In this document: piece by piece, positions 1 to 64,000 of the stretch | Layout of the letters: each line of letters opens with the position of its first letter | How positions within the stretch are numbered: position 1 is the first letter of the stretch | Program-made: the position numbers and the translations under genes | Assembly: GCF_002896855.1 (NCBI RefSeq) | Contig: NZ_CP021850.1 | Location: forward strand, 1,451,665 to 1,515,664 | Direction of reading: 5' to 3' | DNA: 64,000 nt | From: Clostridium thermosuccinogenes | Lineage (GTDB): Bacteria > Bacillota > Clostridia > Acetivibrionales > DSM-5807 | Notes under the pieces: generated by a model | Databases searched by the model: none | What the model was told of the DNA's origin: nothing | The model's input: the letters and a program-made list of their open reading frames with translations, nothing else

Positions 1-963
1 TTTGCCAGATTTGATATTTTCCAGTAAGTCATTTAGTCTACTTTCATTGAAAGAATAGGGGAGGCTGTTATCTGTATTATAAACATTTATACTTCCGGTA
101 ATAAAGCACCTTTTTTGTGCAATAACAGCCTTTTGAAAGGAATTATAAATATTATCCCTGCCCTGAACTTCGCATCCGATACCGATTAGCACTGTTTTTA
201 TATCGGGACGGAATGCTTTAATATCCGACTGCAGCTTTTGCATAAGGGATATAAAAAACTCCTTATTAAAAGTGCTGTCTGTTTTAAAGTGGATTATTAT
301 ATATTCCTCATCTTTTAGAGCTGTAAGGCATCTTTCATTTGTAGAATGTGTGACATTATTGATGTTTTGTTCAATATAATCTCTTATCTGTTCCAAGTTT
401 TTTTCTATTCCGTCTTTTGCAGACTGTAACCAAATTAGCGATGAAATGTAAGTACTGCATTCCGGGAGTTCGAACTCCGTAATGTGAGTACTTACAAAGG
501 TGCTTTTGCCAGCAGGTGCTTTCTCTGTAAGCATCATACAAAGCTTTTGCTTTATGAGCGGTAAGCTAAACAGCATTTTTTCTCTTGCCATTATACATTC
601 TGAGGCAGCTTCTCTAAGAGCATCAGTTATTTCCTCAATATTAACCGGTTTTTCAACATAATTGACTGCTTTGAGTCTAATGGCCGACTTAAGATATTCC
701 TTGTCTGAGTATCCGCTTAAAAATATAAATCTGCATTCGGGCAACCGTCTCTGTAAATTCTCGGCTAATTCGATACCATTCATTTTAGGCATCTTTATAT
801 CACTCAAAACCATGTCAGGTTTGAAATCTGAGGCTATTTTGAGTGCGCTTAGACCATCATCGGCTTCTCTTACTTCTGCTATACCAAGAGAAGACCAAGG
901 AAGGAAATTTACCAATATATCCCTGGTAGTTTTCTCATCATCAACCACTAAAGCTTTCAGCAA
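1..963 (-). CDS. Response regulator, REC domain, C-terminus beyond window
   Basis: Reading on the minus strand from a TTG at 963 (ribosome binding site AAAGGAGTG just upstream), the frame stays open for 321 codons to the window edge. The first 120 residues are a receiver domain: an acidic pocket in ALVVDDEK, the phosphoacceptor aspartate in MVLSDIKMPKMNG, and a conserved lysine in NYVEKPV. The part after it resembles the linker of YesN-type regulators; the expected AraC-type DNA-binding domain would lie beyond position 1. It probably acts as a cytoplasmic transcription regulator phosphorylated by a histidine kinase outside the window. The REC assignment is clear from motifs; the YesN subclass is inferred. 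Confidence 0.85.
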   Translation of the reverse strand, partial: MLKALVVDDEKTTRDILVNFLPWSSLGIAEVREADDGLSALKIASDFKPDMVLSDIKMPKMNGIELAENLQRRLPECRFIFLSGYSDKEYLKSAIRLKAVNYVEKPVNIEEITDALREAASECIMAREKMLFSLPLIKQKLCMMLTEKAPAGKSTFVSTHITEFELPECSTYISSLIWLQSAKDGIEKNLEQIRDYIEQNINNVTHSTNERCLTALKDEEYIIIHFKTDSTFNKEFFISLMQKLQSDIKAFRPDIKTVLIGIGCEVQGRDNIYNSFQKAVIAQKRCFITGSINVYNTDNSLPYSFNESRLNDLLENIKSGK

Positions 964-1169
964 GTCAGGTTCACTCCTTTAGCAATCATATGCACAATGG
1001 GAAAACAGAGAATAGCTTTACAAATGATTATAACACATGTTGATGTTATTTTAAATATGGTGGCTGATAAAGTTTCCCAGTAAAAATATGACCCACTTCC
1101 TGTCAAAAACTCCTTTTGAGAGTTTTTAAGAATGCCTTTTCAGCAGTGCAAGGTGATGAAAATTGGGTG

Positions 1170-1637
1170 TCAACTAACAGCCTTTTCTGCTTGCTGTTTA
1201 TATACCTGCCGGATAATGTCTTCAATATTTGCTTCCTCCAAGGTTAAATCCTTAATAGGATATTTTTTGGATATATCGGTGATGAGCTCGTGAACCGATA
1301 TGGATTCTTTTTCAAACTCAAAGCAGATGTGGTTTCCGTTCTGGTACACAATTCTGGCTTTTTCATGATGAATGTCCCGGGGAGCGTTATAAAATTCCAC
1401 TATGAGCCTTCTAACCGGTGCTATCTTTTTTATGATGGAATCCAACGAACCGTCTTCAACGATTACACCCTTGTTTATCACAATGATTCTTTCACAAAGC
1501 TCCTGAATATCCACCAGGTCGTGGGTTGTCAATATGATGGTGGTCTTGCTGCTTTGGTTTATATCCCTGATAAACTTGCGGATGGAATGCTTTCCATCCA
1601 CATCCAGACCGATGGTGGGAAAGCAAATCCCATATCT
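1170..1637 (-). pseudogene. ABC-2 exporter ATPase, C-terminal fragment
   Basis: The fragment starts abruptly at PTIGLDV, the end of the Walker B/D-loop region, and continues through the H-loop (ILTTHDLVDIQELC) to a normal C-terminal domain ending KAVS. Walker A, the signature motif and the Walker B acidic residues are missing, so it cannot hydrolyse ATP. It lies in the same frame as the permease fragment directly upstream, separated by a single TAA at 1638-1640. That arrangement points to a deletion joining the middle of the permease to the last third of the ATPase. Confidence 0.8.
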
Positions 1638-2222
1638 TTATTTAGAAATTCTGCTGCCGGATAGGAAATTTACTATATAATCCCTAATTTCTCCCAGTAG
1701 GCCTAAATCTATAACCCAAAAATATAAGAGCCCAAAAATTGCCGACAGCAGCCATATAATCAAAAACCCAAGGGCCACGCTGACTAAAAATAGTATAAAG
1801 TTTATTATTGATGCAGGCATCAGACTTTTTATGAAAATGCTGTAAATGAGCAATAAAGGCAAAAACCTTTGCACAAGGTTTACGACAATTAGACCTAAGT
1901 CGTCAGCTAAATACATGGCAAACACATTGATGGGCTTTATGTAATCAACTGCCACATTCCCCATCCTGATCCGCCCGCGCAGGGTTCCTTCTATACTATG
2001 CACGTAAACATTGTTAAGAAAGGCTATTAAAATTGTAAAGGTAAGCATCTGTTCGTAGGTAACGTCCGAAACAGCAGCTTTATCGCTATACAGGGTTTTC
2101 CATAGCAATAAGTTCAGCGAAATAAATATAATCTGTTTTGGTATAGCAAAAATCAGCTCAAAACGATATGTCAGTGAAGTCAATATTCTTATTTTAATCA
2201 GGTATAAGTATGCTGCTACCAA
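1638..2222 (-). pseudogene. ABC-2 family permease, truncated at the C-terminus
   Basis: This 194-residue protein has about five hydrophobic segments and the pattern of ABC-2 permeases of roughly 260 residues found with drug or lipid export ATPases. It stops at NFLSGSRISK, which in relatives is the middle of the family (normally followed by a proline-rich loop and another two helices). The stop falls exactly at the deletion junction with the ATPase fragment. No clear ribosome binding site lies before the ATG at 2222. It is probably non-functional; the substrate is unknown. Confidence 0.7.
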
Positions 2223-2720
2223 GCTTAGTCACTTTCTTTGCATAGAAATAGATTAATCAATAATGTCATATGTGGCATAAGTTTATGAACGAGATAAGGA
2301 AATATCCTGATTGGCATGCTGATTTAATAATACTAGCACAGATTCTCATGGTTTCCAAGATGAACTTACATTATATCTAATTTTTACCATATTATAATTA
2401 CAAATGTATCATCATTAAGGCTAATCACTATGCGGGTAATAAGAGTAATTATAGCAGCAATTAGCTTATTTACAGCATAACGCGAAGATGAGAAGTGATT
2501 TTATATTGAAATATGAGAATGACTGATTTATAATTATATAGGTTTTTGTGGCAGGAGGTGCGCAGGAATGTATTGCTTTGCCGGAGCAAAAGCAAATATT
2601 GCAGGTATTATACCAATAATATATGTTACAAGGGATAAGCATGTACCTTTTCAATTAAATAGTATTCCGGAGAAGACACATTCTTGCTGTTAACATATTC
2701 TGTATCGTTGTATATGAAGT
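2223..2720. other. Intergenic stretch without a recognisable gene
   Basis: AT-rich DNA between divergently placed genes. I see no coding pattern, no tRNA-like fold and no mobile-element ends. It probably holds the promoter of the MFS gene. Confidence 0.5.
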
Positions 2721-2750
2721 GACAGTGGTTATGTGCCTCTGTCATTTTTT
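2721..2750 (+). terminator. Attenuator-type terminator before the MFS gene
   Basis: An 8-base stem with one mismatch (GACAGTGG at 2721-2728 against CCTCTGTC at 2736-2743, 7-base loop) is followed at once by A and a run of seven T. It lies inside the leader, only about 40 bases before the MFS start, so it would end transcription early unless opened. A short leader reading frame overlaps the right arm of the stem. This is the layout of translation-controlled attenuators before Firmicutes resistance genes; the control itself is inferred. Confidence 0.6.
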
Positions 2751-2772
2751 TGTGTCGTTCTCCCTTGGATAA
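2731..2772 (+). CDS. Putative leader peptide of the MFS gene
   Basis: ATG at 2731 opens a 13-codon frame, MCLCHFFVSFSLG, ending in TAA 11 bases before the likely MFS start. It begins in the loop of the terminator hairpin and runs over its right arm and T-tract. A ribosome stalled by an antibiotic on this frame could change the fold. No strong ribosome binding site is visible, so expression is uncertain. Confidence 0.35.
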   Translation: MCLCHFFVSFSLG

Positions 2773-2783
2773 TAAATGAAAGG

Positions 2784-4034
2784 ATGGATGAATCGCAATT
2801 TATGAAAACAGACATTAAACATAAGGGGAACACCCTTTTCAATAAAAAAATTTTACTATTTTTACTAAGTCAGAACATATCATTATTCGGCTCCTCTGTT
2901 GTGGGTTTTGCCATTATATGGTATATTACCCTGAAGACTTCATCCGGGCTATGGCTGATGTTGTCCACTATCTGCTCCATGCTGCCGCAAGTGGTGATAT
3001 CCCTTTGGGGCGGTGTTTGGGCAGACAGGTATAACCGCAAGTATCTGATCATGCTTTCGGACGCATTTATAGCCATAGCAACCCTTGGCCTGGCTATTTC
3101 GTTCTGGGCCGGATTTCAGCGCATGGAACTTCTGCTTGCGGTTTCAGTAGTGCGTTCAATTGGTTCCGGTATTCAAGCTCCTGCCGTGAATGCTATTTAT
3201 CCGCAGATTGTACCTCAGGAGGGATTAACAAAGATACAGGGCATAAACCAGACATTGAGCTCTGTTTTAATGCTTCTTGCTCCTGCTGTGGGAGGTGCCA
3301 TGCTTGGCACGATGGATATTGCGTGGACTTTTATGCTGGATGTAGTTACAGCAGCACTTGCTGTCCTGATTATCAGCTTTATCAAGGTGGAAAGAATCGA
3401 ACGGACCGACGAATCCACATCTGTATTTGTTGAGCTTAAGCAGGGCATCCAATATACATTCCGCCACCCATTATTACGGGGAATCGTTATCTGCTATGCA
3501 TGCTCTTTCTTCTTGATTACTCCTGCGGCGGTACTAACTCCCCTTCTGGTGGAAAGAAGCTTCGGCAATGATGTATGGAGGCTGACTGCAAATGAGATGG
3601 TTTGGACAGTCGGCTCCCTGGTTGGAGGCATGTTTGTTGCGCTGTATGGCAGCTTTAAAGACAAGGTCCGTACTACTGCCATGTGTCTTGTGGCTTTTGG
3701 CATAACTTTTGGACTGTTGGGTATGGCAGGAAATTTTGTGCTATATCTGATTATCATGGGGACTTCAGGCTTCTTTATGCCGATTATCGCCACAGCACAG
3801 ACAGTGTTAATCCAGGAAAACACCGAGCCAACCATGATGGGACGGGTCTTTTCCATAATACAGATTATCGGAGCCAGTGCTATGCCGGTAGCCATTTTAC
3901 TTTTTGGACCATTGGCTGATGTTGTGTCGGTAGAGATCATATTGATTATAACCGGAGTTCTTTTGGCACTGGTGGGGATTGCGTATGAGCGCAGCAATAA
4001 AAAGACATCTGCGCTGCAAAAGGATATGCAATAG
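2784..4034 (+). CDS. MFS transporter, Mef-like drug efflux family
   Basis: A 416-residue polytopic membrane protein with twelve predicted helices. The N-terminal half carries the order typical of the DHA3/Mef-type antiporters: an opening helix with SQNISLFGSSVVGFA, then the loop motif GGVWADRYNRK between helices 2 and 3. It should use the proton gradient to export a small hydrophobic compound, possibly a macrolide, but the substrate cannot be read from sequence. I chose the ATG at 2784, preceded by GAAAGG; an ATG at 2802 is an alternative, and a GTG at 2733 also opens the same frame but sits inside the terminator. Control by the upstream attenuator is likely. Confidence 0.85.
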   Translation: MDESQFMKTDIKHKGNTLFNKKILLFLLSQNISLFGSSVVGFAIIWYITLKTSSGLWLMLSTICSMLPQVVISLWGGVWADRYNRKYLIMLSDAFIAIATLGLAISFWAGFQRMELLLAVSVVRSIGSGIQAPAVNAIYPQIVPQEGLTKIQGINQTLSSVLMLLAPAVGGAMLGTMDIAWTFMLDVVTAALAVLIISFIKVERIERTDESTSVFVELKQGIQYTFRHPLLRGIVICYACSFFLITPAAVLTPLLVERSFGNDVWRLTANEMVWTVGSLVGGMFVALYGSFKDKVRTTAMCLVAFGITFGLLGMAGNFVLYLIIMGTSGFFMPIIATAQTVLIQENTEPTMMGRVFSIIQIIGASAMPVAILLFGPLADVVSVEIILIITGVLLALVGIAYERSNKKTSALQKDMQ

Positions 4035-4050
4035 CTAAGGGAGTTTTAGA

Positions 4051-4164
4051 ATGAGTGATTGTGAATTTTACAAATATAAAACAGAGTTTGTTGATTTAAC
4101 TTGGCAGCATGATCTCATCGGCTCCGGTGTACTGGTGAAACTGTGTGAAAGAGAAATGAACTGA
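4051..4164 (+). CDS. Small hypothetical protein, 37 aa
   Basis: ATG at 4051 follows a good ribosome binding site (AAGGGAG, 7 bases upstream) and starts 16 bases after the MFS stop, so it would be co-translated with it. The peptide begins MSDCEFYKYKTEFVDL and ends CEREMN. I recognise no family. It may be a real micro-protein or the start of a gene whose remainder is gone. Confidence 0.4.
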   Translation: MSDCEFYKYKTEFVDLTWQHDLIGSGVLVKLCEREMN

Positions 4165-4391
4165 TAGAAATATACCACATATACATTATTACAAAGTTGT
4201 GCGTGAAAGGTATCTTTCAAAATAAGGTAATAATTAGCAATTTGTTACTTAGATGTAATTAGATTGTAACAAACACATGATATAGTATTTTTAATAAAAT
4301 AAATTATATATTGCTATCGAAAAAGCATGTAAATCCAATACTTTCATAGTAAAAGGTGAATTAAAGTCATTTATATCAGTGGAGGCTATAA

Positions 4392-4574
4392 ATGAAAGAT
4401 ATCAAAATTATGTTATTTGGTATTGCTCTTATTCTGTTTGGAATTGCTTTAAAAGCAATGTTTATTGAGTATATAGAATCAGGTTTTCTATTATTTATGG
4501 AAAGAGTAATACCATTTATAGGTATTATCGTAACGGCAGTTGGTTTACTTACAACAGATTATGACAGAAAATAG
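4392..4574 (+). CDS. Two-helix membrane micro-protein, copy 1
   Basis: Sixty residues: a short basic start, helix IMLFGIALILFGIALKAMF, a linker EYIESGF, a second helix around VIPFIGIIVTAVGLL and a charged tail TDYDRK. A GTGGAGG ribosome binding site precedes the ATG. A closely related copy stands at 24695-24877, with the same untranslated sequence TTTATATCAGTGGAGG before it. A strong bidirectional hairpin follows. Function is unknown; the retained residues and leader argue that it is a real gene. Confidence 0.7.
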   Translation: MKDIKIMLFGIALILFGIALKAMFIEYIESGFLLFMERVIPFIGIIVTAVGLLTTDYDRK

Positions 4575-4582
4575 GTTATTTC

Positions 4583-4634
4583 AAATAAGTGTTAACATGA
4601 AAATAAAAGTGTTATTTCGTGTTGACACTTATTT
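4583..4634. terminator. Bidirectional hairpin terminator
   Basis: A long inverted repeat with arms beginning AAATAAGTGT and ending ACACTTATTT pairs over about 20 bases with few mismatches and has T/A-rich flanks on both sides. It should end the micro-protein transcript. Confidence 0.75.
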
Positions 4635-4700
4635 ATTTATGTAAGTTACTTCGTTTCACGCAATATTATTACAGTAACATTGTAACTGGAGGATATGTAA

Positions 4701-5015
4701 ATGAAAACCAGAATAGTTATTGTAATTTTACTTCTCTATTTGTCATTGTCGGTAGGTTGCAGTCGAACATACATCGATTCAATGCTTAGCGACCAAAGCA
4801 CAGATGGATATGTTTTATTTCATGAAAGCAATAGTACTGACAGTGAAGTTATTATTGAAAAAAAACTAAATATTGATACTCAAAGCAGAGAAACTGATAA
4901 GCAAGTGCCAAAGGAAGACGATGAAAGCTCAACATCCAGGAAATATGTATATTATGAAGACACAATACAGACTTTGCTGGGCTATAAGCATTACAGCGGC
5001 AATGGTCCTTTGTAA
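4701..5015 (+). pseudogene. Lipoprotein gene truncated by IS66
   Basis: The frame begins with a lipoprotein signal peptide (hydrophobic core IVIVILLLYLSLSVGC, cysteine at residue 20 as the lipidation site) after a TGGAGGATATG ribosome binding site. A polar, acidic, low-complexity stretch follows. The reading frame runs into the IS66 terminal repeat at 5012 and stops at GPL. The remainder is not on the other side of the element, which instead adjoins a recombinase gene, so the downstream part has been lost or moved. Function unknown. Confidence 0.7.
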
Positions 5016-5061
5016 GCGTCAAATAGCCCCCACCTTTGATTTAGCAGGGGCATAATATATA

Positions 5062-6633
5062 TTATTTATTGGGCACTTTGCAATGACCCGGAAGATTTGC
5101 TGACCATGGCAACAAGGTGTCTAATGCATGTTGATCCTTGATATTTATATTCGGTAGACGTTCAAAGAGATAAGTAAGATATTCAAACGGGTTCAACCCA
5201 TTCTCTTTTGCCGTCTCCACAATACTGTAAATTGTTGCGCTGGCATTGGCTCCTTTAGGCGTGTTGCTAAACAGCCAATTCTTCCTCCCGATTACAAAAG
5301 GCTTTATCGACCGTTCACTTCGGTTGTTATCAATCTCTAGCCTGCCGTCCAGCATAAAGGCCTCCAGCTTGTCCCACTGGTTCCGGCAGTATTGGATTGC
5401 TTTTCCTAATGAACTTTTGGGAGTTACTCTTGGACTCCAGTATTTGAGCCATTCCTTGAATTTATCAAGCACTGGTCGGCTGTGTTTCAATCGGCCCTCA
5501 TATCTTTCTTCCGGTGTAACATCATGAAGCATTTTTTCTATCTCAAACAAGTTATTGCAAAATGCCAAACCTTCTTCTGTTACTGTGGGCTTGTCATCTT
5601 TTTTTGGAGGCATGGCTTTTAAGGCGTCGACAAAATAACGCCTTGCATGTGCCCAGCAACCAACCTGGATGATTCCGGGCATGCCACTATAACCATCATA
5701 CCCATCCGTATGAAGGTAACCTTTGAATCCTTCAAGAAATTTTTTAGGATGTTTGCCAGCCCTGGTAGTTTGGTAGTCATAAAGAATAATCGGAGGCCCT
5801 TCCCGGCCGGTCCGGTATAGCCACATGTAGGAGGTTGAATCTGCGGCTCGCCCGGGTTCCTTGAGTACTTGGAGGGTAGTATCATCGGAATGGAGGATGT
5901 CCCTTTGCTGCAAGTGTTCCCGCATTCGTTCATATATCGGCCGCAGCCACCTGTCGGAGCTTTGTATCATCCAGTTCGCCATGGTTTGCCTGGATATTTC
6001 AATCCCCATCCTCTCCCAGTCCTGCTCTTGACGATAAAGAGGAAGCCCTTTTACAAATTTCTCCGTCATTACATGAGCTATGGCGGATGCCGAAGCCAGG
6101 CTTCCAGGAAGTGCCGGCTTTGGCATTGGGGCTGTTACTATCGGTGTAGATATTTCATTCTTCTCGCAATTACGGCAGCCATATACATACTGCACATGTT
6201 CCTTTACACGCACCTGAGCCGGAATAATTTCTATTTCCCGCCTTACTTCCTTGCTCATTTCATGCAGTTTGCCGCCACAGCAATCACAAACCTGCTCTTC
6301 TTCAGGCAAGCGATACTCTATGGTCTCTACAGGAATGTCTTTAAGCATTTCTTCTCTGTGCCCCTGCTTTTTACGACGTTTATATGTAATTTCCTCTAAT
6401 GTTGGTTCGGGAACTGCAGGCTTGGCTTCTGATTCCGCCTCGTTGAAAAGATTTAGCTGTTCAGGGACTTCCGTCTTTTCACTTGAACGCCCAAAAAGCT
6501 TATGCTGATGCAGCCGGAATTGTTCTTCAAACCATTTGAGTTTTGCTTCAAGCTCGGCTTTTTCCTGCTTCAATATTTCAATTTCTGTTTGGAGTTTTTC
6601 TATTGTAACCGTTGATTTCACTGTGTTTTCCAT
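5062..6633 (-). CDS. tnpC: IS66 transposase TnpC
   Basis: A 523-residue IS66-type DDE transposase. Its order is: N-terminal coiled coil (residues 5-45), basic region, a zinc-binding cluster around CDCCGGKLHE and YGCRNCEKN, the DDE core with ILHSDDTTLQVL and LHTDGYDGYS aspartates, and the C-terminal glutamate in IDNNRSERSIKPF. It catalyses strand transfer of the element together with TnpA and TnpB, encoded upstream on the same strand. Length and motifs are complete, so it is probably active. Confidence 0.93.
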   Translation of the reverse strand: MENTVKSTVTIEKLQTEIEILKQEKAELEAKLKWFEEQFRLHQHKLFGRSSEKTEVPEQLNLFNEAESEAKPAVPEPTLEEITYKRRKKQGHREEMLKDIPVETIEYRLPEEEQVCDCCGGKLHEMSKEVRREIEIIPAQVRVKEHVQYVYGCRNCEKNEISTPIVTAPMPKPALPGSLASASAIAHVMTEKFVKGLPLYRQEQDWERMGIEISRQTMANWMIQSSDRWLRPIYERMREHLQQRDILHSDDTTLQVLKEPGRAADSTSYMWLYRTGREGPPIILYDYQTTRAGKHPKKFLEGFKGYLHTDGYDGYSGMPGIIQVGCWAHARRYFVDALKAMPPKKDDKPTVTEEGLAFCNNLFEIEKMLHDVTPEERYEGRLKHSRPVLDKFKEWLKYWSPRVTPKSSLGKAIQYCRNQWDKLEAFMLDGRLEIDNNRSERSIKPFVIGRKNWLFSNTPKGANASATIYSIVETAKENGLNPFEYLTYLFERLPNINIKDQHALDTLLPWSANLPGHCKVPNK

Positions 6634-6710
6634 AATTTTATTATATCATTTTTCTACGGTTTTTTCCAGGAAAATGATAAAAAATATAAATATTTTTGTC
6701 TTGAAAGTAT

Positions 6711-7067
6711 TCATATTACTGCACTTACTGTCACTTTTTTGTGTGCCTGCTTCTGCTCCAAGGATAGTCCATCCAGCAGCCAACCCAGTTCACGGACACC
6801 AACCTTCATTGGAGTGCCGCAACTTTCTTTAGGCCATTGGAATTTGCCTTTTTCAAGCCTCCGGTAATATAGCCAGAAACCATTATGTTCCCATTGGAGG
6901 ATTTTAAGCTTATCACGTTTTTTATTGCAGAACACAAATAGACAAGACGAGAAGGGGTCTAATGCGAAGCTTTGCTGGACGATGGCAGCCAGGCCATCGA
7001 TAGACTTACGCATGTCGGTACTTCCACAGGCAAGGTAGACCTTGTCGGTGCCGGCTATGCTCAGCAT
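6711..7067 (-). CDS. tnpB: IS66 accessory protein TnpB
   Basis: 118 residues with the family hallmark near the start (YLACGSTDMRKSIDGLA) and the central FVFCNKKRDKLKIL segment. It overlaps the end of tnpA by 7 bases, so the two are translationally coupled. TnpB is required for IS66 transposition in studied members; its biochemical role is not settled. Confidence 0.92.
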   Translation of the reverse strand: MLSIAGTDKVYLACGSTDMRKSIDGLAAIVQQSFALDPFSSCLFVFCNKKRDKLKILQWEHNGFWLYYRRLEKGKFQWPKESCGTPMKVGVRELGWLLDGLSLEQKQAHKKVTVSAVI

Positions 7068-7381
7068 AATTCCCTCAGCACCATTAGCACATCCAACAGA
7101 TGCTTCTGGTCAAAGCCTGGTTTGACTTGAACTTCAGCTGGGCCAAATTTGATTTCGATTGATTGGCCTTTGCCTGTATGCTCTTTATGATCTACTTCTA
7201 CCGGAATCCATTTGGGAGATTCTGATTGTATGATTCCGTTTTGTCTTTCTTTTCTCAACCAGTAGCTTAACTGACGAAGACTTATCCCCGCGGATTTGCA
7301 AAATGAAGTTTGCGTCTGTCCGCTGGATTTGTACTCTGCAATTATGGATGCCCATTTTTGATAAAGATCTGCTTTGGTCAT
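7061..7381 (-). CDS. tnpA: IS66 accessory protein TnpA
   Basis: 106 residues beginning MTKADLYQKWASIIAEY with a helix-turn-helix-like region (TSFCKSAGISLRQLSYWLRK) expected to bind the element ends. It is the first gene of the IS operon, preceded by a GGAGGT ribosome binding site, and overlaps tnpB. Confidence 0.92.
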   Translation of the reverse strand: MTKADLYQKWASIIAEYKSSGQTQTSFCKSAGISLRQLSYWLRKERQNGIIQSESPKWIPVEVDHKEHTGKGQSIEIKFGPAEVQVKPGFDQKHLLDVLMVLRELC

Positions 7382-7461
7382 AAAGTTATACCTCCAGTAT
7401 ATTTTCTGGAGAGATTATCTCATAAGCCTGTTTGCATTTAAATGTGGGTATTATTTACCGC

Positions 7462-8784
7462 TTACTTCAATACTATCTCCCTTTTAAATAAGGATTCTTC
7501 AGGGAAACGCGCCTGGCAAAAGCGGTCAAAATCACGTAACAGGGGTTCATACGATACACGCGTATAACCAAGGGATTCCTTGTAGGTAATCATATCATGT
7601 ACGCTGTCCAGAGAAATATATTGTTTTGCAGATTCAATGTCACCATGGCCAAGCACCTGTGAGATTGTTGTAACCGGAATTTCGGCAACAGCCATATTTC
7701 TACCAATAGCGCGTCTGATTGCATGAAAACCCTTTCCATCAAAAGGTTTTCGGATAATTCCGGCTTTCTTTTGATAATCATTGAAAATATCAGCAATATA
7801 TACACCGTTACTCAGATTTTGGTATGGTGCTTTTGTTCGAAGGAAAACATACATAGATTCGGAATTAGGCCTGCCATGAATAATGTAATCTTTAACTGCC
7901 TCACCGACAGCATGTGTAAGTGGTAAAGTTAATACTTTTTACGTTTTCTGCTGTACAATGTGGATTTCACCAGTCTTCCAGTCGATGTCCCTAAGCTTAA
8001 GATTTACAATATCGACAGCACGCAGTCCTGTATGTATTGCTAGAATAATGATGGCAAAATCACGTTTGCCAATGTTTGTGGTTCTGTTAATCTGATTCAG
8101 TATTTTATCTAGTTCATCGTAAGTAATGTAAGGAAATATCTTTGTTTCCCGGACGATGGGTTGGGAAAAAACCTTCTCACAATCAAAGTAAAGTCTCCCG
8201 GTTTTTTGCAGATATATGTGGAAGCTCTTGATGTACCCTCTCACATTTGACAGACTTCCGTATTTTAAATGATGCGAACAGCTTATCAGAAACAGTTGTA
8301 TATCCTTGATGCTGATGTTTACAAGATCGTCATGCCCTTGTGCCTCCAAAAAAGCTAAATATTTTCGGATAGCCCAGGTGACATCTCCTTTGGTGTTTGC
8401 ATGATATGAAGTCGAGGAAAGGAATTGTTCCAGAAGCTCTTCAAAATAGTCATTTAACTTGAATTTAGAGCCTCTTAACCTACAGGTCCACTGAATCTTA
8501 CCAGTGGTGTAAAACTCACTCATGCGGTCTGCTGCCTTCAGTAGAGTACAATACCGGTCACGCTTGATTTCACCGTTTCTGAACTTCTCTTCGACCATAG
8601 AAATATAATCTGCCATAATCTCTGCGCTATATTGAGTTGCTCTGCGGCTGTGATAATATTTGCTGATGGACAAGTACAAATTATGATGGTACCTCCAGAT
8701 ACTGTGCTCTGTCAAACCGAAATTCCTTAATGCATCCATTATTTGAGGGATCATCTGATTAATATCTGTTGTTTCCATGTTCAT
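7462..8784 (-). pseudogene. Tyrosine recombinase with one in-frame stop
   Basis: Starting at ATG 8784 (AGGAGTGG upstream), the frame encodes a phage-integrase-type recombinase. An N-terminal SAM-like core-binding region is followed by a catalytic domain with the first arginine in HTGLRAVDIVNL, then FHAIRR, then LGHGD and a tyrosine in KQYISLD: the full R-H-R-H-Y set. One TAA at 7939-7941 breaks it after IVQQKT; reading resumes in the same frame with KVLTLPLTHAVGEA. The 3' end abuts IS66, whose first base completes the last sense codon. A sequencing error, a nonsense mutation or stop readthrough would all explain it. Confidence 0.85.
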
Positions 8785-8880
8785 AAATACCACTCCTAAG
8801 AAATAGAGTCAGAATTGCTATTTGCCATTCTGCCATTTCCATTATGGGTATTTCATGAACCAGATAAACACTTTTTGGAA

Positions 8881-9050
8881 GTTATCCCGACTTTTAATTT
8901 GATAACATAAATTTAATTGCCTTGGAACACCCGCTACGTGTATGAAATTATCCCGACTTCTGAAAATGCACTTTTACTGAAAATCTTATTGTTACACGTG
9001 TTGCAGAGATTTTATTTTTGTTTTCGGTATAATTCTTTTTTCGGGATAAC
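8881..9050. repeat. Repeated GTTATCCCGA motifs upstream of the recombinase
   Basis: TTATCCCGACTT occurs twice in direct orientation (8882-8893 and 8948-8959), and the 10-base core GTTATCCCGA recurs inverted at 9041-9050. They lie in the non-coding DNA just before the recombinase gene. Such a set could be recombinase binding or exchange sites; this is inference. The remaining bases of 8794-9598 hold nothing else I recognise. Confidence 0.4.
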
Positions 9051-9598
9051 TACAATATGAGACACACTGTCTTCCAGCAGTGCACATGCCGAAAAGAATA
9101 AGTGGTATGATGCAAAGCCTTATCCTTTTCGGCTGGTTTGCCATATTGTTCTGAAAAATACCTCTCACTATCCATTTCACTTTTTAGTTTAGCTAAACCG
9201 GACAGGGCTTAAATCAAAATATATTTCTTCCCAATAATCAGCAGACTTTTGGACATTTGTTGACCCCTCTGATTAAAAAGTTACGACAAGATAATTTATC
9301 CTACCGGGAGCATGTAAAATGAAAAAATGGAAATTAAGACTTCACTTTCTTAATAGTGAGGACTATTTGGCACTTTCATAAGTAACGAGAAACCCACTTG
9401 ATTGAATTCCGATTTGGTATCAATCGTGCAAGATTTCGTTTATTGGAGATTATCTGGATTTTTTGTTCAGAATGAATAAATTAGTGTTCCATCTATATGC
9501 TAATAATGTTAATTTTCTATTACAAATCATATCTATTGCTTGATGGGGTTTTCCATAAAATGTATTATATTATTATGGCAAAAAAATTTTAATTTTGC

Positions 9599-9630
9599 TG
9601 TAACATTTTGAATACATTAAATATCTTATA
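9599..9630 (+). promoter_or_regulatory. Candidate ECF-type promoter before the sigma gene
   Basis: TGTAACATTTT at 9599-9609 resembles a -35 element of ECF sigma factors and is shared exactly with the leader of the divergent-strand DUF6147-like gene. A TCTTA block follows at a similar distance in both. This suggests autoregulation of the sigma factor. Confidence 0.4.
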
Positions 9631-9652
9631 TATTTATTGAGGAGTCGAAGAT

Positions 9653-10240
9653 ATGATTTTTATTTTTACGAATGATAGGGACGATGAACGCTATGAGGAC
9701 TCTATACAGGTATTGTTTGAGGAAAATTACGATAGAGCATTCAATACGGCAATAGCTATTCTTTTTAATAAAGAATTGGCTAAGGATGCAGTGCAAGAGG
9801 CATTTACTAGAGCCCTTTTAAAAATAAAAACGCTTAATGATAAAAGCAAATTCAATTCATGGATTTGCTCAATAACTAAAAATATAAGTAAAGACATGCT
9901 CCGGCAAATATGTATACAGAAAGGTAGAAACATATCGATTTATGATGAAGACGGTGATGTTAAAAATATAGTGGAGTTAAGTGATTTCAACGTTCCAGAC
10001 AAAATATGTGAAGATTTGGAGATAAGACGAGAGATAAAAGAATGCATGGGTGAACTGGACATTGACTCACAACAGATTTTAAATTTGAGGTTTTATGAGG
10101 ATCTTACTTATGAGCAAATAGCCGAACATATGAATATAAGTGTTAATACTGTAAAGGTAAAACTTCATAGGGCAAAGCATCGAATGAAAGAAAAGCTGGA
10201 AAAGCATTTTGATTCTAGGGAAGTGAGTAAAAATGTCTAA
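9653..10240 (+). CDS. ECF-type RNA polymerase sigma factor
   Basis: 195 residues with region 2 (YDRAFNTAIAILFNKELAKDAVQEAFTRA, then FNSWICSITKN for -10 recognition) and region 4 (LNLRFYEDLTYEQIAEHMNISVNTVKVKLHRAK, a helix-turn-helix for the -35). Regions 1 and 3 are absent, as in ECF sigmas. ATG at 9653 follows GAGGAG. Its end overlaps the next gene, a probable anti-sigma factor, by 8 bases, a standard pairing in Firmicutes. It should direct polymerase to a small regulon, probably including itself. Confidence 0.93.
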   Translation: MIFIFTNDRDDERYEDSIQVLFEENYDRAFNTAIAILFNKELAKDAVQEAFTRALLKIKTLNDKSKFNSWICSITKNISKDMLRQICIQKGRNISIYDEDGDVKNIVELSDFNVPDKICEDLEIRREIKECMGELDIDSQQILNLRFYEDLTYEQIAEHMNISVNTVKVKLHRAKHRMKEKLEKHFDSREVSKNV

Positions 10241-10999
10241 AGACTTCGATTCTTTTATAAAAGAGTTAGTAAAGGAAAGAATTGAGGAAATGCCGCGACC
10301 TCCAAAAGAGAAAGTGTGGGAGCAAGTAAAAAGCAGGTTAAGAAAAGAACGGAAAAAAGAAAAAAGAAAAAAGAAAAAAGGAGTGCCTTTAAACGGTTAC
10401 GCCTGGCTTTTGTTGCCTGTGTTTTAATTGCATTGTTAACAGGATTATTTGTTAACTTTCAAACTCCCGTTATGGCGTTTACTAATAGAATTATAAAAAG
10501 CATAATAGTGATAACAGAAGATACTATTAAAATCTACAAAAAGGTTAACTCTCCTACAGATGGAAAGACTCCTGACTACCTTTTCGGCAGGGATATTGAC
10601 GATCCAAGGATTGGTGAAGCACAAAAGAAAGTACATTTTAGACTGTTTATGCCGGAATATATACCGAAAGATTTCAAATTAGACAAAGTTGATGTTTTAA
10701 ATAAGTATGAGAAGAAAGAAACCGTTACTTTTTTATATGTAAATACTAACAGTGATAATAAAGATTGTTTTGAAATTACGCAGCGGAGCTTCCCGAATGG
10801 GACAAATGTAGCATTAAACATTAAGAAGGATGAAAATACAAAGATTGAAAATTTAGTCATTGATGGAATAGAATATACTTTGGTGAATCATGAAGAACAT
10901 CTTAATGGGTTATTATGGGATAGCGGTGAAATTGGGTGCGAAATCAATGGTAATATAACCAAGGATGAAATAATAAAGGTAGCAAAGTCAATGAAATAA
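10233..10999 (+). CDS. Anti-sigma factor (DUF4367 type) split by a frame change
   Basis: The gene starts at ATG 10233 inside the sigma gene. The first 48 residues form a short cytosolic region (MSKDFDSFIKELVKER...), ending in a lysine-rich tract, after which frame 0 stops at 10427. The -1 frame then continues to 10999 with a membrane helix (AFVACVLIALLTGLF) and an exported domain ending in the DUF4367 pattern. The switch occurs within four AAAAAAG repeats; one of them is read in frame as A AAA AAG, the classic -1 slippery heptamer. The full product would hold the sigma factor at the membrane. Programmed frameshifting, phase variation or simple mutation are the options. Confidence 0.75.
10353..10380 (+). 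repeat. Heptanucleotide repeat (AAAAAAG)x4 in the anti-sigma gene
   Basis: Four perfect copies of a 7-base unit. Because 7 is not a multiple of 3, gain of one unit or loss of two would join the two reading frames. The third copy (10367-10373) is also in phase as a -1 ribosomal slippage site. Confidence 0.95.
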
Positions 11000-11030
11000 G
11001 GGTGTACAAGTTGTACACCCTATTTTTTAC
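11000..11030 (+). terminator. Terminator of the sigma/anti-sigma operon
   Basis: A near-perfect hairpin GGGTGTACAA/TTGTACACCC with a minimal loop is followed by TATTTTTTA. It stands between the anti-sigma stop and the convergent DUF6147-like gene. Confidence 0.9.
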
Positions 11031-11522
11031 CTAATCTACATATATGTAAGAGGATGTTGAATTTTGTGTTTCAGTTTGTGTACCATACTTGATATAGTGT
11101 ACAGCCCTTGTCCTGTAATAATTTCCATGTTGGAAGCTTGTATTGGCACCTTCAGTTACACTTTTGGAGTTATATTGAGTAAAAGGCCAGCTTTGGACGT
11201 CAATCCACTGTGAACCATCCCATATTTGAAGGTATAGAGTAAGTTTTACTTGGTCTGACAAATAATTGGCTACCGTTGAGCCTTCAAGATATAAATCGCT
11301 TCCCGTATTGTCTATAGAGCAATAGTAGTTATAAAAAAGGCCGCTTGCTCTTTGAACAGATTCATTATCACTATCTGTACTACTACCATGATTGGGATCA
11401 GAGGACTCAATACCTTCAGTTGGCTTTGGAGGACGTTTTGTTTCCTCATTTGCAAATGCTATCTGTTGGAGGGATAGGACTACTAGTACAGTAAAAACAA
11501 CCATTTTGATACACTTGTGCAT
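11031..11522 (-). CDS. Secreted DUF6147-like protein
   Basis: 163 residues from ATG 11522, which has a well-placed AAGGGGAAG; a start 13 codons upstream lacks one. A signal peptide (VVFTVLVVLSLQQIAFA) precedes an acidic, serine-rich linker and a beta-rich domain containing ASGLFYNYYCSIDNTG and LYLQIWDGSQWIDVQSW, the signature I associate with DUF6147 proteins of Clostridia. Role unknown, but exported. The TGTAACATTTT element upstream suggests it may belong to the regulon of the sigma factor encoded next door. Confidence 0.75.
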   Translation of the reverse strand: MHKCIKMVVFTVLVVLSLQQIAFANEETKRPPKPTEGIESSDPNHGSSTDSDNESVQRASGLFYNYYCSIDNTGSDLYLEGSTVANYLSDQVKLTLYLQIWDGSQWIDVQSWPFTQYNSKSVTEGANTSFQHGNYYRTRAVHYIKYGTQTETQNSTSSYIYVD

Positions 11523-11565
11523 TTTAAACTTCCCCTTTCGTGTATAAAAATATTTTTTCAATTAT

Positions 11566-11597
11566 ATTAAGACGAATTAACACTAAAAATGTTACAC
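11566..11597 (-). promoter_or_regulatory. Candidate ECF-type promoter of the DUF6147-like gene
   Basis: On the minus strand TGTAAC and CGTC are 16 bases apart, the usual layout of an ECF promoter. The -35 block TGTAACATTTT is the same as the one before the sigma gene. Confidence 0.45.
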
Positions 11598-11708
11598 TTT
11601 TTCCGAAAATCAATTTGGGGAAATTTACAATAAACCTGTAACAAAATTTACCTCTAGACTGTCTTATAATATAACAAAGAAAAAAATTAACTCTCTTTAC
11701 AAGCGAAA

Positions 11709-11831
11709 GACCAGCTAATTAAAGTCAAGAGTTTTTAAGAAAAAGCTTTATGAATTTTTGAAAACTCCTGACATAGAAAAAATGCATAACAACAAGACCA
11801 CCTTTGCGAAGTAGACATAAAATAGCTGGTC
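11709..11831. other. Nested inverted repeats downstream of the IS110 transposase
   Basis: GACCAGCT at 11709-11716 pairs with AGCTGGTC at 11824-11831. Inside, GTCAAGAGTTTTT (from 11724) pairs with a partner ending at 11772. This may be part of the IS110 right end or an RNA fold. No protein is encoded in 11562-11880. Confidence 0.45.
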
Positions 11832-11880
11832 TAAAATGAAATACTGATCCTTGAAAACTAAACATCAAGTGCAAGTACTG

Positions 11881-13170
11881 CTAAGCTGCTATATGCTTTG
11901 CTGCTAACATCTGAGCATGTTCCTGAGGACTGCGTAACTGGTACGGTTTTCTGTCCCTTAGAACAGCAAAGATGTAAATGATGATCTTACGCATAACTGC
12001 TCCCAAAGCTACCTTCTTAGGTTTGCTCTGGCACTTTTGCTTGTAGAATTCAAGTAATACAGGGTTGCAAGCCTCTTTATTCCGCTTAGTTCGGATATTG
12101 GCAAGAGCAGTTGTAAAAAGAACCCTGCGAAGTAGCCTGGAACCTCTCTTGGACATTTTATTCCGTGTGCCGGTAAATTCTCCAGATTGCATCACAGAGG
12201 GGTCAATGCCAAAGTAAGCAACCAGTTTTCCCGGCTTAGAGAAAGCGGAAAAATCGCCGATTTCTGCAAGAATGGTGGCAGCAGTAAGAAGGCCAATACC
12301 TGGCAGGCTCTGCAAAAGTTCAAGAGTTAATGCTAGCATGGGCATGTCCTTTGCCATATCTTCAGCGATCAATAGATGAATGGTTTTTAGGACCTTCGCC
12401 AAGTTATCTTCCAGAGTTCTGATCATGGATATGTAGACACCCAGCATAGCAACGTTCGAGGAATTATGAACAGTCAAAGGCGCAAACTCTCTGGCTTTGG
12501 AGACCAAAAGATTATACTTTGCAGTTGACCACTTAAGGCTTCTGCGAGAATTCTTCTGGATCAGTGCAATCAACTTGTTCCTGTTCGCTTTAAGAATATG
12601 CGCAGGCGTAGGATATTTCTCCAATACTGCAAGAGCAGCCTTTGAAAAGATGTTGGGGAATACATCCTTAAAGTTTAACATGAGTTGGTCAACAATACCC
12701 GTAAGCCTGTTTTTGTAGGCAGTAAGTTCGTCAGAGAGCTTGTAGTACTGTCGGCAAAGGCTTCGCAGACATTCAATATCCTCATCGGGGATATTAGTAG
12801 TTTTAAGCTCCTGAAATCTGTATAGCAGGGCAATTTTCCGGGCATCAACTTTATCATTTTTCACTTTCCTGATTCCAATATTTTTGATAGAATCAGTTTG
12901 GATGGGGTTTATGATGGAAACCTCAAATCCAGCTTTACAAAGTGAATGGAAAAGGATTTTGTGATAGTGCCCGGTGGATTCCATGACGACGAAAGGCCTA
13001 GAATCAAAGTCCTTTTCCGTTTTTTTCAGTAATTTAACGGCTCTTTCAACGTCAGAACTGGAATCATGGCGGATCTTCATGCGGGCAATTACTTCATTGG
13101 ATGGAGAAAGAATTGCCATCTCACTAAAGAATTTACCTACATCGATTCCTGCCATAGGTCTGAAATTCAT
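11881..13170 (-). CDS. IS110-family transposase (DEDD recombinase)
   Basis: 429 residues from ATG 13170, which follows AAGGAGGC; the frame is open 41 codons further up but with no ribosome binding site. The N-terminal RuvC-like domain shows AGIDVGK and KNDKVDARKIALL, the acidic residues of the DEDD site. A coiled region follows, and the C-terminal Tnp domain has LLQSLPGIGLLTAATILAEIGDF and the serine-bearing segment YFGIDPSVMQSGEF. Family members insert and excise without DNA hairpins and are guided by an RNA made from their own non-coding end. The gene looks intact. Confidence 0.92.
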   Translation of the reverse strand: MNFRPMAGIDVGKFFSEMAILSPSNEVIARMKIRHDSSSDVERAVKLLKKTEKDFDSRPFVVMESTGHYHKILFHSLCKAGFEVSIINPIQTDSIKNIGIRKVKNDKVDARKIALLYRFQELKTTNIPDEDIECLRSLCRQYYKLSDELTAYKNRLTGIVDQLMLNFKDVFPNIFSKAALAVLEKYPTPAHILKANRNKLIALIQKNSRRSLKWSTAKYNLLVSKAREFAPLTVHNSSNVAMLGVYISMIRTLEDNLAKVLKTIHLLIAEDMAKDMPMLALTLELLQSLPGIGLLTAATILAEIGDFSAFSKPGKLVAYFGIDPSVMQSGEFTGTRNKMSKRGSRLLRRVLFTTALANIRTKRNKEACNPVLLEFYKQKCQSKPKKVALGAVMRKIIIYIFAVLRDRKPYQLRSPQEHAQMLAAKHIAA

Positions 13171-13400
13171 AAAAAATGCCTCCTTTACAAGATGAATGGA
13201 CTTAAAAGTCTCCATTCCTTCCCATGTAAGCAAACAACCTTGCATGTGACACGAGGAACCAGCTATAAAGCTGGCCTCAACCAGCCAAATCATGTAGACT
13301 TACCGGAATGGATAAATACTCTTTTTTACGGGTAATCGGCCCGTTAGGGCCCGTCCCAGGAGGTGCCGCAAACACCTTCCAAGTCCGGATGATATTATAC
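13171..13400 (-). ncRNA. Candidate IS110 guide (bridge) RNA region
   Basis: The 5' non-coding end of the IS110 gene is rich in hairpins: GAGGCCAGC against GCTGG..CCTC around 13262-13290, GGCCC/GGGCC with a four-base loop at 13338-13351, and AGGTG/CACCT at 13361-13377. In experimentally studied IS110 elements this side encodes the bridge RNA with target- and donor-binding loops. I infer the RNA from position and structure; I could not define its exact ends or guide loops. Confidence 0.45.
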
Positions 13401-13744
13401 ATGATTGTCAAAGTTCAGGCCAACAAACGCTGGCATAATGGCTAAGATGTGAAGCCGGATGATGTGCTTGATGTTTGGAAAAGAATAAAATTTGAAGTGT
13501 TATGTTAACTATGACTTTTAATGGGTCGAACAGTGGCTTTGGTCACTGATTTAATACAAAATAATTGTACAAGGAGGTGGACAAGCTATGTTACATATAA
13601 GGTCACCTGACAAGTTAAAAAGGCTCTTGCATATCCCCATATCTTGACCCCTCAAAAGTCTTATGATTGTGTGGATATTTAAGAACCTTTAACCCTATTA
13701 TACGTCAGTGTTTCACTTGGTGCAACGAAAATTTTTTAAAAAGA
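13401..13744. other. Intergenic DNA with one well-initiated short frame
   Basis: Between the IS110 end and DDE IS copy A. The only gene-like signal is the 19-codon frame at 13588-13647. Confidence 0.5.
13588..13647 (+). CDS. 19-codon frame behind a strong ribosome binding site
   Basis: AAGGAGGTGG lies 7 bases before ATG 13588; the peptide is MLHIRSPDKLKRLLHIPIS. This may be the surviving start of a gene cut off by a neighbouring insertion, or a true micro-protein. No family recognised. Confidence 0.3.
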   Translation: MLHIRSPDKLKRLLHIPIS

Positions 13745-13846
13745 TAGTGTAAAGTAGCTTATGAAAAACGCAGGCAGCCACTATCAAGACAAAAGTGCAC
13801 ATTGAAAAGTGAAAAATGTACTGAGTTTCCGCATTTATTCCATGGT

Positions 13847-13982
13847 CCTCTTGACAATGAACCTCTTCCGGCATGATGAAAGGCGTCACGGCCTCACCCA
13901 TGCTGAACAAGGTGTAGGGCTCTGGAGGATGGATGATGCTAGGCAGGATAGCCTAACATGCCGGATACTCATTATCAAGAGG
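13847..13982 (-). ncRNA. Conserved structured element, copy A (3' end of DDE IS)
   Basis: Downstream of the transposase stop, a 15-base outer stem (CCTCTTGATAATGAG against TTCATTGTCAAGAGG) encloses an inner stem CCGGCATG/CATGCCGG and a loop holding TTGTTCAGCATGGG. Two other copies (34394-34529 and 25530-25668) keep the pairing although bases differ. It may act as RNA or as a DNA hairpin recognised by the transposase. Confidence 0.6.
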
Positions 13983-14002
13983 CTTTCGCAGCATAAACGC
14001 TG

Positions 14003-15436
14003 CTAGGAGGCTTGCTTTGAAAGTATGAGTAGTTGAGAGAGCTCGATTAGCTTCTGCCACTTACCGGGAATGTTGGGAATGGATTCGAGTTCCGGGATAG
14101 AGTTCAAAGGCTGCCAGTAAGTATAGGAGTGGGGCCGCAGGAAATTGTAATAGGCGACAAACAGAGCAACATGAGTATTGGAGCCTTCTGCACTACCGTA
14201 ACCATTCGTGACCTGATAAGAGAACTTGAAGGTCCGGTTAAGGCGTTCGATTATCTGTTTCAGCCAGCGGTATTCAGTTGATACTGGATCATCATTGGTA
14301 AGCCCGATGACCTGGATCAGGTTGAAATCCATACCTTGCAGCATGAATTGTTGCTGAGCGAGCTTGTAGGCAGTATAGCCGTCAGCAGCGAACTTGAGGG
14401 CCATACCAGGGAACTCTTTGAACTTGGCAAAGGCCATACGCATTGCAAGGATGCAAGGACCTACATCACGGGTACTGGATATTTGATATCCGAGGATGGA
14501 CTTTTTAATAGCATCCACGATGAACCAGACATAGTGGCGGACACCTTTCACTTTTGTATAGGTTTCATCTGCAGCTAGGTAGTTAGTAGGCTTGTAGTCG
14601 AAATTATCTACGAAAGGTTTCACAATGGCAGCAGCAGTCTTGGCATAGTTAGCAACCATGGTATGGGAGATTTTAACCTGGTGCACTTCCCAGAGAGCTC
14701 TGGCAGTGGCCCGTGTAGACAGCCCCAGGTTGACGTTGTAAGTCAAGCAAAGCCCCATGATGTGAGAGGAAAAATTCCTGAAGGTAAGGTTTGTAGCACC
14801 TTTGGGCATGGAGGATAAATCCATCTTAAAGAAGTCAATGGTGAATTCCCGGTAAATGTAGTGGAGCTTAAACTTATGCTTGTCCTGCTGATATTCTGCT
14901 TGATCTTCAGGCGATAATCTGTTTAGGGCATCAAGATAATAAGGACAGCTTTTGTTAACGCACTTGTGAATGTTGAAATGCTTTCGATCCTTCTTCTTGA
15001 CAAGGATATGGCCGCAGTATGGACAGACAAGGGCACCAATTTTGAAGTCGTTTTTATCCTTGTTGAATCTAAGTCCGCAAACCTTGCACAGAAGTTGTCC
15101 ACGGCCGCCGGTATTGTTATAGAGGTAGTCGTGGGGTGCACCGCAGCGATGGCATACAGTATCGGTAGGCACGGGATTGCTGCCACGGGACTTGACTGGC
15201 TTAAGATTCTTGCCGTGATTAAATTTGTATTCATCAAGCAGAACTGTGTAATTCAACCTTTCAGGCTGCTTGATGACAGGGAGCTTATCGATAGTGAGCT
15301 TGTTGTATTTAGGGCTTGTAACATCGTATTTTGGAGACTTGAGAGGTATATTTTTCACTATGAACAAAAGCAATTGTTGGATTTGTAAAAGTAAAAATTG
15401 ATTATATGCTACTAAAACTGATATAATTGAGTTCAA
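14003..15436 (-). CDS. Zinc-ribbon DDE transposase, copy A
   Basis: 477 residues. An N-terminal hydrophobic stretch is followed by two zinc-ribbon clusters (CHRCGAPHDYL...LLCKVCG and CPYCGHILVKKK...HKCVNKSCPYY). A helix-turn-helix region (TRATARALWEVHQVKISHTMV) comes next, then an IS6-like DDE core with LAADETYTKVKG, FAADGYTAYKLA and the glutamate near LKQIIERLNRTFK. Copy B at 32940 is about nine-tenths identical by eye. I cannot place it in an ISfinder family with confidence. The frame is intact. Confidence 0.85.
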   Translation of the reverse strand: MNSIISVLVAYNQFLLLQIQQLLLFIVKNIPLKSPKYDVTSPKYNKLTIDKLPVIKQPERLNYTVLLDEYKFNHGKNLKPVKSRGSNPVPTDTVCHRCGAPHDYLYNNTGGRGQLLCKVCGLRFNKDKNDFKIGALVCPYCGHILVKKKDRKHFNIHKCVNKSCPYYLDALNRLSPEDQAEYQQDKHKFKLHYIYREFTIDFFKMDLSSMPKGATNLTFRNFSSHIMGLCLTYNVNLGLSTRATARALWEVHQVKISHTMVANYAKTAAAIVKPFVDNFDYKPTNYLAADETYTKVKGVRHYVWFIVDAIKKSILGYQISSTRDVGPCILAMRMAFAKFKEFPGMALKFAADGYTAYKLAQQQFMLQGMDFNLIQVIGLTNDDPVSTEYRWLKQIIERLNRTFKFSYQVTNGYGSAEGSNTHVALFVAYYNFLRPHSYTYWQPLNSIPELESIPNIPGKWQKLIELSQLLILSKQAS

Positions 15437-15613
15437 ACAATGACACTTCCTTTCTGGGTTGTTGGTGTTGTAGCAGACTCAATTATACCAGAAAAGAGGG
15501 GGTCATTGTTTTTTTGTTACAAAAAACAATGAAATCCTTGATATATCAAGTTTAAGAGTCTATTTCTATGTAAATAGATTAACACTACGATTAAAAATAG
15601 GGAGGTATATTTT

Positions 15614-16642
15614 ATGAAATTTTCATTGAAGGCTTTGCGTAAAATAGCAAACTTATCATTAGTAATTTCCTTGCTCTTTTCATTAACTCTGCCAGCTAGT
15701 GCAGCAACTGAGGAAGAATTACTGGAAAAGGTTACCGGAGACACAATAAATGCGGGAATTCCTAAACAGATAATTTCATCTACTGAAAAACTCCTTAGCC
15801 AAACTACAGGTACTACAGACGTGTCATATCATGTCATGACAAAGGAAGAACTGATTGCCGAGGGCTTAACAGAAGAGCAAGCAGAAACAACCTATGAAGT
15901 TGGTAGAATTATTAAGGAAATGGAGGTAACAGGTCAGAAAATTGATTTGGTTAACGGGAAGGTTACTATAATCAATCCAGCAGATATGAAACAGTCAATA
16001 TCAAAGAAAGATGAAGCATATATTATAAAATTCTTTGAGGAAGGATTGAAAAAGCCGAAAGTTTCAAGGAAGGATAAAATTGAAAAAATTAATAGGCTTC
16101 TTAATGAAAATCCAGGTCGATCTGAATTTAAAGCTACATTTGACGACGGTTCATGGATTAGAGTTAGAGAAAAGCTAAATAGGGTCGATACAATTGATAG
16201 TGATAGTGTAAACACGTACGAAACAGTTGAAACATTGGATGAAAGCATCTTAAGTCTAGGTAACGGAACATTTATAAGAGAATTTTTATGGACAGAATCA
16301 GGAACTGGTTATTTTACTGAGCAAAAAATGGTTTACAATTTTACAATACAGAATGATAATTATGACGTGTATTTGAACTCTTGTGTAGGCTCTGTAAAAA
16401 GTTCCAATGTTTTCACTCTTGTAAGTTTGGATGATGATGTAGATGTGGGAGAAACGCATTATGATGAAAATCCTGATATTTGGACGCAAGGTCATGTTCA
16501 AGTTGTGTGGAAGTGCAGCGGTAGTGTTAGTGGAACATTATTTGGGGTTTTCTCTATCGGATTTGAAACGGGACAAACATGGACTCAAATTCAACAGGTA
16601 GCTATCAGCCTTGCCGCTCGTCACCACTACTGCGTATTCTAA
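15614..16642 (+). CDS. Secreted hypothetical protein, first gene of an exported trio
   Basis: 342 residues with a classic signal peptide (LSLVISLLFSLTLPASA, cleavage near AAA/TEEE), a helical acidic middle with repeated glutamate-lysine runs, and a beta-rich C-terminal half with FTIQNDNYDVYLNSC and WTQGHVQVVWKCSG, where two cysteines could form a disulphide. GGGAGG precedes the ATG. The left end of DDE IS copy A lies only 26 bases upstream and may have replaced its promoter. It is followed in the same direction by a subtilase and a lipoprotein. No family recognised. Confidence 0.7.
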   Translation: MKFSLKALRKIANLSLVISLLFSLTLPASAATEEELLEKVTGDTINAGIPKQIISSTEKLLSQTTGTTDVSYHVMTKEELIAEGLTEEQAETTYEVGRIIKEMEVTGQKIDLVNGKVTIINPADMKQSISKKDEAYIIKFFEEGLKKPKVSRKDKIEKINRLLNENPGRSEFKATFDDGSWIRVREKLNRVDTIDSDSVNTYETVETLDESILSLGNGTFIREFLWTESGTGYFTEQKMVYNFTIQNDNYDVYLNSCVGSVKSSNVFTLVSLDDDVDVGETHYDENPDIWTQGHVQVVWKCSGSVSGTLFGVFSIGFETGQTWTQIQQVAISLAARHHYCVF

Positions 16643-16653
16643 TGATATTGTGA

Positions 16654-16683
16654 GAAACGGGGTTGCAATATCAACCCCGTTTC
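16654..16683 (+). terminator. Intercistronic hairpin between secreted protein and subtilase
   Basis: A perfect 12-base stem (GAAACGGGGTTG/CAACCCCGTTTC) with a 6-base loop. It has no long T-run, so partial termination or protection of the upstream mRNA is likelier than full termination. Confidence 0.7.
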
Positions 16684-16730
16684 CTATTGAATTAGGAACT
16701 CGATTACTAAATAGATTTAAGGTGATGTTA

Positions 16731-17666
16731 ATGAGGAAAAAGTCTCTTGTTTTAATTATATGTTTTTTAGGTGCTATACTAACGTTATGCTCTTGGATGT
16801 TTTGCAGACAGCATATCATATTTGAAGCTAGTGAAAACTCAGAATGGCCATATGATGCAATTAAATATGTAGACATTAGTGATGTACCGCACAACAAATT
16901 AAACATTGCAATTATTGATACGGGAATAGATTTAACGCAGCCCGACTTTCAAAGAATTCATATAAAAACATACAGCGTATTAAATGAAAATGAGCCAGAT
17001 AATGATAATGAACATGGGACAATGGTAGCTAAATTAATATGTAATAGCAAACTTATAAATCAAAAAAATGCAAACATTACAAGTAATATAACATTTCATG
17101 TTATTGATATTGGTGATGGAAAAAATTTAACTATTCAAAAACTCGTAGATGGAATAGATCTTGCATTGAAGTTAAAAGTGGACATAATCAATTTGAGTTT
17201 AGGCACATATAAGAATGATGAAACGCTTAAAGCTAAAATACAAGAAGTAGTTGATGAAAGAATTATTATAGTTTGCGCAAGTGGAGATGATGCTACTAAA
17301 CAATATTTGTATCCTGCATCATATGAAGGTGTGATTTCGGTTTCATGTACAGATATGAACAATGTTAATCTTTTAAACAATAATATGAATGATAAAATAA
17401 TTGTTTGTGCACCAGGAGAAAAAATTCCTGTTGGTGAAAACAGTGGTAAAATTAAAATCACGAATGGCTCTTCGGCTGCGTCAGCTATAGTTACAGATGT
17501 AATCATTGTACTAAAATCTATCAAGCCATCTTTGAATTCTTATGACATAATAGATATTTTTAAAAAGACTTCAATGGATTTAGGTGATAAAGGTAGAGAT
17601 GAAATATACGGCTATGGTTTAGTAAATTTTAAGGACTGCATAATGTATGTAAAATCATCATTATAA
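16731..17666 (+). CDS. Membrane-anchored subtilisin-like serine protease
   Basis: 311 residues from ATG 16731 (AAGGTG six bases upstream). One N-terminal membrane helix (LVLIICFLGAILTLCSWMF) anchors an S8 peptidase domain with the triad in order: aspartate in IAIIDTGIDL, histidine in NEHGTMVAKL, serine in TNGSSAASAIV. The oxyanion asparagine region is altered (VCASGDDATK). It lacks the long prodomain of secreted subtilisins. It probably works outside the membrane on an exported substrate; the proteins encoded on each side are candidates. Confidence 0.85.
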   Translation: MRKKSLVLIICFLGAILTLCSWMFCRQHIIFEASENSEWPYDAIKYVDISDVPHNKLNIAIIDTGIDLTQPDFQRIHIKTYSVLNENEPDNDNEHGTMVAKLICNSKLINQKNANITSNITFHVIDIGDGKNLTIQKLVDGIDLALKLKVDIINLSLGTYKNDETLKAKIQEVVDERIIIVCASGDDATKQYLYPASYEGVISVSCTDMNNVNLLNNNMNDKIIVCAPGEKIPVGENSGKIKITNGSSAASAIVTDVIIVLKSIKPSLNSYDIIDIFKKTSMDLGDKGRDEIYGYGLVNFKDCIMYVKSSL

Positions 17667-17789
17667 TACACTTTTTAACATAGCATATCATTGGATGTTT
17701 AGGTTTATTGAGTAAGCTGATGTATGGGTATAAAGCAACTTAGTAAACATGCAGAGTTAATTATAACATTACGGAAAGGAAGAATTATT

Positions 17790-18230
17790 ATGAAAAGTAA
17801 AATTTTATTACTAATGATTGCAATAATGAGCTTTGCGGTCGTAAGCTGTACAAATGGAAAGAAGGAAATTAATGCAACTGAGTTTCAAAGAGAAGTTGGT
17901 AATATAGAACTAGCAGTCGCAAATATAGAAAAAACTTCTGAAGGTATGTTATATACTGTAAAAGTTATAAATAATAGTTCGTATATAATTAAACAAGCAA
18001 GTGTTTTTTTGAGTTATCCTAAAATGAAATATAAATCTGAGGCTGATGAAAAGCAATTTGATGTGGAAGCTAACAAGGATAAAGAGCTAAAAATGCTTCT
18101 GCCTGCTGGAACATATATAGGCAACGTTACTACTAATGAAGTATTTTTGGAGTTGAGAGGTTATTTAAAAGAAATTGTTGAAAAGAATGGATTTCATATG
18201 AGTGGCAGTGTTGAAGCTTATATAAAGTAA
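17790..18230 (+). CDS. Small lipoprotein, third gene of the exported trio
   Basis: 146 residues from ATG 17790, which follows GGAAAGGAAG; a start 22 codons upstream lacks a binding site. A lipoprotein signal (ILLLMIAIMSFAVVSC) is followed by a mostly beta domain with VANIEKTSEGMLYTVKVINNSSY, which recalls extracellular immunoglobulin-like folds. It would be tethered to the outer face of the membrane. Function unknown; co-direction with the subtilase suggests a shared role. Confidence 0.65.
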   Translation: MKSKILLLMIAIMSFAVVSCTNGKKEINATEFQREVGNIELAVANIEKTSEGMLYTVKVINNSSYIIKQASVFLSYPKMKYKSEADEKQFDVEANKDKELKMLLPAGTYIGNVTTNEVFLELRGYLKEIVEKNGFHMSGSVEAYIK

Positions 18231-18240
18231 TAGTATTTAC

Positions 18241-18269
18241 GCATTAGTGTTGCATCATTAGTGTTGCAT
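18241..18269 (+). repeat. Tandem 14-bp direct repeat
   Basis: CATTAGTGTTGCAT occurs twice back to back just after the lipoprotein stop, at the edge of a transposase fragment. It may mark an old insertion boundary. Confidence 0.6.
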
Positions 18270-18280
18270 AAAATGTAATA

Positions 18281-18392
18281 CTAAGCTTCTTGTCTTACAG
18301 TCTCCAGGTAGGAATTAATAGTATCTATAGGTCGCTTTCCATTATTCCTATAACCCTGATGTGGTCTATAATGATACCAGAAATTAAGACAG
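18281..18392 (-). pseudogene. C-terminal fragment of an integrase-core transposase
   Basis: Read on the minus strand, the 36 codons before the stop at 18281-18283 give NFWYHYRPHQGYRNNGKRP, the end of the rve-type catalytic domain of IS481/IS3-like transposases. It breaks off at the left side of the IS3 element, so it is a relic of an older IS. Confidence 0.7.
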
Positions 18393-18424
18393 ACAAAACG
18401 GCCAAAATAAGTTAGAATGGAACT

Positions 18425-18718
18425 ATGGAAAAGAGAAGAAATTTTACACCGGAAGAAAAAGCAAAAATAGTAATTGAGGTCTTAAGGGAAGAAAAAACGC
18501 TGATTGAGATTGCTGCCGAATATGAAATACATCCGAATCAGCTAAGCCGCTGGAAGGCAGAATTCATAAGCAATGCAGGCAGGGTATTCAGCAAGGAAAC
18601 CGATGAAGTAGAGAAGGTCAAGCAGGCGTATGAAAAGGAGAAGGACGAACTGCTTAAGCAAATTGGTCAACTCTCATATGAGGTTAACTGGCTTAAAAAA
18701 AAATCTGGGTGCGGCTGA
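18425..18718 (+). CDS. IS3-family OrfA (5' exon of an interrupted transposase)
   Basis: 97 residues with an N-terminal helix-turn-helix (FTPEEKAKIVIEVLREEKT...ELHPNQ-type segment IHPNQLSRWKAEF) and a leucine-zipper-like tail. Just before the end lies a run of nine A, the place where IS3 elements shift -1 to make the OrfAB fusion. A group II intron begins at 18709, ten bases before the stop. After splicing OrfA would instead end a few codons into the second exon, and the -1 frame would read into OrfB. Confidence 0.85.
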   Translation: MEKRRNFTPEEKAKIVIEVLREEKTLIEIAAEYEIHPNQLSRWKAEFISNAGRVFSKETDEVEKVKQAYEKEKDELLKQIGQLSYEVNWLKKKSGCG

Positions 18719-19099
18719 GAAAGGACGAAATGTTTAGTGGGTGGAACTCCTACCTGTTTAATGCCTGAGCTGGGCAGACAGTAGCAAGTCATGGATGTAT
18801 CATAGTAATAGGGTACATTAAGCGTTGACAGTTAGGTAATGGGCCTGAAAGTGATTGAGCTGCGAAATTTTTAAGATTGTAATGGTCGACGAATTCCAGA
18901 TTTCGGAAGACAAAACTGGTGAATGCGTTACCGGCGAGCATTCATAAGCATTACCGCAGTCGAAGAGCCAGGCACGTTATACAATGACACTTCGTTAACT
19001 CAGGAGACCCTGCCTATTCTCCGAAAGGAGTATGATAAACAACCAATAGCACGGAAGAATATCAAATGATAGACAGGGAGTCGGATAGTTCCATATTGT

Positions 19100-21066
19100 G
19101 TGTGCATGGCAGCGCAGCTGCCAGGCGGGTTAAAGTCCCGCTGGACTTCGGATTGGGAAGTTCATATCCAAACTTGGGAGTAATGTCTCAGGGGCTGGCA
19201 GAAGCCAGAGGACAGGGTGTCCACTGTGAAATGGAGTCCGAAGGGTTTGAGGAGAAGTACCAGGCCGTAATCAACGGAAGCGATTCCACTGATGAACCGG
19301 TCGGCCAAAGACGGGGCAAGGTCGAGCCTGCACTATGGAGGCGAAGGCGCTCCAATTCACCCGTCGCACCAAGGTGTTTGCGGACGGCATGGTATGGAAG
19401 GAAGCTGCGTGACCCATGGAGACCTTGTATCGTCTGCATGGACAGTAAAGCAAGCTATAAAGCAACCCCGAAATGTTTGCTGACGCGATGCAAGGAGTCG
19501 GAGAGCTGAATAGTACTTTAACTGCCGAACAACAAAAACGGCGGGACTGTTTCTTGAAAACAGCTAAACTTCAACCCAAAAGGTGGAGTTCAGGGGAAGG
19601 CAGCTCACATAACAAACTGAAATCGAAGGAGAATCAGCGAGTATGAAGCAAGGAAAGGAAAGTTCCCTAAGCGAAAGACCCGGAACTTGTGGCAGAGGAT
19701 ACTGATGATAACGGAGACAGTAAGTGCAGGAAAGAAACTCAAGGCACATTCATTAATTGACAAGGTGTACCACCCGACAAATTTGGAAATGGCCTGGAAG
19801 AAGGTTAAGGCCAATGGAGGAGCCGGGGGAATAGACGGGATTTACATGGATGAGTTCGAAAAGGCAGCAACAGAGGAACTTAAAAGTCTCCATGAACACC
19901 TTAAGAACGGGACATACGAACCTCTACCGGTAAGGCGGGTATACATACCCAAAAGAGGAAAACCACAGGAGAAGCGCCCGTTAGGAATCCCGGCTATCAA
20001 AGACCGAGTATGTCAACAAGCATTAAAGAACAGGATGGAACCAATATTCGAAAAGACATTCAACGATTGCAGCTTTGGTTACAGACCTGGACGTTCTCCT
20101 CATGACGCTATGCGGAAGATATGGCGAGAAATACAGCGGGGGAACGAATGGATCGTAGACGGGGATCTCCGCGACTACTTTGGGACGGTCAATCATGGAA
20201 AGTTAATTGATATGGTGGCTGAGCAGATAAGCGATGGAAGAATCCTTGACTTAATCAGGAAAATGCTCAAAACTGGTTATGTAGAAAATGGCCATAGGTA
20301 TGAAACCGAAGCCGGAACACCGCAGGGGTCGGTGATTAGTCCCCTATTGAGCAATATATATCTGACACCATTCGATAATGCCATGACAGGAAAAGGTTTC
20401 AAACTTACCCGTTTTGCCGATGATTGGCTGATAGTCTGCAAAAACAGAGCAGAAGCCGAAAAGGCGTTAAGGACGGCGAAAGAAGAACTTGCAAAGCTCG
20501 GTTTAATGCTCCATCCGGATAAAACGCGAATAACCAACATCAAGTGGGGATTTGAGTTTTTAGGATACAAAATCAAACAGGGAAAGGGATTGAAGCTACC
20601 GAAAGATAGAATCAAAGCGGTGGCAAACGCACTTAATCTGTATGCATTCCCAACGGACAAATCCATAAAAAGATTTATGGATACAATCCGGCAGAGAACT
20701 AAAAGAAAAATACCCATAACACTTAAAGAACTGATCAATACTATTAATCCGGTTATCCGCGGGTGGGGAAACTATTACCGTAAGTCACATGTTCGAAAAC
20801 TGTTCAACAAATTGGACAGATGGATAATCAGACGGCTTTTGAACCATCAGTATAAAAGATGGAGAAATACTGGCTGGAAAAAGTATCCTGCAAAAAGGCT
20901 TTATGGTGAATACGCACTAGTTAACCTTATACAACTAATACCAGGACTTGAGAAGAAACCTGTTCTTAATTAGCATTGTTATGAGAAAGCGGACTGCGGG
21001 AAAACTGCACGGTCCGTTTGGTCGAGCGGACGGAGGAAGGCCAAGGCCGACCTCTTCCGACTCTAC
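19100..21066 (+). mobile_element. Inner group II intron B (nested, twintron)
   Basis: It starts near GTGTGCATGGCAGCG (about 19100, give or take a few bases). Highly structured GC-rich domains I-IV follow, then its maturase frame, and domain V (AGCGGACTGCGGG...CACGGTCCG, 20986-21019). The domain VI stem GGAAGG...CCTCTTCC runs to a bulged A and ends CTCTAC at 21066. It lies wholly within the domain I-III region of intron A, in the same orientation, so B should splice before A can fold. Confidence 0.75.
19705..20973 (+). CDS. ltrA: Group II intron B reverse transcriptase/maturase
   Basis: 422 residues from ATG 19705 (AGAGG upstream). Reverse transcriptase blocks in order: GGIDGIYMDEF, PVRRVYIPKRGKPQEKRPLGIP, FGYRPGRSPHDA, GTPQGSVISPLLSNIYL, and the catalytic FADDWLIVC, where FADD replaces the usual YADD. 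The maturase domain X follows (IRGWGNYYRKS). No HNH endonuclease is present. It should promote splicing and reverse-splicing mobility of intron B. Confidence 0.9.
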   Translation: MITETVSAGKKLKAHSLIDKVYHPTNLEMAWKKVKANGGAGGIDGIYMDEFEKAATEELKSLHEHLKNGTYEPLPVRRVYIPKRGKPQEKRPLGIPAIKDRVCQQALKNRMEPIFEKTFNDCSFGYRPGRSPHDAMRKIWREIQRGNEWIVDGDLRDYFGTVNHGKLIDMVAEQISDGRILDLIRKMLKTGYVENGHRYETEAGTPQGSVISPLLSNIYLTPFDNAMTGKGFKLTRFADDWLIVCKNRAEAEKALRTAKEELAKLGLMLHPDKTRITNIKWGFEFLGYKIKQGKGLKLPKDRIKAVANALNLYAFPTDKSIKRFMDTIRQRTKRKIPITLKELINTINPVIRGWGNYYRKSHVRKLFNKLDRWIIRRLLNHQYKRWRNTGWKKYPAKRLYGEYALVNLIQLIPGLEKKPVLN

Positions 21067-21162
21067 ACTGATGAATACTGGTAATGCGGTAGGAGAGAAG
21101 GGAACTACATATCACCACCATTGGCAGTGAAACGTTAACTATACTCAGGGATAGGTGAATTA

Positions 21163-22485
21163 ATGGAAACAAAACTGACAAGAATAGCACAAATCGCCAA
21201 ACAAAGGCCAAAAGAAGTATTTACTTCGCTCTACCATTTGTTAAACGAAAACTTATTGACACAGTGCCACAGGGAGCTGAAAGGCAACAAAGCAGCGGGT
21301 ATCGATCATATTACCAAAGAAGAATACGAACAAAACTTAGCCGGCAACATTGCCAACTTGGTAAACAGGCTCAAGAACCATAGCTATAAACCTCAGCCAG
21401 TTCGCAGAACCTACATACCTAAAGGAAACGGCAAGGAAGTGCGCCCATTAGGCATACCTTCGTATGAAGATAAAATTGTGCAAATGGGGTTGAACAAAAT
21501 ACTGCAAGCCATATATGAAACAGAATTTATGGAGTTCTCATATGGCTTTAGACCAAACAGAAGCTGCCACGATGCATTAAGAGAACTTAATAGGATAATC
21601 CATACCGGGAAAATAAACTACATTGTCGATGCTGATATCCGGAAGTTCTTTGATACTGTAGACCACGAGTGGATGATTAAATTTCTGAAGTTAAGGATAG
21701 CAGACCCGAACATCAATAGACTTATTACAAAGTTCATGAAATCAGGATGTATGGAAGAAGGCCAGTTGATACCAACCGACGTAGGCACACCTCAGGGGTC
21801 GATTGTTTCACCAACCCTTGGAAACATATACTTGCATTATGTTCTGGATTTGTGGTTTGTAAAAGTTGTGAAGAAAAGGTGTAAAGGTCAAGCTGAAATA
21901 GTAAGGTATGCAGATGATAGTGTGTTCTGCTTTCAATACAAAGAGGATGCAGAATGGTTCTATAAAGAATTAATTCAGAGGCTTGAGAAATTCAAGTTGA
22001 AGGTGGCGGAAGAAAAGACTAAGATAATAATCTTTGGGAAATATGCAGAAGAGCGCTGTAAAGCTGCAGGATTAAATAAACCGGAGACTTTTGATTTCCT
22101 GGGATTCACGCACTATTGTGGCAGGAGCGTCAATGGTAAGTTCAGGTTAATGAGGAAGACGAGTAAGAAGAAATTCAAAGCAAAAGTTCAGGAGTTTAAG
22201 CAGTGGATAAAAGCTTCAAGAAATCTGAAAATAAGCGAAATATTCAGAGCTACCTCTTCAAAGCTCATAGGCCACTATCAGTATTATGGAATTACAGATA
22301 ACATGAGAATGCTCTCGAAATTTCTGTACAACATACAGAAGCTACTGTACAAATGGCTTAACAGAAGAAGTCAAAGGAAAAGCTTTAGCCTTGATAAGTT
22401 TAATTTGTATCTGAAAATTAATCCCCTGCCGAAACCCAGAATATATGCAAGTATGCACTATGTAGGCGCAAGTAGTGTTAAGTGA
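21163..22485 (+). CDS. ltrA: Group II intron A reverse transcriptase/maturase
   Basis: 440 residues, quite different from the maturase of intron B. It contains AAGIDHITKEEY, PVRRTYIPKGNGKEVRPLGIP, FSYGFRPNRSCHDALREL, VGTPQGSIVSPTLGNIYL and the catalytic VRYADDSVFC. Domain X includes ATSSKLIGHYQYYGI. No endonuclease domain follows. The gene stands just after the 3' end of intron B and five bases before domain V of intron A, as expected for a domain IV-encoded protein. Confidence 0.92.
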   Translation: METKLTRIAQIAKQRPKEVFTSLYHLLNENLLTQCHRELKGNKAAGIDHITKEEYEQNLAGNIANLVNRLKNHSYKPQPVRRTYIPKGNGKEVRPLGIPSYEDKIVQMGLNKILQAIYETEFMEFSYGFRPNRSCHDALRELNRIIHTGKINYIVDADIRKFFDTVDHEWMIKFLKLRIADPNINRLITKFMKSGCMEEGQLIPTDVGTPQGSIVSPTLGNIYLHYVLDLWFVKVVKKRCKGQAEIVRYADDSVFCFQYKEDAEWFYKELIQRLEKFKLKVAEEKTKIIIFGKYAEERCKAAGLNKPETFDFLGFTHYCGRSVNGKFRLMRKTSKKKFKAKVQEFKQWIKASRNLKISEIFRATSSKLIGHYQYYGITDNMRMLSKFLYNIQKLLYKWLNRRSQRKSFSLDKFNLYLKINPLPKPRIYASMHYVGASSVK

Positions 22486-22589
22486 TATGAGGAGCCGTAT
22501 GCCTTAATTGGGTACGTACGGATCTTTGAGGGTTGCACGCTGTGAAGCGTGCTTCTACTCGACCCTCCTCTAAATCCCGTGAAGACCGC

Positions 22590-23432
22590 ATGAAAATGAT
22601 TGACAAAGATGAAAAGAAATTAAGCATCACAAAGCAGGCCGAACTGTTGGGAATTAACCGTACAAGCCTTTACTACAAGCCGACACCGGTAAATGATGAA
22701 GAATACCTGATAAAGCGGATTATTGATGAGATTTATACGGCTCATCCGGAATATGGCTATCGTAGGATGACGAATATCCTGAACCGGGATTATAAGATTC
22801 ATATAAATCGAAAGCGAACCCGGCGTTACATGAGGGAAATGGGTATACATGGCTTATGTCCTGGACCTAACCTTAGCAAACGTCTACATGACAAGTACTC
22901 ATATCCGTATCTGCTGAGAGGCTTGAACATTGATCGTCCAAATCAGGTATGGTCCATAGATATTACTTACTGCCGGATGAAACACGGTTTCATGTATATG
23001 GTAGCCATAATAGACTGGTATTCCCGCTATGTAGTTGGATTCGAGTTATCAAACACTTTAGATAAGGTATTTGTCGTAGAAGCAATACAAAAGGCAATAA
23101 AACGGTACGGTAAGCCTGAAATCATGAACAGTGATCAAGGTTCACAATTTACAAGTGATGAATACATAAATCTATTGAAAGATAATGGTATTAAAATATC
23201 TATGGATGGAAAAGGAAGAGCATTGGATAATCAACGGATAGAGCGTTTCTTCCGTACCTACAAGTGGGAAAAACTTTATCTTGAAGATTGCGAAACAGGA
23301 CAACAGCTTCGGCAGATAACAAGAGAATATGTGGAGTATTATAACAACCGAAGGCCTCATCAATCGCTGGATTACAAAACGCCGGCAGAGTATTACTTCG
23401 GGGGTTGTAAGCAGCTTCCGGCAGTCGTATAA
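22590..23432 (+). CDS. IS3-family OrfB transposase (3' exon)
   Basis: 281 residues from the ATG at 22590, although in nature it is probably made as a -1 fusion with OrfA after intron splicing. It has the HTH_21-like start (SITKQAELLGINRTSLYYKP), then the rve DDE domain: WSIDITYCRMKHGFMY, MNSDQGSQFTS and the glutamate in NQRIERFFRTYKWE, ending HQSLDYKTPAEYY. The catalytic set is complete. Confidence 0.9.
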   Translation: MKMIDKDEKKLSITKQAELLGINRTSLYYKPTPVNDEEYLIKRIIDEIYTAHPEYGYRRMTNILNRDYKIHINRKRTRRYMREMGIHGLCPGPNLSKRLHDKYSYPYLLRGLNIDRPNQVWSIDITYCRMKHGFMYMVAIIDWYSRYVVGFELSNTLDKVFVVEAIQKAIKRYGKPEIMNSDQGSQFTSDEYINLLKDNGIKISMDGKGRALDNQRIERFFRTYKWEKLYLEDCETGQQLRQITREYVEYYNNRRPHQSLDYKTPAEYYFGGCKQLPAVV

Positions 23433-23436
23433 AACC

Positions 23437-23570
23437 TTGGGGCTCTGCCCCAAACCCCGTCCTCGCCGGAAGACAGCCGGTCTGTCATAACAGACCGGAA
23501 AGCAAAAGGATGTATGTCCATTGGATGTCAAGGGTCAAGATGAACTCGCTTACGCTCGCCCTTGACATCC
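23437..23570 (+). other. Three consecutive hairpins after OrfB
   Basis: TTGGGG/CCCCAA (23437-23453), CCGGTCTGT/ACAGACCGG (23477-23498) and GGATGTCAAGGG/CCCTTGACATCC (23523-23570). The first may terminate the IS3 transcript; the others may lie at or beyond the element end, which I could not fix from terminal repeats. Confidence 0.55.
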
Positions 23571-23674
23571 TCCAATAGAGTGCATAAATGTAGAAATTAT
23601 ACAAAATTAAAGAAAGGAGAACCTAACTTAGAAAAGCTAAAAAATTGTCTTGACAATGGGGGGCATTATAATCC

Positions 23675-24425
23675 TTTGACACAGTAAACCAGTCAAAGAT
23701 GATAGAGATACTGTTAAGGAGCATAAAGGACAGCAGGGTAATATCCCTCATACACAAATGCCTCAGGGCAGGGGCAGAGAAAGAGGTAGGTTTGAAGAAA
23801 AAGAGAAAGGTCTGGCATAAGGCGGGAATATCAGCTCGTTATGCAGCAACATAATGCTGAATGAACTAGATCACGAACTGGAACGAAGAGGAATCAGATT
23901 TGTGAGGTATGCGGATGACATGTTACTGTTTGCAAAGTCAAAAAGGTCAGCGCAAAGGATACAGAAGCATATTATCCCATTCATAGAGAACAAACTGTAT
24001 CTCAAGGTGAACAGGAAAAAAACAGTGGTGGCATACATCGGCAATGTAAAGTTTTTGGGATATGGGTTTTATCCGTCGAAAGATGGAATAAAACTGAGAG
24101 CACACCCCAAAAGTATCAGCAAGATGAAATCCAAATGAAGGAAATCACAGCGAGAATCAACGGAAGGTCATATGAATTGCTCAAATCGAAACTGAGACAA
24201 TTCATAACCAGATGGGTGAACTATTTCAAACTTGCAGATATGAGAAAACTACTAAGTTCAACCGATGAATGGCTTAGAAGAAGGCTGCGCATGTTTATCT
24301 AGAAAAGATGGAAGTAAATCCGTACCAGATACAAAATGCTAAGAAAGCTTGGGCTAAACTGCAAAGAGGCCTATGAGTTTGCATGTGCAAGAAAAGGCTA
24401 CTGGCGAATAGCTAATAACCAATAA
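23675..24425 (+). pseudogene. Decayed group II intron reverse transcriptase
   Basis: Pieces of a third, different maturase lie in several frames: DTVNQSKMIEILLRSIKDS, then NIMLNELDHELERRGIRFV followed by RYADDMLLFAKS and VKFLGYGFYPSKDG (23854-24138), then the domain X piece FITRWVNYFKLADMRK, then ARKGYWRIANN. The N-terminal third is gone and at least two frame changes plus stops interrupt it. It belongs with the domain V/VI relic at 24522-24600. Confidence 0.85.
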
Positions 24426-24521
24426 CCAAATTCTAACTATCACTATCACCAACGCCCGCTTATTACAGGCAGGATACACATTTTTCTGGGATTACTACAA
24501 AACTATAACGGCGTAAACTTG

Positions 24522-24600
24522 GGAACCGTCTAGTACGGGTCCGTAGGCTAGGTGGTGTGAGAGGTCGGTAGGTGAATTAATCGTCTACCTCCTACTCGAT
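24522..24600 (+). ncRNA. Domain V-VI of the decayed third group II intron
   Basis: GGAACCGTCTAGTACGGG leads into a stem closed by GGTGGTGTGAGAGG, followed by a domain VI hairpin GGTAGGTGAATT...TCTACCTCCTACTCGAT. This is the well-known 3' end pattern of bacterial group II introns. The 5' ribozyme domains are missing. Confidence 0.8.
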
Positions 24601-24694
24601 GTTGTAGAACATGCTCTGTAACTCAACGGTGAAAGTATGCTATAGTATAATTAATTTTTAAATAAAAACTATTTATATCAGTGGAGGTTATAAC

Positions 24695-24877
24695 ATGAAA
24701 AATTTCAAAATTATGCTATTTGGGATTGCTCTTATTCTATTAGGGATTGCTTTAAAACTAATGTTTATTGAATATGTAGAATCAGGTTTCTTATTGGTCC
24801 TGGAAAGAGTAACACCATTCATAGGTATTATTGTTACGGCGATCGGTTTATTTCTAACAGATTATGACAGTAAATAA
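24695..24877 (+). CDS. Two-helix membrane micro-protein, copy 2
   Basis: Sixty residues, clearly paralogous to the protein at 4392-4574: the same start (MKNFKIMLFGIALILLGIAL), the same linker EYVESGF, a second helix VTPFIGIIVTAIGLFL and tail TDYDSK. Differences are mostly conservative, so both copies seem under selection. The untranslated leader TTTATATCAGTGGAGG is shared too. A TATAGTATAAT block lies about 45 bases upstream. Function unknown. Confidence 0.7.
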   Translation: MKNFKIMLFGIALILLGIALKLMFIEYVESGFLLVLERVTPFIGIIVTAIGLFLTDYDSK

Positions 24878-25529
24878 AAATTTTAATCAACTTGTTGTAT
24901 TAGCTGAAGTTTTACAGATCGTGAGAATATTATAACGAGTACAATTGCTATAGTATCTCTATAAAAAAGATACTGTCTATGAATGTAAAGAAATAACTTT
25001 TTCTTAGCAAGAGATAAATCAAATTGCTAGAGAAAGGTATTGCTATTATGAGCAATGCCAAAGATCAGATGACGATTAATTGCAAGATGGATATATGATC
25101 CGATTGATGATTAAAAAATGTAGGCAGTATGTATATTTTACTTAACTGGTTTTCTTTCAATGTTAGTGTCCAAGTGTATTTTAAGGCTCATGCTCAAATG
25201 GGGGCGCTCTCATTGCCTGATGGCTAGACCCTGTAAAACAAGGGGTATCTGCATTTTATTAGATTATTACCAGAAAACTATGATTTCAAGCATAAATCAA
25301 GCTTTCTGGCAATATCCTAATTGTAAAATTGAAAAAGCTTCTTTGTCCTAGAAAGTAGTGTCCTAAATTTTGTGTCAACTCAAGGATAATATATTTTTTG
25401 ATGTTGGGATGCCTAATTTTTTGGTATCCCTGTTGTTTTAACTCTATCATTCGCTTGCATCTTAGTCAATACATATTTGTGAATTCTGATTAAATTCCGG
25501 AATCCTGAAAAGGCGTTTATGCTGCAAAG
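24878..25529. other. Non-coding stretch between micro-protein and structured element
   Basis: No convincing gene. The bases just before 25530 match the region following the transposase stop in IS copies A and B (GCGTTTATGC), so the right part is a remnant of that element. Confidence 0.5.
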
Positions 25530-25668
25530 CCTCTTGATAATGAGTAAAGCGGTATGTTAGGCTATCAGCCAGGCATCATCCATGCTGCAGAGGAGGACTC
25601 CCTTGTTCAGGAATGGGTAGTGCATGCAGGTATCTACTAACATGCCAGCAGAGGCTCATTGTAAGAGG
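25530..25668 (+). ncRNA. Conserved structured element, orphan copy C
   Basis: Same fold as the ends of DDE IS copies A and B: outer stem CCTCTTGATAATGAG with CTCATTGTAAGAGG, inner stem GGTATGTTAG with CTAACATGCC, loop with CTTGTTCAG. Primary sequence has drifted, yet the stems remain paired. No transposase lies next to it. Confidence 0.6.
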
Positions 25669-25820
25669 ATTGTGGAATAAATGTCCGTAGTTTATATGTC
25701 TTTTTCTGATATCCGTCCATCAAAATAAATCACAAGCTGTCCGAGAATAGTGCCCTGTAAATGTCAATAAAAATTTAGGCCAGTTACCGGAGTAAAATTA
25801 GGCCACCAATTCATAAAAAA

Positions 25821-26579
25821 TCAGCCTACATCTGTCTGCTTTGAAAGAGCCTGCTTAAACCTGTAGCTTTCCCCATTAATGTTCAGTATATGAGCATTAT
25901 GGGTCAGGCGGTCAAGCAAGGCAGCTGTCATTTGTTCATCACCTAACACCTCCGTCCATTTTGGAAATTCTAAGTTTGTAGTTATTATCAGGCTGCCTCT
26001 CTCATATCGGGAAGAGCAAAACTGGAAGAGTAATTCAGCCCCGACTTTGCTGAAAGGCACATAGCCTAACTCATCAAGAATTACTAAATGCGGGGCCAGC
26101 CATTGTTTTTCAAGCTTGTTGAGGCGATATTCCTGCTGTGCTGCAAGCAATTCGTTAATCAAACCGGCTGCCGTGTAGAATTTAACTCTCATGCCCTGCC
26201 GACATGCCTCATAACCGAGTGCAGTCGCAATATGGGTTTTACCAACCCCGGAGTTGCCTATCAACAGGACATTTTCTCTTCTTCGTATATATTCCCCCTG
26301 CATAAGTTTCAGTACTCGCGGCTTGTTTAGAGATGGTATAGCGAGAAAGTCAAAGCTTTCAATCGTTTTAATTACTGGAAAGCCAGCTTGCCGGATTCCT
26401 CTCTGGATTCGATTGTTTTCCCGCTGATGTACTTCCTGCTCAAGTACGCACAGTAGGTATTCTTCATAATCCAGATTGTTGTCTGCGGCTTCTCTTGCCA
26501 GGGATTCATAGGTTTTTGCAGCCTGGGGCATTTTCAGCTTTTTCAAGTAAGCTTCGATCAGCATTTTATTGACCGGCAT
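25821..26579 (-). CDS. istB: IS21 helper ATPase IstB
   Basis: 252 residues of the DnaC-like AAA+ family: Walker A GNSGVGKTHIA, Walker B LVILDELGYVPF, sensor region IITTNLEFPKW and DRLTHNAHIL. It works with IstA to select target DNA. Its start overlaps the istA stop. It looks intact even though its partner is not. Confidence 0.93.
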   Translation of the reverse strand: MPVNKMLIEAYLKKLKMPQAAKTYESLAREAADNNLDYEEYLLCVLEQEVHQRENNRIQRGIRQAGFPVIKTIESFDFLAIPSLNKPRVLKLMQGEYIRRRENVLLIGNSGVGKTHIATALGYEACRQGMRVKFYTAAGLINELLAAQQEYRLNKLEKQWLAPHLVILDELGYVPFSKVGAELLFQFCSSRYERGSLIITTNLEFPKWTEVLGDEQMTAALLDRLTHNAHILNINGESYRFKQALSKQTDVG

Positions 26580-27947
26580 TATTGTCCACCTCCTGACATG
26601 AGCGCGCTATATTTACTAAGATCAGGGGGCATTACAACAACCTCGGGGATACTCAGAAGCCTGTCCTTGCTGACTGGGGCCATCTTAGGGCTGCCTGAAA
26701 CCAGTAGCTGCCCCAATATGTTCAATACACCGTCATAGCTGTATACGTTGTATACTATAGCTATTTCAACAGCTTCTGTCACTAGTGCCGGAGGATAATC
26801 CCTGTGCAGCATAAGTATCTTTACAAACTCTCTGTTGCCCTTCTGACTTCTGGCATTTAAGCTTCGGCGATACTGTTCATAAATGGGTGCCAGGGTTTGG
26901 GGCTTATATACTTTTGTGTTGCCTAATGCGCGGGATTTTTGCAGCAGTAGTTCCAGATAGTGATCCAGCTTTATTTGTTCCTGGTATCGTCCGTATATTC
27001 TTGGGTGGCTCGCTATTATTGTTCCTTTGCATAGTATCTTCACTTCATCCGCAGTAGCTTTAACGGTGACTTTCTCTCCCACATATATCGTGGGAACAGA
27101 GTATCGGTTAGTCTCAAACTGCACCATCGAATAGCGATTTACCTTTGCCTCCTTATACCTTGCTCCATCAAACCTTATCGCCGGCAATGGCCTTAATGCA
27201 GCTCTTTCAGCCTCCCATTTCGGATTCTTTTCCAGAAGCTTAACACATTCTTTATGCAGATATTCATTCAATTCCTCAAAGGAATCAACCTCAGGGTAGG
27301 GAACAAAAAACCTTCGGACAGCCTCTTTACCTGCATTTTCTACACCGCCTTTATCGCTCCCTTTTGCTGGCCGACAAAAGGTGGATTCATAAAGGTAATG
27401 AGTTCGTAAGGCGATGAATTGCTCCTGTTCTTCTCTGTTGCTGCCTTCAAGTATTTTCTTCGTAGAAACCGCCCGAGCCTCTCAATTTCATTACAAATAC
27501 ATGTGCCTTGGTTTCCTTGCCCTTAAGATAGAAATATGCTTCTGTCCAGTCTACTTCTGCATAGGTTCCCAGTTCGAATTCCAATGGCAAAAAAGCTTCT
27601 CTTTGCTTTCTGTACTCTTTTCTTAGGTAATCCGAAACGGTATTGTACCCGCCTGTAAAACCTTCTGCTTTAAGTATCTCAAATATTTTTGTTCCTGTGT
27701 GACGTTGTTTACGGTGTCTGGTTCTATCCTCTTCTATTATCTGCTTGATCATTGGTATGTACGGACCCAGCACCGGATGCTTTCTCTCTTTTGTCAACTT
27801 GTACTTAGGCGGTTTTGGTTCTTCCAGGGAGATATATTTTGAGATTGTATCCCTGTGTATTCCAGTCCTGCGGTTAATTTCCCTAATACTTAGGCCTTCC
27901 ATAAAGTACATTTTTCTGATATCCTCTAATTGTGCCATCTTAATCAT
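26579..27947 (-). pseudogene. istA: IS21 transposase IstA with internal deletion and frameshift
   Basis: The N-terminal part (27947-27447) has the helix-turn-helix GLSIREINRRTGIHRDTISKY and the first catalytic aspartate in YAEVDWTEAYFY. After LRGSGGFY the frame breaks; the following piece, LEGSNREEQEQF onward, is in another frame and continues to 26579. About 50 residues that normally carry the second aspartate (a YDN-type motif) are missing between them. The element therefore cannot transpose alone. Confidence 0.88.
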
Positions 27948-28134
27948 ATCCTTTCCTCCTGTACGATGATGATGTCAACATAATCATACAGGAAAATTTG
28001 ATTAAGGTGGCCTATTTTTTTACCGGTATGTGGTACAATTTTAGAGTAGCATTAACAGTGCCCCAACCTTGAATCCGGCCAGACCATTTTTAGTAATTTC
28101 TCGTACAGCCAGGTAGAGGTCCTTAATTAGGGCG

Positions 28135-28383
28135 TCATCGGAGGATATGCTGATTTTGTCTTTGTAACTTTGCAAAGCTGTCGATTGACATTAACATGCA
28201 GTTATTGAACACTCTTCCATAACAGCCAGTTTCCCTAAATTGGATATGATTCTTCACTTCCTTGGATATCGTAGTTGGATCATTTCCAAGCTCGCGAGCT
28301 ATGCTTTTGAATGATTTCCTGCTGATTAACCTTTGCTCGATTATGTTCCTTTCTTTCTGAGTCAAATGTTTGAAGCCATGCAT
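28135..28383 (-). pseudogene. IS30-family transposase N-terminal fragment
   Basis: Residues 1-60 show the IS30 helix-turn-helix (LTQKERNIIEQRLISRKSF then IARELGNDPTTISKEVKNH). After the FNNCM segment the frame ends without the DDE domain. The IS21 element inserted 77 bases further on. Confidence 0.75.
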
Positions 28384-28954
28384 ATGTGTACCCCCTTCAG
28401 AGGCACCACCATATATATCATAGCTTTTTGAGAGACAATATTCCAGCTTTCACAAGAAAATGAAACAGTGTGATCTTTGCAAAAGTAACTTCCACCTTTC
28501 TCATTTCTAGTGATTTGCAAAACTAAATTCCACTGTCTATGAATTTGGGGTCGAAATTACTTTTTCAATTAAACTTGGTATAAATTGTATGATTTATGAG
28601 ACCCCAAATATTGTAACTTATAATTTTGTTTGATATAATAATAAATCCAATATTATCCATGATATAGTAATTGAATTAAGAATAATAAAATCCGCTCTAG
28701 TGTTTTCTTCAGCAAGCTTTATTATTAAATAATTACTGATCGCGAAATCAAGAATGGTCGGTTAAGTTATGGAAGTTGGTATCAGTAAATTTACAACATC
28801 CAAAATGAGCAGAAATAGGAATGCAACTCTTATTGCGCTACTCTCTGTTTTATCAATACTAGCGGTATGACATAGGAGATATTATTGGAGTTGTTTCATA
28901 GGAAAGAAGCATGAAGGATAAAATACTTCAATTATAAGTAAGGGGTATAATAAT
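28384..28954. other. Intergenic stretch before the methyltransferase
   Basis: AT-rich, no recognisable gene or repeat; presumably promoter DNA for the genes that follow. Confidence 0.5.
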
Positions 28955-29893
28955 ATGATAAATTCTAAGATCAACACAAGCAGTAATGAAATATGGAAGA
29001 ATGCTGATAATTATGAAGATTGGGAAACTTCAAGGCCTTTGCTGTTCCGTGAAGATATGAGGGATACATTCTTTCGGTGGTTTAGAATTAAGCCATCTGA
29101 CAATGTGCTTGATGGTGGCTGTGCAACCGGAGTGCTGACTCGCTTTATTGCGAAAGGCCTGGATACTGGCACAATTACCGGATTTGATATTAGTTCCAAC
29201 TTTGTGGAATACGGCAACAAAAAAATTGCTGAGGAAGGGTTAACTAATAAAACAAAGATTGTACTCAATGACGGTTTTGCATTATCCTTTGCCGACAACT
29301 CCTTTGATGTAGCGGTTAACCATACATATCTTGGGGTGTTATCCGATCCGATGGCCGGACTTAAGGAGTTAATCAGAGTGTGTAAAAAGGGCGGCTTCGT
29401 TTCTGCTTCTGTTTCTGCAAGAAACTTTCCTAGGATTGTTTGGGACGGTGATTGCCCTTTTGAAGGAAATGCAAGATTGAACGAGTTGATTGCCAAGTAT
29501 GAAGCTGCATACAGTAAAATTACAACGACTACTGTATTGAAGCAGGATAGCTATTGGAATGCCATGCGTTACCCAAAGATGTTCGCAAAATGCGGTTTGG
29601 TGGACATAACAATCCATCCATATGCCTCAGGATTTTCATATAATGATAGTTACTGGTCGGATGATTTTAAAGTATATAAAATCAAATCGGGTATAGGTCG
29701 CGAAATAGAAATATTGGAAAAGCAACGAAAAAATCCGCTTTATGCAGAAAATGGCTTTACGAATGCCGAATTTGATGAATTGATTGATTTATATCGGAAA
29801 AAGCAAACTCATTTGCTGAGCAATATCCATAACATCGAGAACTGGGATTGGGAAGCAAGTGTGCATTACATAGTGACAGGCAAAAAACCGTAA
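28955..29893 (+). CDS. Class I SAM-dependent methyltransferase
   Basis: 312 residues. The SAM-binding glycine motif is VLDGGCATGVLTRF, followed by an acidic residue in GFDISSNFVEYG, then NDGFALSFADNSFDVAVNH and the post-motif LIRVCKKGGFVSASV. The long C-terminal part is helical. It may methylate a small molecule; the substrate is not evident. It lies 95 bases before a gene for a two-kinase protein, and they are probably one transcript. Confidence 0.85.
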   Translation: MINSKINTSSNEIWKNADNYEDWETSRPLLFREDMRDTFFRWFRIKPSDNVLDGGCATGVLTRFIAKGLDTGTITGFDISSNFVEYGNKKIAEEGLTNKTKIVLNDGFALSFADNSFDVAVNHTYLGVLSDPMAGLKELIRVCKKGGFVSASVSARNFPRIVWDGDCPFEGNARLNELIAKYEAAYSKITTTTVLKQDSYWNAMRYPKMFAKCGLVDITIHPYASGFSYNDSYWSDDFKVYKIKSGIGREIEILEKQRKNPLYAENGFTNAEFDELIDLYRKKQTHLLSNIHNIENWDWEASVHYIVTGKKP

Positions 29894-29988
29894 TATATTA
29901 GCTGCAAAAGACGGAAGCTGCAGCATCAGTAAACAGGATACTATTAAAGAAAAGCGTAACATATTAGCTTTAAAGAGTCGGTGATAAT

Positions 29989-31722
29989 ATGCAGAACATA
30001 AAAGACTATAATTCTTTCAAGAAAATTGAGCCTGTAAATAAAGGCTGGTCAAAGGATAAAAAGTACTATATCGAAACTGTGGATGGTAGGAGACTTCTCC
30101 TTCGTGTTGCAGACATATCCGAATATGAAAGAAAAAAGGCCGAATTTGAAATGATGAAACAGGTTGCATCTTTGGGTGTCCCAATATCACAGCCTTTGGA
30201 TTTTGGTATTTGTGATAATGGAAAGAGTGTTTACTCGATCTTCACATGGTGCGATGGCGAAGATGCTGAGACAGCCTTGCCGTGTTTAACTGAAACCGGG
30301 CAGTATGTGCTTGGAATGAAATCCGGTGAAATATTAAAGCTGATACATTCTATCCCTGCCCCAAAAGAGCAGGAAGAATGGAGTATTCGATTTAACCGCA
30401 AAATAAATAGTATTATTGAGAGATATAAGGCTTGTAAAATAAAGTTTTATGGCGATGATAAAATCATTGGCTATATTGAAAATAACCGGCATTTGCTTTC
30501 CGGAAGACCACAGTGCTATCAGCATGGTGATTATCATGTGGGCAATATGATTATCTCGTCGGATAACATGCTTTCAATCATTGATTTCAATCGTCAGGAT
30601 TTCGGTGACCCCTGGGAAGAATTCAACCGGATTGTGTGGAGTGCGAAGGCCAGTCCGCATTTTGCCACGGGACAGCTCAGAGGTTATTTTGGTGGTGAGC
30701 CTCCCATGGAATTCTTCAAGCTTCTGGCCCTTTACGTTTCCAGCAACACCCTTTCGTCAATTTTTTGGGCCGTACCTTTTGGGGAAGAAGAAATCGCTAC
30801 TATGATAAATCAGGCACAGAATGTGCTCTCCTGGTTTGACAACATGAGCAATCCTGTGCCTACCTGGTATTTGAAAGACTTTTATGTTCAGTATATAGAC
30901 GATATTCCCTATATGTTGAAAGCGCCTTTTGATATGTCCTTTATCCGGAAGTACGGTAAAGTATTCAAGGTTTACGATGATCAGGACTCCGGTAATATTT
31001 GCTTTGGAGTACAAAATGGCGTTAATCGATATTTCATCAAATTTGCAGGTGCACCTACAGTACGGTATAAGGGGATGCCTGAAGATGCCATAACACGTCT
31101 GAAAGCCACTGTGCCGGTATATCAGGATTTGGCTCATCCCAATCTGGTAAAATTAATAAAAGCTGAAGAAGTTGGTGGTGGTTTTGCGGCAATATTTGAA
31201 TGGGCAGACGGTGAATGCATGGGTAGGCAATACCCTCTCTCAAGGCAGAAGTTCCTGCAAATGCCAAACAGCACAAAACTCGATGTATTTGATGCTATAT
31301 TGTCTTTTCATACCCATGTTATCGACAAAAGCTACGTAGCAATTGACTTTTATGATGGCAGCATTATGTATGACTTTTCTGCAAAGAAAACCTTTATATG
31401 CGATATTGATTTTTATTCGAAAGCCCCTTACAGCAACAACATGGGCAGAATGTGGGGTAGCTCCCGGTTCATGTCACCGGAGGAGTTTGAGCTTGGTGCC
31501 ACGATTGATGAGATAACTAATGTGTATCTCATGGGAGCTACAGCCTTTGCATTGTTTGCTGGCTTTGACAGAACACCTGAAAAGTGGCAGCTAAGTAAAG
31601 AGTTATACAAGGTGGCATTAAAAGCTGTCAGCAGTGAGCGTAGCCAGCGGCAGCAATCCATACGCCAATTTATTGAAGAATGGAACGAAGCGAGGAAGCA
31701 ACTATCATTATATAGAGGTTAA
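29989..31722 (+). CDS. Fusion of an aminoglycoside-phosphotransferase-like kinase and a second kinase-like domain
   Basis: 577 residues. Residues 1-300 are an APH/choline-kinase-type domain with QHGDYHVGNMII (catalytic base) and IIDFNRQDFGDPWEE (metal binding). Residues 310-570 resemble a protein-kinase-like fold: VKLIKAEEVGGGFAAIFEW hinge, YVAIDFYDGSIMYD loop, and CDIDFY in the place of the DFG aspartate. The ribosome binding site is weak. Such paired kinases occur in Firmicutes as separate genes; here both are in one chain. Substrate unknown, possibly a small molecule or a resistance function. Confidence 0.75.
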   Translation: MQNIKDYNSFKKIEPVNKGWSKDKKYYIETVDGRRLLLRVADISEYERKKAEFEMMKQVASLGVPISQPLDFGICDNGKSVYSIFTWCDGEDAETALPCLTETGQYVLGMKSGEILKLIHSIPAPKEQEEWSIRFNRKINSIIERYKACKIKFYGDDKIIGYIENNRHLLSGRPQCYQHGDYHVGNMIISSDNMLSIIDFNRQDFGDPWEEFNRIVWSAKASPHFATGQLRGYFGGEPPMEFFKLLALYVSSNTLSSIFWAVPFGEEEIATMINQAQNVLSWFDNMSNPVPTWYLKDFYVQYIDDIPYMLKAPFDMSFIRKYGKVFKVYDDQDSGNICFGVQNGVNRYFIKFAGAPTVRYKGMPEDAITRLKATVPVYQDLAHPNLVKLIKAEEVGGGFAAIFEWADGECMGRQYPLSRQKFLQMPNSTKLDVFDAILSFHTHVIDKSYVAIDFYDGSIMYDFSAKKTFICDIDFYSKAPYSNNMGRMWGSSRFMSPEEFELGATIDEITNVYLMGATAFALFAGFDRTPEKWQLSKELYKVALKAVSSERSQRQQSIRQFIEEWNEARKQLSLYRG

Positions 31723-31811
31723 AACAAGTCCTGTTATCCACCCTGGCTGAATAAAAGATAATATAAGGATTATATGGATGGTGAGATGTTGAAACATATG
31801 CTGTGGTGTAT

Positions 31812-32765
31812 CTATGTTGTGAGAGATTCCATTATCTGAACTGCTTTCTTTTCGTTTTCATATGCGGATTTTAATAATGATGCAATCCTCGCTCTGACCT
31901 CGGGTGATGTTGCATCCTCGTTTGTCTTAATTCTAAATGCTTCCATCCAGGCATTAAAGACAGCTTTGTATAATTCAGACAGTTCAGTCATTTTAACTTT
32001 TTCAAAATATTTGTAGACATATTCTTTCAAAGCTGCATATGTACCAAGAAAATATTCAGCATTCCATGACGCAGCAATTTCGGGATTATCGTCAAATACC
32101 CTGATTAATGCAGGATAAGCATCAAGACCCTTTGCGTTGTCACACCATTCTCCGCCTTTCAGGTGATTTACCGCCAGTTTCATCGTATCTTGTAAAATAT
32201 CTTCCTTTGCTTTATCTGAAGTGCCTTTTATGGTCAGAACCGAAAGAATAGGAAGCTCACGTTTACCCAAGACATCATAGGGCATTTGAACATAATTATA
32301 TTCGGGGCTCGTCGGATCGGCTTTATCTGCGTTGATTGGCAAGGTGTAAAACATCTGCATGGCATCATCATAGCCAGTGATAAGACCCCATTCCGGAACG
32401 CCAATGTCCCATGATACAGCGGGAATACCCCTGTCAATAGAAGATTTGATAATGCTTATTGCTTCGCGCTGTTTTTCCTTTTCGATATGCTCCTGGCCCC
32501 AATATCGCCCGGCATAATCACAGAGCAGGCCTCCGTTTTCCACCCACGGCTTTTGGCCCTCAAAGTCCCATATGCTGGTTGCTGATGGACATAGGTCTGC
32601 ACTGACCCACATGCGGAAACCAAAGCCGCTGGTTGCAATAATATCTTCGGCATACTGAGACCATGGACTGTTTTTTACTGCGCAGGCCAATGATTTGGCA
32701 AAAGAAAACAGATAACCGGTCGCATCCTGTATACCGTCCCAAGAAATTTTAAGCTGTTTTTTCAT
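31812..32765 (-). CDS. C39/BtrH-like papain-fold protein
   Basis: 317 residues with no signal peptide. The stretch GIPAVSWDIGVPEWGLITGYDD recalls the BtrH N-terminal and peptidase C39-like families, followed by a helical C-terminal part ending AVQIMESLTT. GGAGGG precedes the ATG. In its ancestral arrangement it followed the AraC-type regulator on the same strand (now split, 34624-37903); the DDE IS copy B separates them. Function unknown. Confidence 0.6.
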   Translation of the reverse strand: MKKQLKISWDGIQDATGYLFSFAKSLACAVKNSPWSQYAEDIIATSGFGFRMWVSADLCPSATSIWDFEGQKPWVENGGLLCDYAGRYWGQEHIEKEKQREAISIIKSSIDRGIPAVSWDIGVPEWGLITGYDDAMQMFYTLPINADKADPTSPEYNYVQMPYDVLGKRELPILSVLTIKGTSDKAKEDILQDTMKLAVNHLKGGEWCDNAKGLDAYPALIRVFDDNPEIAASWNAEYFLGTYAALKEYVYKYFEKVKMTELSELYKAVFNAWMEAFRIKTNEDATSPEVRARIASLLKSAYENEKKAVQIMESLTT

Positions 32766-32939
32766 TATTCTCCCTCCAATTGTATATAGTTAGTGTAAAG
32801 TTAATTACACTCTGTTTATATTGAAGTATGCTATTTGTCAAGGGTTTCAAGGATTTTTTGAAATAAAAAACAATGACCCCCTCTTTTCTGGTATAATTGA
32901 GTTTCTCAGTCCACAAAATCCAGAAAGGAAAGTGTCATT

Positions 32940-34373
32940 GTGAACTCAATTATATCAGTTTTGATAGCATACAATCAATTTTTATTTTTTCAAATCCAGC
33001 AATTGCTGGTCTTTATTGCGAAAAACATACCGTTAAAGTTTCCCAAGTACGATACTACAAGCCCCAAGTACAATAAACTTACTGTTGACAAGCTGCCAGT
33101 CATCAAGAAGGTTGAGCCTCTGAACTACATACTTTTGCTGGAGGAATACCACGCCAAGCATGGCAAGAGCCTCAAGCCGGTTAACTCCCGTGGGAAGAAT
33201 CCTGTTCCTCCTGATTGCGTCTGCCCTTACTGTGGAGCTCCTCATACCTACCTCTACGATAATACCGGCGGTCGCGGGCAACTATTGTGTAAAGTCTGTA
33301 ACAACAGATTTGCCAAAGGAAAGACTGATTTCAAGCCAATTACGCTCATATGCCCCTATTGCGGTCATACCCTGACTAAAAAGAAGGACCGAAAGCATTT
33401 CAACATCCACAAGTGTGTCAACAAGAACTGTTCCTTCTACCTGGATGCCCTTAGGAAGCTGTCTCCGGAAGATCTTGCCGAATACCAGCAAGACAAGCAT
33501 AAATTCAAACTCCACTACATTTACCGGGAATTCACCATCGACTACTTCAAGATGGATTTGTCTTCCCTGCCCAAAGGCGCTACCAATCTTTCTTTCAGGA
33601 ATTTCTCCTCTCACATCATGGGGCTTTGTCTTACATACCATGTCAATCTGGGTCTTTCTACCCGAGTCACTGCCAGAGCCCTCTGGGAAGTACATGGTGT
33701 CAAAATCTCTCATGCCACGGTAGCTAACTACGCCAAGACTGCTGCAGCCCTAGTGAAGCCTTTTGTTGATAATTACGATTACAAACCCACCAACTACCTG
33801 GCTGCCGATGAAACCTACACAAAAGTCAAAGGTGTTCGTCACTATGTCTGGTTTGTCATGGATGCCCTTAAGAAGTCTATCCTTGGTTATCAGATATCAA
33901 ACACCCGTGATGTGGGGCCTTGTATCCTTGCTATGCGTATGGCATTTTCAAAGTTCAAGGAGTTCCCATGTAAAGCACTCAAGTTTGCTGCTGACGGTTA
34001 TACAGCCTACAAGCTTGCACAACAGCAATTCATGTTACAGGGTATGGACTTTAACCTTATCCAGGTAATCGGCCTTACCAATGATGATCCTGTCTCCGAG
34101 GAATACCGCTGGCTGAAACAGATCATTGAGCGTCTTAATAGAACATTCAAGTTCTCCTATCAGGTCACCAACGGCTACGGCAGCGGAGAAGGCTCAAATA
34201 CCCATATCGCTCTCTTTGTTGCCTACTACAATTTCCTTCGCCCCCATCCCTACACTTACTGGCAGCCTTTAAACTCCATTCCAGAGCTCGAATCTATCCC
34301 CAATATGCCGGCTAAGTGGCAGAAGCTGATTGAATTGTCTCAGCAACTCATTTTATCGAAACAGGCAGGTTAG
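32940..34373 (+). CDS. Zinc-ribbon DDE transposase, copy B
   Basis: 477 residues, a close homologue of the protein at 14003-15436, with the same zinc ribbons (CPYCGAPHTYLYDN...LLCKVCN; CPYCGHTLTKKK) and catalytic blocks LAADETYTKVKG, FAADGYTAYKLA and IIERLNRTFK. The GTG start at 32940 follows GAAAGGAAAG. Intact and likely active. Confidence 0.85.
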   Translation: MNSIISVLIAYNQFLFFQIQQLLVFIAKNIPLKFPKYDTTSPKYNKLTVDKLPVIKKVEPLNYILLLEEYHAKHGKSLKPVNSRGKNPVPPDCVCPYCGAPHTYLYDNTGGRGQLLCKVCNNRFAKGKTDFKPITLICPYCGHTLTKKKDRKHFNIHKCVNKNCSFYLDALRKLSPEDLAEYQQDKHKFKLHYIYREFTIDYFKMDLSSLPKGATNLSFRNFSSHIMGLCLTYHVNLGLSTRVTARALWEVHGVKISHATVANYAKTAAALVKPFVDNYDYKPTNYLAADETYTKVKGVRHYVWFVMDALKKSILGYQISNTRDVGPCILAMRMAFSKFKEFPCKALKFAADGYTAYKLAQQQFMLQGMDFNLIQVIGLTNDDPVSEEYRWLKQIIERLNRTFKFSYQVTNGYGSGEGSNTHIALFVAYYNFLRPHPYTYWQPLNSIPELESIPNMPAKWQKLIELSQQLILSKQAG

Positions 34374-34393
34374 TAGCGTTTATGCCGCGAAAG

Positions 34394-34529
34394 CCTCTTG
34401 ATAATGAGCACATGGCATGTTAGGCTGTCCGCCAGGCATCATCCATCATGCAAAGCCCTGCTCCCTGTTCAGCATGGGGGATGTCCCTGATGCCATCAAA
34501 CATGACATGGGAGGCTCATTGTCAAGGGG
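34394..34529 (+). ncRNA. Conserved structured element, copy B (3' end of DDE IS)
   Basis: Outer stem CCTCTTGATAATGAG with CTCATTGTCAAGGGG; inner stem CATGGCATGTT with AACATGACATG; apical part CCCTGTTCAGCATGGG. Begins 20 bases after the transposase stop. Length and fold match copy A; several stem bases differ but remain paired. Confidence 0.6.
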
Positions 34530-34623
34530 ACCGTGGAATAAATTCGGAAATTTAGGTACATTCTTCACTTTTCAATGTGCATTTGTTCGTTGATAGTGTT
34601 TTCCCAATTTTTCATAGATTACT

Positions 34624-34806
34624 TTACACTATCGGTATATAAATTTTCTCGCTGAATGTGCGAGATTCTTCGATATACGTTTCAAACTCGTAGCCGGCTG
34701 CGCGTCTGTAGCCGCTGTTTGGCAGCCAAATGCTGTTTATATAATCCCATGTGCGATGAATGGCATTTACAAAATCATAATGTGAAGTCTTGGGAGTTGA
34801 GAAAAC
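34624..34806 (-). pseudogene. AraC-type regulator, C-terminal part beyond IS66
   Basis: Continues the gene that begins at 37903. Joined across IS66 at the GAGAAAAC duplication, the frame reads GLYAVFSTPKTSHYDF and on to SRTFSEKIYIPIV, the end of an AraC effector-binding (GyrI-like) domain. The final codons and stop come from the end of DDE IS copy B, so a few native residues may be lost. Confidence 0.85.
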
Positions 34807-34890
34807 GTAAGCGGTAAATAATACCCACATTTAAATGCAAACAGGCTTATGAGATAATCTCTCCAGAAAATATACTGGAGGTATAACTTT

Positions 34891-35211
34891 ATGACCAAAG
34901 CAGATCTTTATCAAAAATGGGCATCCATAATTGCAGAGTACAAATCCAGCGGACAGACGCAAACTTCATTTTGCAAATCCGCGGGGATAAGTCTTCGTCA
35001 GTTAAGCTACTGGTTGAGAAAAGAAAGACAAAACGGAATCATACAATCAGAATCTCCCAAATGGATTCCGGTAGAAGTAGATCATAAAGAGCATACAGGC
35101 AAAGGCCAATCAATCGAAATCAAATTTGGCCCAGCTGAAGTTCAAGTCAAACCAGGCTTTGACCAGAAGCATCTGTTGGATGTGCTAATGGTGCTGAGGG
35201 AATTATGCTGA
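34891..35211 (+). CDS. tnpA: IS66 accessory protein TnpA (copy 2)
   Basis: Same 106-residue protein as at 7061-7381, with GGAGGT before the ATG and a 7-base overlap with tnpB. Helix-turn-helix segment SFCKSAGISLRQLSYWLRK. Confidence 0.92.
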   Translation: MTKADLYQKWASIIAEYKSSGQTQTSFCKSAGISLRQLSYWLRKERQNGIIQSESPKWIPVEVDHKEHTGKGQSIEIKFGPAEVQVKPGFDQKHLLDVLMVLRELC

Positions 35212-35561
35212 GCATAGCCGGCACCGACAAGGTCTACCTTGCCTGTGGAAGTACCGACATGCGTAAGTCTATCGATGGCCTGGCTGCCATCGTCCAGCAA
35301 AGCTTCGCATTAGACCCCTTCTCGTCTTGTCTATTTGTGTTCTGCAATAAAAAACGTGATAAGCTTAAAATCCTCCAATGGGAACATAATGGTTTCTGGC
35401 TATATTACCGGAGGCTTGAAAAAGGCAAATTCCAATGGCCTAAAGAAAGTTGCGGCACTCCAATGAAGGTTGGTGTCCGTGAACTGGGTTGGCTGCTGGA
35501 TGGACTATCCTTGGAGCAGAAGCAGGCACACAAAAAAGTGACAGTAAGTGCAGTAATATGA
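35205..35561 (+). CDS. tnpB: IS66 accessory protein TnpB (copy 2)
   Basis: Same 118-residue protein as at 6711-7067; hallmark ACGSTDMRKSIDGLA near the start. Part of the IS operon. Confidence 0.92.
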   Translation: MLSIAGTDKVYLACGSTDMRKSIDGLAAIVQQSFALDPFSSCLFVFCNKKRDKLKILQWEHNGFWLYYRRLEKGKFQWPKESCGTPMKVGVRELGWLLDGLSLEQKQAHKKVTVSAVI

Positions 35562-35638
35562 ATACTTTCAAGACAAAAATATTTATATTTTTTATCATTT
35601 TCCTGGAAAAAACCGTAGAAAAATGATATAATAAAATT

Positions 35639-37210
35639 ATGGAAAACACAGTGAAATCAACGGTTACAATAGAAAAACTCCAAACAGAAATTGAAATATT
35701 GAAGCAGGAAAAAGCCGAGCTTGAAGCAAAACTCAAATGGTTTGAAGAACAATTCCGGCTGCATCAGCATAAGCTTTTTGGGCGTTCAAGTGAAAAGACG
35801 GAAGTCCCTGAACAGCTAAATCTTTTCAACGAGGCGGAATCAGAAGCCAAGCCTGCAGTTCCCGAACCAACATTAGAGGAAATTACATATAAACGTCGTA
35901 AAAAGCAGGGGCACAGAGAAGAAATGCTTAAAGACATTCCTGTAGAGACCATAGAGTATCGCTTGCCTGAAGAAGAGCAGGTTTGTGATTGCTGTGGCGG
36001 CAAACTGCATGAAATGAGCAAGGAAGTAAGGCGGGAAATAGAAATTATTCCGGCTCAGGTGCGTGTAAAGGAACATGTGCAGTATGTATATGGCTGCCGT
36101 AATTGCGAGAAGAATGAAATATCTACACCGATAGTAACAGCCCCAATGCCAAAGCCGGCACTTCCTGGAAGCCTGGCTTCGGCATCCGCCATAGCTCATG
36201 TAATGACGGAGAAATTTGTAAAAGGGCTTCCTCTTTATCGTCAAGAGCAGGACTGGGAGAGGATGGGGATTGAAATATCCAGGCAAACCATGGCGAACTG
36301 GATGATACAAAGCTCCGACAGGTGGCTGCGGCCGATATATGAACGAATGCGGGAACACTTGCAGCAAAGGGACATCCTCCATTCCGATGATACTACCCTC
36401 CAAGTACTCAAGGAACCCGGGCGAGCCGCAGATTCAACCTCCTACATGTGGCTATACCGGACCGGCCGGGAAGGGCCTCCGATTATTCTTTATGACTACC
36501 AAACTACCAGGGCTGGCAAACATCCTAAAAAATTTCTTGAAGGATTCAAAGGTTACCTTCATACGGATGGGTATGATGGTTATAGTGGCATGCCCGGAAT
36601 CATCCAGGTTGGTTGCTGGGCACATGCAAGGCGTTATTTTGTCGACGCCTTAAAAGCCATGCCTCCAAAAAAAGATGACAAGCCCACAGTAACAGAAGAA
36701 GGTTTGGCATTTTGCAATAACTTGTTTGAGATAGAAAAAATGCTTCATGATGTTACACCGGAAGAAAGATATGAGGGCCGATTGAAACACAGCCGACCAG
36801 TGCTTGATAAATTCAAGGAATGGCTCAAATACTGGAGTCCAAGAGTAACTCCCAAAAGTTCATTAGGAAAAGCAATCCAATACTGCCGGAACCAGTGGGA
36901 CAAGCTGGAGGCCTTTATGCTGGACGGCAGGCTAGAGATTGATAACAACCGAAGTGAACGGTCGATAAAGCCTTTTGTAATCGGGAGGAAGAATTGGCTG
37001 TTTAGCAACACGCCTAAAGGAGCCAATGCCAGCGCAACAATTTACAGTATTGTGGAGACGGCAAAAGAGAATGGGTTGAACCCGTTTGAATATCTTACTT
37101 ATCTCTTTGAACGTCTACCGAATATAAATATCAAGGATCAACATGCATTAGACACCTTGTTGCCATGGTCAGCAAATCTTCCGGGTCATTGCAAAGTGCC
37201 CAATAAATAA
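35639..37210 (+). CDS. tnpC: IS66 transposase TnpC (copy 2)
   Basis: Same 523-residue DDE transposase as at 5062-6633, complete with zinc-binding cluster and catalytic aspartates and glutamate. It ends 50 bases before the right terminal repeat. Confidence 0.93.
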   Translation: MENTVKSTVTIEKLQTEIEILKQEKAELEAKLKWFEEQFRLHQHKLFGRSSEKTEVPEQLNLFNEAESEAKPAVPEPTLEEITYKRRKKQGHREEMLKDIPVETIEYRLPEEEQVCDCCGGKLHEMSKEVRREIEIIPAQVRVKEHVQYVYGCRNCEKNEISTPIVTAPMPKPALPGSLASASAIAHVMTEKFVKGLPLYRQEQDWERMGIEISRQTMANWMIQSSDRWLRPIYERMREHLQQRDILHSDDTTLQVLKEPGRAADSTSYMWLYRTGREGPPIILYDYQTTRAGKHPKKFLEGFKGYLHTDGYDGYSGMPGIIQVGCWAHARRYFVDALKAMPPKKDDKPTVTEEGLAFCNNLFEIEKMLHDVTPEERYEGRLKHSRPVLDKFKEWLKYWSPRVTPKSSLGKAIQYCRNQWDKLEAFMLDGRLEIDNNRSERSIKPFVIGRKNWLFSNTPKGANASATIYSIVETAKENGLNPFEYLTYLFERLPNINIKDQHALDTLLPWSANLPGHCKVPNK

Positions 37211-37260
37211 TATATATTATGCCCCTGCTAAATCAAAGGTGGGGGCTATTTGACGCTTAC

Positions 37261-37903
37261 GAGAAAACAGCATATAAGCCGCCTTGAATCAAAAGCTCCA
37301 CCGTTCCTTCGGTATCACCATGGGCATTATCTTTTCGTATGCCGATAAAATAGTCAAGCTTATTTTCCTGTTCGTTCCATGCACTTATACCATAATCCTC
37401 GCAAACTTTTCCGCCTGAGAGCTTTTTAGACCATTTACGGCTGTTGTATTTATTCCAGAAGTTCGGCGTATAGATTTCATCGCTTTTATAAGCTGTCACC
37501 ACAAAAGGATCAAGGTATATAAATTCCGGCGATATTTCAAAGGGAGGTGTTTCAAAACTAATAGCTTCGTATAACTTCAGACTGTTCAAAGCAGATTTAT
37601 ATTCGGTCGGCAAGATATGGTGCTCTGAGAAAAATGCCCTGGTGAAATTTTCCTTTGAATTGAAGCCGTATTCAAAGGCTATCTCAGAAATCGGTACATC
37701 CTGCCGCATGTGCTTGATAATCTCTGTAAGTCTGCGTTTTCTTATATAATCAGCCGGCGTTAAACCAGTTGCCTCCTTGAATACACGGATAAAGTGGTAA
37801 TTGGAATACCGGATACACGGGCACAATCAGCTAGCGTAATTTCGTTTTTAAGATTGCTTTCAATATAATCTATCGCCCGCATAACATGGGTTTTATAATC
37901 CAT
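37261..37903 (-). pseudogene. AraC-type regulator, N-terminal part, frameshifted and cut by IS66
   Basis: ATG at 37903 follows GGGAGGAAG. Two helix-turn-helix motifs are recognisable: ITLADCARVSG... and, after a frame change, YSNYHFIRVFKEATGLTPADY, then ISEIAFEYGFNSKENFTRAFF. The frame change near 37813 equals loss of one T in what should read GGT TAT TCC. The effector-binding domain follows until IS66 interrupts at 37260. Two independent hits make it non-functional unless the frameshift is a sequencing error. Confidence 0.88.
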
Positions 37904-38204
37904 AATCTTCCTCCCTGTTTCAGAATATAACATACTATAGCGGTAAATAATTGATAAAAATTGCGGGATTTTACATTTATTATATCGTTCAATCAGATGT
38001 ATTTCCATGCCTGAGGGTATTAACAGATGATGAAAAATGGGTAAACCAATGCAGGCATCGCTGTTTTAAAGGGATCAATAAGCTGCTTTATGATTTTCTA
38101 TAATAAAAAAATGAAGATATTTTATGCAAGTAATTTTTCAAGGGGTGCGGACAGAGTTTAATTACGAAACCAATTTTACTGATATGAATCAAAGATTATT
38201 TATA
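37904..38204. other. Divergent intergenic region
   Basis: No gene seen between the AraC-type start and the promoter of the sugar operon. Confidence 0.5.
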
Positions 38205-38233
38205 TTGATAACGTATAACTCTGAATTTATAAT
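38205..38233 (+). promoter_or_regulatory. Sigma-A-type promoter of the sugar operon
   Basis: TTGATA at 38205-38210, a 17-base spacer, then TATAAT at 38228-38233. Transcription would start near 38240 and give a leader of about 190 bases. Confidence 0.65.
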
Positions 38234-38428
38234 TATAAATGACTTGAAGAAATCAGCCTTGTATCTGGTTTTACTAAGAATGCGAATATTCGTTATTCTA
38301 TGATGGTATGCTTGTCAGACAGCAATAGAGATGTTCCGCAAATAACACAAAGATGAAATTGGATAGCTGAAAAATTTACCTATAAAAAACTGCTAACAAT
38401 CTGCAGAAGTCATGGAAGGGTTGATAAA

Positions 38429-39397
38429 GTGAAAGCAAAAACTATTACCAGTTCCAGTAAATTACCAGCCAATATGAAAGAAAGAAGAAGTCATAGAAGC
38501 CGTTTTTTGCATAATATTATTAAATACCGTTGGCAATATTCTATGATTCTTCCAGGCATCATAATGATAATATTGTTTAACTACATGCCGATGGTAGGAC
38601 TTCAGATAGCTTTTAAATCATATACCGTGGGCAATACTATCTGGAATGCTCCATGGGTTGGATTCAAAAATTTCTGGTTTCTGACTGATTCGGAATTTTG
38701 GCGCATTGTAGGAAATACATTATCTATTACTGTACTCAGATTTATCACTTCACTTCCGGCACCTATAATATTAGCATTGCTTATATCTGAGGTGAAACGT
38801 GAATGGTTTAAGCGTACTGTTCAAACAGTCAGTTATCTTCCTCATTTTGTATCATGGATAGTTGTTGCGTATATTATTGATGCATTTTTATCACCTAATG
38901 GAGGAATCGTCAATCAGATAATTCAATTCTTTGGTAAAGATCCAATATTTTTCATGGGTGAAATCGAGTGGTTTAGACCGATAGTGGTAATTAGCGCAAT
39001 TTGGAAAGAAACCGGATGGAACAGCATAATATATCTTGCGGCAATTGCCTCTATTAACCCGGAATTGTATGAATCTGCAAAAATAGAGGGAGCTGGTAAG
39101 CTGGCGCAGCTTCGGTATATTACTCTTCCTTGTTTGATACCTACGATAATGCTGCTTTTCACCCTCTCCATACCGAGCATTTTATCCGCCGGAACGGATC
39201 AGATTTATCCGCTTATGAATAATGCAAATCTTGAAGTATCCATGGTTCTTGATACTTATATATTGATAAACGGTTTGCAGCAAGGCTATTATAGCATGGC
39301 ATCAGCTGTGGGATTGTTGTCTTCTACAATTGGACTGATATTGGTGTTATGTTCCAATAAACTCGCCAAAATCATTAGCGGCGAAGGCTTATGGTAG
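38429..39397 (+). CDS. Sugar ABC transporter permease, LplB-like
   Basis: 322 residues, six helices, starting at GTG 38429 after GGAAGGG. The start pattern WQYSMILPGIIMIILFNYMP and the cytoplasmic EAA loop NPELYESAKIEGAGKLAQLRYITLP place it in the LplB/CUT1 branch. It forms the membrane channel with the next gene product and imports an oligosaccharide or glycoside. No ATPase gene is in the locus; a shared MsmX-like ATPase elsewhere would be needed. Confidence 0.9.
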   Translation: MKAKTITSSSKLPANMKERRSHRSRFLHNIIKYRWQYSMILPGIIMIILFNYMPMVGLQIAFKSYTVGNTIWNAPWVGFKNFWFLTDSEFWRIVGNTLSITVLRFITSLPAPIILALLISEVKREWFKRTVQTVSYLPHFVSWIVVAYIIDAFLSPNGGIVNQIIQFFGKDPIFFMGEIEWFRPIVVISAIWKETGWNSIIYLAAIASINPELYESAKIEGAGKLAQLRYITLPCLIPTIMLLFTLSIPSILSAGTDQIYPLMNNANLEVSMVLDTYILINGLQQGYYSMASAVGLLSSTIGLILVLCSNKLAKIISGEGLW

Positions 39398-39414
39398 AAA
39401 AGGGGGAGTGAAGA

Positions 39415-40335
39415 ATGGCGAAGCGTTCAAATAGCATAAAGATGAGTATGGGAGAAAAGATTTTCCAGACATTTAACACACTCTTATTGACTCTCCTGGG
39501 TATTTCGACTCTGTACCCGATGATTTACATATTAGTAGTTTCACTTAATGAAGGACAGGATTCCATGAAGGGGGGGCTATTTCTCTGGCCTCGAGTATTC
39601 ACACTTTTTAACTATCAATTTGTGTTAGGCAATGGGTTAATACAAAATGCGTATATGATTACAATAGGTCGCACCGTATTGGGGACGATACTAGGAATTG
39701 CTTTAACCGCATTTGTTGCATACGGTCTTTCTTTTAGGAATCTTCCATATAAAAAGTTCATACTGTTTTTAATGCTGATACCAATGCTTTTTAACGGTGG
39801 TCTCATACCATATTATTTACAACTCAATAGACTAAAACTCATTAACACTTTTTGGGTTTATGTAATTCCAGGTCTTTTTAATATTTGGAACATGTTTGTA
39901 ATGCGCAGATTTTTTATGGACATTCCTGAAAGCCTCAGAGAATCGGCAATTATTGATGGCGCAAATGAAGTTGTTGTACTGTTTAGAATAATTCTTCCCC
40001 TTTCCTTGCCAATGCTTGCAGCATTAAGCCTGTTTACGGCAGTGGGTCATTGGAATGATTGGTTTTCAGGTGCATTCTATGTTAATGATAATAAACTGAT
40101 TCCAGTTCAAACATATCTTCAACGTTTGCTATCAGCAGACAGCCTCTCAATGATTTTCGGAAACAACAGGATGATTGGAGAAGCTGCATTCAGGCAAACT
40201 CAAGTCAGCAAAATGACAGTTACATCTATAAAGATGGCGGCGGTAATGATCGGTACATTGCCAATATTGTGTCTCTATCCTTTTCTGCAGAAATATTTCA
40301 TTAAAGGCGTCCTTATAGGCTCTATAAAGGAGTGA
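39415..40335 (+). CDS. Sugar ABC transporter permease, YtcP-like
   Basis: 306 residues, partner of the preceding permease and 17 bases downstream of it (AAAAGGGGGAG before the ATG). The EAA loop is PESLRESAIIDGANEVVVLFRIILPLSLP. Six helices. The protein ends with the FIKGVLIGSIKE tail common in this branch. Confidence 0.9.
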   Translation: MAKRSNSIKMSMGEKIFQTFNTLLLTLLGISTLYPMIYILVVSLNEGQDSMKGGLFLWPRVFTLFNYQFVLGNGLIQNAYMITIGRTVLGTILGIALTAFVAYGLSFRNLPYKKFILFLMLIPMLFNGGLIPYYLQLNRLKLINTFWVYVIPGLFNIWNMFVMRRFFMDIPESLRESAIIDGANEVVVLFRIILPLSLPMLAALSLFTAVGHWNDWFSGAFYVNDNKLIPVQTYLQRLLSADSLSMIFGNNRMIGEAAFRQTQVSKMTVTSIKMAAVMIGTLPILCLYPFLQKYFIKGVLIGSIKE

Positions 40336-40353
40336 TAGATATTAAGCTTCGCG

Positions 40354-40380
40354 CTATATTGTACAATTTGTGCAATATAG
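40354..40380 (+). other. Intercistronic hairpin before the binding protein
   Basis: CTATATTG/CAATATAG with an 11-base loop. It lacks a T-run, so it is more likely an RNA stability or processing element than a terminator. Confidence 0.5.
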
Positions 40381-40424
40381 ACAAGCCTAATATAAATGAG
40401 ATAAAATTAAAGAGGAGGTAGACC

Positions 40425-42176
40425 ATGAAAACTTTGAAGAAGCCTGTAGCGCTTATTGCAGTAATAGCAATACTGCTGACCAGTATGTTGGTATCCCTTT
40501 CAGGCTGCAGCAAAGAAAGCGGTGCACAAAACACTTCAAGCTCTCAGAATACGACAACTCAGGCTAAATCCGGTGGCGAGGACATTACGGAAAGCGAAGG
40601 GGCTGTTCCTGAAAGTGAAGGCGGAAAGATTTCCGATGAATTCACCATATGGGTTGGATGGAACAAGAACAGTCCTGATGAAACCACATGGCAAAAAGTC
40701 ATGCGGGAAAAGTTGAACATTAACATCAAATGTGAGTATGTTCAAGGAGACGATGCCTTAACCGCGGTCAACCTTAAACTCAACAGCGGTGGATTTGAAG
40801 ATTTGGCTGTATTCTGGATGGATCAAACTATAAAGAAAGCTATGATTAATTCCGGTAAAATACAGCCGGTTGAGCAGTATTACCAAATGCCGGATAAGCT
40901 TCCTAATTTAGCCAGTGTTCCGGAAGCAATAAAGAAGTATGCAACAGACTCGGACGGCCACATGTGGTACGCGCCGGGATGGTATGCCCAGGAACCTGAC
41001 AATCCTTGGCCGGGTTGGACAGTTGATGCTTGGTGGGTACGCACTGATATACTTGAACAGGTTGGAATGACAAAAGATGACATTTCAACGATAGAAGGTG
41101 TGGAAGAGTTTTTACGTAAGGCATCAGAGCTTAAGGATGTTGATGGAAATAAAATTATACCGTTAGGTTTCATGGCTGAAGAAGAAAAGCTGATTGTTGC
41201 CACTTTCGGAGTGGACATGACCAGCGGAGTTAGTGGCATGCCTGGGATCAAAAAGGATGGAGACAATTTTATATTTGCTTATGATGATCCTCAGTACAAA
41301 GAAGCATATAAATGGATAAACAAGATGTACAGGGAAAAGCTCATAGACATAGAAGTCACAACTCACAAAGCAGAAAGGTATAAGGAGAAAGTTGCCAGAG
41401 GTTCATATGCCATGATTGTAGGTAGCGCATGGTCAGCCGAGCTTAACAACTTATGGTATGGTCTTGATGGTCCTACTGAACCAGCCTGGTATTTAGAACC
41501 TGTAGCTACACCAAAGGTAAGCAATGTTGAAAATCATGGTGCTGTCACTTATGTCAATCCATATCCCGGAAGCACGATATATATAAGCAAGAACACTAAA
41601 CATCTTAATGCAATATTGAATTTCCTTGACTGGTGCAACGAACAGAAACCCGAAAAGCAGCATGAAGTAAATGAGGGACCAGTTGGAACAACCTGGGACT
41701 GGGTTAATAAGCCCTATGGCGAATGGGATTTCAAACCTGATTATAAGGCAGACAGGGATTCCGGCGACCAGGCTCGTGTAGACAAGTGCACACCACAGCT
41801 ATATGCTTTTTCCGGATACAGCAATAAATGGTATCCATGGTGGACTCAAAATCAAGGCAGTAATAAAAAAGGCGCAACTCTTCTTTACGACTATTGCCAA
41901 TTAATTGGAAACGAGTTGGTGAATCATCGTATCATGCATACATATGATGCAGTTCCTTTAGCTCCGGGTGGTGTTATAGAGGCAAATCTGCTTATGCTTA
42001 GCAAAACAGTTGAAGAATATACGGCAAAGATGATCATGGCAAAGAGTGACGATGATTTTGAAAAAGCTTATAATGATTTCAGAGAGCAGATTGAAAAACG
42101 TGCCCATTGGTCAGAAATGAAAAAAGAATGGATGGAAGAGTACAATAAGTATGTTGAATTACAAGGTGAATGGTAA
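40425..42176 (+). CDS. Sugar-binding lipoprotein of the ABC transporter
   Basis: 583 residues with a lipoprotein signal (VALIAVIAILLTSMLVSLSGC), a serine/glutamine-rich linker, and a large extracellular solute-binding fold (FTIWVGWNKNSPDETTW, then MWYAPGWYAQEPDNPWPGW). The length suits the LipO/LplA type family. AGAGGAGG precedes the ATG. It should capture the sugar for the two permeases. Confidence 0.9.
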   Translation: MKTLKKPVALIAVIAILLTSMLVSLSGCSKESGAQNTSSSQNTTTQAKSGGEDITESEGAVPESEGGKISDEFTIWVGWNKNSPDETTWQKVMREKLNINIKCEYVQGDDALTAVNLKLNSGGFEDLAVFWMDQTIKKAMINSGKIQPVEQYYQMPDKLPNLASVPEAIKKYATDSDGHMWYAPGWYAQEPDNPWPGWTVDAWWVRTDILEQVGMTKDDISTIEGVEEFLRKASELKDVDGNKIIPLGFMAEEEKLIVATFGVDMTSGVSGMPGIKKDGDNFIFAYDDPQYKEAYKWINKMYREKLIDIEVTTHKAERYKEKVARGSYAMIVGSAWSAELNNLWYGLDGPTEPAWYLEPVATPKVSNVENHGAVTYVNPYPGSTIYISKNTKHLNAILNFLDWCNEQKPEKQHEVNEGPVGTTWDWVNKPYGEWDFKPDYKADRDSGDQARVDKCTPQLYAFSGYSNKWYPWWTQNQGSNKKGATLLYDYCQLIGNELVNHRIMHTYDAVPLAPGGVIEANLLMLSKTVEEYTAKMIMAKSDDDFEKAYNDFREQIEKRAHWSEMKKEWMEEYNKYVELQGEW

Positions 42177-42190
42177 TTAAATTAATACTC

Positions 42191-42237
42191 AGAACTGCAA
42201 ATGAGTGCACAGCTTAACTGTGCTCATTTGCAGTTCT
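42191..42237 (+). other. Large intercistronic hairpin before the GH2 gene
   Basis: AGAACTGCAAATGAG and CTCATTTGCAGTTCT, extended by GCACAG/CTGTGC, form a stem of about 21 pairs. With no T-run it probably protects the binding-protein mRNA and lowers expression of the distal gene. Confidence 0.65.
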
Positions 42238-42260
42238 TGCATGAAAGGAAGTCATGAGAA

Positions 42261-42512
42261 ATGGAGAAGAGAAAGATAACAACTTTAAACCGTGGATGGT
42301 TATTTATTGACCGGGATGTAGCTAATGCCTTTGAAAATGAACATGATGACAGCAATTGGTATCATGTTGATATACCTCATGATTGGGCAATCAGCCGTCC
42401 TTACAAAAAAGATACTCCTTGCGGAAGCTCCCAGGGATATTTTGACCGTTGGGGAACAGGATGGTATCGGAAGTATGTTGAGTTTGATGAAATCCCGGAA
42501 ACATGCATTTTA
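42261..42512 (+). pseudogene. Glycoside hydrolase family 2, N-terminal part
   Basis: The first 84 codons (LNRGWLFIDRD, VDIPHDWAISRPY, RWGTGWYRKYVEF) are the start of the GH2 sugar-binding jelly-roll domain. The frame runs into an IS630-type element at 42513. Removing the element joins CIL directly to VFDGIYENSTVWVNG at 43731 in frame. Confidence 0.9.
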
Positions 42513-42553
42513 TAGATAACGAACATTAAAGCCTACAATTGCCAAATTGGCAA

Positions 42554-43216
42554 TCATGGAAAGTAGTTCCGGGCATATAGCCGATGCCTAACCTCATCAG
42601 GATGAGCTTTAATATATGCCTCAAAACGATTTACTAAATGCAATAGTTCCTGTTCGTTCTTTACAGCAGAGGCTTGTGCAATAAAGTTTTTCATCCAGTG
42701 CCACATCTCCTCTTGAGGATTCAGGTGTGGAGAATAAGGAGGTTGATGCAACACTATTAAATCACTTTTATGAGCCTCAACAAACTCTTGTATCAAAGGG
42801 CCTTTATGAATCGGAGAATTATCCCACTGGACAAAGGTGGTAGAAATCCCTCTTGCTTTATCATAGTCCAGTAAACGCTCCATATATTTGACCACATGAG
42901 CTGCTGTCAAAGAGCCTTCTTTTTTGGAGTATACATCGTACACAAAACCCATATGATTCAGTACTTCCGTAGCTCCAATGATATTGATGCCCTTATGACA
43001 GCCGTTACACTCAATTTCTGTAGGTTTGCCTACAGGACTCCAGGAATAAAAGTTGTTGGATTCGAGCCTTTTACTGGTTTCATCCTGACACCACAGGGAG
43101 ACATCTCCTAAAGGCTCAATTATATCCAATACAACTGACATTTTTTTTAAAGCTTTCCTGAAGCTTTGGGTCTCCCTTGCTCGGTTTATAAACACCCCTT
43201 TTGTACGAGAAACCAA
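42554..43216 (-). CDS. IS630-type transposase, catalytic frame
   Basis: The catalytic half: LWCQDETSKRLESN (first aspartate), TTFVQWDNSPIHKG (second), HQPPYSPHLNPQEEMWHWM (glutamate). It lacks its own good start; it joins the upstream frame at a run of eight A near 43140, where a +1 shift links FKK to MSVVLDIIEPLGDVS. The product is then a full IS630 transposase of about 345 residues. Confidence 0.85.
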   Translation of the reverse strand: MVSRTKGVFINRARETQSFRKALKKMSVVLDIIEPLGDVSLWCQDETSKRLESNNFYSWSPVGKPTEIECNGCHKGINIIGATEVLNHMGFVYDVYSKKEGSLTAAHVVKYMERLLDYDKARGISTTFVQWDNSPIHKGPLIQEFVEAHKSDLIVLHQPPYSPHLNPQEEMWHWMKNFIAQASAVKNEQELLHLVNRFEAYIKAHPDEVRHRLYARNYFP

Positions 43217-43646
43217 GATTAGCCAGTATTTTACGGATCCAGGTGTCGGAATATTCTTTTCCCCAGTGGTCTTCTACATACCTGACTAACAACTTGGCGT
43301 TCCACCGGTTTTGTTCATAGCCGAACTCATGAGGACTCTTACTGGTAACTATATTGCGGATATCCTCTACCATTTCATCGGTGACAGTACTTTCAATATT
43401 GCCGCCCCGCAGGTCGGCGATGCAAGCAATACCGCTATCGTTCCAGTTGTTGATATATGACACAATGGTTGCGTTACATTTACTCAAGGTATCTGCAATA
43501 ACCTGCGTATGGATACCCTTATGCCTCATGATTACAGCTTTGACGACGTCTCTGGTATAATTACTGTCAGAACTATTGGCTATTAAATTTAAGTCATCTA
43601 TCGTTAATCCATAAAGTGATTTAACCTCAACACATTTTCTACCCAT
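43116..43646 (-). CDS. IS630-type transposase, DNA-binding frame
   Basis: 176 residues holding a helix-turn-helix pair (IHTQVIADTLSKCNATIVSY and YSDTWIRKILANLGFSYKRG) that binds the element ends. It overlaps the catalytic frame; programmed slippage on the A-run is plausible. Confidence 0.85.
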   Translation of the reverse strand: MGRKCVEVKSLYGLTIDDLNLIANSSDSNYTRDVVKAVIMRHKGIHTQVIADTLSKCNATIVSYINNWNDSGIACIADLRGGNIESTVTDEMVEDIRNIVTSKSPHEFGYEQNRWNAKLLVRYVEDHWGKEYSDTWIRKILANLGFSYKRGVYKPSKGDPKLQESFKKNVSCIGYN

Positions 43647-43730
43647 TATACATTCCCCCTGCCCTATATTGTAAGGGCTTCGGAGGAAAATTGCACAGGA
43701 TAATTTTAACTATATAGTTCGTTATCTATA

Positions 43731-45779
43731 GTCTTTGACGGCATATATGAAAACAGTACGGTGTGGGTGAACGGTACAAAAGCAGGTGGCTGGGGATATG
43801 GGTACTCCGGGTTTTCCCTGAATATAACTCCACATATAAAGGCAGGAAAAAACATAATTGCGGTTAATGTTGATAATACGCGACAGCCTGCTGACAGATG
43901 GTATTCCGGGGCAGGAATATACAGGGGAGTAAGATTGATTGAAACCGGTCTGAGCTATATAAAACCTTGGGGAGTATATATTACCACACCTTCCATAAGT
44001 GAAACGGAAGCGGGAGTAAAGGTACAAGTTGAAGTTGAAAACGCAAATATGGAATCCATGGTTGAGGTTACAGTTGACATAAATGGCAAAAGAGTTGCTC
44101 AGGCGTTGGCTAATGTACATGATAATGTTGCTGTCTTGGAGATTGGCGTGCCCGATCCGGTTTTGTGGGAAACAGAGAATCCGGTGCTTTATAATGCTAC
44201 CATTAAACTATATAATGGGAATACTGTCTGCGATGAAGAGCAAGTTAGATTCGGCATACGGGAAGTAACAATAAATGCTGGTGAAGGATTGCTGATAAAT
44301 AAAAAGCCAGTCAAATTAAAAGGTGTTAATTTGCATCATGACGGAGGATGCCTTGGCGCTGCAGTACCTGTCTGGGCTTGGAAGCGCAGGTTGTTGCAGT
44401 TAAAATCCATGGGCTGCAATGCCATTAGAACAAGCCATAACATACCGGCTCCGGAGTTGTTGGATTTATGCGATGAAATGGGTTTTCTCGTTATAGATGA
44501 AGCCTTTGATAAGTGGAAAAGCGGTAGCTATGAAAGATATTTCGAAGAGTGGTGGAATAAAGACCTGGAATTCATGCTCCGCCGTGACCGCAACCACCCA
44601 TGTGTTATTATATGGAGTGTGGGAAACGAGGTTGAGAATCAAGGGAAAGAGGATATGATTGTGATTCTCAGGGAACTGACTGATTTTGTACGGAAGTATG
44701 AACCGACAAGGCCTGTGACCTTTGCAATGCATCCTTATCATGTGCCGGACCAGAATCATTTACCAGTGGAAGAAAAAGTAAAACTGACAATGGAAATGGC
44801 AAAGTACGTGGATCTCATTGGCTGTAATTATCACGAACAATGGTATGAAGCATATCATAAAGCTAATCCCGATATTGTTATCATTACCACAGAAGCTTAT
44901 CCGTATTATCGTGGAAAGGGTAATGATTTTGCAGCTTTTGAACCGTTCAATCCATGGTTTGATGTGGAGAAAAACAGCTATGTGATTGGAGAGTTTATTT
45001 GGGCAGGCATAGATTATCTCGGTGAAGCCCGGCCGTATCCAAGTAAAGGATGGTCCTCATGTCCCATTGATACATGTGGGATACGTAAAACCCGTTCATG
45101 GTTGACCCAAAGCTTGTGGACTGATGAACCTATGGTACATATAGCAGTAATGGATGACACTATGGACAGCGATATGGAGCAACCTCATTGGAGTTCACCC
45201 AAGATGGCTTCCCATTGGAACTTCAAACACCGGGCTGGAGAGGTATTGAATATTGCTACATTTACCAACTGTGATGCTGTAGAATTAATTCTCAATGGAA
45301 GATCCTATGGGCAAAAGCAGTTAAGAGATTTTCCAAACAGAATTATGACATGGCATTTGCCTTATGAGCCAGGTGAAATCCAGGCGTACGGATACAAAGA
45401 CGGGAAAAAGGTATGCGATCACAAGTTATGTACCGCTGGCGAACCATATAAAATAGATATACAGGCAGACAGGCAGCAAATCCTTGCTGATGGCAGTGAT
45501 ATCTTTTATGCGGATGTCCAGATCGTAGATGAAAATGGCATATTGTATCCACATGCAAGCAATCTGGTAAGGTTTGAAGTTTATGGTCCTGGGAAAATAA
45601 TAGGAGTGGACAATGGAAATCTTTGCAGTGATGAGCCCTATGTATCAGATCGCAGACATGCCTTTAGAGGAAGATGTTGCGCAGTCATCAAGTCCGATGG
45701 AAGAGAAGGAGTGATAAGAGTGCGGGCTGTGGCTGAGGGGCTTAAGTCAGCTGAAGCTACAGTAATAGCATCGGGATAG
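43731..45779 (+). pseudogene. Glycoside hydrolase family 2, catalytic part
   Basis: 682 residues continuing the GH2 gene. The immunoglobulin-like domain leads to the TIM barrel with the acid/base glutamate in IIWSVGNEVENQG and the nucleophile in IVIITTEAYPYYRG. C-terminal beta domains follow (LILNGRSYGQKQL; DGSDIFYADVQIVDENG). Full enzyme length would be about 766 residues. It is likely a cytoplasmic beta-galactosidase or related glycosidase, since no signal peptide precedes the N-terminal part. Currently split by the IS. Confidence 0.9.
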
Positions 45780-46131
45780 GTTATGGTTGGTCTGGCAATA
45801 ATTGCATTATTTTATAAATGATAATTACCAAACAGGTTTCAAAACTAATTTATAATGAAATTTCATAAAACAACGAGGCAAAAGTTGCTGTATTCATGGT
45901 GATATTCCGATATTCCATTTGTTATTGCATTGGATAACATAATAAGTGGAGTATCGGATTATTGATTTTGTCATAGGTTTGTGTAGTAAACATAAATTTG
46001 CAGAAAATGGGGAACATCGGAAAGCGCATATAATGCTCAATTGCTGAAATAAGCTTTCTTGACAAGAATCGATTATGTATAATAAAGTATAATTGTACTC
46101 TCTGTTATGTCTTTTTAGTAGGTGTTCAAAT
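45780..46131. other. Intergenic DNA before the sensor kinase
   Basis: AT-rich, no gene seen. TTGACA at 46059 and TATAAT at 46078 are too close (13 bases) for a standard promoter. Confidence 0.4.
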
Positions 46132-47931
46132 ATGAGGCACTTTAAATGCACTAACGCGTTCTATAAAAGATTTGACAAACTGTCATTAAGAAGCAAAATA
46201 ATGTTTTTGTACTTTGCAGTCATATTAGTATTGATAAACATGCTGATGGTCATGTCCAATAATATAATTTATAATTCATATAGAAAAGATTACGGTATAT
46301 CGGTTTTGGAATCAGCAAAACAAGTTGCAAAAAATGTGGAATTCCGTAAGGATGTGTATAAAAGGACTCTGTTGCACATTTCCTTTGATGGTGAGCTAAT
46401 ACAGCGCTTATCACAAAAGTACGAGCAATACTCTGATTGTTGGGATACGGCCAATTACATATATAATTCTTTCAGTTTTATCAGAGATTACTTGCCTGAG
46501 GTGCAAGACTTCAGGATATATCATACCAATAAGACTTTTATAAAAGATATGGGCATTATTTGGATGCCGGATGAACATTTGATAGCAGGTATTTCATCAG
46601 AAGAATGGTTTGCTGAGGTTATGAGAAGTACAACTCAGCCTGTATGGAGATTTGCATATGATCCCCGTAAAGGTAATTATGTGATGATATTGTCCAGCCG
46701 TTTGAACTCTTTGACATCAAGCATGGAAGGATGCGTTTGCCTGGTCATAAAAAGCAAGGAGATATTTAGCAGCATAGTAGATGATTCCTTTAGCACTCAT
46801 GGTGAATATTACATAGTCAATGAAGACGGAACAATCTTTGCTGCTACCGATGCAAAATACGTTGGCGTAAATATAGCAGATACCAGTTTAAATCATACGA
46901 TTCCTGAAAATGAAACTGAAGTTCTCAACATAGGTGGAACTGATAGATTTGTGGCGGTTCAGCATCTCTCTGATAACTGGCGTGTTATAATTCTGTCTTC
47001 AATTACTCAATTTCAAAATAAATATACAATAATAAAGTTCTGGTTTTTGGCAATCATGTTAATATTCACTGTATTGTCCGGTTTAGTAATATTAATGTGC
47101 CTCAATAAAATGTTTGCAAGATTGGACCAGATAGGTGAACGAATGTCTTATATTATGAAAGGTCAGTTTGATGTAAAAGTGCAAAAAGGTGGCTCTGATG
47201 AAATAAGCGTGCTTGAAGAGCAGTTTAACCTTATGACTTCCCGCCTTAACGGTCTTTTGCAGGAAGTTATATCTGCACAAAACCGTCAAAAAGAAGAAGC
47301 TCTTAAAGTATTGGAGGCACAGATAAATCCACATTTTCTCTATAATACATTGGGTATTATCCGATGGGAAGCTCTTGATATGGGAAATGAAAAGCTTTGC
47401 AATCTTGTTGATGCGATGACTACATTTTACAGGCGCGTTCTTAACAAGGGAAAACCTATAATAAAAGTACGGGATGAAATTGAGCATGTACGTGCTTATG
47501 TATCAATTCAGCAAATCCGTTACAGAGATGTAGTGCAGGTAAAATGGGATATTGATTCTGAGGTTTTGGATTTTTACACAATAAAGCTTTTATTGCAGCC
47601 AATTGTTGAAAACTCATACATACATGGTATGATAACAAGCGCAAATGCCAGAAAACTGTGGATCAGTGCCAAATATGACAATGACTGCATTGTATATCAA
47701 GTTCGGGATAATGGTGTTGGTATGAGTGAAGCAGAATTAAAATCCGTTCTTGAAGAAAATGGCAAAAATATAGGAATAGGACTTAGATATATAAAAGAGA
47801 TGATAAGGCATTATTATGGAGATAAAGGGAAATTTCATGTAGAAAGCGAAAAAGGAAAGGGAACAACCGTTACCATTAAAATTCCAGCATTATCAGATGA
47901 AATCCCTGAAAGGAGTGCCATGAATGTTTAA
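46132..47931 (+). CDS. YesM-type sensor histidine kinase
   Basis: 599 residues from ATG 46132 (TAGGTG upstream; the frame is open 13 codons further with a TTG). Helix 1 (IMFLYFAVILVLINMLMVM) and helix 2 (FWFLAIMLIFTVLSGLVIL) flank an extracellular dCache-like sensor. A HAMP linker follows, then the His_kinase domain with ALKVLEAQINPHFLYNTLGI (phosphohistidine), and the ATP lid in LLLQPIVENSYIHG and VRDNGVGMSEAE. It overlaps the response regulator gene by 8 bases. It probably senses the sugar or its binding protein. Confidence 0.92.
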   Translation: MRHFKCTNAFYKRFDKLSLRSKIMFLYFAVILVLINMLMVMSNNIIYNSYRKDYGISVLESAKQVAKNVEFRKDVYKRTLLHISFDGELIQRLSQKYEQYSDCWDTANYIYNSFSFIRDYLPEVQDFRIYHTNKTFIKDMGIIWMPDEHLIAGISSEEWFAEVMRSTTQPVWRFAYDPRKGNYVMILSSRLNSLTSSMEGCVCLVIKSKEIFSSIVDDSFSTHGEYYIVNEDGTIFAATDAKYVGVNIADTSLNHTIPENETEVLNIGGTDRFVAVQHLSDNWRVIILSSITQFQNKYTIIKFWFLAIMLIFTVLSGLVILMCLNKMFARLDQIGERMSYIMKGQFDVKVQKGGSDEISVLEEQFNLMTSRLNGLLQEVISAQNRQKEEALKVLEAQINPHFLYNTLGIIRWEALDMGNEKLCNLVDAMTTFYRRVLNKGKPIIKVRDEIEHVRAYVSIQQIRYRDVVQVKWDIDSEVLDFYTIKLLLQPIVENSYIHGMITSANARKLWISAKYDNDCIVYQVRDNGVGMSEAELKSVLEENGKNIGIGLRYIKEMIRHYYGDKGKFHVESEKGKGTTVTIKIPALSDEIPERSAMNV

Positions 47932-49510
47932 AGCTATCATTGTCGATGATGAACCAAGCCACAGGGAAGGTATCGCGCGCCATGTCAATTGGAAAGGACT
48001 TGGATTTGATGTGCCGTTACAGGCAGAAAGTGGGGAAGAGGCAATCAATCTGATTAAAGAAAATGAGATTGATGTAGTTATAGCAGATATTTGCATGCCC
48101 AGTATGAATGGTTTGGAGATGATACACCGGATTAATAGTATTAGGCAAAATCTTGACATCATTATTATAAGTGGGTATGACGAATTTGAATATGCTCGTG
48201 CCGCTATGGAAGAAGGTGCAAGAGCCTACCTCCTCAAGCCGGTAAAGGTTGAGGAGATAGAGAAATGGCTTAAAAAGTTCAGGGATGAAATAATTCATCG
48301 TCAGCAGACCATAGATGATGATATGAAGTTAAAAAAAAGCCTAAATGTCAGTATTGATTTGGCAAGAAAGAGCTTTTTGGAATCCATAATTGTATCCTAT
48401 GATAGCCATAAGGAATATTCGGAACAGATACTGAATACTTTAGGGCTTCCAACACACGACTTTGATTGTTTGCTTGGAGTTATAACTACATATGACTGTG
48501 ATAAGCAATTGTACAATGACTCAAATTTCCAGGACAGGATTATAAGCAGGCTGGAGGACTATATAAAAAAAGATGCGTTTTTCGATGAAAGATATATATT
48601 GATTGCACCAACTTGGATAAATGAGATTATCGTGTTGGGCTATGATTTTCAACGGTATACGAAAAGCGAACTAACACAATATTTTAAAAATTTATGTAAG
48701 GTCATTCAGGAAGAATATGGAGTAAGTGCATCAGTAGCGCTAAACTTGGCAAGAACAGACTGGCGAGGTGTGAATGACTTATATAAACAAACAGCTCTAT
48801 ATATGTATAATCACAAAAATGAAGGAACAAGCCAGGTGTTTCTTATTGAAGATGAAAGAACCCTAAATGACAAGCAGGAATCCATTGATTTTGCAAAGGA
48901 AATGTCTAATGCCATCGCCGTACAGGATGTTGATGGTCTGGTTAATTTGACCAATATATTTTTCTGCAGAGACAAAAAAGTACCTTTTGTCAGCATAAAA
49001 GCTATTGTGTGCAGTATAGTAAATGAAATATTAAAAGCTTTAAATAACATGGATAAATATGATAATGCTCAATGTATGAATGTATGGCAGGATATTTTGA
49101 TTACAGATAATACGGTAGAATTAAGGAGAAAGCTGTTAAAACTAATATTTACCTTTAATGAGAGTATAAACGAGAAAAATAAAAACAAAAAACATTATAC
49201 AATAGACAGGGCATTAGAATATCTCAATGCAGATTTGAGCAGAGATGTTACCGTTCAGGATCTCGCGCTATATCTCAATATTAATCCGAGCTATTTAAGT
49301 GTTTTGTTTAAGAAAGAAGTTGGCCTGACCATTACTGAATATGTTACAAAAAAAAGAATAGATAAAGCTAAAGAATACTTGAGAAGCTCTACAAAAAAAG
49401 TAAATGACATAGCATCCATGGTTGGATATCAGACACCGGCTTATTTTATTTACCAATTCAAAAAATTAGTGGGATGTACTCCAGCAGAATTTAGAGAACG
49501 TCGTTTATAA
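47924..49510 (+). CDS. YesN-type response regulator with AraC DNA-binding domain
   Basis: 528 residues: receiver domain (AIIVDDEPSHREGIARH, phosphoacceptor in DVVIADICMPSMNG, lysine in AYLLKPVKVEE), a long middle region, and a C-terminal AraC pair of helix-turn-helix motifs (VQDLALYLNINPSYLSVLFK; VNDIASMVGYQTPAYFIYQFK). It likely activates the sugar operon upstream after phosphorylation by the coupled kinase. Confidence 0.93.
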   Translation: MFKAIIVDDEPSHREGIARHVNWKGLGFDVPLQAESGEEAINLIKENEIDVVIADICMPSMNGLEMIHRINSIRQNLDIIIISGYDEFEYARAAMEEGARAYLLKPVKVEEIEKWLKKFRDEIIHRQQTIDDDMKLKKSLNVSIDLARKSFLESIIVSYDSHKEYSEQILNTLGLPTHDFDCLLGVITTYDCDKQLYNDSNFQDRIISRLEDYIKKDAFFDERYILIAPTWINEIIVLGYDFQRYTKSELTQYFKNLCKVIQEEYGVSASVALNLARTDWRGVNDLYKQTALYMYNHKNEGTSQVFLIEDERTLNDKQESIDFAKEMSNAIAVQDVDGLVNLTNIFFCRDKKVPFVSIKAIVCSIVNEILKALNNMDKYDNAQCMNVWQDILITDNTVELRRKLLKLIFTFNESINEKNKNKKHYTIDRALEYLNADLSRDVTVQDLALYLNINPSYLSVLFKKEVGLTITEYVTKKRIDKAKEYLRSSTKKVNDIASMVGYQTPAYFIYQFKKLVGCTPAEFRERRL

Positions 49511-49588
49511 CTGCATTAAATTTTTCTTGTCTGGTTACCGATAGGCTGTTTCAGATTTGCCCATGGGAGTATTGTTGTTTTCTTTAAG

Positions 49589-49626
49589 AAAAATCCAAGG
49601 AGGAATTTACCAGCCTTGGATTTTTT
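49589..49626. terminator. Bidirectional terminator after the two-component genes
   Basis: AAAATCCAAGG/CCTTGGATTTT with a T-run on the right and, for the other strand, on the left. It stands between convergent features. Confidence 0.9.
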
Positions 49627-49636
49627 AACTTAATTC

Positions 49637-49879
49637 TTATTCCATTATTACAATTGGCTTTATAAGGTCTCTAGGTTTGTTTGCCATGAGAACAAATGCT
49701 TCTTCAACTGACTCAAGCCCTTTGAATCTGTGAGAAACCATTTTGCTTGGATCAACTCTTCCTGTTGCTATCAGGGAAAGAAGTCTTTCAATTCTCTTTC
49801 TTCCTCCAGGGCAAAGACCGCCTTCTATAGTTTTATGAGCCAGGAATCCTCCGGTATAAGCATTAGGAATATGCAACAT
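49637..49879 (-). pseudogene. Zinc alcohol dehydrogenase, C-terminal fragment
   Basis: The last 80 residues (GGRKRIERLLSLIATGRVD, then SHRFKGLESVEEAFVLMANKP) match the end of medium-chain zinc alcohol dehydrogenases. The catalytic and most nucleotide-binding parts are missing. Confidence 0.75.
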
Positions 49880-50204
49880 TTTGGTTCATATCATAATAAG
49901 CTGCCGTATGATTTATGTATGTCTTTTGTTTTGGTATATTGCAGTTTTTCGGATGAGAAAAAGAGAAAGACTTCATTGAGGTATCAGCATTTGGACCGGA
50001 ATGATTTAGGCTCACCGCTCATTAAGTGTATTACCTTTGTTCATGTTAGTGCTAATATTAGCCGTATTTTATAGCATCTTTGGGAACATGGAACATTCCG
50101 TACTGAAAATTAATAAACTCTTTTGCTGCTTTACATTTTCGTTTAAAATGCATATAATAATGTAAACTAAAAACGATAAATGTGATGAAAAGGGATAGTA
50201 AGCC
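49880..50204. other. Intergenic DNA before the T-box leader
   Basis: No gene seen; presumably holds the promoter of the leader. Confidence 0.4.
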
Positions 50205-50692
50205 AAGTTTTTTCATTTACAGAGAACCCTGGATGCTGAGAATGGGGATGAAGAGCTGGCTGAACAGGCCTTGGAACATTGTACCGAACAGGTTGGATGA
50301 TCAAAAGGGAACACTTCTTACATAATAGGTAAAGAAGTGTGTGTCCTATTCAAGATGGGACATTCCTCAATACAAGAGGAATACTTCTTGCTTGAGAGAG
50401 GTGTGTCCCCTTACCTTACTAGGCTACAACGGCTGCACCCGTTATAGTGCCAGGGAATAATGTGTAAACTGCGCTTTCAGGGAGAGGATACTCTTTGTGA
50501 AAAGGAGTCTCAAAGGAGAATGGGACATTCGAAACACCTTTAATTCAGAGGGTATGTATTCCTACCTGTTTGTGTACCTTTACATAAGTTCTTGCTGAGG
50601 TTGATACCGTAAGGTATCAATAAACCGGGGTGGCACCACGAAGTTCATGCTCTCGTCCCCAGGATTATATCCTGGAGATGGGAGCTTTTTTA
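50205..50692 (+). promoter_or_regulatory. T-box leader of the first MetRS gene
   Basis: The T-box core CGGGGTGGCACCACG lies at 50626-50640, after a perfect stem III (TTGATACC/GGTATCAA, 50601-50620). A terminator hairpin GCTCTCGTCC...GGGAGC with a T6 run ends at 50692. Upstream are repeated hairpins of the form GGGACA...TGTCCC, tandemly duplicated, then a distal stem AACGG/CCGTT. Uncharged tRNA should stabilise the antiterminator. I could not fix the specifier codon. The four-base TGGC pairing block would suit a G discriminator. Confidence 0.85.
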
Positions 50693-50803
50693 GTACATTT
50701 TATATAGTTTTTCAAAATATAAAATTTAGGAGGATGTGATTATTTTGGGACAGAAATAATTTGCAAAGAGTTAAAAAGAACAAATCAAGATCATGAAAGC
50801 AAG

Positions 50804-52828
50804 GTGAACAGGGAAGAATTAAACCCTGCTTTGGAAACTGCTGCACTTATGAGAAGACCTGAGTTTCCCAAGCGCGCTGTAATTACAGCAGGAATGCCTT
50901 ATGGCAATAAAGAATTGCATCTGGGGCATATAGGTGGTGTTTTTGTCCATGCCGATACTTTTGCACGATTTTTGCGTGACCGCATAGGGAAAGAAAATGT
51001 AATCTTTATTTCCGGTACAGACTGTTATGGCTCTCCAATACTGGAGAATTACCGCCAACTGGTTGCTGACGGTTTATTTAACGGAACCATTGAAGAATTT
51101 GTTCAGTTCAATCATGAACGGCAAAAGGAAATTTTAAAAGATTATCATATTGAGTTAAATCTTTTTGCCGGGTCGAGCATTGGGCGTGCTGCAGAGATAC
51201 ATCGGGAGGTTTCTGCCGATTTCATCAAAAAATTATATGCTAATGGACACCTTGTAAAAATGACCACATCCCAGTTTTACGATGCTGAAGCGGGGACTTT
51301 TCTCAACGGTCGTCAGGTTGTCGGCCAGTGCCCTATTGCAGGTTGCTCATCAGAAAGAGGATATGCGGATGAATGTTCATTAGGGCATCAGTATATGCCT
51401 GCCGATCTAATAAATCCTAAGAGCACTCTCACTGGCAAGAAACCTGAGATGAGAGATGTGACAAACTGGTATTTCAAGCTTGATAGCTTTCACAAGCTTC
51501 TGACTCAGTGGGTAGAAAAGCTTAGAAATAAACCTGGCTTCAGGAAGTTTGTCATAAAAAGCATACAGGAGTTTCTAGAGCCACCTGTCATCTATGTGAA
51601 GAAGGATCAACTGGATATGCTGGATTCAGTTAAAGAAAAGCTTCCGAAATATACTTTGCATGAAGAAGAAAACAAAACCTCAGTTGTAATGGCTTTTGAC
51701 GATCTGGAAAGCAGAGAAAAAGCTTGCTCCATATTGGCAGAGAAATCCATACGTTTCCGAACAGGAAAGACACTGGTGCCATTCAGGTTGACCGGAAATG
51801 TGGAGTGGGGTGTTCCCGCACCGAACATTGAAGGACTGGAAGGCCTGACTATTTGGGTTTGGCCTGAGTCTCTTTGGGCACCAATATCCTTTACAAAGAC
51901 TTATCTTGAGATGGAAAAGAAGGATAAGGATACATGGAAAGATTGGTGGTGTTCAAAAGACTCCAAGGTGTATCAGTTCATTGGAGAGGATAACGTATAT
52001 TTTTATGGCCCTGCAGAAATGGCAATGTTCATGGCACAGCAAGGCAAAGAGCCTTCCGTTGATCCGCCTGAAGGCGAACTGCAGCTGCCGGAGCTGATAG
52101 TAAACAATCATATTCTCTTTTTGAATAAAAAAGCTAGCAGCAGTGGAAAAATTAAACCTCCAACCGCCAGGGAGCTGCTTGACTATTATACAGCTGAGCA
52201 GTTAAGGGCACATTTTCTTGGCGTAGGGCTCGGAATCAGGAGCGTTGGATTCCAGCCAAAACCATTGAACCCTGCGGCCTCTGAAAAGGATAGTGATCCG
52301 GTGCTGAAAGAAGGGAATCTGCTTTCTAATGTGTTTAACCGTGCGGTAAGGTCCTGCTTTTACACAGTCCAGAAATATAATGATGGGAAAATACCTGTAA
52401 GAGAGATCAGCAAGCAGGTGCTGGAGGATGCCAATAATACCATACTTGAGTATGAAAGGTTGATGTATGAATACAATTTTCATCTTGTAATGAACCTGAT
52501 GGATACTTACATCCGGAACATAAATAAATTCTGGTCAAAAAACATCAAGGAGGCAGAGGATAATAACGATGATGATCTTCGGATGCAGGTGCTTGCCGAT
52601 GCATTCCATATGGTCCGGACAGCAGCAGTTCTCATGCACCCTATAGCCCCTGAGGGTACGGAGATGATTCGGGAATATTTGAGGCTTGGAGAAGAGTTCT
52701 GGAGCTGGGAACGCATATTTGAACCGGTTTATTCTTTCATGGAAAATCCGGAGGAGCATAGACTAAAATTCTTAGAGCCCAGGGTTGATTTCTTTAAAAA
52801 GCATCCAAGCCAGATTAATAAGCAATAA
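50804..52828 (+). CDS. Methionyl-tRNA synthetase-like class I ligase, copy 1
   Basis: 674 residues. The class I HIGH signature is LHLGHIGG after VITAGMPYGNKE; the zinc region includes CPIAGCSSERGYADEC; the C-terminal anticodon-binding part holds FHLVMNLMDTYIRNINKFW. The KMSKS loop reads NKKASSSGKI, a departure from the norm. An inserted segment of roughly 60 residues around KEKLPKYTLHEEENKTS is unusual. GTG 50804 has only a weak ribosome binding site; a good TAGGAGG at 50727 has no long frame near it. It charges methionine in the simplest reading, as a paralogue of the enzyme at 57708. Confidence 0.8.
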   Translation: MNREELNPALETAALMRRPEFPKRAVITAGMPYGNKELHLGHIGGVFVHADTFARFLRDRIGKENVIFISGTDCYGSPILENYRQLVADGLFNGTIEEFVQFNHERQKEILKDYHIELNLFAGSSIGRAAEIHREVSADFIKKLYANGHLVKMTTSQFYDAEAGTFLNGRQVVGQCPIAGCSSERGYADECSLGHQYMPADLINPKSTLTGKKPEMRDVTNWYFKLDSFHKLLTQWVEKLRNKPGFRKFVIKSIQEFLEPPVIYVKKDQLDMLDSVKEKLPKYTLHEEENKTSVVMAFDDLESREKACSILAEKSIRFRTGKTLVPFRLTGNVEWGVPAPNIEGLEGLTIWVWPESLWAPISFTKTYLEMEKKDKDTWKDWWCSKDSKVYQFIGEDNVYFYGPAEMAMFMAQQGKEPSVDPPEGELQLPELIVNNHILFLNKKASSSGKIKPPTARELLDYYTAEQLRAHFLGVGLGIRSVGFQPKPLNPAASEKDSDPVLKEGNLLSNVFNRAVRSCFYTVQKYNDGKIPVREISKQVLEDANNTILEYERLMYEYNFHLVMNLMDTYIRNINKFWSKNIKEAEDNNDDDLRMQVLADAFHMVRTAAVLMHPIAPEGTEMIREYLRLGEEFWSWERIFEPVYSFMENPEEHRLKFLEPRVDFFKKHPSQINKQ

Positions 52829-52977
52829 ACCTATATATATAGGATATAGGAAATTTGAATGCTTTTTTCCGATTGTCCTGGCTAAAAAAAGGGGTATTTT
52901 GTATATTTATAAGACAATTTCAAACTTCGACAAGTTTCAACAATGCTTTTGGTGTATAATGCTGTTATGTAAATATT

Positions 52978-53116
52978 AAGAGTTGGCAAGGGCAAACTTG
53001 TTGAAAGACAAGGATGCAAAGAACCACGCCAATATATTCTCAAATATGATGGGCGATTGTTGGAACTTTGCAATTTTAGGCTCATTGGTGCTCAATAATA
53101 TCAATGAGCCTTTCTC
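52978..53116 (+). promoter_or_regulatory. c-di-GMP-I (GEMM) riboswitch with terminator
   Basis: The aptamer shows AGGGCAAAC, a TTGT-GAAA-ACAA capped stem, GGATGCAAAG, then CGCC pairing with GGGCG (52987-53056), the hallmarks of the GEMM-I family. A terminator GGCTCATTG/CAATGAGCC with a T-rich tail (53079-53116) follows as expression platform. The next large gene is an HD-GYP phosphodiesterase about 540 bases downstream. Confidence 0.8.
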
Positions 53117-53472
53117 TTCAAAATTATATGTTTGACATGCGAATATCGTTTTCCGGACAAATTCTGTTCAATGTCAATGCTAATGCTGTTTTGGTTGATG
53201 GAAGCAGTTCGACTTTAGAAACCTTTTTGATCGACATTTTTATTTGGGATAAAAATGTTTTTTTGGAGAATTTTATAGTATAATGTAATTAATGTGCGAA
53301 TAGAGAAATGTGATACAGCATGTTCACTTCAACAGCTTACTTTATTGCAGGCATCTATGCAGCAAGATTTGCGACGATCTGGTTTAAAACCGCCCATTGC
53401 GGGCTGTAGGTAAAGCAAACTGAATTACTGGTCTGCCGAGTCTACATAAGGGGGTGTACATTTAGGCAAGGA
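53117..53472. other. Non-coding stretch after the riboswitch
   Basis: A TATAAT at 53279-53284 may be a secondary promoter. CCGC/GCGG forms a small hairpin near 53390. No gene recognised. Confidence 0.4.
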
Positions 53473-53589
53473 ATGGTACCGAAAGCATACATGTTTTATG
53501 GATTTTGCCTTGATTTCTTTGAAGAATTCATAGATGGTAAGGCGCTAAGCAAAGCAGTATTAAAGCTTTATGAAGTACTAAAAAGATGA
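53473..53589 (+). CDS. Small hypothetical protein, 38 aa
   Basis: ATG 53473 opens a helical, amphipathic peptide (MVPKAYMFYGFCLDFFEEF and on to YEVLKR). AAGG is only one base before the start, so initiation is doubtful. It may be a fragment of a longer gene. Confidence 0.25.
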   Translation: MVPKAYMFYGFCLDFFEEFIDGKALSKAVLKLYEVLKR

Positions 53590-53654
53590 AGATGATTTGA
53601 AATAATTTTAGTTATATCAGCAAAGACCTAAAAGTTATCGGAGGGATTATTTCA

Positions 53655-54713
53655 ATGAATAAGAAACTGATTTTTAGTGCACTCAGATGCCCTGATGGTT
53701 ATATGATTGCCGATGATATATTCAGTAAATACGGAACTCTGATTGTTGCAAAAGACACAATAGTGAATGAATTCATAAGGCAAAAATTAATAAGTTTTAA
53801 TGTGGACAGGATTGCTGTATTTGAACCGGAATTACCAAAGAATTCCAATAACAGCCCAAAAGAAGCTTTTGCTGACACCAAAAGAAAATACTCGGAGGGC
53901 ACTAATTCTATCAAAGTTATTATTAAAGACCTTGCTGTAGGAAACAAGCTTGATTATGAGAATATTAACGAGATATCCAATTCATTTTATGAGAACATGA
54001 ACAGCAATTTTGCAGTAATTGATTGCTTGAATCAGGTGAAAAGTGCTGATGAATATATATATACCCATTGTGTAAATGTTTCCCTCTATTCAATGCTAAT
54101 CGGCAAGTGGCTCAAGCTTTCTGAGAATGAGATCAAGATTCTTATGAATGCAGGTATTTTGCATGATGTGGGCAAGTCAAAAGTGCCTGCGGAAATACTG
54201 AACAAACGTGGGCCATTGACAGAGAGTGAGTTTGATATCATCAAGAAACATCCGTTGTATGGACTTGAGATGATAAATGATATACCGGATATGAATGATG
54301 AAATTAAAAATGCCGTATTGATGCATCATGAAAGGGAAAACGGGACAGGTTACCCTTATGGTTTGAAAGGCGCAAACATCAGCTATTTTGCCAAAATAAT
54401 ATCCATAGCAGATGCATTTGATGCAATGACCTCAGAATGTGTTTACAGGCATAGGTTAACTCCCTTTGAAACTTTCAGAGAGTTTGAAAAGGCGGGCATA
54501 GGAGGGGGATATTATGACCCTGACATCCTGCTTACGTTTTTGCATAACATTTCACAATATTATATTGGCTCGAAGGTAATGATGAATACGGGCAAAGTAG
54601 GTGAAGTTGTGTATGTGCCACCGCATTGCATTTCACGCCCAGTGGTTCGGGTTGAGGATGAGTACATAGATCTGTCCATCCAAAAGAATATTAAAATCGT
54701 AGAAATGCTGTAA
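53655..54713 (+). CDS. HD-GYP domain protein, c-di-GMP phosphodiesterase
   Basis: 352 residues. After an N-terminal regulatory part, the HD-GYP domain shows HDVGKSKVP (metal-binding HD), HPLYGLEMI, MHHERENGTGYPYGLKG (the GYP loop), SIADAFDAMTS and a C-terminal beta tail. It should linearise c-di-GMP. CGGAGGG precedes the ATG. With the c-di-GMP riboswitch upstream, expression is probably adjusted by the substrate itself. Confidence 0.92.
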   Translation: MNKKLIFSALRCPDGYMIADDIFSKYGTLIVAKDTIVNEFIRQKLISFNVDRIAVFEPELPKNSNNSPKEAFADTKRKYSEGTNSIKVIIKDLAVGNKLDYENINEISNSFYENMNSNFAVIDCLNQVKSADEYIYTHCVNVSLYSMLIGKWLKLSENEIKILMNAGILHDVGKSKVPAEILNKRGPLTESEFDIIKKHPLYGLEMINDIPDMNDEIKNAVLMHHERENGTGYPYGLKGANISYFAKIISIADAFDAMTSECVYRHRLTPFETFREFEKAGIGGGYYDPDILLTFLHNISQYYIGSKVMMNTGKVGEVVYVPPHCISRPVVRVEDEYIDLSIQKNIKIVEML

Positions 54714-54721
54714 TATTAACG

Positions 54722-54913
54722 CATAAGGACTATAGATGCCGGGGATATGCCCAGGCTCTTATGCAAAGGGCAGTTGAGATTGCTGAAAGCAGATCATGCT
54801 GCAAAATTATGCTGCTTACCGGTTCTAAAGATGAAAATGCATTGAAATTTTACGAAAAATGTGGCTTTAATAGTGAGGATAAAACTGCATTTATAAAATG
54901 GATTGAGGGTTAA
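54722..54913 (+). pseudogene. GNAT acetyltransferase, C-terminal fragment
   Basis: 63 codons in one frame without a start: HKDYRCRGYAQALMQRAVE (acetyl-CoA loop) and NALKFYEKCGFNSEDKTAF (C-terminal GNAT strand). The N-terminal half is missing, presumably deleted when the HD-GYP gene came next to it. Confidence 0.8.
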
Positions 54914-54917
54914 GATC

Positions 54918-55844
54918 ATGATATTGAGCGCTTCGCGAAGGACGGATATTCCGGCGTATTATTCCGAGTGGCTGATCAACCGGTTGCGTGCTGGGTTTGT
55001 TTTAACAAGAAACCCTATGAATCATGCCCAGGTGAGCAAAATATTGTTATCTCCCGATGTTGTTGATTGCATCGTGTTTTGGACAAAAGACCCGCAAAAT
55101 ATGCTGGATAAGCTGGATGTCCTGGATGAACTAGGCTACAGGTATTATTTCCAATTTACATTGACGCCCTATGATAAATCTGTGGAAAAGGGCTTGCGGG
55201 ATAAGGAAGAGATAATAAAAACCTTCTGCGAGCTGAGTGACAGAATAGGAAAAGATAAGGTTGTTTGGAGATATGACCCTATTATATTAAATGACAAGTT
55301 TGATTTTGATTTTCATAAGGAACAGTTTTCGAGGCTTTGCATCAAACTTGGAAAGTACACAAGGCAGTGCACTATAAGTTTTGTGGATTTATATCCTAAA
55401 CTGAAAACCGATATTTTAAGGGAAATCAGCATGGATGAGATGATTGAGCTTGGCAAAATGATATCATCCACTGCAAAAGACTTTGGTATTGCAGCAAAAG
55501 CCTGTTGTGAAAAGTCATTTCTATACGAATATGGCATACAGCAGGCAAGTTGCATCGATAAAGGCCTGATAGAGAGCATTTGCGGCTATAGTCTCGACAT
55601 AAAAAGAGACAAGAATCAGCGTGATTCCTGTGGATGCTATGAAAGTATTGATATCGGCGCATATAATACCTGCAGAAACGGCTGTATATATTGCTACGCC
55701 AATTATAGTGATGTGTACGTGGTTAACAACTGTAAGAAGCACGATCCTCAAGGGGAGCTTTTGATCGGCCGGGTTGGAGATAATGAAAAGATAACAACGA
55801 GGAACGTGAAAACTAGCAAAGATGGACAGATGAAGCTTTTTTAG
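54918..55844 (+). CDS. DUF1848 family protein, iron-sulfur type
   Basis: 308 residues from ATG 54918 (GAGGG eight bases upstream). It begins with SASRRTDIPAYYSEWLINR and has VFWTKDPQNMLDKLD, and a C-terminal cysteine cluster CGCYESIDIGAYNTC followed by CIYCYANY. This is the pattern of DUF1848, thought to be radical-SAM-like. Function of the family is unknown to me. Confidence 0.85.
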   Translation: MILSASRRTDIPAYYSEWLINRLRAGFVLTRNPMNHAQVSKILLSPDVVDCIVFWTKDPQNMLDKLDVLDELGYRYYFQFTLTPYDKSVEKGLRDKEEIIKTFCELSDRIGKDKVVWRYDPIILNDKFDFDFHKEQFSRLCIKLGKYTRQCTISFVDLYPKLKTDILREISMDEMIELGKMISSTAKDFGIAAKACCEKSFLYEYGIQQASCIDKGLIESICGYSLDIKRDKNQRDSCGCYESIDIGAYNTCRNGCIYCYANYSDVYVVNNCKKHDPQGELLIGRVGDNEKITTRNVKTSKDGQMKLF

Positions 55845-55899
55845 AACAAATGGGAATGGATTTTTTTTACATATTATTTATTTGAGAGGGGATTTAATA

Positions 55900-56379
55900 A
55901 TGGGCAGATTTGTGCTTGATCCAAAGGAAATAAAAAAAGAAATTATTGAGATGCTTGAGAGAGAAAAGTACATAGTATTGGCGTCATGCTCAGACGGACG
56001 TGTGACGGCAAGGACAATGAGCCATATTAATATAGGAATGGATGTTTACGTACAGACTGACAAGAAGTTTCTAAAAGTTGAGCAAATAACCAAAAACCCG
56101 AGAGTTGCCCTTTGTGTAGGAAATCTTCAAATTGAAGGAGTGGCAGAACTGAAAAATCACCCATCTGACCCTGAAAACGCAGAGTTTTGCAACCTCTATA
56201 GGCAGAAACATCCTGGTTCCTTTGAAAATTACTCATCAATGAAGGATGAAGTTGTAATATTAGTAAAGCCTACTCTTGCAATTCTATGGAAATATATTGA
56301 CGGAAAACCCTGCAGGGATTATTTGCTTTTAAACGAAAACATTGCTTACAGAGAATATTATGAGTTGGAGGGTAAATAA
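55900..56379 (+). CDS. Pyridoxamine 5'-phosphate oxidase-like flavin protein
   Basis: 159 residues from ATG 55900, after GAGAGGGG. The split-barrel pattern shows IVLASCSDGRVTARTMSHI and FLKVEQITKNPRVALCVG, then a beta-strand with VVILVKPTLAILWKYIDG. It probably binds FMN or a related cofactor; general stress-type reductases share this fold. Followed by a good terminator. Confidence 0.8.
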   Translation: MGRFVLDPKEIKKEIIEMLEREKYIVLASCSDGRVTARTMSHINIGMDVYVQTDKKFLKVEQITKNPRVALCVGNLQIEGVAELKNHPSDPENAEFCNLYRQKHPGSFENYSSMKDEVVILVKPTLAILWKYIDGKPCRDYLLLNENIAYREYYELEGK

Positions 56380-56424
56380 AGGGAATGGGTTTACATAAAT
56401 GCTTATCCTTCCCTTTGTTTTTCC
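56378..56424 (+). terminator. Terminator after the flavin protein gene
   Basis: AAAGGGAA/TTCCCTTT hairpin followed by GTTTTTCC. Confidence 0.75.
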
Positions 56425-56592
56425 TCTCACGGTTTATTGACTTATAGCCTACAACAAACTATTTAGTGCTATAATTGAGATACATGGCAAATTCAACTCG
56501 CCTTTGAATTCTTTCCGTAATATCAAACGATGGTTGTTTTTATCAAGATTGCTTACATTGTTTACAACCAAACCCAGATATATAATATCAGC

Positions 56593-56606
56593 GTAAGACG
56601 TCTTAC
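56593..56606 (+). promoter_or_regulatory. Palindromic operator before the XRE regulator
   Basis: GTAAGACGTCTTAC is a perfect 14-base palindrome 27 bases before the start codon of the XRE-type regulator, a fitting place for autorepression. Confidence 0.55.
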
Positions 56607-56632
56607 AGATTAATTTTCGAAGGAGTGATACT

Positions 56633-57478
56633 GTGTCATTACAAAGTATTGGAATGAACATTTCGAAATTAAGGAAATCTAAAGGCGTTACACAGGAGGA
56701 GCTTGCAAACTTCTTAGGGGTATCAGCACAAGCGGTTTCAAAATGGGAATGCGGTGGCACACCTGATACTGAATTGCTGCCCCGGATTGCTGATTACTTT
56801 GGTGCATCAATTGATAGCCTTTTTGGAAGAAATGCTAATGAGTTTATTGATATAGAAGCAGAAACAGCCAAACATATAGCATCGTTTGAACAAGAACAGA
56901 GAATAGCAGTTGCATTTAACCACTGCTGGACTGTTCAGAAAAGCCTATTTGGTGCTATAGAGCAGGAGGAGCGGGAAACCCTTGATGCGATTAATTCAAA
57001 GCTCAACAATGATTATATCCATTCACAGTCGCTGTTTAATAGCGGAATAACACTGATGCCTTTGGCAGAAAATTTGCAGTACTTCATGATAATGCCTCAG
57101 CCCAAGGCAGGATGGACTAAAGGACTTTTTGATATATCGGACTATCAAAAGCTGTTTCAAACCTTGGCAGATCCAGCTGTTTTAAATTGCTTGTTCTTCC
57201 TATATAAAAGAGAAAACAAGCCTTTCACTTCGAAGCTTTTTGAAAAGGAGTTCAGCATGAGTCCTGAAAAAGCCGATGAGGTTCTCAACTTGCTGGAGCA
57301 ATATTCCTTCGTCAAGTTCTCATATGTAGAAATAGATGATGCAATTCAAAAAATCTATAATTTTCATCCCAATCCTGCGTTTATAGCCATGTTGGCTATA
57401 GCCAAAGAAATAATAAGAAAGCCGAACTCTTTTATTTACTATTCAGGATGCAGGGCTATGCCATATCTGGAGAAATGA
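56633..57478 (+). CDS. XRE-family transcriptional regulator
   Basis: 281 residues from GTG 56633 (GAAGGAG upstream). The helix-turn-helix covers residues 8-62 (LRKSKGVTQEELANFLGVS, QAVSKWECGGTPDTE, FGASIDSLFG). A C-terminal domain of about 200 residues includes PLAENLQYFMIMPQPK and a winged-helix-like region near LFEKEFSMSPEKADEVL, suggesting ligand or partner binding. It probably represses its own promoter through the palindrome upstream. Confidence 0.85.
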   Translation: MSLQSIGMNISKLRKSKGVTQEELANFLGVSAQAVSKWECGGTPDTELLPRIADYFGASIDSLFGRNANEFIDIEAETAKHIASFEQEQRIAVAFNHCWTVQKSLFGAIEQEERETLDAINSKLNNDYIHSQSLFNSGITLMPLAENLQYFMIMPQPKAGWTKGLFDISDYQKLFQTLADPAVLNCLFFLYKRENKPFTSKLFEKEFSMSPEKADEVLNLLEQYSFVKFSYVEIDDAIQKIYNFHPNPAFIAMLAIAKEIIRKPNSFIYYSGCRAMPYLEK

Positions 57479-57508
57479 CTTAATCCATCATCTTAAATCA
57501 TTAAATAC

Positions 57509-57558
57509 AGAGGACACTATCCGTTGTCACTCAAAAGGATGCGATGGTAGTGTCCTCT
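57509..57558. terminator. Hairpin after the XRE gene
   Basis: AGAGGACACTA/TAGTGTCCTCT pairs perfectly over 11 bases with a 28-base loop. Confidence 0.6.
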
Positions 57559-57573
57559 ACATTCTTGGGATAC

Positions 57574-57617
57574 AAAAGCGCTTTACCTGGCTTATACCGG
57601 TAAAGTAAGGTGCTTTT
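57574..57617. terminator. Bidirectional terminator between convergent genes
   Basis: AAAAGC..TTTACC pairs with GGTAAA..GCTTTT; T-runs lie on either side. It serves the XRE gene and the MetRS gene arriving from the right. Confidence 0.6.
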
Positions 57618-57707
57618 ATACTCAATTAAATAAAATAATAATTTGCGCACAGTTACATAAAGACATCTTATGGTATAAAGTGGAAGTGACTATCAATCCC
57701 TTTTCGC

Positions 57708-59333
57708 CTAGTCACCTCTCAGCCTTGCCTCTTCCTCCTGGATGACCTTTTTGTCAATCCGTTCAAACAAGATTTCCACCTGACCAAGCTCCAGGCCGGA
57801 CGGAACTTCTATATACTGCCATGTTGCCTCTTCAATTTTCAGTAAGTTTCTGACTTTGGCAGATGAAAACGGCAGAAAAGGCTCAAGCAGATGTGAAAGA
57901 TTGGCGATAATCTGAACACAGGTATTCAGAGTTCCCTTACACTTTTCAACATCGCTCTTTATTGTAATCCAGGGCTGTTCTTCATCAAAGTACTTATTTG
58001 CTGCCCGTATGAATGCAAAGACTGCATCCAGTGCCTCCTTGAAGTTTCCCTGTTCTATAAGCTCACCGGTACAAGGGTAGAGCTTTTCTAATGACTGAAT
58101 GATATTCTGGTTACATCGCCCTTCCGGTATCTTGTTGCTAAAATACTTTTGAATAAACACCAGACTGCGGTTCACAAAGTTGCCATAAGCACCTAAAAGC
58201 TCTCCATTATGGCTGTTGATGAACTCCCTCCAGGTAAAGTCGGTATCCCTTTTCTCAGGTCCGTTGCCGATAAGAAAATAACGGATGGAATCAGGATTGT
58301 ATCGTTCGATGATATCCTTTACCCATATTGCCCAGTTGCCGCTGGTGGATATTTTCCTGCCTTCAAGAGTCAGATATTCGCTGGATATAATATCATCGGG
58401 GGGCTTCAGCCTGACATCAGCGCGGCCTAAGAGCAGAGAAGGCAGAATAATTGTATGGAAGGGTATATTATCCTTGCCATGCACATAATACTGCCTTGAG
58501 CTGTTCCAGAACTCATAAAAATCAATTCCCTGACGGCAGCACAGTGTATAACAGTCCGAAAGGTATCCCAGGACATTTTCTGCCCAGATATATATTTTCT
58601 TATCGTCAAACCCATCCTTCGGGACATCAATGCCCCAGTCAAGATCCCGGGTCAGGCTTCTGTCCCGCAGCCCTTCGTGAATATATCTTTTTGACATCTC
58701 ATAAGCATTTTTTCTCCAATGGCTGTGACTCTCAATATATCTTTCCAGTTGTTCCTTCATGCGGGTGATAGCCAAGTAAAGATGATTGGTAGGCCGGAAT
58801 TCAGGTGGTTCCTTGCATATGCTGCATTCCGCCTGAAGAAGATTTTCCGGCTCCAGTACACTTCCACATGCTTCACACTGGTCGCCCCTTGCGGTCTCAC
58901 CACAATGAGGACACAGACCTTTTACAAAGCGATCGGGTAGAAATTGCCTGCAATGGTTGCAATATGCCTGTGGAGTGCTTTTCTCATAAACATACCCTCC
59001 GTCATAAAGCTTCTTGTGAAAGTCTTTAACAAAGCTTTTATGCTCACTGCTGGATGTTTTTCCATATAGGTCATAAGAGAATCCAAGGCGATTAAAACAT
59101 TCGGCAAACTCGTTGTGGTAGTAATCGCTTATTTCCTCAGGCGTTTTGTTTTCCTGCCTGGCTCTTATTGCTACAGGCGTACCATGACAATCACTGCCTG
59201 AAACGAAAAACACTGTATCACCCTTTGCTCTGAAATACCTCGCCAGTACATCTCCCGGCAATAATGCAGCTATGTGGCCGATATGCAAAGAGCCGTTTGC
59301 ATAAGGCCATGCATTTCCAATTAAAACATTCAT
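57708..59333 (-). CDS. Methionyl-tRNA synthetase, copy 2
   Basis: 541 residues from ATG 59333 (GAGGTG upstream). HIGH motif LHIGHIAALLPGD after NVLIGNAWPYANG; a four-cysteine zinc knuckle pair (CPHCGETARGDQCEACG, CSICKEPP); the KMSKS loop is GRKISTSGNWAIW; the anticodon domain shows AANKYFDEEQPWITIK. The protein is smaller than the other copy and only distantly like it. It lacks the C-terminal dimer domain of some MetRS. A T-box leader precedes it. Confidence 0.88.
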   Translation of the reverse strand: MNVLIGNAWPYANGSLHIGHIAALLPGDVLARYFRAKGDTVFFVSGSDCHGTPVAIRARQENKTPEEISDYYHNEFAECFNRLGFSYDLYGKTSSSEHKSFVKDFHKKLYDGGYVYEKSTPQAYCNHCRQFLPDRFVKGLCPHCGETARGDQCEACGSVLEPENLLQAECSICKEPPEFRPTNHLYLAITRMKEQLERYIESHSHWRKNAYEMSKRYIHEGLRDRSLTRDLDWGIDVPKDGFDDKKIYIWAENVLGYLSDCYTLCCRQGIDFYEFWNSSRQYYVHGKDNIPFHTIILPSLLLGRADVRLKPPDDIISSEYLTLEGRKISTSGNWAIWVKDIIERYNPDSIRYFLIGNGPEKRDTDFTWREFINSHNGELLGAYGNFVNRSLVFIQKYFSNKIPEGRCNQNIIQSLEKLYPCTGELIEQGNFKEALDAVFAFIRAANKYFDEEQPWITIKSDVEKCKGTLNTCVQIIANLSHLLEPFLPFSSAKVRNLLKIEEATWQYIEVPSGLELGQVEILFERIDKKVIQEEEARLRGD

Positions 59334-59575
59334 AAACACACCTCATTTCTTAATATTTTATATTAGAAAATTAGAGAGAAATCATCATATGCAAGGATTA
59401 CAAGGAAGCAAACTGCAAGGTACGGAGTTTTATCAAAGGAAAAATCCCTCATGCTTCAAAGACTGTCCTCCTGCTTAAAATAAGCCTTGACCTTGATAAT
59501 AAACCTTAGCCCTGAAAGCTAGCACCTCAGCAGTGAAGCTTGACCAAGTAATCCGTAGCATATCATGATTTCAAT

Positions 59576-59920
59576 AAAAAAGCTCTCGTCTCCAGGATAA
59601 ATATCCTGGGGACGAGAGCATGATACTTCGTGTTACCACCCCGGTTCATTGATGCTTCGCAGCACCAACCTCAGCAAGAACTAATGTAAGGGAACACATT
59701 CCTCTTCCTGGAAGTGTAGCTTACACGCTATTCTCCGGCACTATAACGGGAGCACCCGTCGCAGCCTAACAAGGTGAGGGGACACACCTCTCTCTAGCAA
59801 GAAGCATTCCTCTTATGTTGAGGAATGTCCTCTTTTGAATAGGGACACACTTTTTCAAGCAAGGGGGGGTCCTTATTATGTCGATGAGTGTCCCCTTTTG
59901 AAAGAAATGTCCCGCCTTTT
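59576..59920 (-). promoter_or_regulatory. T-box leader of the second MetRS gene
   Basis: Minus-strand order: tandem hairpins GGGACA...TGTCCC, a distal stem GACGG/CCGTT-like, stem III, the T-box core CGGGGTGGTAACACG (59627-59644), and a terminator GCTCTCGTCC...GACGAGAGC with T6 at 59576. It is clearly homologous to the leader at 50205-50692. The pairing block TGGT suits an A discriminator, as in tRNA-Met. Confidence 0.85.
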
Positions 59921-60736
59921 CGGTGCGAAAGCTCTGAGACCATCTTCGGTTATCTATTCTTTGCTCCTTTTCAGCTTACCGGAGCTCTCTGTGAAAGACA
60001 TCAATAACTTACTCTTCTCTTCATCGCATCTACAATTTTTAATTTTAACGCAATCAAGCCATATATCTATTATGATATGGCTCCGAATCCGGTTATATTC
60101 ACATTTTTCATTTAAATGCAACTTTCTGCAGGTTATATATATCTTATTATGCAATGTGCTGACAGTCAATAGTATATGTTAATAACCTTCAACAGAATTC
60201 CTGATTGGATGTTATGATTCAGGAATAAAGTTGTAACAGTTAGGCTGTCATTATGTTTAGTCTAGTGTTCTAACTGAATGTACACTCTATTTCTGTTTGG
60301 ACTGAAGAGAAGTTACTATTCTGCATATAAAAGTATTACCAAAATTTATGATGTTAATAAGTTTTAGATACATAAATGGGTTTAAATGACATGTGCTATT
60401 AAAATGATATTTATACTATACAGCTCCTTTTTTAATCTGAAATTACCATGATGCCCAAAGTTCAATCCAATATATTTTTAGAAGATGATATCCGTCTGTT
60501 CTAAGGATGTATCTTGTTTAGGGAACATTTTGTAAACATATGAGCATCAACGAAAACAAGGATATCTATAAGTAACGCAATGATTGATTGTGAAGATATT
60601 TATATATTTGAAACGGGAGGAATAAAAGGCATATATTGACATAAAATTTATACCTAAAGTATAATGTAACCAAATTGTTTTTCCGTTAATATTACAGTTT
60701 ATACACAAAATTACACAATGGGTTAAAAGAGATAAG
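59921..60736. other. Intergenic DNA between MetRS leader and ABC exporter
   Basis: AT-rich with no recognisable gene or RNA; probably promoters for both directions. Confidence 0.5.
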
Positions 60737-60770
60737 GTGAAAATTAACGAAGAAGTGCATAAGTTCTTTA

Positions 60771-62387
60771 TTGTCAATAATTTCACAAGAACCCAAGAGA
60801 TTTATAAGTTTAATGCTTATTGGTATTGTAAATGCTGTTGTTACAATATTTTATACTGTTATATTGCAGAGATTTGTTGACATAATTCTAGTTAATGTAG
60901 AATATCAAGAGCTGATTTATATTGTCTCTCTCTTTTTAATTACGGCTATTCTTACTGCCATATCTGCAGTTTTGCAGAGAACTTTACTTGAAGTACTTTG
61001 TCAACGAATTCTTCGCGCAAAAAAAATAAAGTTTATACATCATATTCTTAATGCTCGTTATTCAGCAATTCGCAAATGGAATACTGGCCAATTATTAGAC
61101 AGATACAATAAAAATGATACATATGCAAATATATCATCAGATTTTATTAATGATTTTGTTGTAGAATCAATTTCTTTTGTTGTAATTATAGTTTATCTTT
61201 TTCGCTTAAACACTTTATTAGCAGGTATTGTATTCATTGGCACCATTATAACATCATTGGCAAAATACTTCATTAGCCGCAAAGCCATGGGATTTTCCAA
61301 TGAAAAAAGCAAAATAGAACAGGATATTGCTATGAAAACCAGCGAGTATATAGAGAGTATTGTACAAATAAAGAATATGAACATTAATAGTTATGTTGAG
61401 AGAAAGATATATACTCTTCTAAGCAAATTATACGAAAAAAGCAAAAGTTATACTGTTATAGTCAATTTTCTGGACCAGGCATCCTACATTATAATGGAAG
61501 TGCTCAGAGCTATTACATATATCGTTGCTGGTTATCAAGTTCTAAAAAGTCAATTAACACCAGGCGTTTTCTTTGCTTTTTATGCATTTACCGGATGGTT
61601 GGATTATTCTTTTGGGCAGTTGTGGACATTAGCTGTTAAATATGCAGGTTATTCCGCAAGTATTGAGGTTGTTGAGGAGATTACCTCGTTACCAGATTGT
61701 GCTGATAATGCAGATGAGAGTGTTGAAGCCTTTGACAATTTGACAATTTATAACTTATCATTTAAATATCCTATTGACGGTGGTTTTTCGCTAACGAATT
61801 TAAATTTGAAAGTATATGCAGGTGTTCCCACAATCATAATGGGTGAATCAGGTTGTGGGAAAAGTACATTACTCAACCTGATAGCCGGACTGCTTGAGCA
61901 TGAAAGTGGTCATATAAAGCTGGGATCAAATATTATTGATTCTTGGTCACCGGAAAAGCGCGGAAAATATATCGGATATGTAAGACAAAATATAAATCTT
62001 TTTACGGGTACTATAAGAGAGAATCTGTCCCTGGATAGATTTTACGATGATGATACACTTTGGAATGTTCTAAAAGTCGTCAACCTATATGAATACATAC
62101 ACTCATTACCAAACGGCCTGGATACGGAAATTGGAAGATCAGGTTTGGAGCTTTCACAAGGCCAAACACACCGTTTGGGAATTGCAAGAACTTTGCTTAG
62201 AGATACACCTGTAATTATTTTGGACGAGCCTACGGCAAGTCTTGATGATATGGCTAAAAAAGTAGTCTTTAATGAACTTAATAATTTCTGCAAGGACAAG
62301 ATTTTGCTTTATGTAATGCATGATTATGAAAAAGATTTATCGGACACAGAAGTTAATGTGATTAGTTGGGATAGGTTAATATCATAA
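60771..62387 (+). CDS. ABC exporter, fused membrane and ATPase domains
   Basis: 538 residues: six-helix membrane domain, then the ATPase with Walker A MGESGCGKSTLLNL, Q-loop YVRQNINLFTGTIRENL, signature LELSQGQTHRLGIARTL, Walker B VIILDEPTASLDD and H-loop LYVMHDYEK. It probably exports a peptide or drug as a dimer. The only start in frame is a TTG at 60771 with no ribosome binding site. A GTG at 60737 with AGATAAGG before it opens another frame that enters this one if one base is dropped, so the true start may lie upstream across an indel. Confidence 0.88.
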   Translation: MSIISQEPKRFISLMLIGIVNAVVTIFYTVILQRFVDIILVNVEYQELIYIVSLFLITAILTAISAVLQRTLLEVLCQRILRAKKIKFIHHILNARYSAIRKWNTGQLLDRYNKNDTYANISSDFINDFVVESISFVVIIVYLFRLNTLLAGIVFIGTIITSLAKYFISRKAMGFSNEKSKIEQDIAMKTSEYIESIVQIKNMNINSYVERKIYTLLSKLYEKSKSYTVIVNFLDQASYIIMEVLRAITYIVAGYQVLKSQLTPGVFFAFYAFTGWLDYSFGQLWTLAVKYAGYSASIEVVEEITSLPDCADNADESVEAFDNLTIYNLSFKYPIDGGFSLTNLNLKVYAGVPTIIMGESGCGKSTLLNLIAGLLEHESGHIKLGSNIIDSWSPEKRGKYIGYVRQNINLFTGTIRENLSLDRFYDDDTLWNVLKVVNLYEYIHSLPNGLDTEIGRSGLELSQGQTHRLGIARTLLRDTPVIILDEPTASLDDMAKKVVFNELNNFCKDKILLYVMHDYEKDLSDTEVNVISWDRLIS

Positions 62388-62612
62388 ATTTGCAGTAATA
62401 ACCTTTGCATCTTATGATTTACTTATTATTATAGAACTAATTTTGGTAAAATAGCTAATTAACTAATGCAACTTATTTCTTTTTTTTAGAGGTAAATTAT
62501 AGATTTAAGTTAATATGGGGAAATAGCCTGAAAAGTAAATAAAATCAAAGGCTAAAAGAAAAGATTGCATCAAAGCTTATGACACTGCTATTATATAGAG
62601 GGGAGTAGTAAA

Positions 62613-63147
62613 ATGATTTGTCAGATGCCGGAAGAAGCAATTAAAAGTGCGCTTGACGTCTCTGATTTCAATATTGTTGAAATTCGTGGCGGAATGTCCA
62701 AACAGGTGTATAAAATCAAAACACCTGCTGACAACTTTATCCTCTATATATGGCGTCGTCCCTTTGACAACAAATTGACTGAAAATCAAACCAAGGGAAT
62801 AGAATACTTATTTCCCGACTTCATGCATAACACAAAATTGCTGGCTGATTTAGGTATTCGTGTACCCTATGTTCTTGCAGCCGGGCACCATGAAGAGGGC
62901 GATTTTGACTACGCAATTGTTGAGTGCTTTAAAGGCCAAAGCTTGGGCGATTATTAACTTAATATATGGGGATATAATACCTTTACCGAAATCTATCAAT
63001 GCTGCAAAGCTTGAGTTCTATAAACTATGCTGGAAAATAGAATATGTTTCGGTGGCCGTAGATTATCTTATGCATGTAGACAGCAGCAATGAATGGTTCA
63101 AAAACAGCCGTGAAAGCAATTTGCGTGATTTGAAAAAGATGCTGTAG
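62613..63147 (+). pseudogene. Aminoglycoside phosphotransferase-like gene with deletion
   Basis: The first 114 codons (VEIRGGMSKQVYKIKTPADNF, VECFKGQSLGDY) are the N-lobe of an APH kinase. A stop follows at 62955; a different frame then gives YKLCWKIEYVSVAVDYLMH to the C-terminus RDLKKML. The catalytic HGD and DxD segments are missing, so most of the C-lobe was deleted. Confidence 0.8.
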
Positions 63148-63292
63148 AAAGGAGAAAATACGATAAAAAGCTTATGGAGAATGCTTTCATCGGATACTGA
63201 AGGCTGGATGACTGTGGGTCGAATGTTTGAAAGATATGAAAAAGCTTAAAAAACGGTTTGAGTACATACTAAAGAGTAAAAGGAGTAATGAC

Positions 63293-63847
63293 ATGATAGA
63301 CTTAAAATATAAACCAACCATAATAGGCAATAAAGTGATACTTCGTCCCTTTGAGACTGGAGATATTGATTACATGGAAGAATGCTTAAAAGATCCGGAA
63401 GTGCTTAAATTCACAGGGAGTATAGATGATTTTGACAGGGATTTCATCACCAGATGGTATAGTACAAGAAATGATCAAACTGATCGCCTGGATCTTGCCA
63501 TAGTTGATAAATGCAATAATATCGCTGTTGGAGAGGTAGTTGTAAATGAGTATGACGAAACCAGGCACAGCATGAATTTCAGAATCCTAATTGGCCCCAG
63601 GGGAAGAGATCGTGGATTGGGAACAGAGGCTACAACTCTTTTCGTGGATTATATATTCACAAACACAGATTTGAAGCAGTTGACATTAGGTGTTTATTCA
63701 TTTAATCCAAGAGCGCAAAGAGTATATGAGAAGGTGGGTTTCATTCTGGAGAGCATTGATAAGGATGAACTGGAGTATGAGGGTGTTATGATTGACTCAC
63801 TTAACATGGTATTAACGCGTGAAAATTGGGAAAGGATGCACAAATAG
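63293..63847 (+). CDS. GNAT N-acetyltransferase, RimJ/RimL type
   Basis: 184 residues from ATG 63293 after AAAAGGAG; the frame is open 22 codons upstream but without a binding site. It begins KVILRPFETGDIDYMEECL, with the acetyl-CoA loop IGPRGRDRGLGTEATTLF and the C-terminal VYSFNPRAQRVYEKVGF. It probably acetylates an amine, either a ribosomal protein N-terminus or a small molecule. Confidence 0.88.
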   Translation: MIDLKYKPTIIGNKVILRPFETGDIDYMEECLKDPEVLKFTGSIDDFDRDFITRWYSTRNDQTDRLDLAIVDKCNNIAVGEVVVNEYDETRHSMNFRILIGPRGRDRGLGTEATTLFVDYIFTNTDLKQLTLGVYSFNPRAQRVYEKVGFILESIDKDELEYEGVMIDSLNMVLTRENWERMHK

Positions 63848-64000
63848 CATATAATAATAAAGCATTTGATTTTAGAAAATGAAATTATTAAACTTATCAG
63901 TCGTAGCAACAAGTAATTTTCAGGTGGAATGGACTGCTATTTGCCAGTGCAAGTAACTTAAAAGCAGACTCAACCATACCGTAGGAAGGGGTTTCATGAT

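Follow-up and report, generated by a model that had tools for sequence, protein, structure and literature searches.

The anti-sigma gene of a conserved ECF sigma module in Clostridium thermosuccinogenes carries a perfect (AAAAAAG)x4 array at positions 10353-10380 on the plus strand of the window (the whole stretch of 64,000 nucleotides that was analysed), and the two parts of the gene on either side of it lie in different reading frames. It would seem probable that slipped-strand expansion recently enlarged a two-unit stretch to four units and so frameshifted a conserved gene. The expansion is favoured because the relatives have a continuous gene without the array and a two-unit version of the window gene matches them, because dN/dS is low in both halves with no acceleration in the window lineage, and because the array has no counterpart elsewhere in the genome and the promoters and synteny of the module are conserved. 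It also has a precedent in the frameshifts at the G5 repeat of mucA. Counting against this reading, an expansion in the living strain would be deduced from one assembly, and an intact downstream frame is equally expected if that frame were in regular use through switching or slippage.

The split anti-sigma gene and its sigma module

The ECF sigma factor (195 aa; 9653-10240, +) is recognised by Pfam Sigma70_r2 and r4_2 and by NCBIfam TIGR02937 (2.3e-29). The anti-sigma gene overlaps its end. Frame 0 runs from the ATG at 10233 to the TAA at 10425-10427 on the plus strand and encodes only 64 aa, made up of a conserved N-terminal cytoplasmic segment and a K/R-rich tail, while the -1 frame is open over 10316-10999 (+) and carries a hydrophobic membrane helix (~10397-10453) followed by a DUF4367 domain (~10652-10993; Pfam PF14285, 5.3e-15). 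The original prediction had described four perfect units at this position, a frame 0 stop at 10427 and a helix and DUF4367 domain in the -1 frame, and all were found exactly as described; the preceding G extends the perfect period-7 run to 29 nt. The arrangement is that of other Clostridia ECF sigma/DUF4367 pairs, with overlapping genes, one membrane helix and DUF4367 beyond the helix, though in the window the pairing of sigma domains with a membrane DUF4367 protein exists only across the split frame. Unlike every other such pair found, the anti-sigma frame is broken here, in the window genome alone.

A candidate ECF promoter for the sigma/anti-sigma operon, TGTAACATTTT-N14-TCTTA, lies at 9599-9628 (+), and a second, TGTAACATTTT-N13-TCTTA, lies at 11568-11596 (-) in front of a convergent gene for a secreted protein (11031-11561, -). 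In the 4.73-Mb genome the pattern TGTAACATTTT-N13/14-TCTTA has exactly two matches, these two, and the reversed-pattern control has none. Similar motifs are present at the sigma-gene position in L023 and L006 by pattern and in L004 and L005 by eye, and at the convergent-gene position in L025, L005 and L006 by pattern and in L023 by eye. The convergent gene is itself syntenic in L005/L025, L006, L007 and L023, with identities of 42-68%, and it is probably the sigma factor's dedicated target. Together the motif and the synteny suggest a sigma factor that is autoregulated and has a dedicated target as its neighbour. Apart from the array, no decay is apparent in the sigma module.

Several further observations were made on the module and its surroundings. 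The convergent protein is conserved and secreted, holds a PPKPTEGIESSDPNHGSS segment and has a weak match to DUF6147 (0.055); wherever the retrieved DNA of a relative extends that far, the gene for this protein adjoins the sigma/anti-sigma pair, and in L023 a transposase gene, split into two ORFs, lies between the anti-sigma and convergent genes (L023:1710-3154). In L004 and L005 the sigma factor has just 46-47% identity to that of the window and the anti-sigma 61-68%, which is odd for a co-evolving pair; L023 alone is alike in both (~65%). At 7462-8793 (-), 0.9 kb upstream of the sigma gene and amid IS66 and IS110 elements, there is a decayed phage-integrase-type recombinase gene in two ORFs, which match PF00589 at positions 2-63 and 110-169 with the middle absent.

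Relatives and the origin of the array

Five distinct lineages have an intact anti-sigma homologue (L004/L024, 68% identity; L023, 64%; L005/L025, 61%; L006, 40%; L007, 39%), and in all five the gene is a single continuous frame without the array. An alignment of homologues at this point had been proposed as a check, on the view that the split would be an error or a lone mutation if relatives carried a continuous frame without A-rich heptamers and re-sequencing showed one more base; the first half of this holds. In the four nearest relatives with an intact gene, the N-terminus shares 42-72% identity with the frame 0 N-terminal part. At the position of the array the relatives read RKKEKHHKLIKRL (L004), RKEGKRINAFKRL (L023) and KKKKLFKRL (L005). 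A hypothetical two-unit version of the window gene reads RKKEKRSAFKRL, similar in length and character, and when its KKEKRSAFKRL is aligned against KEGKRINAFKRL and KKEKHHKLIKRL of the relatives the length and type of sequence are the same. Among 58 genomes of the order none was found that is closer to the species and none from the same family, and a search of viral_contigs gave no match.

As two units are in frame (KKEKR) and the relatives have no array, a net expansion of 14 bp is placed in the window lineage. The comparison suggests, as the simplest history, a net gain of two units in a KKEKR-coding stretch that already held two. By this mechanism the 14 bp would have been added by slipped-strand expansion within the lysine stretch AAA AAA GAA AAA AGG, just before the membrane helix, and the four-unit gene, now out of frame, would yield a 64-aa peptide with neither membrane anchor nor outer domain.

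The array is not a chance occurrence: the number expected per genome under a Markov-1 model is 3e-8. There is no second place in the same genome with even two AAAAAAG units. Among the 391 genomes of the class that were searched, three units occur in one other (G411), where they are in frame in the Lys-rich N-terminus of a protein that reads as FtsW-like from its sequence. Repeat statistics were drawn from a 464-kb sample, in which the anti-sigma array is the only period-7 array of at least three copies and in which longer repeats of other periods are also rare.

Both parts of the gene appear to have been under similar constraint. Compared with L023, dN is 0.187 and dS 1.07 for the N part and dN is 0.186 and dS 1.25 for the C part, giving dN/dS of ~0.15-0.17 in both halves, though these ratios are approximate as the synonymous distances are near saturation. 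Tajima tests gave no sign of faster change in the window lineage. In a neutral simulation of the 205 downstream codons the median number of substitutions to the first stop was 16 (0.026 per site), and by 0.10 substitutions per site 95% of runs had a stop in the downstream frame. The real -1 frame is stop-free and under purifying selection, and by comparison with the simulated stops it must therefore have been used for nearly the whole period since divergence from L023. Either the break in the anti-sigma gene is young or the downstream frame is still expressed at times.

Repeat number as a possible switch or a possible error

The number of units sets the frame of the anti-sigma gene: two or five would be in frame (ON) and three or four out of frame (OFF). 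The original prediction that one unit gained or two removed would rejoin the frames is thus correct by computed phase, and reversion of an expanded gene by either route is possible in principle. Contingency loci take this form, with a reading frame that depends on the number of units in a perfect tandem array, and it is conceivable, though unlikely, that selected phase variation switches the anti-sigma ON and OFF within a population. Consistent with this, the perfect array lies in a coding region and disrupts one gene, the downstream frame is wholly preserved, and the array passes the working threshold for simple repeats of a Haemophilus survey, which is three heptamer units (PMC2651432). The resemblance to hmw1A/hmw2A of H. 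influenzae is that perfect tandem 7-bp units determine expression or frame by their number (PMC2651432). However, the hmw arrays are long, strain-variable and mostly in promoters, the promoters holding 13-38 units and one hmw1a ORF holding 14 (PMC2651432), whereas the array here has only four copies, within a regulator gene, in one genome. Neither a long array nor a recurring class of such arrays is seen, the four units standing alone in the 464 kb, and no relative carries them. A leaky contingency locus, in which repeat number and the array's own -1 slippery site would jointly set the level of free ECF sigma factor, seems very unlikely.

An error of sequencing or assembly could also account for the split, if one base or one unit was miscounted in a gene that is really in frame, but we consider it rather improbable. 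The tract is A-rich and of low complexity, there is a single assembly and the relatives are in frame, all of which such an error would fit. Against it, the assembly is complete in a single contig, and the A-runs are merely six long in four identical units, so that a missed base would have to hide in an otherwise perfect array. Miscounting a unit in a 28-bp array would also be unlikely with reads of more than ~100 bases.

The slippery heptamer within the array

The heptamer A AAA AAG drives programmed -1 frameshifting in E. coli dnaX and in IS elements. Copy 3 of the array (10367-10373, +) starts at the third codon position and is read as A AAA AAG in frame 0, and a -1 slip here would enter the downstream frame and give a predicted 255-aa fusion with the layout of the intact homologues; on both phase and destination the original prediction was right. 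The heptamer and its codon phase are those of dnaX and the IS elements, and here too the -1 product runs into a conserved domain. With the frame 0 stop only a short distance away, a normal-looking anti-sigma as the -1 product and selection acting on the downstream frame, these features are what would be expected if programmed frameshifting at copy 3 made a regulated amount of full-length anti-sigma.

The slippery site is not independent of the repeat, however, because the period is 1 mod 3 and three copies cover each codon phase, so that an X_XXY_YYZ heptamer leading into the downstream ORF is automatic in any array of at least three units. Nor is it unusual in this genome: 297 ORFs of 200 aa or longer contain between them 42 in-frame copies of A AAA AAG. 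A stimulator was sought as an SD-like motif 6-17 nt upstream or a hairpin 4-10 nt downstream. None of the SD-like motifs listed in PMC4066793 occurs in the 30 nt upstream of the slip site. The best downstream hairpin in the allowed place, an 88-nt branched structure of -20.8 kcal/mol, was matched by 5/60 shuffles and is not convincing; the 100-nt fold at the slip site has z = -1.33, and no Rfam element scores above cut-off near the array. Conservation, which would be expected of a programmed site, is absent too, as all five distinct relatives lack both the site and the split. In two IS3-type elements of the same genome, L109 (~1320; G000:C1:3487574) and L114 (~1302; 1811983), the heptamer A_AAA_AAA lies in the orfA/orfB overlap and is preceded by GGAG, a layout that is not present at the anti-sigma gene. 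These sites are apparently genuine -1 frameshift signals.

The tRNA complement also weighs against slippage. In E. coli, slipping on AAG has been linked to its sole tRNA-Lys, and it was suggested that a second tRNA-Lys in Thermus may disfavour it (PMC5009743). The genome studied here has genes for a dedicated tRNA-Lys(CUU) for AAG beside tRNA-Lys(UUU). The proposal that ribosomal slippage acts as a regulatory device was accordingly not upheld, and we regard programmed frameshifting as highly improbable. In E. coli, heptamers without stimulators raise frameshifting by at most ~10-fold over a no-motif control, with a background of ~0.055% (PMC4066793). Leaky slipping at a fraction of a percent is possible and might matter for a membrane anti-sigma; under the expansion reading, an occasional -1 slip at copy 3 might let through a little full-length protein.

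Two other routes to a product of the downstream frame were considered and rejected. The only nearby starts for a translation restart in the -1 frame are GTG 10316, TTG 10433 and ATG 10472, which have no good SD by eye, and the products of all three would be without the N-terminal segment. Transcriptional slippage was discounted on general grounds, the A-runs being only six long.

Possible consequences for sigma control

Among known systems the closest is mucA, an anti-sigma gene of Pseudomonas aeruginosa in which mucA22-type frameshifts occur at a simple repeat, G5 (PMC2781719). In both, slippage at a simple repeat truncates the anti-sigma protein of an ECF sigma factor, and in both the repeat is missing from related species. 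They differ in that it is a 7-bp unit that expands here and a single base that is lost in mucA, and in that here the break precedes the membrane helix and the array is known from the sequence of one strain. A literature search found no case in which programmed frameshifting or a heptamer repeat controls an anti-sigma gene.

By analogy with mucA, truncation would weaken or uncouple control of the sigma factor and raise expression of the sigma factor and the secreted protein. The 64-aa product might be unstable and leave sigma free, which we prefer on the same analogy; alternatively, it might still bind sigma but be deaf to the signal. From its conservation and position, the N-terminal segment is expected to bind sigma, and since the 64-aa product keeps it, the original suggestion that the split sets the level of free sigma factor is unproven.

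A slippery heptamer within an A-rich repeat is in itself no evidence for programmed frameshifting. If the array varies in the population, an ECF sigma regulon with one clear target, the conserved secreted protein, would be switched by the repeat number of its anti-sigma gene. Should the expansion be no more than one mutation, it still identifies a mutable site, comparable to that of mucA, where an anti-sigma gene encodes a Lys-rich juxtamembrane stretch.
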